From NCBI GenBank assembly GCA_004293645.1, contig REAB01000091.1, positions 1 through 37,751 on the forward strand: a stretch of 37,751 bases of DNA, written 5' to 3'. Position numbers and translations under genes: made by a program. The stretch is from Cytophagia bacterium. Lineage in GTDB: Bacteria > Bacteroidota > Bacteroidia > Cytophagales > Spirosomataceae. Under the pieces are notes generated by a model that worked only from the letters and a program-made list of their open reading frames with translations, searched no databases and was not told where the DNA came from. Positions 1 to 37,751 of the stretch are shown piece by piece; within the stretch, counting starts at the first letter, position 1; each line of letters begins with the position of its first letter.

Positions 1-237
1 CGCCCTTTTGAGCAACGCGAAGAACGCAAACCTTACGGCGAAAAACGCCCTTTTGAGCAACGCGAAGAACGCAAACCTTACGGCGAAGAACGTCCCGAAC
101 GAAAGACTTACGGCGAAAAACGCCCTTTTGAGCAACGCGAAGAACGCAAACCTTACGGCGAAAAACGACCTTTTGAGCAACGCGAAGAACGAAAGCCTTA
201 CGGCGAGAAACGCCCTTTTGAGCAACGCGAAGAAAAA
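1..237 (+). repeat. 45-bp in-frame tandem repeat inside rluB
   Basis: Units at 1-45, 46-90, 121-165 and 166-210 are near-identical. A 30-bp unit at 91-120 lacks an internal 15 bp, and a 27-bp unit at 211-237 ends the array. Each full unit encodes RPFEQREERKPYGEK. All unit lengths are multiples of three, so copy-number changes would keep the frame. The array starts outside the window. Confidence 0.95.
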
Positions 238-1245
238 GATGCCATTGGCCAGTGGCCCGATGTGCGGGGGCGTGGGAAACAAACATTTGAAAAACCCGCC
301 GCGCCTGTTTTTGAAAAACGGGGCGAGCAATTTGATAAATTAGATAAATCGAAGGTAAGTCGTTATGCCAAAAGCGGCGACGCTGCCAATGAGCAAAAAA
401 AGCCTCGCATTGACCGCGAAGGAGTCGAAAGTCGACGAGTAGGCGACTTTACGGAAGCTCCCCGCTACAACATGGAACGCGCCATCGAACGCCTTCCCAA
501 CAAGAAAAAACCAACCATCGTAAAAAATGACGATGACGACTTGATTCGCATCAACCGTTACATTGCCAACGCGGGTGTTTGCTCGCGCCGCGAAGCCGAC
601 GACCTGATTGGCATGGGACAAATTACTGTAAATGGTAAAGTGGTAACTGAATTGGGGGCCAAAATAAAACGTTCGGACGTGGTAAAATACGCAGGTCGCA
701 CGCTCAACGCCGAGAAGGTGGTTTATATATTGGTAAACAAACCCAAAGACTACATTACTACCACCGAAGACCCCGAAGACCGCCACACCGTGATGGAACT
801 TATTGCGGGGGCCTGCGCCGAGCGCGTGTATCCAGTGGGGCGTTTAGACCGCAATACCACTGGCTTACTGCTTTTTACCAACGATGGTGACTTGGCCGAA
901 AAACTGATGCACCCTTCCAACGGTGTTCAAAAAATATACCAAGTGGAGCTCGATAAAGCCATTACTACCGAACACTTTGAAGCCATTAAAGCAGGACTCG
1001 AACTCGAAGATGGTTTTGTAAAACCCGACGAAGTGGGCATCGTAACTCCCGACGGCATGGTAATTGGCATTGAGATTCACAGTGGCCGCAACCGCATTGT
1101 ACGACGCATTTTTGAACACCTCGGCTACGACGTTCTTAAACTTGACCGCACGGCCTACGCTGGCCTCAACAAAAAAGACCTACCCCGTGGCAAATGGCGG
1201 TTTTTGGACGAGCGCGAAGTAGTAAGATTAAAATATATGCTCTAA
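1..1245 (+). CDS. rluB: 23S rRNA pseudouridine synthase, RluB/RsuA family (5' end outside window)
   Basis: The frame is open from base 1, so the true start lies upstream of the window. The protein has a charged, low-complexity N-terminal extension (the repeat at 1-237, then K/R/E-rich sequence to about codon 175), an S4 RNA-binding domain (RINRYIANAGVCSRREADDL near codons 182-201) and the RsuA/RluB catalytic domain. The catalytic motif is GRLDRNTTGLLLFTNDGD, with the nucleophilic Asp at window codon 283. Family members convert a specific uridine of large-subunit rRNA to pseudouridine; RluB modifies 23S U2605 in E. coli. Lys/Arg/Gly-rich extensions are common in Bacteroidota members, but their role is unknown to me. 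A GTG at 262 is not the start, because the repeat codes in the same frame upstream. The exact target (RluB rather than RluE/F or RsuA) is inferred from overall resemblance. Confidence 0.9.
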   Translation, partial: RPFEQREERKPYGEKRPFEQREERKPYGEERPERKTYGEKRPFEQREERKPYGEKRPFEQREERKPYGEKRPFEQREEKDAIGQWPDVRGRGKQTFEKPAAPVFEKRGEQFDKLDKSKVSRYAKSGDAANEQKKPRIDREGVESRRVGDFTEAPRYNMERAIERLPNKKKPTIVKNDDDDLIRINRYIANAGVCSRREADDLIGMGQITVNGKVVTELGAKIKRSDVVKYAGRTLNAEKVVYILVNKPKDYITTTEDPEDRHTVMELIAGACAERVYPVGRLDRNTTGLLLFTNDGDLAEKLMHPSNGVQKIYQVELDKAITTEHFEAIKAGLELEDGFVKPDEVGIVTPDGMVIGIEIHSGRNRIVRRIFEHLGYDVLKLDRTAYAGLNKKDLPRGKWRFLDEREVVRLKYML

Positions 1246-1251
1246 TAAAAG

Positions 1252-1422
1252 TTGTGCGTGCCATGCCGTTGTCTGTGTCTTCACAGACGACGGCATGGCA
1301 CGCACAATGGCATAAGACGACGGCATGACACGCACAACGGACGAATTGTCTGTGAAGACACAGACAACGGCATGGACACAGACAACGGATGAATTGTCTG
1401 TGAAGACACAGACAACGGCATG
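1252..1422. repeat. Hairpin-repeat island after rluB
   Basis: Three hairpins with a TCTT/AAGA loop lie in tandem. The first is 1252-1277 paired with 1282-1307, a 26-bp stem with one G-T pair. The second is 1346-1354 paired with 1359-1367, and the third 1394-1402 paired with 1407-1415. Around the second and third, a longer unit (GAATTGTCTGTG, loop, CACAGACAACGGCATGG) is repeated directly 48 bp apart. The first, large hairpin could terminate rluB transcription, although no T run follows. The same hairpin core recurs at 11494-11517 and 15371-15394. Confidence 0.9.
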
Positions 1423-1453
1423 GTAGTAAGGTTAAAATATATGCTTTAATAAA
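1423..1453 (+). repeat. Second copy of the rluB 3' end
   Basis: These 31 bp match 1219-1249, which hold the last codons and stop of rluB, at 29 of 31 positions. Both differences are synonymous (AGA/AGG and CTC/CTT), and the offset of 204 bp is a multiple of three. The two copies bracket the hairpin island, as a target duplication or the footprint of a segmental duplication would. Confidence 0.9.
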
Positions 1454-2278
1454 TTGAAAATCAGTATTTTAGGTTGTGGTTGGCTGGGGCTTCCGTTGGC
1501 GCAACAGTTGGTCAAAAACGGCCATGTAGTCAGAGGCAGCACCACCACACTTGCCAAATTAGCCTCGCTACGGCAGGTGGGTGTTCAGCCGTTTTGCCTC
1601 AACCTAAATCCTGAGCCGATGGGCGTAGGGTGGGATTTTTTTCTCGAAACGGAGGTATTAATTATCAATATTCCGCCGCGCTTGGAGCGAGCGGGTAGCG
1701 ATTTTCACCCTGCGCAAATGCGAGCATTGGTTCATTTGTTGGCCAATTCGCCCGTGCGGCAGCTCGTTTACGTAAGTTCTACTTCCGTTTACCCTGAGCT
1801 AAATCGTGAAATGGTAGAAACCGACGTAGCCACCCCCGCGCAGTCGGCGGCACCCGCGTTGGTAGTGGCCGAACAGTTGCTGCAAAATACGGGTATTCCA
1901 ACTTTGGTACTGCGTTGCGGTGGATTGATGGGCTACGAGCGCATTCCTGGCAAATATGTTTCGGGCAAACAAAATTTGGACACGGGCGACATTCCCGTTA
2001 ATTACGTACACCGCGACGATGTCATCGCTGCCATTATTCACCTGCTAAGTTCTGAAACCCCTCAAACCGAAACCTACAATGTGGTAGCACCCGCGCACCC
2101 AGCGCGCCGTTTGGTGTATGAAGCAACCTGTTTACCTTTTGGCTACACAACCCCTACTTTTGCGCAAGCGCCCGTTGTTCATTCTTTCAAAACGGTGTCT
2201 TCCCACAAATTAATGGCGCACACCCACTTCTGTTTCAAATACCCCAATCCACTTTTGTTTAGCTATGTTTCTGTTTAA
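1454..2278 (+). CDS. Atypical SDR / NAD(P)-binding epimerase-like protein (YeeZ type)
   Basis: The 274-residue protein begins with a Rossmann dinucleotide-binding motif, LGCGWLGLPLAQQL (residues 6-19), followed by a strand-helix pattern and VSSTSVYPE near residues 114-122. Such proteins are atypical short-chain dehydrogenases that keep nucleotide binding; no clear YxxxK catalytic pair is visible, so enzymatic activity is uncertain and the substrate unknown. TTG at 1454 is chosen because the Rossmann motif starts six residues later and the next ATG is far downstream. No Shine-Dalgarno sequence is seen. The gene starts one base after the duplicated rluB end, so its native upstream region may have been displaced by the repeat island. 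Confidence 0.8.
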   Translation: MKISILGCGWLGLPLAQQLVKNGHVVRGSTTTLAKLASLRQVGVQPFCLNLNPEPMGVGWDFFLETEVLIINIPPRLERAGSDFHPAQMRALVHLLANSPVRQLVYVSSTSVYPELNREMVETDVATPAQSAAPALVVAEQLLQNTGIPTLVLRCGGLMGYERIPGKYVSGKQNLDTGDIPVNYVHRDDVIAAIIHLLSSETPQTETYNVVAPAHPARRLVYEATCLPFGYTTPTFAQAPVVHSFKTVSSHKLMAHTHFCFKYPNPLLFSYVSV

Positions 2279-2306
2279 ATCAACAAAAACGCCTAAATGA
2301 TTTTAT

Positions 2307-2340
2307 TTTGTTTAACGATTTTTTGATTTAGTTAAACAAA
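2307..2340. promoter_or_regulatory. 10-bp inverted repeat TTTGTTTAAC / GTTAAACAAA
   Basis: TTTGTTTAAC at 2307-2316 faces GTTAAACAAA at 2331-2340, with a 14-nt spacer. The same decamer recurs at 2495-2504, overlapping the sigma-factor -7 element, and a related GTTTAAACAAA lies at 2518-2528. It may be a weak terminator of the preceding gene or, more likely from the repetition, an operator. It lies in the 278-bp gap 2279-2556, which is otherwise very AT-rich and non-coding. Confidence 0.5.
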
Positions 2341-2440
2341 GTAAAAAATTGCACTTTTTTGATTTAACAGTCTTTTTTTGGCCAAAAAAGAAGCATTAAA
2401 TTGTGTTTTTTTTATTTTAATGAATAAAAATTAAAACAAT

Positions 2441-2470
2441 TCCTAAAAATATATTCGCATATTTTTAGGA
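2441..2470. promoter_or_regulatory. Perfect 12-bp palindrome upstream of the sigma-factor promoter
   Basis: TCCTAAAAATAT (2441-2452) and ATATTTTTAGGA (2459-2470) are exact inverted copies around a 6-nt loop. The palindrome ends just before the proposed -33 element at 2476. No T run follows on either strand, so an operator or mRNA hairpin is more plausible than a terminator. Confidence 0.5.
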
Positions 2471-2475
2471 ATATA

Positions 2476-2508
2476 TTTGGAAGTATGAATTTGTTTTGTT
2501 TAACTTTG
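2476..2508 (+). promoter_or_regulatory. Bacteroidota-type promoter of the sigma-factor gene
   Basis: TTTG at 2476-2479 and TAACTTTG (TAnnTTTG) at 2501-2508 are 21 nt apart, the known Bacteroidota -33/-7 arrangement. The start codon is 49 bp downstream. Confidence 0.6.
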
Positions 2509-2556
2509 ACCCAATAAGTTTAAACAAAAATGAAAACTATATAAATCTTTCATACA

Positions 2557-3069
2557 ATGACAGCATCGGAATTCACCCACAATTTATCGAAAGTTTCTAA
2601 ATCATTGAAACCATTCGCCATGCGTCTTACCAAAGACCAAGAAGATGCTGACGACTTGTTGCAAGACACTTTGATGAAGGCATTTTTGAACCGCGAAAAA
2701 TATTCGGAAGGTACTAATTTGAAGGCTTGGTTATATACTATCATGAAAAACACGTTCATCACCAACTACCAACGGATGATGCGTAAGAACACTTTCATTG
2801 ACACCACCGACAACCTGCACTACATCAACTCATTTGAAAGTAGCACCGACAATATGGCTTACTCGTCGTTTGTGGTAGAAGACATCAACACGGCCGTAAA
2901 TTCGTTGGAAGATGCTTACAAAACGCCTTTTATGTTGCACTATCGGGGCTTTAAATACCACGAAATAGCCGACCGTTTGCACATCCCGATTGGCACCGTA
3001 AAAAACAGAATTCACATTGCACGCAAAGAACTGAAAGACCAACTTTACATGTACGCACATTCGTATTGA
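2557..3069 (+). CDS. ECF-type RNA polymerase sigma factor
   Basis: The 170-residue protein has a sigma-70 region 2 (about residues 20-80, including DADDLLQDTLMKAF and LKAWLYTIMKNTFI) and a region 4 helix-turn-helix (about 120-165, GFKYHEIADRLHIPIGTVKN). Region 3 is missing, as in extracytoplasmic-function sigma factors. It directs RNA polymerase to a particular promoter set. No anti-sigma gene is adjacent, so its control is probably transcriptional; the upstream region has a good -7 element overlapped by a repeated TTTGTTTAAC motif and a 12-bp palindrome. The gene is monocistronic, closed by a strong terminator at 3120-3155. The regulon cannot be read from the sequence. Confidence 0.92.
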   Translation: MTASEFTHNLSKVSKSLKPFAMRLTKDQEDADDLLQDTLMKAFLNREKYSEGTNLKAWLYTIMKNTFITNYQRMMRKNTFIDTTDNLHYINSFESSTDNMAYSSFVVEDINTAVNSLEDAYKTPFMLHYRGFKYHEIADRLHIPIGTVKNRIHIARKELKDQLYMYAHSY

Positions 3070-3119
3070 GTTGGTAAGAAGTCAAAGATTTTGGTTAAAT
3101 AAAAAAGAGGAAGGTTCTG

Positions 3120-3155
3120 AAAGACTGGTTGGGTTTCCGATCAGTCTTTTTTTTT
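3120..3155 (+). terminator. Intrinsic terminator of the sigma-factor gene
   Basis: AAAGACTG (3120-3127) pairs with CAGTCTTT (3142-3149) and a run of Ts follows to 3155. It touches the stop codon of the convergent murB. Confidence 0.85.
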
Positions 3156-4173
3156 ACACAAAATTGACTTCGGGCTGCAGCTTTATGCCAAACCGAGCTT
3201 GCACCGATTGCTGAATTTTTTCAGACAATTGCCTGATTTCCAGACCTGTTCCGCCGCCATAATTGACTAACACCAACGCTTGACGAGCGTGTACGCCCAC
3301 ATTGCCGAGGCGTTTGCCTTTCCAGCCGCATTGCTCAATGAGCCAGCCAGCAGGAATTTTGACGGTGGTGGTGTCAATCGGGTAAGATGGCATTTCGGGA
3401 TAATCGGTTTGAAGCGCGGCATGGTCTATTTTCAAAATTTCGGGATTTTTGAAAAAGCTACCTGCGTTGCCCAGTTCGGCGGGGTCGGGTAGCTTGCTGC
3501 GCCTTATTTTAATGACGGCTTCACTGATGGCTCTAATGCTTGGTTCTTTTACGCCCATTTGCTCCAGCGTTTTTTGAATATCGCCGTACTCGGTGCGAAA
3601 GACGGGTGTTTTGTTGAGTCGAAGCGTAACGCTCGTGATGAAATAACGTTCTTTGGCGTGTTGCTTAAAAATGCTGTCGCGGTAGCCAAATTGGCAGTCG
3701 GTTTTAGAAAAAACAAGTTTTTGGCCAGTGGCTACTTCCACGGCACACAATTCTTGAAAAGTGTCTTTGAGTTCTACGCCGTAAGCACCAATGTTTTGAA
3801 TGGGAGCCGCGCCTACCGTACCAGGAATCAAAGCTAAGTTTTCGATACCGCCGTAGCCGCGCTCTACGCAATGCAGCACTAAGCCGTGCCAAGACTCACC
3901 CGCGCCTACTTTAAGCCAAACGTGCGCGTTGTCTTCTCGTATTTGTTCAATGCCTTTGATGCTTATTTTGATTGTCAAACCGCCAAAATCTTGGGTCAAT
4001 ACAATGTTGCTTCCGCCGCCCAAAATGAGTTTGTCAAGTCGTTGAAGCTCGGCCAGTTGATAAAGTGTTTGGAGGTCTTCTTCGGCATTTATTTCGATAA
4101 AATAACGCGACAGCGCGTCTATTCCGAACGTATTGTATGGTTTGAGAGAAATGTTACTTTGAATGGTGAGCAT
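3154..4173 (-). CDS. murB: UDP-N-acetylmuramate dehydrogenase
   Basis: MurB reduces UDP-GlcNAc-enolpyruvate to UDP-MurNAc with NADPH and FAD, the second committed step of cytoplasmic peptidoglycan precursor synthesis. The 339 residues match the E. coli type I length. Visible motifs are NTFG near the N-terminus, the FAD-binding LGGGSN, IPGTVGAAPIQNIGAYG, the NAGSFFKNP loop with the proton-donating Ser, and a C-terminal LQPEV carrying the conserved Glu. It starts 82 bp after the stop of the rRNA methyltransferase gene on the same strand and may be read through from it. The start ATG places LTIQSNISLKPYNTFG at the N-terminus as in the family. Confidence 0.96.
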   Translation of the reverse strand: MLTIQSNISLKPYNTFGIDALSRYFIEINAEEDLQTLYQLAELQRLDKLILGGGSNIVLTQDFGGLTIKISIKGIEQIREDNAHVWLKVGAGESWHGLVLHCVERGYGGIENLALIPGTVGAAPIQNIGAYGVELKDTFQELCAVEVATGQKLVFSKTDCQFGYRDSIFKQHAKERYFITSVTLRLNKTPVFRTEYGDIQKTLEQMGVKEPSIRAISEAVIKIRRSKLPDPAELGNAGSFFKNPEILKIDHAALQTDYPEMPSYPIDTTTVKIPAGWLIEQCGWKGKRLGNVGVHARQALVLVNYGGGTGLEIRQLSEKIQQSVQARFGIKLQPEVNFV

Positions 4174-4255
4174 TGAAGGCGGTAGCTGTTTGCACGTACA
4201 AAGAACGTAAAATATGGCTAAAAATCAAGCATTTTGTGGACAATCTAACGAAATT

Positions 4256-5449
4256 TTAATCTGTGTTTTTTTGCAAACAAGCCATGTAAAACCCGTCAAA
4301 TCCATCTTGGGCGGGCGAGGTGCGTTGCTCGGCCAAAAGTTGCCATTTGCTGCCTTGTTGTTGCAAAAACCGCTGCACTTGCCATTCGCTTTCGGAGGGT
4401 AAAATGCTGCACGTGGCATACACCAACTTACCGCTGGGCTTTACCATTTGCGAATAGTTTTCTAAGATTTCGTACTGTGTTTGTTTGATTTGTTCTAAAA
4501 ACGCGGGTTGCAATTTCCATTTGGTGTCGGGATTGCGGCGCAGCACGCCCAAACCCGTGCAAGGTACGTCGAGCAGCACGCGGTCGGCGGTGGCGCGGAG
4601 GCGTTTAATGGTTTTGGCTTCAATGAGGCGGGTTTCTACGTTGCCCACGCCGTTGCGGCGGGTTCGGCGGCGCAGTTCTTGCAGTTTCCAATCTTCAATG
4701 TCCATGGCAATAAGCTGCCCTTTGTTTTGCATCAAAGCGGCCAAATGCAGCGTTTTGCCGCCCGCGCCCGCGCAAGCATCTATGACGCGCATACCGGGTT
4801 GCACGTCCAAAAACGGCGCAATGGCCTGAGAACCAGCGTCTTGCACTTCAAAAAAACCTTCCTTAAAAAACGTAGTTTGAAACACATTTTTCTTTTCGGT
4901 CAGCACCAGCGCATCAGGAATTTGGGGCAGCAAATGGCTCAAAATATCCACCGTTTGTAGCTGCGCTTGTAGTTCTAATACATTGATTTTTAGGGTATTG
5001 GTGCGCAAAACCACGGGCGCGGTTTGGTTCAAAGCGCTTAGTTCGGTATTCCAATTTTGGCCCAATTCGGCCTCGCCAACGGCATCAAGCCAATCGGGAA
5101 TAGACTCCTTGATTTTGCGGGTTTTTTGGGCTTCGGCTTGGCGTTTCTTGATGCGGTCGGGGTTGGTGTCTTTAAATTCGGGCCAATCGGGCAGGGTGTG
5201 GCCTTTCAAAATTTGCCAAGCCGCAAAACGCGCCCAATAGCCGTGCGGTTCGGGCGTTACAAATTCTAACAACCGCCACCAACGCACCATTTCATAGACG
5301 TTTTCGGCCACGAAGGCGCGGTCGCGGGCTCCCCAGCGTTTGTCAGATTTTAACACAAATTCAATGACGCGGTCGGCTTTGCGACCTGTCTCAAAAATGT
5401 CGGTAATGGCCCCGACAACGGCTTCTACTAAAACGCGATGGTATTTCAT
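4256..5449 (-). CDS. RsmB/NOP-family RNA (cytosine-5) methyltransferase
   Basis: The 397-residue SAM-dependent enzyme carries the m5C RNA methyltransferase signature: motif I DACAGAGGKT (224-233), motif IV DVPCTGLG with Cys297, and motif VI ATCS with Cys347. In this family the motif VI Cys is the nucleophile and the motif IV Cys helps product release. An N-terminal helical RNA-binding region (about 1-140) resembles RsmB. The likely target is 16S rRNA, but NOP-family members differ in target, so the symbol is left open. Its start codon faces that of rqcH across 26 bp. The -7 element TATCTTTG ends 5 nt before the ATG, suggesting a leaderless transcript. Confidence 0.9.
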   Translation of the reverse strand: MKYHRVLVEAVVGAITDIFETGRKADRVIEFVLKSDKRWGARDRAFVAENVYEMVRWWRLLEFVTPEPHGYWARFAAWQILKGHTLPDWPEFKDTNPDRIKKRQAEAQKTRKIKESIPDWLDAVGEAELGQNWNTELSALNQTAPVVLRTNTLKINVLELQAQLQTVDILSHLLPQIPDALVLTEKKNVFQTTFFKEGFFEVQDAGSQAIAPFLDVQPGMRVIDACAGAGGKTLHLAALMQNKGQLIAMDIEDWKLQELRRRTRRNGVGNVETRLIEAKTIKRLRATADRVLLDVPCTGLGVLRRNPDTKWKLQPAFLEQIKQTQYEILENYSQMVKPSGKLVYATCSILPSESEWQVQRFLQQQGSKWQLLAEQRTSPAQDGFDGFYMACLQKNTD

Positions 5450-5454
5450 GGCTG

Positions 5455-5462
5455 CAAAGATA
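5455..5462 (-). promoter_or_regulatory. -7 element TATCTTTG for the methyltransferase gene
   Basis: CAAAGATA on the plus strand is TAnnTTTG on the minus strand, five bases before the ATG at 5449. No strong -33 TTTG is seen at the usual distance. Confidence 0.55.
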
Positions 5463-5463
5463 C

Positions 5464-5471
5464 TACCTTTG
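5464..5471 (+). promoter_or_regulatory. -7 element TACCTTTG for rqcH
   Basis: TAnnTTTG lies four bases before the ATG at 5476 and one base away from the opposing -7 element. The -33 match (TTTC near 5444) is weak. Confidence 0.55.
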
Positions 5472-5475
5472 TGTT

Positions 5476-7041
5476 ATGCACCAGAACTACTATTTTTTGC
5501 GGCAACTCGCCGACGCGCTCCGCCCGCAGGTGGTGGGCTTGAAATTTATGGAGGCTTTTAGCCAAGATAAAGACGAATTTATTGTGGTGTTGGCGCACGC
5601 ACGGGGCAAAAACAATTTTTACCGTCCGTTTTTTTTGCGGGCCACGCTCCGCCCCGATTTTGCGTGTTTAAATTTTCCCGAAGCTTTCAATCGCGCTCGC
5701 ACCAACTCTGCCAATTTGTTTGAACCACTCCTTGATTTGACCGTTACAGGCGTGCGCTCGTTTCTGAACGAACGCGCCATTGCCCTCGAAATCGAAAATG
5801 GTTACTCGCTGGTTTTCAAGCTGTTTGGCAATCGGTCGAATGCTGTTTTGTTTCACCAGGGCGAAGTGATTGATATTTTTAATACCAAATTGGCCGCCGA
5901 TAATCAGCTCAATTTAGCCACCCTCGACCGCCCCCTCGACCAAACTTACGAGGCATATTTAGCAGCTCAATGCGACCACCGAAAACTGTTTCCAACTTTT
6001 GGAAAGGTGCTTAATGCGTACTTAGAAGCGCATTTTACGGCAAATTCGGACCTAAATCCTGCTCAAAAGTGGGCATTTATTCAAGAAGCGATTGGTTCTT
6101 CGGGCGTTTTTTACGTGTCCGAACACAACTACCAGCCCACGCTGTCGCTGCTGCCAATGGGGAAGGTGTGGCGGAAACATACCGACCCGATTGCGGCGGT
6201 AAATGATTTTTACAATAATTATGGCCGCACCAGCAACATTGCCCAAGAAAAAGGCGAGGCGTTGAGACTGTTGCAAAAGCGAATTCTGCGCACCGAAACG
6301 TACGTAAATGAGACCCTCGAAAAGCTCCTTAAAATTGATGAAGGCGTTAAAAACGACGAGTTAGGGCATATTTTGATGGCCAATTTACACCAAATACCCG
6401 ACCGAGTGGAGCAAGTAGTGTTGTTTGATTTTTACCGAAACCAAACCATTTCTATCAAAATCAAAGCCGATTTGAGCCCCCAGAAAAATGCCGAAAACTA
6501 TTATCGAAAGTCGAAAAATGAGCGCATTGAGATTGAGAAATTACAAGAAAATATTAGCCTCCGCGAAGCCGAATTGGTAGAAATGCGGGCGCAATTGGCA
6601 CAAATAGTAGCCATCGAAAACCTCAAAGAACTTCGTAAACACTTGAAAGTCAATCAGATATTAAACCAAACCACTGCCCAAACGCCCGCGCAGCTGTTTA
6701 AGTGGGTGGAGTTTGAAGGCTACGTTATTTTGATTGGCAAAAATGCCAAAAATAATGATTTACTGACCAAAAAATTTGCCCACAAAGACGACCTCTGGCT
6801 GCACGCCCGCGACGTGAGCGGCTCGCACGTGGTAGTAAAGTTTAAGGCAGGTCGAAAAATACCCAACAGCGTGGTGGAGCGGGCGGCGCAGTTGGCGGCT
6901 TGGAACTCTAAACGGCGCGGCGAAACGCTTTGCCCCGTCATTGTAACGCCCAAAAAATTTGTGCGTAAGCCCAAAGGGCTGCCCGAAGGCGCGGTTGTAA
7001 TAGACAAAGAAAGCGTGGTAATGGTCGAACCCAAAGGCTGA
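5476..7041 (+). CDS. rqcH: NFACT-family ribosome-associated quality-control protein RqcH
   Basis: Domains in order are NFACT-N (about 1-200), a helical and coiled-coil middle (about 240-420, with KSKNERIEIEKLQENISLRE) and NFACT-R (about 425-515) with its hallmark DLWLHARDVSGSHVVVK. RqcH/Rqc2 proteins bind stalled 50S subunits carrying peptidyl-tRNA and recruit Ala-tRNA to add C-terminal alanine tails for degradation. At 521 residues it is somewhat shorter than the Bacillus protein (about 570). Older annotation calls such proteins fibronectin-binding. It ends 2 bp before the convergent bshC stop, with no terminator between. The start is fixed by the adjacent -7 element and by the usual N-terminus. 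Confidence 0.88.
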   Translation: MHQNYYFLRQLADALRPQVVGLKFMEAFSQDKDEFIVVLAHARGKNNFYRPFFLRATLRPDFACLNFPEAFNRARTNSANLFEPLLDLTVTGVRSFLNERAIALEIENGYSLVFKLFGNRSNAVLFHQGEVIDIFNTKLAADNQLNLATLDRPLDQTYEAYLAAQCDHRKLFPTFGKVLNAYLEAHFTANSDLNPAQKWAFIQEAIGSSGVFYVSEHNYQPTLSLLPMGKVWRKHTDPIAAVNDFYNNYGRTSNIAQEKGEALRLLQKRILRTETYVNETLEKLLKIDEGVKNDELGHILMANLHQIPDRVEQVVLFDFYRNQTISIKIKADLSPQKNAENYYRKSKNERIEIEKLQENISLREAELVEMRAQLAQIVAIENLKELRKHLKVNQILNQTTAQTPAQLFKWVEFEGYVILIGKNAKNNDLLTKKFAHKDDLWLHARDVSGSHVVVKFKAGRKIPNSVVERAAQLAAWNSKRRGETLCPVIVTPKKFVRKPKGLPEGAVVIDKESVVMVEPKG

Positions 7042-7043
7042 GT

Positions 7044-8591
7044 TTAAGCCTCCAACAGTACATTAAATTGAAAGTCGAGTGGGTTGAGGTGAGCCAACAA
7101 TTTTTGCAAAAAAGTGGCATCGTTGAGGTAAAAATTTAGAAAATTATCGCTGCGCTCTTGCAAGCCACCGTTAGGAAACAGTTTGTTTTTAACTCCCAAC
7201 AGTTGGTTCAACTCGGTTTCGTAGTGCTTTTCTTCGGCTTTTTGCAGGCGTTTTTCTAAGTTTTCGAGGGCGTTGAGTAGCTTGGTTTTTTCGGCGTTCA
7301 CGTTGCCTTCCAGCGATTTGTCTATGTGGAGGGCTTTTTCTAAAATGCCTGCAAAGAGTGTTTCAAAGGTGTTTTTTTCGTCGGTGAGGGTGAGGCTGGC
7401 GGTACTGTTTTGCTTCACAAATTTTTTGCGGAGTTGGGCATCGTCGCCAAAAAGCTCTTCGGGTTGAACGGCCAGTTTTTCGAGTCTTTTTTGGTGCAAC
7501 GCATTGATATACAGCACAAAATTGCGCGGCAATAGCATCGGAAATGGCACATTGAAATGGGCAAAAACACCGCGCAGTTGTAGCCAATATGGTACTTCGG
7601 ACGGTCCACCAATGTAGGCCAAATTGGGTAAAATCATTTCTTGGTACAAAGGCCGAAGTACCACATTTGGACTCAGTTTTTCGGGACTTTGCGCTACTAT
7701 TTGCCGCATTTCCGCTTCTGAAAATGCCAAATCGCTGCCGAGTACTTTAAAAACTTCGCCTTCGCGCACAATACGTTCGCGCAGGCCGTCTTCCAAATAA
7801 AACAAATTGATTTCGCGCGGCGCAATTGGGGTGTGGTAGCCCATGGCTTCGATATCGGCGGTGGTTTTTTGAACCAGCGGGTGGGCGGTTTGTTCAAAAA
7901 GCTCGGCCTCAGCCACGGGCGCAAAGATTTTTTTGAGGGCGGCATCGTCGCCGTCTATGCACACCAGCCCTTCGTGACCAAACAAATCGTGCATGTAGCT
8001 GCGCACGGCATTGGCCAAGGTGTCGTTTTTTAAGTACGCTTTTTCAAAAATTGGCAGTCGTTCGGGCAGTATTTTGAGGGCTTCGCCCAGTTCGCGCGGG
8101 TTCATGCGGCCTACTGCCCCTTTTTGTTGGGTTTGCCAGGTGTATTTTCGGCCAAAAAGATTAAAATAACTAATTTCCTCAAAATCGTGGTCTTCGGTAG
8201 CCATCCAATAAACGGGTACAAAATTGTAGGCAGGATAGGCTTTTTTGAGGTTTCGAGCCAAATTGATGGCCGTAACTATTTTGTAAACAACGTAAAGCGG
8301 CCCCGTAAAAATATTAAGTTGGTGGCCCGTTGTAACGGTAAAAGTATTGGATTGGGCCAGCAATTGAAGGTTTGGCGCGGCAGGCAGATGGGCATATTGC
8401 CGCTCCAAAGCGGCCACCAGCGTGGTTCGGGTAGCCGCGTCTGTTTGTTTGGCGCGAATTTGCTCCTCAAAGTTTTCGATGTTTGGGAAAAGACCGTAAA
8501 ATGGCCGCAGTAGTTCGTGTTGGGCAATATAATCTAAAAACAAAGGCGGGAACGCGCCCGTCGCTGCGAGTGGTAGCGATTGCTGAACCAT
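7044..8591 (-). CDS. bshC: Bacillithiol biosynthesis cysteine-adding enzyme BshC
   Basis: BshC is the putative ligase that attaches cysteine to glucosaminyl-malate in the last step of bacillithiol synthesis. The 515 residues carry the family signatures TTGHQLNIFTGPLYVVYKI (about residues 85-105) and PVYWMATEDHDFEEI (about 125-140). A C-terminal coiled-coil region (LENLEKRLQKAEEKHYETEL) is also typical. bshA and bshB are not in the window, so the pathway is dispersed. The gene converges on rqcH with 2 bp between stops. Confidence 0.95.
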   Translation of the reverse strand: MVQQSLPLAATGAFPPLFLDYIAQHELLRPFYGLFPNIENFEEQIRAKQTDAATRTTLVAALERQYAHLPAAPNLQLLAQSNTFTVTTGHQLNIFTGPLYVVYKIVTAINLARNLKKAYPAYNFVPVYWMATEDHDFEEISYFNLFGRKYTWQTQQKGAVGRMNPRELGEALKILPERLPIFEKAYLKNDTLANAVRSYMHDLFGHEGLVCIDGDDAALKKIFAPVAEAELFEQTAHPLVQKTTADIEAMGYHTPIAPREINLFYLEDGLRERIVREGEVFKVLGSDLAFSEAEMRQIVAQSPEKLSPNVVLRPLYQEMILPNLAYIGGPSEVPYWLQLRGVFAHFNVPFPMLLPRNFVLYINALHQKRLEKLAVQPEELFGDDAQLRKKFVKQNSTASLTLTDEKNTFETLFAGILEKALHIDKSLEGNVNAEKTKLLNALENLEKRLQKAEEKHYETELNQLLGVKNKLFPNGGLQERSDNFLNFYLNDATFLQKLLAHLNPLDFQFNVLLEA

Positions 8592-8655
8592 GGAGTTGAG
8601 TTGAGGTACAGGTTTTTAACGAAACGAAATGCCCGAAAGTTTCCGAGCCAAAATC

Positions 8656-9333
8656 TCAGTTGATTCGTAGGGCCAAAGAAAATTGCCAAACGCTCGAACG
8701 TTGTTCAAATCTACTTTGGCGCTCTGGCGGCGTAGCGTTGGGAATGGTATAATTGATAACTTGGCTGGTTACGGGCATAATACTCGATAAATACCGCACG
8801 CCTACCAACAATTTGCCCACGTGAACGCCGCCGCCCAATTGGTAGCCAAAAGTGTAAGGTACAAAAACTTTAAACGGCGGTTCTTTGCCCAAAAAAGTTC
8901 CCAGCAGTTTTTTCAATTCGCCATCGTCGGCAAGTTGTACTGAAATAAGCGGGCCGCCGCTCACTTCCCATATTTTGTGGCGGTAGCCTATCGAGAGCGG
9001 AATGTCCAACTGCGTGTATTGTACTTTGGTTGTTTTGCTGGTGCTGGTTATGGCCAACGGTTTGATGTTCGCGCCTTTTACCGATAGCATAACTTCGCCC
9101 TGCAAGAACACGCTTTCGGTGGTTTTGAAGTAAGCCCCCACGGCGTAGCCAACGGTAGGTGGTGCCTCGGTACTGGCCCCAACGGGCATAGCCGACGACT
9201 CTATTGTCAGTGGGTTGCCCCTAAATTGCGAGAGCTGAACGCCCGCTTTTACGCCCCATTCTAAGTTTTTTTGGGCGTAAGTTTGACTCAATATGGCGAC
9301 GGCAAAAAATAATGCGCTTAAAATCTTTCTCAT
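8656..9333 (-). CDS. Outer-membrane beta-barrel protein (PorT-like)
   Basis: The 225-residue protein has a Sec signal peptide (MRKILSALFFAVAILSQTYA) and then alternating beta-strand sequence beginning LEWGVKAGVQLSQF, ending FSLALRIN with a terminal aromatic/hydrophobic strand. This is the usual look of Bacteroidota outer-membrane barrel proteins of unknown cargo. It is transcribed divergently from the FAD oxidoreductase gene across 100 bp. No catalytic motif is visible, and function is not assignable beyond localisation. Confidence 0.8.
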   Translation of the reverse strand: MRKILSALFFAVAILSQTYAQKNLEWGVKAGVQLSQFRGNPLTIESSAMPVGASTEAPPTVGYAVGAYFKTTESVFLQGEVMLSVKGANIKPLAITSTSKTTKVQYTQLDIPLSIGYRHKIWEVSGGPLISVQLADDGELKKLLGTFLGKEPPFKVFVPYTFGYQLGGGVHVGKLLVGVRYLSSIMPVTSQVINYTIPNATPPERQSRFEQRSSVWQFSLALRIN

Positions 9334-9433
9334 TTGTGTTAGTTTTGTTGTTATATAAACGCCCCGTAGTGCCTTTTACTTATTTATAGATGCACAAAAT
9401 TCTTAATCTTTTGGCACAAAACCGCCCCAACGC

Positions 9434-11470
9434 ATGAAAAAACCTCTTATTCTTGGTCTTTTTATTGGTTATTTTTCAATTTTTGGCCACGCCCAAACCT
9501 ACGATGTGTGCGTGTACGGCGGCACGTCGGCGGGGGTTATGGCAGCTTACACGGCCAAAATGGCGGGTAAAAAAGTAATTTTGATTGAACCAAGTAAGCA
9601 CCTCGGCGGGCTGAGTTCGGGCGGACTGGGGCAAACCGATATTGGCAATAAATACGCCATTACGGGCATCTCGCGCGACTTTTATCGGCGCATTGGCCAG
9701 CATTATGGCAAGTTTGAACAGTGGACTTTTGAGCCACACGTGGCCGAAAATTTGTTTAAAACGTATATCAAACGCGCCAAGGTGGAGGTATGGTACAACT
9801 ATGAATTGATAGACGTGCAAAAAACAAACGGGGCAATTGCCAAAATAAAACTGCAACGAAACGCCCAACCCAGCGGCAGCCGTGAGGTAGTGGCCAAAAT
9901 GTTTGTTGATTGTACCTACGAAGGCGATTTGATGGCCAAAGCGGGCGTAGCTTACACCGTGGGCCGCGAAGCCAACAGCCAATACAACGAAACTTGGAAC
10001 GGCGTGCAAGTTCACAAGGCGCACCAATTCCCCGACGGCATTGACCCTTACAAAACCCCAGGCAACCCCGCGAGTGGCTTGCTGTGGGGCATTAGCGCTG
10101 CGCCGCTGGCGGCCACGGGCAGCGGCGATAAATTGGTGCAGGCTTATAATTTTAGGTTGTGTCTTTCTCGAAACCCTGCCAATCAAATTGCCATTACGCG
10201 CCCTGCCAATTACGACTCCACAAAGTACGAACTGCTGCTGCGCCAAATTGCGGTTGAAAAACCCACCGAAATAAACTGGGGGGTGATGCATATTGCCGAT
10301 ATGCCCAATCAAAAAACCGACATCAACAACAAAGGGGCGTTTTCGACTGATATGATTGGCGAAAACTACGACTACCCAGAAGCCACCTACGCCACGCGCC
10401 GCCAGATTGTTAAAAAACACGCGGACTACATCAAGGGCTTTCTGTATTTTGTGGGCCACGACCCGCGCATGCCCGCCCACTTGCGCCAGCAAATGCTCGA
10501 ATGGGGCTACCCAAAAGACGAATACTTGGACAATGGGCATTTTAGCCACCAAATCTACGTGCGCGAAGCGCGGCGCATGGTGGGCGCGTACGTGATGACC
10601 CAGCGCAACTGCGAAGGCCAAGAAAAAGTAACCGACGGCGTGGGCATGGCCGCTTATACCATGGATTCGCATAACTGTCAGCGGATTTTGGTGCCAAACC
10701 CCGCCACAGGCCAGATGATGGTAAAAAATGAAGGTGATGTGCAAGTGGGTGGTTTCCCGCCTTATCCCATCAGTTACCGTTCGCTTATTCCAAAAAAAAC
10801 CGATTGCACCAATTTACTGGTGCCCGTGTGCTTGTCGGCTACGCACATTGCGTACGGGTCTATAAGAATGGAACCTGTTTTTATGGCATTGGCGCAGTCG
10901 GCGGCGGTGGCGGCGGTAATGGCCATTGATGCCCAGAAAGCTGTGCAAGATATTGACGTTGCCAAGTTGCAAAATGCGCTCATTACCAATCCGTTGATGG
11001 ACGGAAGCCAGCCCGAAATATTGCTCGACAACGACGTAACGCCCGCTAACGTAACGCCCACGGGCAACTGGCAAACCTCGAAAGGGGGCGGCAAATACGC
11101 GGCCACACAGCTCATTGATAACTCGAAGGGCGCAACGCCCAAAACAGTACTTTTTGCGCCTGACGTGCTGAAAGCGGGGCGTTATGAAATTTATATGTTC
11201 AACCCCAACGCGGGCGGCGGCGGCGGCAATCCAGACGAAGTAGCAGGCAACCAAACGGGCAAAGCCAGCAAAACCCTTGTGCGGGTGCGCGCCAGCGGTC
11301 AGTGGTACGAGCAGCAAGTGGCTACCCAACAGCAAATAAACGACTGGATTAGCCTCGGCACGTTTCAGTTGGAGTTGGGCAACGGCAATTTGGTAGAAAT
11401 CAGCAACAAAAACGCCGACGGCATTGTAACTGCCGACGCGATGCTATTTGTCCCCAAATTTTTAAAGTAG
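9434..11470 (+). CDS. Secreted FAD-dependent oxidoreductase with C-terminal golvesin-like domain
   Basis: A signal peptide (MKKPLILGLFIGYFSIFGHA) precedes a Rossmann FAD-binding motif (YGGTSAGVMAAYTA) and the PF12831-type sequence HLGGLSSGGLGQTDIG. The FAD oxidoreductase region runs to about residue 530 (GVGMAAYTMDSHNCQR, YPISYRSLIPK). Residues about 540-678 form a beta-rich module (NWQTSKGGG, GRYEIYMFNPN) resembling the C-terminal domain of golvesin or xanthan-lyase-like proteins, which may bind carbohydrate. Such proteins are frequent in Bacteroidota polysaccharide loci, but no SusC/D pair is present here. The substrate is unknown. A palindromic repeat follows the stop. Confidence 0.85.
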   Translation: MKKPLILGLFIGYFSIFGHAQTYDVCVYGGTSAGVMAAYTAKMAGKKVILIEPSKHLGGLSSGGLGQTDIGNKYAITGISRDFYRRIGQHYGKFEQWTFEPHVAENLFKTYIKRAKVEVWYNYELIDVQKTNGAIAKIKLQRNAQPSGSREVVAKMFVDCTYEGDLMAKAGVAYTVGREANSQYNETWNGVQVHKAHQFPDGIDPYKTPGNPASGLLWGISAAPLAATGSGDKLVQAYNFRLCLSRNPANQIAITRPANYDSTKYELLLRQIAVEKPTEINWGVMHIADMPNQKTDINNKGAFSTDMIGENYDYPEATYATRRQIVKKHADYIKGFLYFVGHDPRMPAHLRQQMLEWGYPKDEYLDNGHFSHQIYVREARRMVGAYVMTQRNCEGQEKVTDGVGMAAYTMDSHNCQRILVPNPATGQMMVKNEGDVQVGGFPPYPISYRSLIPKKTDCTNLLVPVCLSATHIAYGSIRMEPVFMALAQSAAVAAVMAIDAQKAVQDIDVAKLQNALITNPLMDGSQPEILLDNDVTPANVTPTGNWQTSKGGGKYAATQLIDNSKGATPKTVLFAPDVLKAGRYEIYMFNPNAGGGGGNPDEVAGNQTGKASKTLVRVRASGQWYEQQVATQQQINDWISLGTFQLELGNGNLVEISNKNADGIVTADAMLFVPKFLK

Positions 11471-11493
11471 TTTTTCATTGATTGATACAGAAG

Positions 11494-11517
11494 GTTGCCT
11501 GTGAAGACACAGGCAAC
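11494..11517. repeat. Interspersed hairpin repeat (AAGA loop)
   Basis: GTTGCCTGTG (11494-11503), loop AAGA and CACAGGCAAC (11508-11517) form a perfect 10-bp stem. It is the same family as the rluB island, but with C-G replacing T-A in the stem. Confidence 0.9.
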
Positions 11518-11552
11518 AGCAAGGCAAACCACAAACCTCAAATTTCCCCCTC

Positions 11553-12740
11553 ATGCAACTGATAGAAGTAGGCCAAAACCCGAAACATTGCCGCGAATTT
11601 TTGATGCTGCCCGTGCGGTTGTACAAAAATCACCCTTACTGGATTAGGCCATTGGATAAAGACATTGAAGATACTTTTAATGCCGCCACCAATAATCATT
11701 TTGAAGACGGTGAATGTACGCGCTGGATAGCCACAGACGACAACGGCCAAACCGTAGGCCGAATTGCGGCGTTTATTGACCAAAAAACCGTTCACAAAAA
11801 CAACGACCAACCCACGGGCGGCACGGGTTTTTTTGAATGTATTGACGACCAAAAAGTGGCTTCTGCGCTTTTTGACCAAGCCAAAAGCTGGCTGCAAGCG
11901 CGGGGAATGGCCGCAATGGACGGCCCCATCAATTTTGGCGAGCGCGACCGCCGTTGGGGGCTGCTCGTGGGCGGCTACGACCAAGAACCGCTCTACGGCA
12001 TGGATTACCACTTTGAGTATTATAAACCATTGTTTGAAAATTACGGTTTTCAAGAATATTTTAAACAATATACCTACTGGATGCCGATTCCTGGCGACGA
12101 GGTCAAGAAAATAATTAGTGCTTCGGTACTCGAACGCTCGGCGCGTATTCAGCGAATGCCTGGCTACGATTTTAGGCACGTTGAAAAGAAAAATTTGGCC
12201 AAATATGCCGAAGATTTTAGGTCAGTTTACAATTTGGCCTGGGCCAATCACCTCAGCACGGGCGAAATAAGCGAAGAACACTCGCTCGCCTTGATGAAGC
12301 GCATGAAACCCATTTTGGAAGAAGACTTGATGTGGTTTGGCTATTTTGAAGACCGCCCCATTGCTTTTTTTATCGTTTTGCCCGACCTCAACCAGTTGAT
12401 AAAACACGTAAACGGTAAGCTCAACTGGCTCGGAATGGCCAAAATGCTGTATTATAAATTGAGGAAGACCAACCAGAAAGCGTTTGGTGTTATCTTTGGC
12501 GTTATTCCTGAGTTTCAAGGGCGTGGTGTGGAGTCGGCGGTGGCGTTGGCTTTTGGCAATGTAGCTTGGCAAAACCCCGATTTTCAGTACAAAACGATAG
12601 AGTTTAACTGGGTGGGCGATTTTAACATCAAAATGAACCGTTTTTCTAAAATGTTGGGCGGCGTTGTTTCAAAAACTCACGCTACTTACCGTTATTTGTT
12701 TGACCAAACTCAGGAATTTAAACGACACCCTAATATTTGA
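11553..12740 (+). CDS. GNAT-fold N-acetyltransferase-like protein
   Basis: The 395-residue cytoplasmic protein matches a family conserved in Bacteroidota and annotated as GNAT N-acetyltransferase or as hypothetical. The N-terminal half has FLMLPVRLYKNHPYWIRPL and DGPINFGERDRRWGLLV. The C-terminal half contains a GNAT-like acetyl-CoA segment, VIPEFQGRGVESAVAL (about residues 313-328), and KTIEFNWVGDFNIKMNR. Substrate and pathway are unknown. ATG follows a pyrimidine-rich spacer, and no -7 element is seen nearby. Confidence 0.8.
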   Translation: MQLIEVGQNPKHCREFLMLPVRLYKNHPYWIRPLDKDIEDTFNAATNNHFEDGECTRWIATDDNGQTVGRIAAFIDQKTVHKNNDQPTGGTGFFECIDDQKVASALFDQAKSWLQARGMAAMDGPINFGERDRRWGLLVGGYDQEPLYGMDYHFEYYKPLFENYGFQEYFKQYTYWMPIPGDEVKKIISASVLERSARIQRMPGYDFRHVEKKNLAKYAEDFRSVYNLAWANHLSTGEISEEHSLALMKRMKPILEEDLMWFGYFEDRPIAFFIVLPDLNQLIKHVNGKLNWLGMAKMLYYKLRKTNQKAFGVIFGVIPEFQGRGVESAVALAFGNVAWQNPDFQYKTIEFNWVGDFNIKMNRFSKMLGGVVSKTHATYRYLFDQTQEFKRHPNI

Positions 12741-12757
12741 GGTCATAAAAACCTTTC

Positions 12758-12840
12758 TGTCATTCCGAGGAACGACGGGGTCGCCCGTGCGAGAATCTAA
12801 AAACCGATGCGCCTAAGATTCCTCGTTCCTCGGAATGACA
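12758..12840. repeat. 83-bp palindromic repeat with 18-bp arms
   Basis: Positions 12758-12775 (TGTCATTCCGAGGAACGA) and 12823-12840 are exact inverted copies. Inside them GAATCT (12792-12797) and AGATTC (12816-12821) form a second stem. It follows the GNAT gene stop by 18 bp. It resembles REP/MITE-like palindromes; only one copy is present in the window. Confidence 0.85.
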
Positions 12841-12916
12841 AAAGCGAAATTACAAATACTTAATTGCAGCCTCCGTTTCCCCAATTTTAAAACCCAAATA
12901 AACCCCAATAGTTTTT

Positions 12917-15295
12917 ATGAGAAAGTTACTATCCATCGCTTTACTTTGTACTTTACACCTTACGCTTTACACCTCAAAAGCGCAGGGGCCGCAAGGTAAC
13001 TTCCACGCCAACAGCCGTTTTGAGCAAATGGGGACGCAATTGCCCACGCCCAATACCACCCGCACGGCATCGGGCGCACCTGGCAAAGATTATTGGCAAA
13101 ACCGCGTTGATTACGACATCAAAGCCGAACTCGACGACCAAAAACAGCGCGTAACAGCCTCCGAAGTCATCACGTTTTTTAATCAGTCGCCCGACGAGCT
13201 GCGCTATTTGTGGGTGCAGTTAGACCAAAACAATTTTCAGCACAAAGGCATTGCGAGTCAGTCGCGGGAGAGTTCGGTGAACGAAAAAGGCATGAACTCA
13301 TTTTCAATGGCGCGGTTGATTGACGTTGACAACAAATACGGCTACAACATTACAGCCGTAAAAGATGCCAAAACGGGGCAAGCGTTGCGCTACACCATCA
13401 ACGAAACCATGATGCGCGTGGACATACCCGCTACCTTAAAAACTGGCCAAAATTATGCGCTTATCATTGACTGGAATTTCAACATCACTGATTCTAAAAA
13501 AGCTTTTGGACGCAGTGGTTTTGAATATTTTCAGAAAGATGGCAATTACATTTACGAAATGGCACAGTGGTTTCCGAGAATGTGCGTTTATGACGACGTA
13601 AACGGCTGGCAAAACAAACAATTTTTGGGGCAGGGTGAGTTTGCACTGCCATTTGGCAATTATAAAGTGGCCATTACCGCCCCCAACGACCACGTGGTGG
13701 GTGCGACTGGCGAGTTGCAAAATGCTACGCAAGTGCTGGCTGCCGCCCAAATCAAACGCCTGGCCGAAGCCCGAACCGCCACTAAGCCTGTTCTGATAGT
13801 GAGTCAAAGTGAGGCCGAACAAGCCGAAAAATTGCAGCCATCGGGTAAAAAAACCTGGATTTTTAAAGCCGAAAACGTGCGTGACTTTGCTTTTTGCAGC
13901 AGCCGCAAATTTATTTGGGACGGCATGAACGTCAATCTCAATGGCCGAAATGTGTTGTGTATGTCGTTTTATCCAAAAGAAGCCAACCCACTTTGGGGGC
14001 AATATTCTACCGAGTTGGTAGCCCATACCATTCGTACCTACTCGCGGCTTACTTTCGACTACCCTTATCCCGTGGCGCAGTCGGTGCATGGCCCCGTGGG
14101 CGGCATGGAATACCCCATGATGTCGTTCAACGGCGCACGCCCCGAAGCCGACGGCACGTACTCAAAAGGTACAAAAGACTTTCTGATTCAAGTAGTTATC
14201 CACGAAGTTGGCCACAATTGGTTTCCGATGATTGTCAATTCGGACGAACGCCAATGGAGCTGGATGGACGAAGGATTGAACTCATTTATGGAATACCTAA
14301 CCGTCAAAGAGTGGGACAAAGACATGGGCGGCGACGTAGCCGAGCCGCAAAGTATTACCGAATACATGCGCACCGATGCCACCAAACAAGTACCCATTAT
14401 GAGCAGTTCGGACAATATCATGGCCTTTGGACCAAATGCTTACACCAAACCTGCCACGGGACTCAACATCTTGCGCGAAACCATCATGGGCCGCGAACTC
14501 TTCGACTATGCTTTCAAAGAATATGCCAACCGTTGGAAATTTAAGCACCCCACCCCCGCCGATTTTTTCCGCACCATGGAAGATGCCAGCGGCGTGGACT
14601 TAGATTGGTTTTGGAAAGGCTGGTTTTATGGTACTGAACCTGCCAATCAAGACTTGACCGAAGTAGAATGGTTTGCCATTGATGCCCAAAATCCAGAAAT
14701 AAGCAAGGCAGAAGGCAGAAAACAGGCAGAAGACAAACGCGAAACCATGGCCCGTAAGCGCGACCGCGAGTACATCAAAGAAAGTGTGGTGGAGAAAAAC
14801 CCCGATATGAAAGATTTTTACAACACCTACGACCCCTACAAAGTAACCGAAGCCGACAAGAAAAAATACGACAGCTATTTGGCAAGCTTGGGCGAAGACG
14901 AGCGCAAATTGGTAGAATCGGGTATGAATTTTTATACCATCAAAGTTAAAAACAAAGGTGGCTTGCCCATGCCCGTTATTATCAAAATGCAGTACGAAGA
15001 TGGCACCGATTCGGTGGCGCGTTTCCCTGCCGAAATCTGGCGATTGAACGACCAAGACATTAGTAAAGTAATATTGAGCAAGAAAAAAGTGGTACAGTGG
15101 ACGCTCGACCCTTTCCGCGAAATAGCCGACATTGACGAAGAAAACAACACGTTTCCGCGTCAGCCCGCCAAGCCTACTAAGTTTCAAATGTTTAAGAGCC
15201 AAGGGTTTGGACGCGGAGGTAGCTCAAACCCCATGCGCGAAGCCCAACAAGCCGCCCCGCCCAAAGCAGGGCAACAAAGCGGCGGAAAAAACTAA
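12917..15295 (+). CDS. Secreted M1-family metallopeptidase (aminopeptidase-like)
   Basis: A signal peptide (MRKLLSIALLCTLHLTL...SKAQ) is followed by an M1-type N-terminal beta domain (about 50-290). The catalytic domain has GGMEYPMMS as the exopeptidase (GxMEN-like) motif and zinc site HEVGH (429-433) with the third ligand Glu452 in MDEGLNSF, giving the exact HExxH-X18-E spacing. The 792-residue length and the low-complexity tail (AQQAAPPKAGQQSGGKN) fit periplasmic Bacteroidota members. It probably trims N-terminal residues from peptides outside the cytoplasm. A region at about 590-660 is rich in charged helix sequence. A strong palindrome follows the stop. Confidence 0.93.
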   Translation: MRKLLSIALLCTLHLTLYTSKAQGPQGNFHANSRFEQMGTQLPTPNTTRTASGAPGKDYWQNRVDYDIKAELDDQKQRVTASEVITFFNQSPDELRYLWVQLDQNNFQHKGIASQSRESSVNEKGMNSFSMARLIDVDNKYGYNITAVKDAKTGQALRYTINETMMRVDIPATLKTGQNYALIIDWNFNITDSKKAFGRSGFEYFQKDGNYIYEMAQWFPRMCVYDDVNGWQNKQFLGQGEFALPFGNYKVAITAPNDHVVGATGELQNATQVLAAAQIKRLAEARTATKPVLIVSQSEAEQAEKLQPSGKKTWIFKAENVRDFAFCSSRKFIWDGMNVNLNGRNVLCMSFYPKEANPLWGQYSTELVAHTIRTYSRLTFDYPYPVAQSVHGPVGGMEYPMMSFNGARPEADGTYSKGTKDFLIQVVIHEVGHNWFPMIVNSDERQWSWMDEGLNSFMEYLTVKEWDKDMGGDVAEPQSITEYMRTDATKQVPIMSSSDNIMAFGPNAYTKPATGLNILRETIMGRELFDYAFKEYANRWKFKHPTPADFFRTMEDASGVDLDWFWKGWFYGTEPANQDLTEVEWFAIDAQNPEISKAEGRKQAEDKRETMARKRDREYIKESVVEKNPDMKDFYNTYDPYKVTEADKKKYDSYLASLGEDERKLVESGMNFYTIKVKNKGGLPMPVIIKMQYEDGTDSVARFPAEIWRLNDQDISKVILSKKKVVQWTLDPFREIADIDEENNTFPRQPAKPTKFQMFKSQGFGRGGSSNPMREAQQAAPPKAGQQSGGKN

Positions 15296-15315
15296 CCCAG
15301 CCTTATTTACTTTAA

Positions 15316-15358
15316 AACGCAACAGCCCAAAAGTTCAGAACTTTTGGGCTGTTGCGTT
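15316..15358. terminator. 21-bp perfect palindrome between the M1 peptidase gene and gmd
   Basis: Positions 15316-15336 are exactly inverted at 15338-15358 (AACGCAACAGCCC... / ...GGGCTGTTGCGTT). It lies between convergent genes, consistent with a bidirectional terminator, although the trailing T run is missing on both strands. Confidence 0.7.
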
Positions 15359-15370
15359 AAAATACTTGCC

Positions 15371-15394
15371 GTTGCCTGTGTCTTCACAGGCAAC
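15371..15394. repeat. Interspersed hairpin repeat (TCTT loop)
   Basis: GTTGCCTGTG, loop TCTT, CACAGGCAAC. This is the same 24-bp element as 11494-11517 in the opposite orientation. It lies just past the gmd stop. Confidence 0.9.
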
Positions 15395-15410
15395 CTTCGG
15401 AACTACGTTT

Positions 15411-16526
15411 TTATTCAAAATAATTGGGCGTGCGGTGGCCTTCGCGTTCCAGCACGAGGTCGCGCTTGAACAAATCTACGTCGGCAGCTACCATTTCTTG
15501 CACCAGCGCGGGCAAATCGTATTGGGGTTTCCAACCGAGTTTGGTCATAATTTTGGTAGGGTCGCCGAGCAATAAATCTACTTCTGTGGGGCGGAAATAG
15601 CGCGGGTCAATACCCACAACTTCTTGTCCAACAGGTATTTGATAATCGGGGTTTGTGCATTTTATCACTCTTCCCACTTCTTCAACGCCCTCGCCCGAAA
15701 AAGCCAATTCGATGCCTACTTCGGCAAAAGCCATGCTCACAAAATCGCGGATGCGGGTGGTGATGCCCGTGGCTACCACGTAATCTTCGGGGGTGTCTTG
15801 CTGAAGCATGAGCCACATGGCTTCCACATAATCTTTGGCGTGGCCCCAGTCGCGTTGAGCATCAAGGTTGCCCAAAAACACTTTTTGCTGCAAGCCCAGC
15901 GCAATACGCGCCACGGCGCGGGTTATTTTGCGGGTTACGAAAGTTTCGCCCCGTAGCGGTGATTCGTGGTTGAACAAAATACCGTTTACGGCGTACATAT
16001 TGTAGGCTTCGCGGTAGTTTACCGTAATCCAGTAACCATACAGTTTGGCTACGGCATAGGGCGAGCGTGGATAAAACGGCGTGTTCTCTGACTGTGCGTG
16101 GCCTTGCAAGCCACCGTAAAGCTCCGAAGTAGAGGCCTGATAAATGCGTGTTTTTTGGGTTAAACCCAGTAGGCGTACTGCTTCCAAAATGCGCATGGTG
16201 CCCAATCCATCCACCTGAGCGGTGTATTCGGGTTCGTCAAAACTCACCCGCACGTGCGACTGCGCCCCGAGGTTATAAATTTCGTCGGGTTGTATTTCTT
16301 GAATTAATCTGATGACGTTTGTCGAGTCGGTGAGGTCGCCGTAATGGAGGTGAAACTGCACATTTTGTTCGTGCGGGTCTTCGTAAAGGTGGTCAATGCG
16401 TTGGGTATTAAACATGGAGCTGCGGCGTTTGATGCCGTGTACTTCATAGCCTTTTCTTAGCAAAGATTCGGCCAAATAAGCCCCATCTTGACCCGTGATA
16501 CCAGTAATAAGTGCGCGTTTTTGCAT
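15411..16526 (-). CDS. gmd: GDP-mannose 4,6-dehydratase
   Basis: Gmd converts GDP-mannose to GDP-4-keto-6-deoxymannose with NADP, the entry to GDP-fucose, rhamnose and related deoxysugars for surface polysaccharide. The 371 residues contain the Rossmann motif [14 protein letters not shown] (residues 7-20), [15 protein letters not shown] and the catalytic [12 protein letters not shown] with its YxxxK. The -7 element TAGTTTTG lies 25 bp before the ATG. The usual partner fcl (GDP-fucose synthase) is not adjacent, so the product sugar is undetermined. Confidence 0.96.
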
Positions 16527-16551
16527 GATTCTATTGGTAATAATTGAATCA

Positions 16552-16559
16552 CAAAACTA
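16552..16559 (-). promoter_or_regulatory. -7 element TAGTTTTG for gmd
   Basis: CAAAACTA on the plus strand is TAnnTTTG on the minus strand, in the short gap between the SPOR gene and gmd. This suggests gmd has its own promoter. Confidence 0.45.
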
Positions 16560-16560
16560 C

Positions 16561-17106
16561 TTATTTTACTTGTAAACTTTTACGTAAATCTATTTTTTCA
16601 GTCAATATAACCGAACTGGCATAGGTTTCACGAATTTGTCGAAGGTAACGCTCGGCATCGAGGCGGTTCATAAAGTCACCCACTTTGATCCGATAAGTAG
16701 GAGCTGAATAACTCATATAGGGGTTCAGCTCGGGGAAAGCCTGATACGTATAAAGTTTGGCGGCATCGGCTTCGTTGCGGATATTGCCTACGTAAATCTG
16801 AATACGATACCCCGCCGCAAACCGAACAGCCCGGTTTTTATTGGCAATGGTATCAAGCACAGCATCTAACTGCTTACTGATGTGCATGGGTTGATTGGTT
16901 ATTTTTTTGACTTCGGCTTTTTTTGGGGCGACGGCTTCGGGATTTGTACCTTCTTTGTAACGCGGTCGCAGGGCTGAAAGGTCTTCTTCATACCCATTGT
17001 AATTAGGCGACTGAGTAGGCTGCCTATTAAAAACAGGCTTGGAGGGTGCGCAGGCCATTATTGACCCTATCAATAAAACCCAAAGAAGATGTTGTCGGAG
17101 TTGCAT
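16561..17106 (-). CDS. SPOR-domain lipoprotein
   Basis: The 181-residue protein has a lipoprotein signal peptide ending in IMAC with the acylated Cys19, a linker rich in Pro and Lys (about 20-85), and a C-terminal SPOR domain (about 97-172: YRIQIYVGNIRNEADAAKLY, YRIKVGDFMNRLDAERYLRQ). SPOR domains bind denuded glycan strands of peptidoglycan, often at the septum, so it is probably a periplasm-facing envelope lipoprotein involved in wall remodelling or division. The -7 element TATTTTTG ends 5 nt before the ATG. It lies upstream of gmd on the same strand with 34 bp between. Confidence 0.88.
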   Translation of the reverse strand: MQLRQHLLWVLLIGSIMACAPSKPVFNRQPTQSPNYNGYEEDLSALRPRYKEGTNPEAVAPKKAEVKKITNQPMHISKQLDAVLDTIANKNRAVRFAAGYRIQIYVGNIRNEADAAKLYTYQAFPELNPYMSYSAPTYRIKVGDFMNRLDAERYLRQIRETYASSVILTEKIDLRKSLQVK

Positions 17107-17111
17107 AAGGG

Positions 17112-17119
17112 CAAAAATA
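17112..17119 (-). promoter_or_regulatory. -7 element TATTTTTG for the SPOR lipoprotein gene
   Basis: CAAAAATA on the plus strand. The element ends 5 nt from the start codon, implying a leaderless or nearly leaderless mRNA. Confidence 0.5.
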
Positions 17120-17221
17120 AGAAGTTACAACCATATTTTATTTTTCTCCAACCATATTATTTTTAACTTTATGGCACGTTGAAGTAATTTAAATTGTAAA
17201 TTGCCTAATAGTTTTTGTTAG

Positions 17222-17503
17222 ACAAGGTTAAATTTATGGAAGAGAATCATTTCCACAAAAACTGTCAGACAACCAGAAAGTTTATTTATAAAACAAATAC
17301 CAGCCATTTATTACCCTGATTCTCCTGTCAAAAATGCCAGACTTTGTAACTGGTCGGATGCTCAAGCACCTGCCGTTTACAAATACTTAAGAGAGGAGTG
17401 TGAAGACGATATGCGGTGTAGCTTCTCTTGCTCATTCGCCCCTTGTCAAATTGGATTTCTATCTAAAACTGTTTACAAATGCTGTATAGACGATGAACTT
17501 TAA
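17222..17503 (+). pseudogene. Start-less Cys-rich reading frame, possible gene remnant
   Basis: The frame is open for 93 codons from just after a TAG at 17219 to TAA at 17501-17503, with no ATG, GTG or TTG in its first half; the only ATG gives 30 residues. The predicted sequence is compositionally protein-like, with seven Cys in its last ~52 codons (NARLCNWSDAQAPAVYKYL, then EECEDDMRCSFSCSFAPCQ and YKCC). A 27-codon frame starting at ATG 17236 overlaps its 5' part in another phase, so a frameshifted gene is possible. I do not recognise a family. The rest of the gap 17107-17531 is AT-rich and shows only the SPOR promoter. It may be chance. Confidence 0.3.
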
Positions 17504-17531
17504 TTATTAAAAACATTTAATTCACAAGAAA

Positions 17532-17705
17532 ATGAAAGCAATTCTTTGGTTTACAATTGGAGTTATAATGATACTCATTGGTTGTTTTTTATTCATCTCA
17601 CACACTAACTTGGTACTTAGTAGGATACTTATGGGAGCAGGTGTGTTATTTGAAGTAATAGGCGTACTAAAATGGGTAAGATTGCAGATCCAAAAGCGTA
17701 CTTAG
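17532..17705 (+). CDS. Small two-helix membrane protein (57 residues)
   Basis: ATG at 17532 opens a 57-codon frame ending at TAG 17703-17705. The product has two hydrophobic helices: about residues 3-24 (ILWFTIGVIMILIGCFLFI) and about 30-49 (LSRILMGAGVLFEVIGVL), and a basic tail (RLQIQKRT), an N-out/C-in or hairpin topology. Codon use is AT-rich like the kinase gene downstream. No Shine-Dalgarno and no clear -7 element is seen. I do not recognise the family. It lies directly before the first 69-bp palindromic repeat. The amphipathic layout and clean helices argue for a real gene over a chance frame. Confidence 0.6.
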   Translation: MKAILWFTIGVIMILIGCFLFISHTNLVLSRILMGAGVLFEVIGVLKWVRLQIQKRT

Positions 17706-17737
17706 TTTTTCAAAAGATAGGAGTAAAAAACATTGGT

Positions 17738-17806
17738 CAAAACGTAATAACCCGCACTACTGGCACCCTTCAAATGGGCGACAGCGTGCGGGTGATGAGT
17801 CGAAAA
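17738..17806 (+). repeat. 69-bp direct repeat, copy 1 (palindromic core)
   Basis: It is identical to 18489-18557 at 62 of 69 positions, including 38 consecutive identical bases (17764-17801). The core folds as ACCCGCA ... TGCGGGT, with inner CCC/GGG around TTCAAAT. It lies just upstream of the kinase promoter. Confidence 0.92.
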
Positions 17807-17842
17807 CAGTCAGACCGCTAACTGACGTTCAATGAAAAATAG

Positions 17843-17850
17843 TAACTTTG
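17843..17850 (+). promoter_or_regulatory. -7 element TAACTTTG for the kinase gene
   Basis: TAnnTTTG lies 11 nt before the ATG at 17862. No matching -33 TTTG is seen at the normal distance, which would fall at the edge of repeat copy 1. Confidence 0.5.
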
Positions 17851-17861
17851 GCAAAAATTGA

Positions 17862-18479
17862 ATGACTAATGAACACTCTTCTATCCTTACAAAAGCTATC
17901 GAAGCAGCAAATGGAAATCTTATCCAAGCAACCTTCTTTCAGCTTGGAGCAAGCCAAGCAGCAAGTAGAAAGGCTCAGCACTCAGAGCGCGTCAGTAAAA
18001 AAGCTGAAATAGAAATATTAAAGTCTTTTGCCGAAAACAATCACTATTGGTTCAAGAAAATCAAACAAGAAAATTATATCGGCGAAGGTGCAGAACAAAA
18101 AGTATATCTCGAAGACAATGGTAAATACGTTTTAAAAATAAACGACGCCGTTTTCTATGCTTCTTGGACTGATTATTTTATCAATTTACTGATTCACAAT
18201 CTTTTATTTCCTGCCACCGCATACCAGCTTTTAGGGTTTTATCAATTAGAAACCGCCTTTTATGCTGTTGTAAAGCAGCCTTTTATTGCTTCAACACAGC
18301 CCACAGATTTATTAGAACTTAGGTCTTTTCTCCAAGAAAATGGGTTTGTTTGTAAAAAGAACAATGACTATTTTCATTCTGAATTGGGCATCATTCTGGA
18401 AGATTTGCACGATGCCAATGTTTTAACGAATCAAGGAGTTTTCTTTTTTATTGACAATGCTATTTACTTAATTCCGTAG
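17862..18479 (+). CDS. Stand-alone 'polyvalent protein' Ser/Thr/Tyr-type kinase (Kinase-PolyVal)
   Basis: The 205-residue protein matches the kinase fold found as one domain of large polyvalent proteins of phages and conjugative elements. Visible elements are a glycine-rich loop IGEGAEQKVYL (73-83), the ATP lysine K92 in YVLKINDAVFY, the helical core (DYFINLLIHNLLFPATAYQL), QPFI, the catalytic loop EDLHDANVL (D181, N186) and metal-binding D198 in FFFID. The catalytic loop resembles the DLHxxNVL of aminoglycoside-phosphotransferase-like kinases, so it looks active. Residues 1-68 are a helical N-terminal region. It is AT-rich against its neighbours and flanked by direct 69-bp repeats, suggesting recent acquisition. 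Its substrate is unknown; no phage or conjugation genes are adjacent. Confidence 0.8.
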   Translation: MTNEHSSILTKAIEAANGNLIQATFFQLGASQAASRKAQHSERVSKKAEIEILKSFAENNHYWFKKIKQENYIGEGAEQKVYLEDNGKYVLKINDAVFYASWTDYFINLLIHNLLFPATAYQLLGFYQLETAFYAVVKQPFIASTQPTDLLELRSFLQENGFVCKKNNDYFHSELGIILEDLHDANVLTNQGVFFFIDNAIYLIP

Positions 18480-18488
18480 CATTAACGC

Positions 18489-18557
18489 CAAAACGTCATC
18501 ACCCGCAGCGCTGACACCCTTCAAATGGGCGACAGCGTGCGGGTGATGAGTCAAAAA
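18489..18557 (+). repeat. 69-bp direct repeat, copy 2 (palindromic core)
   Basis: The palindrome is better preserved than in copy 1: ATCACCCGCA (18498-18507) pairs with TGCGGGTGAT (18538-18547), with inner CGCTG/CAGCG and CCC/GGG pairs around TTCAAAT. It lies 9 bp after the kinase stop and 29 bp before the deaD stop, so it may also serve as a 3' hairpin for either gene. Confidence 0.92.
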
Positions 18558-18586
18558 ATATCGGAACGCCGACGCGGGCGAAACGT

Positions 18587-20374
18587 TTAGCTCTTAGCTA
18601 CTTCGATGCTTACTTCGCGGCCTTTGATGGTGTTGCCACCCATGGCCGAAATCACTTTGGTTACGTCGCGCTCGGGCACTTCTACAAACGAGTAGCTGTC
18701 GAAGATATCAATCGAACCAATTACTTTGCCCGGAATACCCGACTCGCCTGCAATAGCACCCACAATGTCGCGGGGCTGTACGTGGTCTTTGCGGCCTACG
18801 CTCACAAACAAACGAACCATACCTGGCTGTCCGCCTGGCATACCCCGACGCTCAGGGCGCGGCCCACGGTCGCCGAAGCTGCCGCTGCCACCAGCAGGTC
18901 CACGGCGGTCGTCGCGGCCACCACGGTCGCCAAAACTACCACTACTCCGACGGTCGCCGTAGCCACCACGGTCGCCATAACCACCACGGTCATCGCGGTT
19001 GCCACGCTCAAAAGGACGCTCAGCGCCACGGCGGCTGCGGTCGTCTTCGCCCCAAGCCAGTTCGTGGTCAGAAAAATCACTTTTTTGAACGCCCATGTTT
19101 ATTTTAACCAATGCCGCCACCACTTGCTCGGCACTTAGGCCAGTATTGTGTTGCAGCACTGCCATCATATCTTGGTACACGTCCAAGTCGCCTTCTTTGG
19201 CGGCTTGCTCTACTTGCTCAATGAAACGCGCTTTGCGCACGCCCACTATGTCTTCAAAAGATGGAATAACACCTTTGTCAATTTTTACTTTGGTGTAGCC
19301 TTCTATTTGACGCAGGCGGTATTTTTCGTCTTTGCCCACCAGCGTAAGGGCTTTGCCAGTAAGGCCAGCCCGGCCTGTGCGGCCAATGCGGTGTACGTAA
19401 TATTCTTCGTCGAGCGGCAAGTCGAAGTTGATAACGGCATCAATACCCGACACGTCAATACCCCGGGCGGCTACATCGGTAGCTACCAAAATATTGGCAG
19501 CAGCCGACCGAAACTTGGCCATTACTTGGTTGCGTTGGGTTTGGCGCAAGTCGCCGTGCAAGCTCTCTACTGAGTAGCCTTTTAACGAGAGTTCTTCGGT
19601 TACTTCATCTACTTTGCGTTTGGTATTACAAAACACAATGACTTGTTTCAGGTCGTAAGCATCTAACAATCGGCAAGTTACCTCAATTTTGGCGCGTTGT
19701 TTTACTTCAAAATAAGTTTGCTCAATGTTTTCGTTAGTTACCTCTTTCCGCGTTATTTTAATCATAACGGGGTTTTCTTGAAACTTCTGCGCAATGGCCA
19801 TAATGGGTTTCGACATGGTAGCCGAAAACAACACTGTTTGGCGCTCTGTTGGCACACTTTCTAAGATGGTGTCAATGTCTTCGCGGAAACCCATGTCGAG
19901 CATTTCGTCGGCCTCGTCAAGCACTACGTAGTTCACAAAATCAAGTTTCAAAGATTTGCGCTCAATCAAGTCCATCACGCGGCCAGGCGTACCTACCACA
20001 ATGTGCGCGCCCATTTTGAGCGAACGGATTTGCCGCTCAATTGAATCGCCACCGTAAACGGTTTCGAGTTTTAAGCCCTTTTTGAACTTGGCAATGCGGC
20101 GCAGCTCTTCGGTTACTTGCACGGCCAACTCGCGGGTGGGGCAAAGCATCAATACTTGCGTGCGTTTGTCGGAAATGTCCACCTGTTCTAAGGCTGGAAT
20201 ACCAAAGGCGGCGGTTTTGCCCGTACCCGTTTGGGCTTGGCCGAGTACGTCGCGGCCTTGCAAAAGCGGCGGAATGGCCTCAGCTTGGATGGGGGAGGGT
20301 TTTTCAAAACCCATTTCAGTTACGGCTTTCAGAATCTCGTCCGAAAGGCCCAACGAATTAAATAATACTTCCAT
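18587..20374 (-). CDS. deaD: DEAD-box RNA helicase, DeaD/CsdA type
   Basis: The 595-residue ATP-dependent RNA helicase carries the Q motif (FEKPSPIQ), motif I AQTGTGKT (47-54), PTRELA, TPGR, DEAD (153-156), SAT (184-186), ARGID and HRIGRTGRAG. After about residue 455 comes an RGG/GYGDR-rich low-complexity stretch with repeated GGYGDR and SFGDRG, then a DbpA-type RNA-binding domain at the C-terminus (VRLFVSVGRKDHV onward). DeaD proteins help ribosome assembly and mRNA turnover, especially in the cold. The frame extends 29 codons further upstream, but the internal ATG at 20374 gives the family N-terminus (MEVLFNSLGLS). The leader is about 300 nt and carries a terminator-like hairpin. Confidence 0.95.
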   Translation of the reverse strand: MEVLFNSLGLSDEILKAVTEMGFEKPSPIQAEAIPPLLQGRDVLGQAQTGTGKTAAFGIPALEQVDISDKRTQVLMLCPTRELAVQVTEELRRIAKFKKGLKLETVYGGDSIERQIRSLKMGAHIVVGTPGRVMDLIERKSLKLDFVNYVVLDEADEMLDMGFREDIDTILESVPTERQTVLFSATMSKPIMAIAQKFQENPVMIKITRKEVTNENIEQTYFEVKQRAKIEVTCRLLDAYDLKQVIVFCNTKRKVDEVTEELSLKGYSVESLHGDLRQTQRNQVMAKFRSAAANILVATDVAARGIDVSGIDAVINFDLPLDEEYYVHRIGRTGRAGLTGKALTLVGKDEKYRLRQIEGYTKVKIDKGVIPSFEDIVGVRKARFIEQVEQAAKEGDLDVYQDMMAVLQHNTGLSAEQVVAALVKINMGVQKSDFSDHELAWGEDDRSRRGAERPFERGNRDDRGGYGDRGGYGDRRSSGSFGDRGGRDDRRGPAGGSGSFGDRGPRPERRGMPGGQPGMVRLFVSVGRKDHVQPRDIVGAIAGESGIPGKVIGSIDIFDSYSFVEVPERDVTKVISAMGGNTIKGREVSIEVAKS

Positions 20375-20526
20375 TGTTTGTTTTTGGTGCTTCGCGCACA
20401 ATTTGAATGGTTTATGAAACTCCCATTTATTGTTTTGAGCGGTAAGCAAAAACGTTGGCACTAAACAAAATTCTACGGCAGAATCATTGCTTAATGATTA
20501 CATCAAATCAACAACAGGATTTTTTT

Positions 20527-20569
20527 AAAAAAAGCACGGAACACTCATGAAGTCTATATGAGCCGGTGC
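20527..20569 (-). terminator. Terminator-like hairpin in the deaD leader
   Basis: Read on the minus strand, GCAC/GTGC, GG/CC and CTCA/TGAG pairs (20566-20569 with 20534-20537, 20563-20564 with 20538-20539, 20559-20562 with 20544-20547) form a bulged stem followed directly by seven Us (20527-20533). It lies between the proposed deaD promoter and the start codon, so it could be an attenuator; it could equally terminate the upstream ftsE transcript. The gap 20375-20750 holds no gene. Confidence 0.45.
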
Positions 20570-20679
20570 CAAACAATTCGGAGCGTGTTTTTCTGGGGAC
20601 AATAATCACGGGTATCTTTCAACCCAATCGAAGAAAAAACGCAGAGACGTTACAAAGCGCTCGGTGCAGTTATTTTTTG

Positions 20680-20687
20680 CAAAAGTA
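20680..20687 (-). promoter_or_regulatory. -7 element TACTTTTG for deaD
   Basis: CAAAAGTA on the plus strand. Initiation here would give a leader of about 300 nt. No clear -33 TTTG is seen (TCTG 21 nt upstream). Confidence 0.5.
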
Positions 20688-20750
20688 AGAACAATATTTG
20701 ATTTTACGCAGAAAAAGCAAAAAGATTTGCATTTTTTTAATATTACCCTT

Positions 20751-21431
20751 TTACATTTCTACCACGCTGGCCGCCTCGCACTTCAAAACGCGGGTGGGGT
20801 ATTTTTTCAAAAAGTCGTAGTTGTGGGTAGCCATTAAGATGGCTGTTCCAGCGGTATTAATGGTCTGAAACACTTCCATAATTTGCTCACCTACTTCGGG
20901 GTCGAGGTTGCCAGTAGGTTCGTCGGCCAGCAGTATTTGGGGTTCGTTGAGCATGGCGCGGGCTATAACTACCCGCTGCTGCTCGCCGCCCGAAAGCTGA
21001 TGGGGCATTTTTTTGGGGAGCGTTCCGAGTCCTACTTGCATGAGTACTTCTGAAATGCGGTTTTTGATAGATGAGGAGTCTTTCCAGCCCGTAGCACGCA
21101 GCACAAATTCCAAGTTTTCTTCGACGCTACGGTCAAAAAACAACTGAAAATCTTGGAATACGATGCCAATTTTACGGCGCAAAAACGGCACTTGCGAAGG
21201 CTTGATTTGGTGCAACTCAAAACCCGCTACTTGGCCTTTACCCGATTCGAGCCAAAGGTCGGCGTAGAGGGTTTTGAGCAACGAACTTTTGCCACTGCCA
21301 GTACGCCCAATCAAAAATACAAACTCATCTTTGGTAATCGAAAAACTCACGTCCGACAGCACCATGCGCGTACCTTGATAAATGTCAGCGTTTTGTAATT
21401 CAACAATGGGTTCGGCAGAAAAGAGGCTCAT
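20751..21431 (-). CDS. ftsE: Cell-division ABC ATPase FtsE
   Basis: The 226-residue ABC ATPase has Walker A GRTGSGKS (42-49), signature LSGGEQQR (146-153), Walker B ILLADE (166-171) and H-loop His203. Overall sequence ([36 protein letters not shown]) is closest to FtsE, which with the membrane protein FtsX couples ATP hydrolysis to septal peptidoglycan hydrolase activation. ftsX is not adjacent, as is often the case in Bacteroidota. It lies 81 bp downstream of the transaldolase gene on the same strand, across a purine-rich low-complexity spacer, and has no -7 element of its own nearby. Confidence 0.88.
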
Positions 21432-21512
21432 TTTTTATGGAGTATGGAATGATGTAAAATGCGCGGTATGCAGCTTTACTTTCGCCTTTTACCTTTACAC
21501 TTTCACCTTTTG

Positions 21513-22166
21513 TTAATTTCCTTTTTGGTAATCGGCTAAGAATTTTTCGAGGCCAGAGTCGGTGAGCGGGTGTTTGAGCAGCATCAAAATAACGCTCAAA
21601 GGGCAAGTGGCTACGTCTGCTCCGATTTCGGCACATTTCAAAATATGAATCGGGTGCCGAATAGAGGCGGCTAAGACCTCAGTTTGGTAGCTGTAATTTT
21701 GATATATCGTTACAATTTGCTCAATCAACTCCATGCCGTCGAACGAAATATCGTCGAGGCGACCAATAAAAGGCGACACGTAAGTGGCACCCGCTTTGGC
21801 AGCCAACAACGCCTGTCCTGCCGAAAACACCAGCGTACAATTGGTTTTGATGCCTCGGTCTGAAAGATGCTTGATGGCCTTGATGCCGTCTTTTATCATC
21901 GGCACTTTTACCACAATTTTATCGTCAATCTCAATGAGTTCTTCGGCTTCCCGAATCATACCCGCAAAATCGGTGGCAATTACCTCGGCGCTCACATCGC
22001 CTTCTACAATATCACAAATGGCTTTGTAATGCGACATGATGCGGTTTTTGCCCGTAATACCTTCTTTGGCCATCAACGACGGATTGGTCGTTACGCCGTC
22101 TAACACGCCCAATTCGTGGGCTTCTTGAATTTCTTTTAAATTGGCGGTATCAATAAAAAATTTCAT
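21513..22166 (-). CDS. tal: TalC-type transaldolase
   Basis: The 217-residue (beta/alpha)8 enzyme starts [14 protein letters not shown] and has TTNPSLM and the Schiff-base Lys87 in VVKVPM. It belongs to the short family that includes fructose-6-phosphate aldolase (FSA). Aligning by eye to E. coli FSA, the FSA-specific Gln59 is Glu61 here (SAEVIAT) and Tyr131 is Phe133 (SPFIGRLDD); these are the residues typical of true transaldolases. So it most likely transfers dihydroxyacetone units in the pentose phosphate pathway. A -7 element TACTTTTG lies about 100 bp upstream. Confidence 0.92.
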
Positions 22167-22266
22167 CGGTAAAAGCCCCTCAATCTTCGAGGGATAAGTT
22201 TTAGTTTATGTTTAAGTTCAAAAACTCAGAACCTTGAGCATATTTGTTTGAAACAAAATATTGACA

Positions 22267-22274
22267 CAAAAGTA
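22267..22274 (-). promoter_or_regulatory. -7 element TACTTTTG for tal
   Basis: CAAAAGTA on the plus strand, with TTG on the minus strand (22292-22295) 17 nt upstream. The gap 22167-22481 contains this promoter, a small CCCTC/GAGGG hairpin just before the tal start, and a pyrimidine-rich spacer before natA; no gene was seen. Confidence 0.5.
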
Positions 22275-22481
22275 GTTATTTCTGCGCATTTCAACGTCTT
22301 TTCGGTGGTGTTTTGGTAGTTGGCATCATTGTATTTTTTACCGTTTGTCCTCAAAAACCCTTCAAATGTCATAAATTGCGCTTTCTCACCACCATTTTAC
22401 CGTAAAGTTGTCTCCATAAATACGTCATAACGCCTTACCCCCTAACACCTTACTCCCTAAAACCATACACCTACGAAAAAA

Positions 22482-23402
22482 ATGAATATTTTAGAAACCC
22501 ACGACGTAGTAAAACAATATGCCGAACACCGCGCCTTAGACGGCGTGAGTATTGCCATTCCGAAGGGTAGTATTTTTGGACTTTTAGGTCCAAATGGCGC
22601 GGGCAAAACCTCGTTGATTCGTATTATTACGCAAATTACCGCCCCCGATGCGGGCCGCGTTTTGTTTGAAGGCCAACCGCTGCGCCCCGACCACATTCGG
22701 CAAATTGGCTACTTACCCGAAGAACGTGGTTTGTACAAAAAAATGAAAGTAGGCGAGCAATTGCTCTATTTGGCCCAACTCAAAGGCTTATCGGAAAAAC
22801 AGGCCATGGAGAAGCTCAAAATTTGGTTCAAAAAGTTTGACATCAAAACGTGGTGGGGCAAAAACGTGGAAGACCTCTCGAAGGGAATGCAACAGAAAAT
22901 CCAGTTTGTGGCCACGGTCATGCACGAACCCGAACTGATTATTTTGGACGAACCTTTTTCGGGTTTCGACCCCATCAACGCCAACCTCATCAAAGACGAA
23001 ATTTTGGAGTTGAAAGAAAAAGGCTCAACCATTATTTTCTCAACCCACCGCATGGAGTCGGTTGAGGAGCTTTGCGACCACATTACGCTCATCAACAAAT
23101 CGAAAGTGGTGCTGAACGGTAGCAAAAAAGAAGTAAAAGACCAATTTAAAGACAACAGTTACGCCGTCAGTTTTCGCGGCACATTGGCCGATTTATCACC
23201 TGATTTTGAGGTAATTGCCAACAAAGATACCAAGGAAGGTTTGGCAGAAGCACACATTCGTATTTTGAACAACAAATCGGTTAATGAACTGGTAGGCAGA
23301 CTCATAAGCGAGGTAGAATTGGTATCTTTCAGCGAAAATATTCCGTCGTTCAACGATATTTTTATCAGAGCAGTAGGCGGGGAAATAGTTGGTGATTTGT
23401 GA
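22482..23402 (+). CDS. ABC transporter ATP-binding protein (NatA-like)
   Basis: The 306-residue ATPase has Walker A GPNGAGKT (36-43), an ABC signature variant DLSKGMQQK, Walker B LIILDEP and the H-loop STHRMESVEELC. A C-terminal domain (about 215-306) is typical of ABC-2 exporters of the NatA/DrrA class. It is followed after 96 bp by its permease gene. The pair resembles the sodium exporter NatAB, but the substrate cannot be fixed from sequence. Confidence 0.9.
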   Translation: MNILETHDVVKQYAEHRALDGVSIAIPKGSIFGLLGPNGAGKTSLIRIITQITAPDAGRVLFEGQPLRPDHIRQIGYLPEERGLYKKMKVGEQLLYLAQLKGLSEKQAMEKLKIWFKKFDIKTWWGKNVEDLSKGMQQKIQFVATVMHEPELIILDEPFSGFDPINANLIKDEILELKEKGSTIIFSTHRMESVEELCDHITLINKSKVVLNGSKKEVKDQFKDNSYAVSFRGTLADLSPDFEVIANKDTKEGLAEAHIRILNNKSVNELVGRLISEVELVSFSENIPSFNDIFIRAVGGEIVGDL

Positions 23403-23498
23403 TTTGAGCCACAAACTCCGAACCGCCCGTGCGGTGCGTCGCCGCGAACCCCGCACAAACTTCAAACCTCAAATAACAAACTTCAAATTTCTAATAAA

Positions 23499-24842
23499 AT
23501 GAAAAATATTTTCCTTGTTTTTAAGCGCGAATACCTCGTACGGGTACGCAAGAAGTCGTTTATTTTGATGACTTTACTAACCCCACTCTTAATTGCGGCC
23601 TTTTACGGCATCATGGTTTGGGCGGCTATTGGCTCATTTGAAAATGAACTCAAAAGCATTCAAGTTATTGACAAAAGTGGGTTGTTTAAAACCAAATTTA
23701 AAAATGACGACAATACTGTTTTTGACTTTAAAGACGAACCCGTTGCAACTGCCCAAAAGAAACTCAAAGACCAAGAAGACAAGCTATTGGTGTTGATTCC
23801 TGCCGATATTTTGCAGCAGCCTGGCGGCTTGCAAATTTATTCTGACAAGAGCGTGAGTCCGCTGGTGAAAGGGCGCATTGAGCGCATTGTACAGCAAGAA
23901 ATTCGGAATATTAAGCTCACCAAGGCGGGTATTACGCAAGCTGTTATTGAAGATGCCAACCAAAATGTAGATGCCCAAACTTTCAACCTCGACGACGAAG
24001 GCAAAAGCCAATCGAGTAGCACCATGGCGGCTTACATTGCAGGCTATGCGGCGGCGTTTTTGTTGTATATTTTTATTTTGGTGTATGGCGCAGGCGTTAT
24101 GCAAAGTGTAATGGAAGAGAAATCAAGCCGCATCATTGAGGTAATTATTTCGTCTGTTAAGCCCTTTCATTTGATGTTAGGCAAAATTTTGGGCGTGGCT
24201 GCCGTGGGTTTAACGCAGTTTTTGCTGTGGGCTGTGCTTACTTTTGGCATCACAACGGCCACCCAAACACTTTTTGGGTTCAATCGGTTTACGGCTGCCC
24301 AAGAAGTAGTAGATAAACAAACCCAAAATGCCGACCCAGAACTTAAAAAAGAGATGGAAAAGCAGCAAACGGGCATGGTGAAGCAAATGAACGAATCTAT
24401 GCAAAGCCTTCAATCGTTGCCCTTGACGCAGATTTTGCTTTGCTTTTTATTCTATTTCTTTGGGGGTTATTTGCTGTACAGCTCCTTGTATGCGGCCATT
24501 GGGGCATCGGTTGAAAATCAACAAGAGGCTGGGCAGTTTATGTTCCCAATTATGATGCCCATCATTGCAGCCATTTTCTTCGCGCAACTCTCTATCAATC
24601 AGCCCGATGGCTCGTTGGCGTTCTGGACTTCCATGATTCCCTTTACCTCGCCTATTGTAATGATGGCGCGTATTCCGTTTGGTGTGCCTGGTTGGGAAAT
24701 TGCCCTTTCAATGGCACTTTTGGTGCTGGGTTTTGTGGGTACAACTTGGTTGGCAGCGCGTATTTATCGGGTTGGTATTTTGATGTACGGCAAAAAAGTG
24801 AACTACAAAGAATTGGGCAAATGGATTTTTTATAAAGGGTAG
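23499..24842 (+). CDS. ABC-2 type transporter permease (NatB-like)
   Basis: The 447-residue membrane protein has an N-terminal segment KREYLVRVRKKSFILMTLLTP with the first helix at about 20-45, a large extracytoplasmic loop (about 50-180), then about five helices from 180 to 425 (YIAGYAAAFLLYIFILVYGA onward). VMEEKSSRIIEVIISSVKPFHLMLGKILG is the ABC-2/NatB signature stretch. A hydrophilic Gln/Lys-rich loop lies at about 275-305. It works with the ATPase encoded just upstream, most likely as one operon. Confidence 0.9.
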   Translation: MKNIFLVFKREYLVRVRKKSFILMTLLTPLLIAAFYGIMVWAAIGSFENELKSIQVIDKSGLFKTKFKNDDNTVFDFKDEPVATAQKKLKDQEDKLLVLIPADILQQPGGLQIYSDKSVSPLVKGRIERIVQQEIRNIKLTKAGITQAVIEDANQNVDAQTFNLDDEGKSQSSSTMAAYIAGYAAAFLLYIFILVYGAGVMQSVMEEKSSRIIEVIISSVKPFHLMLGKILGVAAVGLTQFLLWAVLTFGITTATQTLFGFNRFTAAQEVVDKQTQNADPELKKEMEKQQTGMVKQMNESMQSLQSLPLTQILLCFLFYFFGGYLLYSSLYAAIGASVENQQEAGQFMFPIMMPIIAAIFFAQLSINQPDGSLAFWTSMIPFTSPIVMMARIPFGVPGWEIALSMALLVLGFVGTTWLAARIYRVGILMYGKKVNYKELGKWIFYKG

Positions 24843-24849
24843 ACTTGCT

Positions 24850-24857
24850 TAATTTTG
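24850..24857 (+). promoter_or_regulatory. -7 element TAATTTTG for the Uma2 gene
   Basis: TAnnTTTG lies 16 nt before the ATG at 24874, directly after the permease stop. Confidence 0.45.
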
Positions 24858-24873
24858 GGTAAATTTTTCCATT

Positions 24874-25458
24874 ATGATTACAGAAACACTCGTATCGGTC
24901 GAAGAATATTTTGATTTATTGCTCAAATCAAACGTAAAGCTCGAATACAACGCGGGCGAGATAGTAGCAATGGCAGGAGGACAACCCGCGCACAATTTAG
25001 TCGCCGCAAACTTGATTGTTGAACTTTCAAATTGCCTCCGAAAAAAAGGCTGCATCGTTCTCACCAGCGACCAACTTATCAAAGTGGAAGGTTGCGAAAA
25101 ATATACCTTTCCCGATTTGGTGGTTGTTTGTCAAAAACCCGTTTACGAAAAAGCACCACAAGGCTTAGATGCACTCATCAACCCCGAGATTATCGTCGAA
25201 GTACTTTCAGATTCAACAGAATTTTATGACCGAACCGAAAAATTTGATTGCTACAAAACCATTGATTCTTTTCGAGAATACGTGCTGGTGTCTTCCAAAA
25301 AGAGGCGTGTAGAAGTACATAAAAAATTGAATGAAGCCGAATGGTTGAGCCACGTTTATGGCGAGAAAGACGAAAAAGTAAAAATTGACAATTGCGACAT
25401 ATTGCTTGACAATATTTATTACGGTGTTGTGTTTGCACAGCCGAACGCCACTACTTAA
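24874..25458 (+). CDS. Uma2-family (DUF820) restriction-endonuclease-fold protein
   Basis: The 194-residue protein carries the PD-(D/E)xK-like core of the family: SVEEYFDLL, KLEYNAGEIVAMAGG, PDLVVVC (Asp) and IIVEVLSDST (Glu), followed by FREYVLV. Uma2 proteins are abundant in cyanobacteria and Bacteroidota and are presumed nucleases whose role is unknown. It is convergent with the DUF5615/DUF433 pair, with 5 bp between stops. It is distinct in sequence from the second Uma2 gene at 33181-33810. Confidence 0.85.
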   Translation: MITETLVSVEEYFDLLLKSNVKLEYNAGEIVAMAGGQPAHNLVAANLIVELSNCLRKKGCIVLTSDQLIKVEGCEKYTFPDLVVVCQKPVYEKAPQGLDALINPEIIVEVLSDSTEFYDRTEKFDCYKTIDSFREYVLVSSKKRRVEVHKKLNEAEWLSHVYGEKDEKVKIDNCDILLDNIYYGVVFAQPNATT

Positions 25459-25463
25459 ACCAC

Positions 25464-25790
25464 TTATTTTATCACGTAAACCTTATTTTCAAGCGAGTTT
25501 TTGAGTAATTCTACCAAAACGGGATATACTTGTTTCAAACTTGGAAGCACGTTTTTGTGAACATCAATTACGATAACAGGCAATTCAAGAATTGCCAAAT
25601 TTTGTTGATAAGGCAGGTTTTTATCTACACAGATAAAAGCTTTGAATCCATAATCTGCGGCCAGTCTCAAAAGTTTGCCATTTTTGATACCGTTCCATTC
25701 CATATCACGAACCGTAAGTACTTCGTGTTCTGCGGCATCGAAACAAAACTTGAAACGAACGTCAATGTTTTCGTCAAGCAGCAGTTTCAT
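25464..25790 (-). CDS. DUF5615 PIN-like toxin candidate
   Basis: The 108-residue protein has the PIN-like acidic motif LLLDENID (Asp6), WNGIKNGKLLRLAADYGF and ICVDKNLPYQQN (Asp56), which define DUF5615. PIN-like proteins are usually RNases and the toxin half of toxin-antitoxin pairs. Its start lies inside the DUF433 gene (17-nt overlap), which argues for translational coupling. Toxicity is inferred from family context, not seen. Confidence 0.85.
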   Translation of the reverse strand: MKLLLDENIDVRFKFCFDAAEHEVLTVRDMEWNGIKNGKLLRLAADYGFKAFICVDKNLPYQQNLAILELPVIVIDVHKNVLPSLKQVYPVLVELLKNSLENKVYVIK

Positions 25791-26004
25791 AGTGGCGAGT
25801 AAAGGTATTTAAAAGACTGGATGCTAAATCTATAACGGCCTCAGCTTGCACTCGATTTACGGTAGGGTAGCCTTCCAAAAAATCATCTAACGAGCTTACC
25901 TCCAAATAATCGAATAATGTTTTGATAGCTACTCTTGTGCCTTTAAAGACGGGTGTGCCGCCCAATATTTCGGCATTTACTTCAATGATATGTTGCTGAT
26001 TCAT
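25774..26004 (-). CDS. DUF433 antitoxin candidate
   Basis: The 76-residue protein has the DUF433 pattern ILGGTPVFKGTRVAIKTLFDYL, then LDDFLEGYPTVNRVQAEAVI, a small winged-helix or HTH-like fold commonly paired with DUF5615. As first gene of the pair it is the likely antitoxin and autoregulator. A -7 element TATCTTTG lies 25 bp upstream. Confidence 0.85.
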   Translation of the reverse strand: MNQQHIIEVNAEILGGTPVFKGTRVAIKTLFDYLEVSSLDDFLEGYPTVNRVQAEAVIDLASSLLNTFTRHYETAA

Positions 26005-26029
26005 GGTTCATTAGGTGCTATTTTCTTGA

Positions 26030-26037
26030 CAAAGATA
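26030..26037 (-). promoter_or_regulatory. -7 element TATCTTTG for the DUF433/DUF5615 pair
   Basis: CAAAGATA on the plus strand, 25 bp from the DUF433 start codon. The -33 match is weak. Confidence 0.45.
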
Positions 26038-26126
26038 CACATTTTAGGGAGTTCCCAGATGCGATATACAACGGCATTATTCCACCTCAATAGTACCTGT
26101 ACTTCGTTTCTCGGCAACTTTTTATT

Positions 26127-26711
26127 TTATTTAAACCACGGTTGCCACGTCAGTTTATATTTCAGGCCACTTTTGCGCTCGCCAACTACTTTGGCGGGCG
26201 CACCTGCTACAATGGCCATGGGAGGTACATCTTTGGTAACAATGCTCCCCGCCGCCACCACCGCCCCACGGCCTACGCGCACGCCGGGCATGATAGTCGC
26301 ACGCGAGGCAATCCAAACGTAATCTTCGATAATTACGTCGCGGCCAAACACGCTGTGCAGGTCGTCGTGTGGATTGTGCGAGAGCGTCCAAATGTTGGTT
26401 TCTTGGGCAATATCCACGTGGTTGCCAATGCTAAGTAGGCCGCCGCGCCCGTCCAAAAGCACTTGTTTATTGATAAAACAGCCATCGCCAATCTGAATAT
26501 TTTTACCGTTCCGAAACTCCACTTTCATCATTATAAAACCACCTTTGCCCAATTTCTTGATGGTTTGACTAACAAAGAACCGCCGCAGCGCGTAAAACGG
26601 CACGTACATCACCCATTCTCGGAATAAGTAATCTTTGAAGGCGTAAAGTGCCGTGGCTATTTCAACAACGAAGCCCCCCACCCCCCCGAGGGGGAGTTTC
26701 TTATTTTTCAT
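26127..26711 (-). CDS. Left-handed beta-helix (hexapeptide) O-acetyltransferase
   Basis: The 194-residue protein ends in hexapeptide-repeat sequence ([70 protein letters not shown]), as in WcaF/maltose O-acetyltransferase-type enzymes that transfer acetyl from acetyl-CoA to sugars of surface polysaccharides. The catalytic His is in TLSHNPHDD. The frame opens six codons earlier with TTG; ATG at 26711 is preferred. The first codons run through G tracts (G7, T, G6 on the coding strand), so the reading frame of the N-terminus depends on tract length. The next in-frame ATG would remove about 34 residues, including KDYLFREW, which looks family-like. Confidence 0.85.
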
Positions 26712-26764
26712 ATTAGTTTCTGTGGTCAAGCCTTTATATAGTTCGTAATCAGTATTCTAAAAAT

Positions 26765-26917
26765 TTCTGACACTAACGGATTTGGTGGGGCAAGTAATAT
26801 AGATACTGACTATTAGGTAGTTACAAAATTAGGGAACTGTTATTTTGTAACTTGGTGGGCAGACAACAAGTTACATATCGTTATTTTATACCCCCACCAA
26901 ATTAGTTAGTGTCAGAA
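26765..26917. mobile_element. MITE-like element with 26-bp terminal inverted repeats
   Basis: The arms 26765-26790 and 26892-26917 match as inverted copies at 24 of 26 positions (TTCTGACACTAAC, then ATTTGGTGGGG). Inside are two further stems: GTTACAAAAT/ATTTTGTAAC and GTAACTTG/CAAGTTAC. There is no coding capacity and no clear target duplication. It fills most of the 26712-27015 gap between the divergently oriented acetyltransferase and lhgO genes. Confidence 0.75.
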
Positions 26918-27015
26918 AAATTTTCAAAAGTTAAATTCGATTTCTGCGTAATTTTACCCCATAAAAAAGTTCCCTGATTCATTCATTCACAACTCAATCA
27001 TTCAAAATTAATTTC

Positions 27016-28212
27016 ATGTACGACGTAGTAATCATTGGTGGCGGCATTGTTGGTTTGGCCACTGCTCTTAAACTCAAAGAACAACGCCCCAGTTTACGGC
27101 TGGTTTTGCTGGAAAAAGAAAGCCAATTAGCCGCCCACCAAACGGGCCACAACAGCGGCGTTATTCATTCGGGGCTGTACTACAAGCCTGGCAGCCTCAA
27201 AGCTACCAATTGCATTGAAGGTTACAAAATGTTGATTGATTTTGCCAACCAAGAAGGCATTAAATACGACCTCTGCGGTAAAGTTGTGGTGGCTACCAAA
27301 AAAGACCAACTACCCATTTTGAACGATCTTTTTGAGCGTGGCGCGCAAAATGGCCTTACGGGCTTTCAAAAATTAGACCAGTCGGGGTTAGAAGAGCGTG
27401 AACCACACGTGCGCGGGGTTGCAGGTTTTTTTGTGCCGCAAACGGGTATTATTGATTACAAAGATGTGTGCCTCAAATACGCCGAAAAGGTGCAAAATTG
27501 GGGTGGTGAAATAAAACTGGGTGAAAAAGTAATTGAAATCAGTCAGAGCGGCGCGGTTTCGACGGTGGTTACTGAAAAGCATTTTTACGAAACCAAACTG
27601 GTTATCAATTGTGCGGGACTGTATTCGGACAAAATGGCGCAACTCACTCAGCAAGAGCCAATTCACCTCCGCATTGTGCCGTTTCGGGGCGAATATTTTG
27701 AGCTAAAACCCAACAAGCATTACTTAGTCAAAAACTTAGTGTATCCTGTTCCCGACCCTAATTTTCCATTTTTGGGTGTGCATTTTACGCGCATGATTCA
27801 CGGCGGCGTAGAAGCTGGCCCCAATGCCGTGTTGGCATTTCGGCGCGAGGGGTACAAAAAGTTCGACATCAACGCCCGCGAACTCTGGGAAACGCTCACT
27901 TGGCCTGGTTTTCAGAAAGTTGCCCTCAAATATTGGGAAACGGGGCTGGGCGAAATGTACCGTTCTTTCTCGAAAGCGGCTTTTGTCAAAGCCCTACAAG
28001 AACTCGTTCCCGAAATCCAAGCCGACGACCTTGTGGCCTGCGAGGCGGGCGTACGCGCCCAAGCCTGCGACCGAGACGGTGGCCTGCTCGACGATTTTAG
28101 CATCATTGAGCGCCCCAATGCCATCAATATTTGTAACGCGCCATCGCCAGCGGCCACCTCATCGCTTTCGATTGGCAAAACAGTGGCTGAACTGGCTTTG
28201 GCACGATTTTAA
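27016..28212 (+). CDS. lhgO: L-2-hydroxyglutarate oxidase LhgO
   Basis: The 398-residue DAO-fold flavoprotein has IIGGGIVGLATALKL (dinucleotide motif), HNSGVIHSGLYYKPGSLKA, LRIVPFRGEYFEL and a C-terminal NAPSPAATSSLSIG. These match LhgO, which oxidises L-2-hydroxyglutarate to 2-oxoglutarate and passes electrons to oxygen or the quinone pool, repairing a side product of central metabolism. The gene stands alone downstream of the MITE-like element. No -7 match was found in the preceding 90 bp. Confidence 0.9.
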   Translation: MYDVVIIGGGIVGLATALKLKEQRPSLRLVLLEKESQLAAHQTGHNSGVIHSGLYYKPGSLKATNCIEGYKMLIDFANQEGIKYDLCGKVVVATKKDQLPILNDLFERGAQNGLTGFQKLDQSGLEEREPHVRGVAGFFVPQTGIIDYKDVCLKYAEKVQNWGGEIKLGEKVIEISQSGAVSTVVTEKHFYETKLVINCAGLYSDKMAQLTQQEPIHLRIVPFRGEYFELKPNKHYLVKNLVYPVPDPNFPFLGVHFTRMIHGGVEAGPNAVLAFRREGYKKFDINARELWETLTWPGFQKVALKYWETGLGEMYRSFSKAAFVKALQELVPEIQADDLVACEAGVRAQACDRDGGLLDDFSIIERPNAINICNAPSPAATSSLSIGKTVAELALARF

Positions 28213-28234
28213 ACCAACAGGAGTAGGTGCCTAC

Positions 28235-28254
28235 GCACTATTTTAGTGCTTTTT
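28235..28254 (+). terminator. Weak intrinsic terminator after lhgO
   Basis: GCACT (28235-28239) pairs with AGTGC (28245-28249) and TTTTT follows. The stem is only 5 bp and overlaps the end of the convergent methyltransferase gene. Confidence 0.4.
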
Positions 28255-28969
28255 GAGCAACCACCAAATACGTACAAGCGTCCATATCGCGGGCTTTGGT
28301 GGTGGTGAGTTTATCAAAAATCATAATTAAAAATTGAAGCGGTACTGCGGCTACGGGGCGCAAAAACGGAGGCAGTTTGTACAGAAGACCATCTTGAAAA
28401 AGCTGCAAACCCATGCCCATTCGGCCAATAATGCCCCGAAAAGCCACCACTTCAAAGCCCGCCCGCACCACTATTTTTTGCAAACCAGCCGAAGTCCACC
28501 GCCAATAGTCGGTGGGGTCGGGGTGGTACATCCAGTAGCCGTGCGTGGTGAGTAGCAACAAGCCCCCAGGCTTCAAAATGCGGTAGGCTTCAGCCAAATA
28601 CCCTTCGGGGTCTTCGACGTGTTCCAGTACTTGCGTAGAAAGCACCACGTCTATCAAGTTGTCGGACGTTTGAATGCGGCTATCGCTGCCAATAATGATG
28701 TCGGCGTGTGGATTCCAGGCCAAATCTATTCCCAAATATTCGATGTTTTCATGCTTAAAAATCGAAATATAGGGCTTCGTGCCGCAGCCATAATCGGTGA
28801 GCTTGATGCGTTGGTGTTTTGCCAGCGGCAGCACGTAATTGTCGCGCGCCCATTCTACCAATTGCCGCAGTTGGTTTAAATAATACCAACGCGAATGGTA
28901 AAACGGCGGACGAATGCGATAGTGCGTGGCGGGGTCGGTGGGCAGGGCTTCGGCGCGGGTCAGGCTCAT
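28238..28969 (-). CDS. Class I SAM-dependent methyltransferase
   Basis: The 243-residue protein has a class I fold: KLTDYGCGTKPYISIF (motif I), a strand ending IEYLGIDL, IDVVLSTQVLEHVEDP (motif IV with the typical LEHV) and RILKPGGLLLLTTHGYW. Methyltransferase_11-type enzymes of this shape act on sugars, lipids or quinones; the target is unknown. ATG at 28969 is chosen because it overlaps the stop of the YfhO gene as ATGA, implying translational coupling; an in-frame start 26 codons earlier is unlikely. Confidence 0.85.
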   Translation of the reverse strand: MSLTRAEALPTDPATHYRIRPPFYHSRWYYLNQLRQLVEWARDNYVLPLAKHQRIKLTDYGCGTKPYISIFKHENIEYLGIDLAWNPHADIIIGSDSRIQTSDNLIDVVLSTQVLEHVEDPEGYLAEAYRILKPGGLLLLTTHGYWMYHPDPTDYWRWTSAGLQKIVVRAGFEVVAFRGIIGRMGMGLQLFQDGLLYKLPPFLRPVAAVPLQFLIMIFDKLTTTKARDMDACTYLVVAQKALK

Positions 28970-31452
28970 GCTTGGGCGGTGTGGCGTGAGCGGTAATCCA
29001 TGAACAAAGCAAAACCTACCAACAGCAACCACGCCAACGAAGCCCATCGGTCAATGGCGGCTCCTTGTTTGACCGTAACGGGGTCAAATTTAAACGAAAT
29101 GATGTGTTTTCCAGCGGGTATTACCAAACCGCGCAGCACATAATTGGCCCGAAAATGCGGCACTTCCTGCCCGTCAATGTACGATTTCCAGTCTTCGTTT
29201 CCTTTGTAATAAATCTCCGAAAACACCGCTATTTGCAAAGCCTTCGTGTCTGATTCATAGCTTATTACGTTGGGTTTGTAAGATGTCAAACGAATCTTGG
29301 CCGAGGTGTCGGCAATGGGTTTAGCGTCTTTCAGTATGTTAGCAAAGCGTTTGTCTATCACTACCGTAGTGCCAGGTTTGAGGCTATCGAGGGCGGCCAT
29401 TTCTTCGTTGGCATTGTTCACCATTTTAACTTCTCTTACAAACCACACATTGCCCATCGCATCGGGGTTTTGTTGGGCAGCGGGTTGGCCGTCTTGCCCA
29501 GCCGTAATAAAATATTTGGTGTTGAGCATATTCAAAACGGCCATGTTGTTTTTAGAAATCGGGCCCTCAATTAAATCTTGGAAACGCTGCAATTTGGTGG
29601 CCATGTAGCCTCCCACCGACTTGTGATAGGCCGACGGGCGGGCATTGCTAAAAGGATTGCCCGTAAGGTCAAGTACACGATAATAGGAGCGGTCTTGCAA
29701 AATCTGTTGGTCGGCGGCAGAAGGTTGAAACAAATCTTCGTACGAGCTTACCTTAGGCTGGAAATCGTCGGCGTTGAGGTATCTTTTATTGACTACCCAC
29801 AAATCTACGAGGGTTAAAAACGATAGCGTAGCCATCAAAATGGCCGTATTCTTGATTTTTTTGGTTACCAATGCCCAAACTACCGCCGCTGCCAACAAAA
29901 TAAACAACACGCTCCGAAAAGCATCGCTGCGAAGCATGGCGGCGCGGTCGTCGAGTAAAGCAGCGTAAAGGTCGCTGGCGGCAGTACGATTGTTGCCAAA
30001 ACTTTGGGTCATGTTGTCCAAGAAAGCAGGGTCGTTGGCACTGCGCAAACCTACCAAACTCGGTACCAAAGCCAATACCAACGCAACGCCCGCCGTGAGT
30101 CCTAAGCTGACAAAAAATGGCTTTTTGAAATTGGCCCAAGTGGGCGTGTTTTGCAGTAAGGTTTTTAAACCAAGTACGGCCACCACCACCATACAAAGCT
30201 GCGTAAGCGACAAAATCATGCTTACTGCCCGAAACTTATTGTAAAGCGGAAAATAATCGAATAAGAAATAATTGAGCAAGCTAAAATTGCTCCCCCACCC
30301 AATAAACAAACACAACAACACGCTGACAGCAAAGGGGTATTTGTAGCGTTTTTCGGCAAAAAAAAGTCCCAGCACAAACAAAAAACACAAAATAGCACCC
30401 GCATAAATGCCCCCACTTACAAAAGTTTGGTCGCCCCAGTAGGTGGGCAAACTACGCACCACTTGGGCGGCATTGTCGGCAGGAATGTTGTAGCGCATCA
30501 AAGTCTTGAAGGCTTCCGACTTTTCGTCCAATTCGCCCCCTGAGCTGCCCCCCGCAAAATCTGGAATCAGAAAAGTGAGGGTTTCTAACTTGCCGTAGCT
30601 CCAAGAAAAGGCGTAATCTTTGTCTAAGCCCTCGGCTTTGGTGGTATCTTTTTTTACGTCTTTTACCAACTCAGACCCACCCCGAATGGTTTCTTTGGAG
30701 TGGTCGTAGGTAGTCCAGAGGCGGGCGGTGTTGGTGGCCGTAACGAGTACGCCCAGCACTACTGCCAGCACCGCCGACAGCACAAAGTTGCCCACTTGTT
30801 TTTCTTTGAGGGCGCGTATCAGTTCAAAAATCCCCAAAACGGCAATAATAAAAGCGGTATAATACGTAATTTGGAAGTGGTTGGCGTTGAGTTCGAGGCC
30901 CAAGCCAAAGCTAAATAGTGCCATACCCGCCCACGGCCGCCCGCGAAAGGCCATCACCAAGCCTGCCAACATAATGGGTGCAAAGGCTAAGGCGTAGATT
31001 TTGGCCAAATGACCAGCCACAATAATTTGGAGATTGTACGAAAAGAAACCGTAGCCAATTGCCCCCAATACGCTCGGCCATAACCCGCAGCCCAAAGCCA
31101 GCAATAACAAATAAGCACCAACCAGATAAAAGAAAATGTAGCTTCCTTGCAAGCCCAGCAAGTAGTAGAGATAAGGCTGAATTTTTATAAAAATGCCCTG
31201 GGCGTAGTCTTCGCCAATAAAATAGGTGGGTATGCCGCCAAACACGCTGTTGGTCCAGCCCGAATACTCCCCGCCCGACTCAGCGGCAAAACTCCTAATT
31301 TCGGTTTGTTGGGCAATAAACTGCGTGGGGTCGCTTTGTTGGAGGGTTTTGCCCTTTAAAACAGGACTCATGTAGCCCACCGACAAAATAGCAAAGCCAA
31401 TAACGACCACCAAGTGCGGCCAAAGGGTTTTGAAATTAAATATTTTTTTCAT
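28966..31452 (-). CDS. YfhO-family multipass membrane protein
   Basis: The 828-residue protein has about a dozen hydrophobic helices over residues 10-540 (VVVIGFAILSVGYMSPVLKG, SYIFFYLVGAYLLLLALGCG and others) and a soluble C-terminal domain followed by a last helix (ASLAWLLLVGFALFM). The early acidic segment QQSDPTQFIAQQ and overall layout match YfhO (PF09586), a GT-C-like family linked in Firmicutes to glycosylation of lipoteichoic acid. In Bacteroidota it is conserved but of unknown role. ATG at 31452 is preferred over an upstream frame extension because MKKIFNFK is followed directly by the first helix. It is coupled to the methyltransferase gene by an ATGA overlap. Confidence 0.88.
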   Translation of the reverse strand: MKKIFNFKTLWPHLVVVIGFAILSVGYMSPVLKGKTLQQSDPTQFIAQQTEIRSFAAESGGEYSGWTNSVFGGIPTYFIGEDYAQGIFIKIQPYLYYLLGLQGSYIFFYLVGAYLLLLALGCGLWPSVLGAIGYGFFSYNLQIIVAGHLAKIYALAFAPIMLAGLVMAFRGRPWAGMALFSFGLGLELNANHFQITYYTAFIIAVLGIFELIRALKEKQVGNFVLSAVLAVVLGVLVTATNTARLWTTYDHSKETIRGGSELVKDVKKDTTKAEGLDKDYAFSWSYGKLETLTFLIPDFAGGSSGGELDEKSEAFKTLMRYNIPADNAAQVVRSLPTYWGDQTFVSGGIYAGAILCFLFVLGLFFAEKRYKYPFAVSVLLCLFIGWGSNFSLLNYFLFDYFPLYNKFRAVSMILSLTQLCMVVVAVLGLKTLLQNTPTWANFKKPFFVSLGLTAGVALVLALVPSLVGLRSANDPAFLDNMTQSFGNNRTAASDLYAALLDDRAAMLRSDAFRSVLFILLAAAVVWALVTKKIKNTAILMATLSFLTLVDLWVVNKRYLNADDFQPKVSSYEDLFQPSAADQQILQDRSYYRVLDLTGNPFSNARPSAYHKSVGGYMATKLQRFQDLIEGPISKNNMAVLNMLNTKYFITAGQDGQPAAQQNPDAMGNVWFVREVKMVNNANEEMAALDSLKPGTTVVIDKRFANILKDAKPIADTSAKIRLTSYKPNVISYESDTKALQIAVFSEIYYKGNEDWKSYIDGQEVPHFRANYVLRGLVIPAGKHIISFKFDPVTVKQGAAIDRWASLAWLLLVGFALFMDYRSRHTAQA

Positions 31453-31595
31453 TGAAAAAGGAGTTTTTGAAAGTGTAAAATTATGGATTTTCTGGGTTAT
31501 TGGTAGCATTGCCAACACGAAGGGTTATCAAAACTTAGGCCAAAATCCAAAACACGCCCCAATGAATCTTTCGGCGATGTTTGGCAATAGTTGTT

Positions 31596-31603
31596 TATTT
31601 TTG
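31596..31603 (+). promoter_or_regulatory. -7 element TATTTTTG upstream of the Tll0287-like lipoprotein gene
   Basis: TAnnTTTG lies 73 bp before the ATG at 31677, in the region divergent from the YfhO gene. Confidence 0.4.
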
Positions 31604-31676
31604 GCAATTATACCCTTTTTTTGAACTGCCCAGCGGCTTTGATAGTTACTTTAATACTTAAAAATACGTTTTTGAA

Positions 31677-32273
31677 ATGAAAAAAAATCAAATATTTATT
31701 CTAATTCTGGTGGGCTTTTGGGCCGTAAGTTGCAACCTCGACAACCGTATTCAGAACAGTAAAGAACTGGCCGAAGAAATGCGAGGCGTGCAAATAAAGC
31801 GCGTAACCAGCACCCAAACCATCACGATTGTGGACGATTGGGGCAAACGCATTGTAAAACAAGCACAGCGCGAACTTTTGCAAGCATTGCGCAACAACCC
31901 CACCGCCACTACTTCGATTTGTGCCTTGCAGCAATTGCCCAAAATAGACTCATTGGCCCAGTTTTACGGCGTACAAATAAGTTTGATGGGAGCCAAAGAC
32001 ATTCAGAATCCAAAATTGAGTGCCAAAGAAAAAGAGATATTAGACGCTTATTTGTACAACGCCGAAAACAAACTACCGCAAATTTCTAATATTCAAAAAT
32101 TAGGCGACAGCGTGCTTATTTACAACGCGCCCGTGGTAGCCGAGCCACTTATTTGCAAAACTTGCTTTGCCAACGACCCCAACCAACTGGCCGTGTGGCG
32201 GGTTAGATTTGTAAAAAACACGGTTATCAAAAAAGTAGATGCCAAATCGCTCTTAAAAATGAAAAAGAAGTAA
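31677..32273 (+). CDS. Tll0287-like (DUF3365) domain lipoprotein
   Basis: The 198-residue protein has a lipoprotein signal peptide ending AVSC (Cys19). The rest resembles the Tll0287-like/DUF3365 domain: ATTSICALQQLPKIDSLAQ (the family's IxxC entry helix), ISLMGAKDIQNPKLSAKE and a C-terminal VVAEPLICKTCFAN. In haem-binding members this last motif is CxxCH; here the final His is Phe, so covalent haem attachment by the normal motif looks lost. Location is the inner or outer membrane, facing the periplasm. Role unknown. It ends in a shared bidirectional terminator with DUF2795. Confidence 0.65.
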   Translation: MKKNQIFILILVGFWAVSCNLDNRIQNSKELAEEMRGVQIKRVTSTQTITIVDDWGKRIVKQAQRELLQALRNNPTATTSICALQQLPKIDSLAQFYGVQISLMGAKDIQNPKLSAKEKEILDAYLYNAENKLPQISNIQKLGDSVLIYNAPVVAEPLICKTCFANDPNQLAVWRVRFVKNTVIKKVDAKSLLKMKKK

Positions 32274-32310
32274 AATAAGAAAGCCCCAATTGTGTTGGGG
32301 CTTTCTTATT
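32274..32310. terminator. Bidirectional intrinsic terminator
   Basis: AATAAGAAAGCCCCAA (32274-32289) and its exact inverse (32295-32310) form a 16-bp stem with a TTGTG loop. A/T-rich ends serve both strands. It separates the lipoprotein gene from the convergent DUF2795 gene. Confidence 0.9.
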
Positions 32311-32532
32311 TTAGTATTCATCTTCGTTGAAGAAAAAATCGTCTTTGGTAGGATAATCAGGCCAAATTTCTTCAATACTTTCGTAAGGCTGGCCGTCGTC
32401 TTCCAATTCTTGTAAGTTTTCTACAACTTCCAACGGTGCTCCCGTGCGAATGGCGAAATCAATCAATTCGTCTTTGGTGGCTGGCCAGGGTGCATCTTCT
32501 AAATAAGAGGCCAATTCTAATGTCCAATACAT
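32311..32532 (-). CDS. DUF2795 small acidic protein
   Basis: The 73-residue protein (MYWTLELASYLEDAPWPATK, then DELIDFAIRTGAPLEVVENL) matches DUF2795, a small helical domain with conserved PWPATKxEL. Members are widespread in Bacteroidota and function is unknown. The C-terminus is strongly acidic (IWPDYPTKDDFFFNEDEY). It lies 145 bp downstream of nuoC on the same strand; that spacer shows poly-T stretches but no gene. Confidence 0.85.
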   Translation of the reverse strand: MYWTLELASYLEDAPWPATKDELIDFAIRTGAPLEVVENLQELEDDGQPYESIEEIWPDYPTKDDFFFNEDEY

Positions 32533-32677
32533 GCTTTTGTACTATTTAAAATGTTCAACAATGAGCTAATTGTGTGTATGCACAAACTTGCCAATGAAAC
32601 GCTACTTTATGCAAAAATGTTGCGAAGAATACATTTTTTTTTGAAACAGCCAAGATTTTTTTTTAAGTATTTGATTA

Positions 32678-33181
32678 TCAGCACTTAACTTGAATCCCGT
32701 GATAGGTTTCTTGGGGTTCATAATCTTTGCGCAGCGGGTGGCCTTGCCAGTCGGCGGGCAGCAAGATGCGGCGCAGGTCGGGGTGATTGTCGAACACAAT
32801 GCCCACCAAGTCGAAGGCTTCGCGTTCGTGCCAATTGGCGGTTTTCCACACCTGGCTTACACTCGGCAAGCGTGGCAGTGGCTCCCCGTCGAGGTTGCGC
32901 GGCAGGCTCACTTTGAGCATCAAGTTGTGTTCGTACACAATCGAAGTGAGGTTATAAATCACTTCCATACTGCCCACCGCAGGCCCGTTGTCAATGGCGG
33001 TCAAACAAGCCAAAAAATCAAAAAACAGCCGCTCGTCTTCGTGCAAAAATTGGCATACTTCCGCTATTTTTTCGGACGGCACACTAAGGCTGGGTTGTAA
33101 GGCTTTTTCGTCGGTTTTGGTAATAATGCCCTCGCCAAACTGTACGACGAGCCACTGATTTATTTCTTCAAAAGTAGCCAT
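32678..33181 (-). CDS. nuoC: NADH-quinone oxidoreductase subunit C
   Basis: The 167-residue protein has the 30-kDa-subunit signature NWHEREAFDLVGIVFDNHPD followed by LRRILLPADWQGHPLRKDY. NuoC is a peripheral-arm subunit of respiratory complex I. No other nuo gene flanks it here: upstream is a Uma2 gene and downstream DUF2795. Its ATG overlaps the Uma2 stop by one base (TGATG), indicating translational coupling. Length matches free-standing NuoC rather than a NuoCD fusion. Confidence 0.95.
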   Translation of the reverse strand: MATFEEINQWLVVQFGEGIITKTDEKALQPSLSVPSEKIAEVCQFLHEDERLFFDFLACLTAIDNGPAVGSMEVIYNLTSIVYEHNLMLKVSLPRNLDGEPLPRLPSVSQVWKTANWHEREAFDLVGIVFDNHPDLRRILLPADWQGHPLRKDYEPQETYHGIQVKC

Positions 33182-33810
33182 CAGCGAATGTTAAAAGGGG
33201 TTTCGGGCAAATCTTCGGTGTTGGCGTACATATCTTCGAGACCAATGTGTAAATCTATGGTTTCCAAATAAATAACATCGGCCAATTGGCGGGCTTCAAA
33301 CACCAGCTCCCAGTGCTGTTGTTGGTTTTTCCGAAAAAGCTCTACGTAAATCCGCCGCGAGTCCACGAGCAAATATTCCCGAAAAGTGGAAATAGCGCGA
33401 TATAGCTCAAATTTTTCGCTGCGGTCGTAGTCGGCGGTACTTTTAGAAAGCACCTCTACAATCAAAACAGGATTGGTGAGGTTGTCGAGGCCGTTAAATT
33501 CAGGCTTTCCGCACAAAGCCACCAAATCGGGGTAAGTATAAAGACCATTATCGGCGACTTGAATGCGCTGGTCGCTCGAAAAAGTACGGCACGTTTTTTT
33601 CTTTTTAAAATGCGCATACATTTCTCCTGACAGATTTTCTCGAATGGCGTTGTGGCGTGGTTTTGCGCCCGCCATGGCTTCGGGCGTGTCGCCGTCCAAG
33701 TCGCCCATCGGAAAAATCTCACCTTGATAATACTCACTTTTGTAAGCAGCCACGCGCTCCAATTCGAGGTACTCTTCGGGTGTGTAGTATTTTTTTGGTA
33801 ATGCATTCAT
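33181..33810 (-). CDS. Uma2-family (DUF820) restriction-endonuclease-fold protein
   Basis: The 209-residue protein has YTPEEYLELERVAAYKSEYY, the GEIFPMGDL region, TYPDLVALC (Asp), LIVEVLSKSTADYDR (Glu) and FREYLLVDS, the PD-(D/E)xK-like pattern of Uma2. An insert around residues 36-48 (DLDGDTPEAMAGAKP) lengthens it compared with the copy at 24874-25458. The stop overlaps the nuoC start. Its role is unknown; coupling to nuoC is odd and could simply reflect insertion into the nuo region. Confidence 0.85.
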   Translation of the reverse strand: MNALPKKYYTPEEYLELERVAAYKSEYYQGEIFPMGDLDGDTPEAMAGAKPRHNAIRENLSGEMYAHFKKKKTCRTFSSDQRIQVADNGLYTYPDLVALCGKPEFNGLDNLTNPVLIVEVLSKSTADYDRSEKFELYRAISTFREYLLVDSRRIYVELFRKNQQQHWELVFEARQLADVIYLETIDLHIGLEDMYANTEDLPETPFNIR

Positions 33811-33870
33811 TTTTGGACACTAAAACGCTGTTTAAACAGTATTTTTGATTACTACTTTTGGCATTAAGAT

Positions 33871-34287
33871 TTAGGCATATTTTTTCCAAGCCCCTAAAAT
33901 CGCCCCCATAGCCGTACAACTCACGGTGCTAAAACCAGCATTAAGCACTGATAGACCAATAGACTTCATTTCATAGGCGTTGTTGGTAAAAATATTGCCC
34001 CCAATCAAAAAAGCACCAATCAATGCACCAGTCATAGCACCTGTTTTGAGAGTACTGATATTCATGGACTTGAATAACAATGCCATTGCGTAAGCAGCTA
34101 ACAAATAAGTAATAAAACTGATTATCATTGCCGACATATCACCTCCTGACGCACTTATCTTTTCTTCAGTCAAGCCTGTTAACTCCATCCATGGACCTGA
34201 GAAACTAAGATACCATATAGCCCCCAAGATAAAGGTGGACACTGCTGCTACTAAAACAGCTAAATAATTGATTTGTAGATTTTTCAT
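33871..34287 (-). CDS. DUF1761 membrane protein
   Basis: The 138-residue protein has four predicted helices: NYLAVLVAAVSTFILGAIWY (about 6-25), MIISFITYLLAAYAMALLF (about 54-72), ALIGAFLIGGNIFTNN (about 87-102) and LNAGFSTVSCTAMGAILGAW (about 114-133). The N-terminal IWY near FSGPWM is the DUF1761 signature. Function unknown. Confidence 0.85.
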   Translation of the reverse strand: MKNLQINYLAVLVAAVSTFILGAIWYLSFSGPWMELTGLTEEKISASGGDMSAMIISFITYLLAAYAMALLFKSMNISTLKTGAMTGALIGAFLIGGNIFTNNAYEMKSIGLSVLNAGFSTVSCTAMGAILGAWKKYA

Positions 34288-34378
34288 TGTATTAGGTTGG
34301 TTTAGGTTTTAAAGATATAAAAGGTACTGACAGTAGGCAATTTCTTTTTTCGAAATGTAAAACCCGTATTTTACACCA

Positions 34379-35878
34379 TTAAATCAATTCCAAAATGCGT
34401 TGTTCGGACACTTCGTAAGCAATTTTGGCTTTCAACTCGCTGATATGAACGCGCTCTTGCTCGGTGGTGTCGCGGTGGCGAATTGTAACGGTGTTGTCTT
34501 CGAGGGTTTGGTGGTCAATGGCAATGCAAAAGGGCGTGCCAATCAAATCTTGGCGCGTGTAGCGTTTGCCGATGGCATCTTTTTCTTCGTAAAACACCCG
34601 AAACTCCGTTTTGAGCAACTTTTCTACCTCGCGGGCTTTTTCGGGCAGCCCGTCTTTTTTGGTAATGGGCAAAATGGCCGCTTTGTAGGGAGCCAGCGCG
34701 GGGTGGAGCTTCAAGTAGGTGCGTTCTTTCAAAGTTTCGCTGGGGCGGCCATCCGCTTCGCCGCTGGTTTCTTTGGTAAAAGCATTGCAAAAAACGGCCA
34801 AAAACAAACGATCTGCGCCCACCGATGTTTCTACCACGTACGGAATATAGTTGCCAAAAGGCTTGCCATTTTCGTCGAGGTCATTATCAAAATATTGTTG
34901 CTTTTTCTTCGAAAATTCTTGGTGCTGTGTTAAATCAAAATTAGTGCGTGAGTGAATACCCTCCATTTCGCGGAAACCAAACGGGAACTGGTACTCAATG
35001 TCCACCGCAGCGTTGGCGTAATGCGCCAGTTTTTCGTGAATATGAAACTTCAATTTTGAGACGGGCAAACCAATGGCTTGGTGAAATTTCAAGCGGGTGT
35101 CGCGCCATTGTTCGTACCAGTTCATTTCGGTGCCTGGGCGCACAAAAAACTGCATTTCCATTTGTTCAAATTCCCTCATTCTGAAAATAAACTGTTTGGC
35201 AACTATCTCATTTCTAAATGCTTTGCCAATTTGGGCAATGCCAAAAGGAATTTTCATGCGTCCCGATTTTTGGACGTTCAAGAAATTAACAAAAATGCCC
35301 TGCGCAGTTTCTGGACGCAAATAAACCGTGGTCGAGTCTTCGGCCACTGAGCCAATTTGGGTGCTGAACATCAGGTTAAATTGCCGCACTTCGGTCCAAT
35401 TCAACGTATTTGAAACAGGACATTTAATATCTTCGGCAATGATTAAGCTGCGCACGCCTTCCAAATCGTTTGCACCCAGCAGTCGGCCCATTTCGTTGAG
35501 CAACGCTTGGGCTTTTTCGGCTTCGCCATTGTTGGCATATTGCTCGGCTTTGCCTTCCAGCAGTTGGTCGGCGCGGTAGCGTTTTTTGGAATCTTTGTTG
35601 TCAATCATGGGGTCGTTGAAACCGTCGACGTGGCCAGAGGCTTTCCAAGTGAGTGGGTGCATAAAAATGGCCGCGTCAATGCCCACCACGTTGTCGTTGA
35701 GTTGGGTCATGGCTTTCCACCACATATTTTTGAGGTTATTTTTGAGTTCTACGCCGTTTTGGCCATAATCATAAACGGCCTGTAAGCCGTCGTATATTTC
35801 AGAAGAAGGGAACACAAATCCGTATTCTTTGGCGTGCGATACAATGTCTTGAAGTGAAGTTTCGGGTGCTGGAGTCAT
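34379..35878 (-). CDS. glyS: Glycine-tRNA ligase (single-chain, alpha2 type)
   Basis: The 499-residue class II synthetase attaches glycine to tRNA-Gly. Class II motif 2 is FRNEIVAKQFIFRMREFEQME, motif 3 is GADRLFLAVF, and the C-terminal anticodon-binding domain starts near LKLHPALAPYKAAILP. The N-terminal GFVFPSSEIYDGL and the GHVDGFNDPM segment are typical of the GlyQS single-chain enzyme, not the alpha/beta form. The -7 element TAATTTTG lies 25 bp before the start. Confidence 0.97.
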   Translation of the reverse strand: MTPAPETSLQDIVSHAKEYGFVFPSSEIYDGLQAVYDYGQNGVELKNNLKNMWWKAMTQLNDNVVGIDAAIFMHPLTWKASGHVDGFNDPMIDNKDSKKRYRADQLLEGKAEQYANNGEAEKAQALLNEMGRLLGANDLEGVRSLIIAEDIKCPVSNTLNWTEVRQFNLMFSTQIGSVAEDSTTVYLRPETAQGIFVNFLNVQKSGRMKIPFGIAQIGKAFRNEIVAKQFIFRMREFEQMEMQFFVRPGTEMNWYEQWRDTRLKFHQAIGLPVSKLKFHIHEKLAHYANAAVDIEYQFPFGFREMEGIHSRTNFDLTQHQEFSKKKQQYFDNDLDENGKPFGNYIPYVVETSVGADRLFLAVFCNAFTKETSGEADGRPSETLKERTYLKLHPALAPYKAAILPITKKDGLPEKAREVEKLLKTEFRVFYEEKDAIGKRYTRQDLIGTPFCIAIDHQTLEDNTVTIRHRDTTEQERVHISELKAKIAYEVSEQRILELI

Positions 35879-35903
35879 TTTTTGTTTATTTGTAATGAAC
35901 GCG

Positions 35904-35911
35904 CAAAATTA
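35904..35911 (-). promoter_or_regulatory. -7 element TAATTTTG for glyS
   Basis: CAAAATTA on the plus strand, with TTG on the minus strand about 22 nt upstream (35934-35936). It lies divergent from and close to the vapBC promoter. Confidence 0.5.
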
Positions 35912-35929
35912 GGGATTTTAGGCCAAAAC

Positions 35930-35975
35930 TTGCCAATGTGTATGTTTTTTGTATTTTTGGGTGTAAATAAACACC
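35930..35975 (+). promoter_or_regulatory. vapBC promoter with adjacent inverted repeat
   Basis: TTG (35930-35932), a 19-nt spacer and TATTTTTG (35952-35959) fit the Bacteroidota promoter pattern. GGTGT (35960-35964) and ACACC (35971-35975) immediately follow, covering the expected start site; they are a plausible operator for VapB autoregulation. Confidence 0.6.
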
Positions 35976-35978
35976 ACA

Positions 35979-36176
35979 ATGAGAACCAACGTAGAGATAG
36001 ACGATGAGCTACTAAGCCAAGTAATGGCTTTTAGTGGTACTAAAACCAAAAAAGAAGCTATCAACGAAGCACTTAAATATTATCTTTACCGAATAGCACT
36101 TCAAAAATTGGACGAAATAAGAGGGCCAGGAGCATGGGAAGGCAACTTAGAAGAAATGCGAACCGTAGTTAGATGA
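35979..36176 (+). CDS. vapB: VapB-type antitoxin
   Basis: The 65-residue protein begins MRTNVEIDDELLSQVMAFSG, a ribbon-helix-helix-type DNA-binding N-terminus of the DUF2191/VapB class, and continues TKKEAINEALKYYLYRIA. The C-terminal tail (PGAWEGNLEEMR) would bind the toxin. Its stop overlaps the vapC start (ATGA). It probably represses its own promoter through the inverted repeat just upstream. Confidence 0.88.
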   Translation: MRTNVEIDDELLSQVMAFSGTKTKKEAINEALKYYLYRIALQKLDEIRGPGAWEGNLEEMRTVVR

Positions 36177-36574
36177 TACTCGTTGATACATCTGTTTGGA
36201 TTAATCACTTTAACGGCGTGATGAACGCTGAAACCTCGTTTTTGGCAAATGGGTTAGACATTAATCCCAGAACATTGGCTATCAATGCCACCATTCTTCA
36301 AGAAGTTTTACAAGGTGCAAAAAGCGACGGTCATTTTCATGTTTATGAAATTGTATTGGCCAATACAACATTTCTTCAATTGGATTTAAGAGCTGCCGCC
36401 ATCAATGCGGCACAACTTTACCGAGGTCTTCGTAAAAAAGGAGTTACCATTCGGAAGCCAAACGACTGTTTGATAGCGTATTACGCGCTGCACTTCAACA
36501 TAGAACTTTGCCACAACGACGTTGATTTTGACCTCATTGCGGCGCACAATAACCTAAAAATTTGGCAACCATGA
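36173..36574 (+). CDS. vapC: VapC-type PIN-domain RNase toxin
   Basis: The 133-residue PIN domain keeps the acidic catalytic residues: Asp5 in LVDTSVWI, Glu44 in ILQEVLQG, Asp98 in KPNDCLIA and Asp116/118 in HNDVDFD. VapC toxins cleave tRNA or rRNA unless bound by VapB. Translation is coupled to vapB upstream and, through a second ATGA, to the HhH gene downstream. The protein appears intact. Confidence 0.92.
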   Translation: MILVDTSVWINHFNGVMNAETSFLANGLDINPRTLAINATILQEVLQGAKSDGHFHVYEIVLANTTFLQLDLRAAAINAAQLYRGLRKKGVTIRKPNDCLIAYYALHFNIELCHNDVDFDLIAAHNNLKIWQP

Positions 36575-37521
36575 TAAAACGTCTTTTGTACCAAATCCGC
36601 GATTATTTTGGCGTTACGCGCCGCGAAGCGCGTGGATTTGTGGCGGTGGTTGTGTTGATTGTGGTGCTGTGGTTTGGGCCGTTGGCGTACGAACGTTTTT
36701 TTCCTGCGTTGCCCCAGCCCATTACCACCACCGACAACCGCACCGCCGATAGCCTGTTGGCTATTTTAGAAGCCCAGCAGCCGCTTCGGCCCGATTATGC
36801 CAAAAACAACAAGCAGCGTTTTGAAGAAAGCCCCGAACGACCGCTTTCGTTGTTTTATTTTGACCCCAACACCGCCAGCGGCGAGCAGTTGCAGGAATTG
36901 GGTATCCCGCGTTTTTTGGCCGAGCGCATTGTCAAATACCGCGCCAAGGGAGGGAAGTTTCGCAAAAAAGAAGACCTGCAAAAAATCTACGACTTTCGAC
37001 CCGATTTGTACGAACGCTTGGCTCCTTACATTTCTATTGCCGATGTTGCACCCACCAGTTTTGAAACAAAAACGAGCGAAAAACCCGCTTTTGCCGACAC
37101 CAAACCTGCTTATGTAAAACCTGCCTTACAGCCTTTTGATATTAACACCGCTGATACGTCGCAACTCATTCAGCTTAAAGGAATTGGCTCCAAATTGGCC
37201 GCTCGCATCGTTAAGTTTCGAGATGGCTTGGGGGGCTTTGCTTCTGCCAACCAATACGCCGAAGTGTTTGGATTGGACTCGTTGGCCTTGAGCGAGTTGA
37301 ACAAATACGCCCCCGTCCGAACCGCCCAGCGCAAAATCAGAATCAACTTGGCCTCGGTCGAAGAACTCGACCGCCATCCGTACATTTCGCCGCTGCAAGC
37401 CAAGCTCATGGTGCGCTACCGTGAGCAGCACGGTGCGTACCCAAACGCCCAAGAGTTGTTAAAAATCAAGATTTTAGACCAAAAATTTGTTGATAAAATT
37501 ACTCCGTATTTGGAGTTTTGA
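36571..37521 (+). CDS. Membrane-anchored helix-hairpin-helix (ComEA-type) protein
   Basis: The 316-residue protein has a short cytoplasmic N-terminus, one helix (FVAVVVLIVVLWFGPLAY, about 23-40), and three ComEA-type HhH repeats: after FDPNTASGEQLQELGIPRFL, after FDINTADTSQLIQLKGIGSK, and after INLASVEELDRHPYISPLQ. ComEA proteins bind incoming double-stranded DNA at the cell surface during transformation, but such three-repeat Bacteroidota proteins are not characterised to my knowledge. ATG at 36571 overlaps the vapC stop (ATGA) and is preferred to an upstream TTG. The last complete gene of the window. Confidence 0.88.
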   Translation: MIKRLLYQIRDYFGVTRREARGFVAVVVLIVVLWFGPLAYERFFPALPQPITTTDNRTADSLLAILEAQQPLRPDYAKNNKQRFEESPERPLSLFYFDPNTASGEQLQELGIPRFLAERIVKYRAKGGKFRKKEDLQKIYDFRPDLYERLAPYISIADVAPTSFETKTSEKPAFADTKPAYVKPALQPFDINTADTSQLIQLKGIGSKLAARIVKFRDGLGGFASANQYAEVFGLDSLALSELNKYAPVRTAQRKIRINLASVEELDRHPYISPLQAKLMVRYREQHGAYPNAQELLKIKILDQKFVDKITPYLEF

Positions 37522-37696
37522 AACATAATACCCGTTTGATTATTTAGGTCGAGTTTCACAAGGTTGTTGTTAAAACTTGATTATTTTGTTGTTTTACAGA
37601 CAGCAACGAGCTTGTAAACAATGAAGGCATACTGAAAAAAATAACACAAACATAAGTAGTTGGGCAGAAATAGGCGGTTCGCCGCTGCGATTATAT

Positions 37697-37704
37697 TATT
37701 TTTG
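37697..37704 (+). promoter_or_regulatory. -7 element TATTTTTG near the window end
   Basis: TAnnTTTG in the 230-bp non-coding tail 37522-37751, after a small GGCG/CGCC hairpin. It may drive a gene starting beyond the window. No -33 match is evident. Confidence 0.3.
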
Positions 37705-37751
37705 ATTTGTAATAAAGGGTAATTTGGTAATAACAAATTGATAAACATCGG

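Follow-up and report, generated by a model that had tools for sequence, protein, structure and literature searches.

A conserved out-of-frame gene in the 5' end of stand-alone Kinase-PolyVal genes of Bacteroidota: a candidate toxin-antitoxin pair that in some loci lies between copies of duplicated target DNA

Introduction

What does a kinase domain do as a gene of its own, and how does it come to lie between two direct repeats? Both questions are raised by one window (the whole stretch of DNA analyzed here, 37,751 nucleotides of a Cytophagia bacterium), in which an initial annotation had described a Kinase-PolyVal gene in an AT-rich island and had proposed a mobile or recombinogenic cassette. 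Stand-alone Kinase-PolyVal versions in Bacteroidetes have already been reported in the accessible part of an earlier survey (Iyer et al. 2017, PMC5512222). In the searchable part of the open-licence literature we found no function for the stand-alone family, and the available portion of one further paper names Kinase-PolyVal merely in a list of families (PMC9758233).

Results

The window contains an intact Kinase-PolyVal ORF of 205 amino acids at 17862-18479 on the forward strand, recognized from its reading frame, the PF18762 profile, an alignment and a structure model. The profile scored 192.6 bits against a curated cut-off of 27, and the residues previously named as an intact catalytic set (K92, D181, N186 and D198) proved invariant in an alignment of 40 sequences. 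The structure model (mean pLDDT 85.7) was matched by Foldseek to protein kinases over part of the chain, with CK2 first (best E 7e-4, TM 0.39 by query); three chains had E < 0.001, with TM about 0.33-0.39 of the query. A sequence search of solved structures with the window kinase gave no significant match. The protein is a single domain, not the several domains in one long polypeptide that make a protein polyvalent.

The kinase gene lies in a unit of 682 bp (17807-18488, forward strand), and composition bears out the AT-rich island described earlier: GC is 0.356 for the unit and 0.354 for the kinase gene versus 0.506 for gmd, 0.512 for deaD and 0.462 for the window. No transposase ORF appears inside the unit in the ORF list of the window. 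The AT-rich stretch at 17222-17705 holds a start-less Cys-rich frame and a 57-residue two-helix membrane ORF, which had been put forward as cassette members. The membrane ORF matched only itself in a protein search, and at a threshold of E 1e-3 neither frame turned up in 80 kinase loci (a further search gave one weak match, with E 0.038), so we do not count them as parts of the unit. At the start of the window, an ORF at 8-343 is built of repeated SNAKNANLTAKNALL-like units.

The kinase does stand alone in the window, as the initial annotation said, but it is no rarity in this form: a genome collection held 342 confirmed stand-alone loci, protein clusters of similar length numbered 1016, and the accessible part of the 2017 survey describes such forms (PMC5512222). 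The best 80 of the 342 loci were fetched for analysis, one of them labelled as a proteobacterial MAG; many of the relatives are MAGs. The kinase was present in 7 of 59 relatives, in 12 of 395 genomes of a phylum sample and, if fragments and a single giant protein are counted, in 101 of 398 Flavobacterium genomes. A tally of neighbors, which had been called for, gave no recurring operon partner, the largest recurring cluster being found in 6 of the 80 loci, and gene order, whose conservation had been named as a sign against a mobile cassette, varies among loci. A phage or plasmid origin was considered and rejected, as neither the phage nor the plasmid collection gave a match; the PADLOC defence library gave none. 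Kinase fragments were also considered as a multi-copy mobile repeat and rejected, with one match in 17 of 20 genomes; each of the other three has one extra match, which is 29 bp long in one genome, 33 bp long in another and a full kinase gene in the third.

We take as the main feature of the locus a second gene, which the initial annotation had passed over. ORF A, a predicted antitoxin gene at 17869-18012 on the forward strand, is nested in the kinase gene in its +1 frame; it has 47 codons and a stop in the window and generally about 48 codons, within the first 150 bases of the kinase gene. The +1 frame is open in all 81 loci (the 80 and the window), with a median length of 50 codons, compared with 12 for the +2 frame. 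An ORF A HMM also detected it in 43/43 loci of a second set, five of which repeat the first set and two of which (L162 and L248) are one place. The frame relation is +2 rather than +1 in L162, L167, L169 and L248, which we took for broken kinases because the kinase matched there in two pieces. None of the stand-alone kinase loci examined was without ORF A; the giant relative L269, a frame of 2550 amino acids, does not have it. The ORF A protein is of the type MNYxISFQERAKLxMExLSKQxPVTLExARxQAxxLK and is modelled as a two-helix hairpin (mean pLDDT 84.4). Pfam and NCBIfam yielded no family for it, and no known antitoxin family matched. A protein search with ORF A returned 95 clusters, called hypothetical protein where annotated, and ORF A has probably been missed by annotation because gene callers keep the longer frame. 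In one locus, L251 (G787:C6:57432-57776), the kinase is without its middle, residues 3-72 being joined to 163-207, and ORF A is intact.

Codon-position entropy was computed for 75 of the 81 loci, with six broken kinases left out. It had the pattern of +1-frame coding over codons 3-45 (1.18/0.78/0.70) and of kinase-frame coding from about codon 56, including codons 71-200. Against synonymous recodings of ORF A, the kinase frame of the overlap had 2 stops where 226.9 were expected; the +2 frame had no deficit (314 seen, 262.8 expected). The +1-frame coding signal together with the deficit of stops in the kinase frame therefore shows, at the level of sequence, that both frames are under selection in the overlap; both appear to be read. 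Across the 80 full loci, pN/pS was 0.61 for ORF A, 1.08 for the kinase frame in the overlap and 0.63 for the kinase body, at distances near saturation, so that ORF A is effectively no lower than the kinase body.

The two start codons lie close together: a kinase-frame ATG is found upstream of the ORF A ATG in 68/75 loci, at a distance of exactly 7 nt in 38/75. Upstream of the kinase ATG of the window by 11 nt is TAACTTTG (17843-17850, forward strand), which we take to be a Bacteroidota-type -7 element; the gene's own -7 element had been described before. TAnnTTTG was present within 40 nt upstream in 46/75 loci, compared with 3.6% in single-base shuffles. These promoter and start-codon counts cover 75 of the 81 loci, the remaining six having no ORF A ATG by the rule applied.

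ORF A also occurs by itself. In about 17 Flavobacterium genomes only the N-terminal part of the kinase was matched, in many cases with stops, and 18 aligned fragments suggested conservation of another frame. ORF A was detected by HMM, and the kinase by an HMM of the body only, the overlap being excluded. All 19 fragment loci had ORF A and 3 had a kinase body, leaving 16/19 without one. In 12 of the 19 loci, the stand-alone ORF A had a pN/pS of 0.34 and the kinase frame there 1.70. In a class sample ORF A was found in 42 of 395 genomes; 30 loci were fetched, of which 23 had the kinase body and 7 had none in the about 1.5 kb downstream. These data show that ORF A is maintained on its own, under purifying selection, at sites that have lost the kinase. 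ORF A-like segments were further seen in proteins of 112-118 amino acids, with no kinase, in L303 (1968-2741), L304 (1935-2658) and L300 (4551-5367); such segments adjoin cREC_REC genes in two loci of a single genome and stand behind HAD_SAK_2. Several enzymes may use such a segment as a partner module, and the presence of the segment beside non-kinase genes fits a general adaptor equally.

The direct repeats around the kinase are copy U at 17738-17806 and copy D at 18489-18557, both on the forward strand. They agree with their earlier description (62/69 identical, spacing 751 bp) and are GC-rich (0.52 and 0.55). A search of the genome itself found three such sequences, plus the reverse-strand self-match of the palindrome; a REP-like family spread over the genome was ruled out by this number, which is also far from the hundreds of copies that had been named as a sign against a cassette. 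The third copy is the end of an intact MOSC-domain gene (PF03473, PF03476) on another contig, C70. Copy U (64/69 identical to the C70 gene) and copy D (59/69), which adjoins the deaD 3' end, are both 3'-end fragments of a MOSC-domain gene and share with the C70 end one reading frame, QN(V/I)ITR...TLQ(M/V)GDSVRVMS. The C70 gene was matched in 42 of 59 genomes, and the C-termini displayed have the same end motif; the repeat is therefore ordinary coding sequence. MOSC likeness may extend into the 57-residue membrane ORF (E 8.5e-10, one stop).

Folded as single-stranded DNA, copy U had a z of -3.7, copy D of -7.0 and the parent MOSC stretch of -2.8. The palindrome is already present in the parent gene and is stronger in copy D (18489-18557), whose hairpin is far better than the parent's and whose changes are clustered in one arm. 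This hairpin may be a terminator between the kinase and deaD, or may reflect quasi-palindrome correction.

No MOSC body adjoins either copy in the window, the intact gene being on C70. We also considered that the MOSC gene might belong to the neighborhood of deaD or SPOR and rejected this, no such linkage being found within 1.5 kb in 30 MOSC, 29 deaD and 30 SPOR loci; in the comparison of the 30 SPOR loci, MOSC matches were present at the locus of the window only. The MOSC ends therefore most likely came to their present place from elsewhere. Twelve bases, AAACGTTTAGCT, occur both at the C70 MOSC end and at the junction of copy D with the deaD end (18580-18595), and may be the joint between the two. 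The assembly is a draft of 241 contigs.

For a wider view of such repeats, the 500 bp on each side of the kinase were compared in the 71 of 80 loci that have flanks of this length, and a score of at least 25 was counted as a bracket. Brackets were found in 20/71 kinase loci versus 6/178 control ORFs (150-280 amino acids, same loci), and all six bracketed controls were in two repeat-array loci, L158 and L098; 51/71 kinase loci had no bracket at this score. The mean local score was 29.0 over 72 loci (the 71 and the window), compared with 9.7, and 20 at most, for mismatched flank pairs. When the 80 loci (1.03 Mb) were compared with themselves, 20 of them had repeats spanning the kinase. Another 94 repeat pairs lay elsewhere, of which L098, L158 and L084 had 69 and 14 loci had the others. 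In a Flavobacterium set with 29 of 30 loci usable, the 25 loci outside the first set had brackets in 4/25 versus 0/200 control pairs, and 2 of 13 other loci were bracketed, one being the Runella site described below. A cultured strain, Runella sp. MFBS21, is also among the bracketed loci.

In several brackets the duplicated DNA is a gene border. The L084 bracket runs for 80 bp up to the stop codon of a gene with a peptidase-M1 domain; that of L104 is an LptD gene end (60/60 identical), that of L157 a Methylase_S end, and that of L139 an epimerase end, and the bracket of L142 is a gene start. Several others are terminator-like or interspersed repeats, not copies of gene ends. Unit ends were compared by eye in 18 loci, and the DNA between the copies measured 665-937 bp in 15 of these (682 in the window). 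By comparison of sequences, these data show that a sizeable minority of loci have duplicated target DNA on both sides of a kinase-only unit.

Repeats of other kinds were also encountered. L158 (324-7929) and L237 (406-2263) are integron-like arrays, in which small ORFs are each followed by an attC-like repeat of about 125-130 bp; the repeats, 11 in L158 and 3 in L237, are near-identical. The kinase is one member, and a HigB toxin gene with an HTH gene is another member in L237. In L098 (about 5600-7300), which was left out of the bracket argument, the kinase stands beside a CRISPR-like array and further repeats. Accessory genes between direct repeats were seen in L135 (5491-6314, a possible antitoxin-PIN pair), L146 (6236-7808, ATPase-like) and L144 (9428-11028, lipoprotein-like), and direct-repeat mobility may therefore not be special to the kinase.

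Empty sites were sought and found at one target, that of L084, whose target gene is present in 12 of 13 Runella genomes. In 2/12 the kinase lies behind the gene and is followed in turn by a repeat of the gene end; in 10/12 there is a single gene-end copy and no kinase in the flanks. Among the kinase-free Runella genomes, a 26-bp match on another contig of G455 is the exception. The unit is 662/712 identical in the two carriers, compared with 602/893 for the final 900 bp of the target gene, and has therefore probably moved between species. Each bracket is mainly like the local DNA, and the first bases of the distal copy in G030 resemble another Runella clade. The proposal of a mobile or recombinogenic cassette is thus upheld by target-duplicated brackets in many genomes and by empty sites in Runella.

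Discussion

We give roughly even chances to the reading that the window carries a 0.68-kb unit, a kinase gene with ORF A nested in it, which landed by target duplication and encodes a predicted kinase toxin and its antitoxin. The broader claim, that this is a natural toxin-antitoxin pair with the antitoxin out of frame inside the toxin gene and that it travels through Bacteroidota as a 0.7-kb unit by target duplication, is more tentative and falls somewhat short of even. In toxin-antitoxin pairs the partner is retained without the toxin, not the reverse. In the loci examined ORF A was kept without the kinase and never the kinase without ORF A, which led us to a toxin-antitoxin interpretation.

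The overlap and the brackets are established by sequence comparison; toxicity, neutralization and the recombination route are inferred and would be as follows. Two start codons, as a rule separated by 7 to 22 nt, would be used on one mRNA with a short leader to yield the kinase and the ORF A product, and the latter would restrain the kinase. Loss of the unit would leave a stable kinase unrestrained, so that the unit would resist loss, and nesting would stop the kinase and ORF A from being parted when the 0.7 kb moves. Landing by recombination at a gene border would leave two target copies with no gene broken. For the window, a later rearrangement towards deaD would have to be added, because the MOSC body is not adjacent to the window copies.

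The overlap could also be read as a single protein, made by programmed -1 frameshifting, of which ORF A is the true N-terminus; ribosomes would begin on ORF A and, close to where it ends, slip to the frame of the kinase. At about that point constraint does pass from the +1 frame to that of the kinase, and a slippery X_XXY_YYZ heptamer is present in 24/81 loci (A_AAA_AAG at 17997-18003 in the window). However, 57/81 loci have no heptamer, in a few of the 24 it lies well before the ORF A end, and at other sites ORF A occurs by itself and ends in a stop of its own. A frameshift would moreover have no need of a kinase frame kept open upstream of the junction (2 stops versus 226.9), and we regard this explanation as doubtful. 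Somewhat more credit, still on the unlikely side, goes to a defence or signalling pair, in which infection or stress would lead the kinase to phosphorylate a target, ORF A would serve the kinase as sensor, adaptor or substrate, and mobility would reflect benefit to the host. This would suit the patchy distribution of the kinase, the ORF A-like segments beside cREC_REC (two loci, one genome) and behind HAD_SAK_2, and a domain that is shared with phage and element proteins, according to the accessible part of the 2017 survey (PMC5512222). Yet the defence library and the phage collection gave no match, defence neighbors do not recur (the largest recurring cluster is in 6/80 loci), and retention of ORF A without the kinase is less expected of an adaptor.

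The brackets themselves invite two other accounts, to each of which we assign very little probability. They could be cassette ends of an integron-like or transposon system with an incidental MOSC likeness, as the hairpins formed by the copies and the attC-like repeats (11 and 3) around the kinase in L158 and L237 might suggest. Against this, the genome holds three copies, one of which closes the coding sequence of an intact MOSC gene and has the conserved family motif, brackets vary between loci and are often gene ends, and the unit is without a transposase ORF. They could instead be an accident of assembly or duplication, the MOSC ends being unrelated to the kinase. The draft assembly (241 contigs), the many MAGs among the relatives and the missing MOSC body would be in keeping with an accident, but the two copies differ at 7/69 positions, and the controls reveal a general link between kinase and bracket that extends to cultured strains (Runella sp. 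MFBS21).

Under the toxin-antitoxin reading, the stand-alone Kinase-PolyVal family would gain a role. A conserved protein gene has gone unnoticed inside a gene of hundreds of genomes, and single-gene units with empty sites in sister species make insertion with long target duplication open to study in Bacteroidota. The titles and beginnings of abstracts in the open-licence literature contained no description that we could find of the overlap between ORF A and the kinase. The kinase shares with the Kinase-PolyVal of Iyer et al. 2017 (PMC5512222) the PF18762 family, the catalytic residues and the stand-alone form; the accessible part of that survey describes neither an overlapping ORF nor a target-duplicated unit and only proposes phosphorylation of host proteins.

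Among mobile systems, integron gene cassettes are approached by L158 and L237, where the kinase is in an array with attC-like repeats. The window and the other inspected bracketed loci differ in having local DNA of differing sequence, and attC sites common through an array are absent from the window, the array-like pattern being found in L158 and L237. A closer parallel is insertion with long target duplication, which Nobusato and colleagues reportedly described in 2000 for restriction-modification genes of Helicobacter. An available excerpt of the literature describes such insertions of these genes, and the likeness lies in long direct target repeats around a gene unit and a single copy at the empty site (PMC1643837). 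As far as that excerpt goes, our case differs in being a 0.7-kb kinase unit of Bacteroidota and in a window without the target gene body. Bracketed units are found here, a single-copy empty site is found at one Runella site, and no target gene body is joined to either window copy.

Kinase toxins of type II toxin-antitoxin pairs are known in HipA and zeta, and, in the accessible part of the source, HipBA and epsilon-zeta resemble our unit in the small partner beside the kinase, which also occurs alone, and in mobility (PMC3874152). They differ, on the same partial view, in that the predicted partner is here nested out of frame in the kinase gene. As in type II pairs, the predicted toxin gene was never without the predicted antitoxin gene (81/81, 43/43), the partner occurs alone (16/19, 7/30), and the small partner is under purifying selection (pN/pS 0.34, n = 12). 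Nested out-of-frame genes are themselves known from lambda Rz/Rz1 and from comS in srfA of Bacillus. These have in common with ORF A a small protein gene in another frame of another gene; ORF A differs in overlapping the 5' end of the larger gene, in occurring also by itself, and in belonging to a probably mobile pair. Engineered entangled genes, in the available parts of two papers (PMC8528312, PMC10359631), likewise use overlapping frames to lock genes together; they are laboratory designs, whereas the kinase and ORF A are a natural, widespread pair. If the kinase and ORF A are toxin and antitoxin, they would be a natural welding of such a pair by the same idea as in engineered entangled genes.
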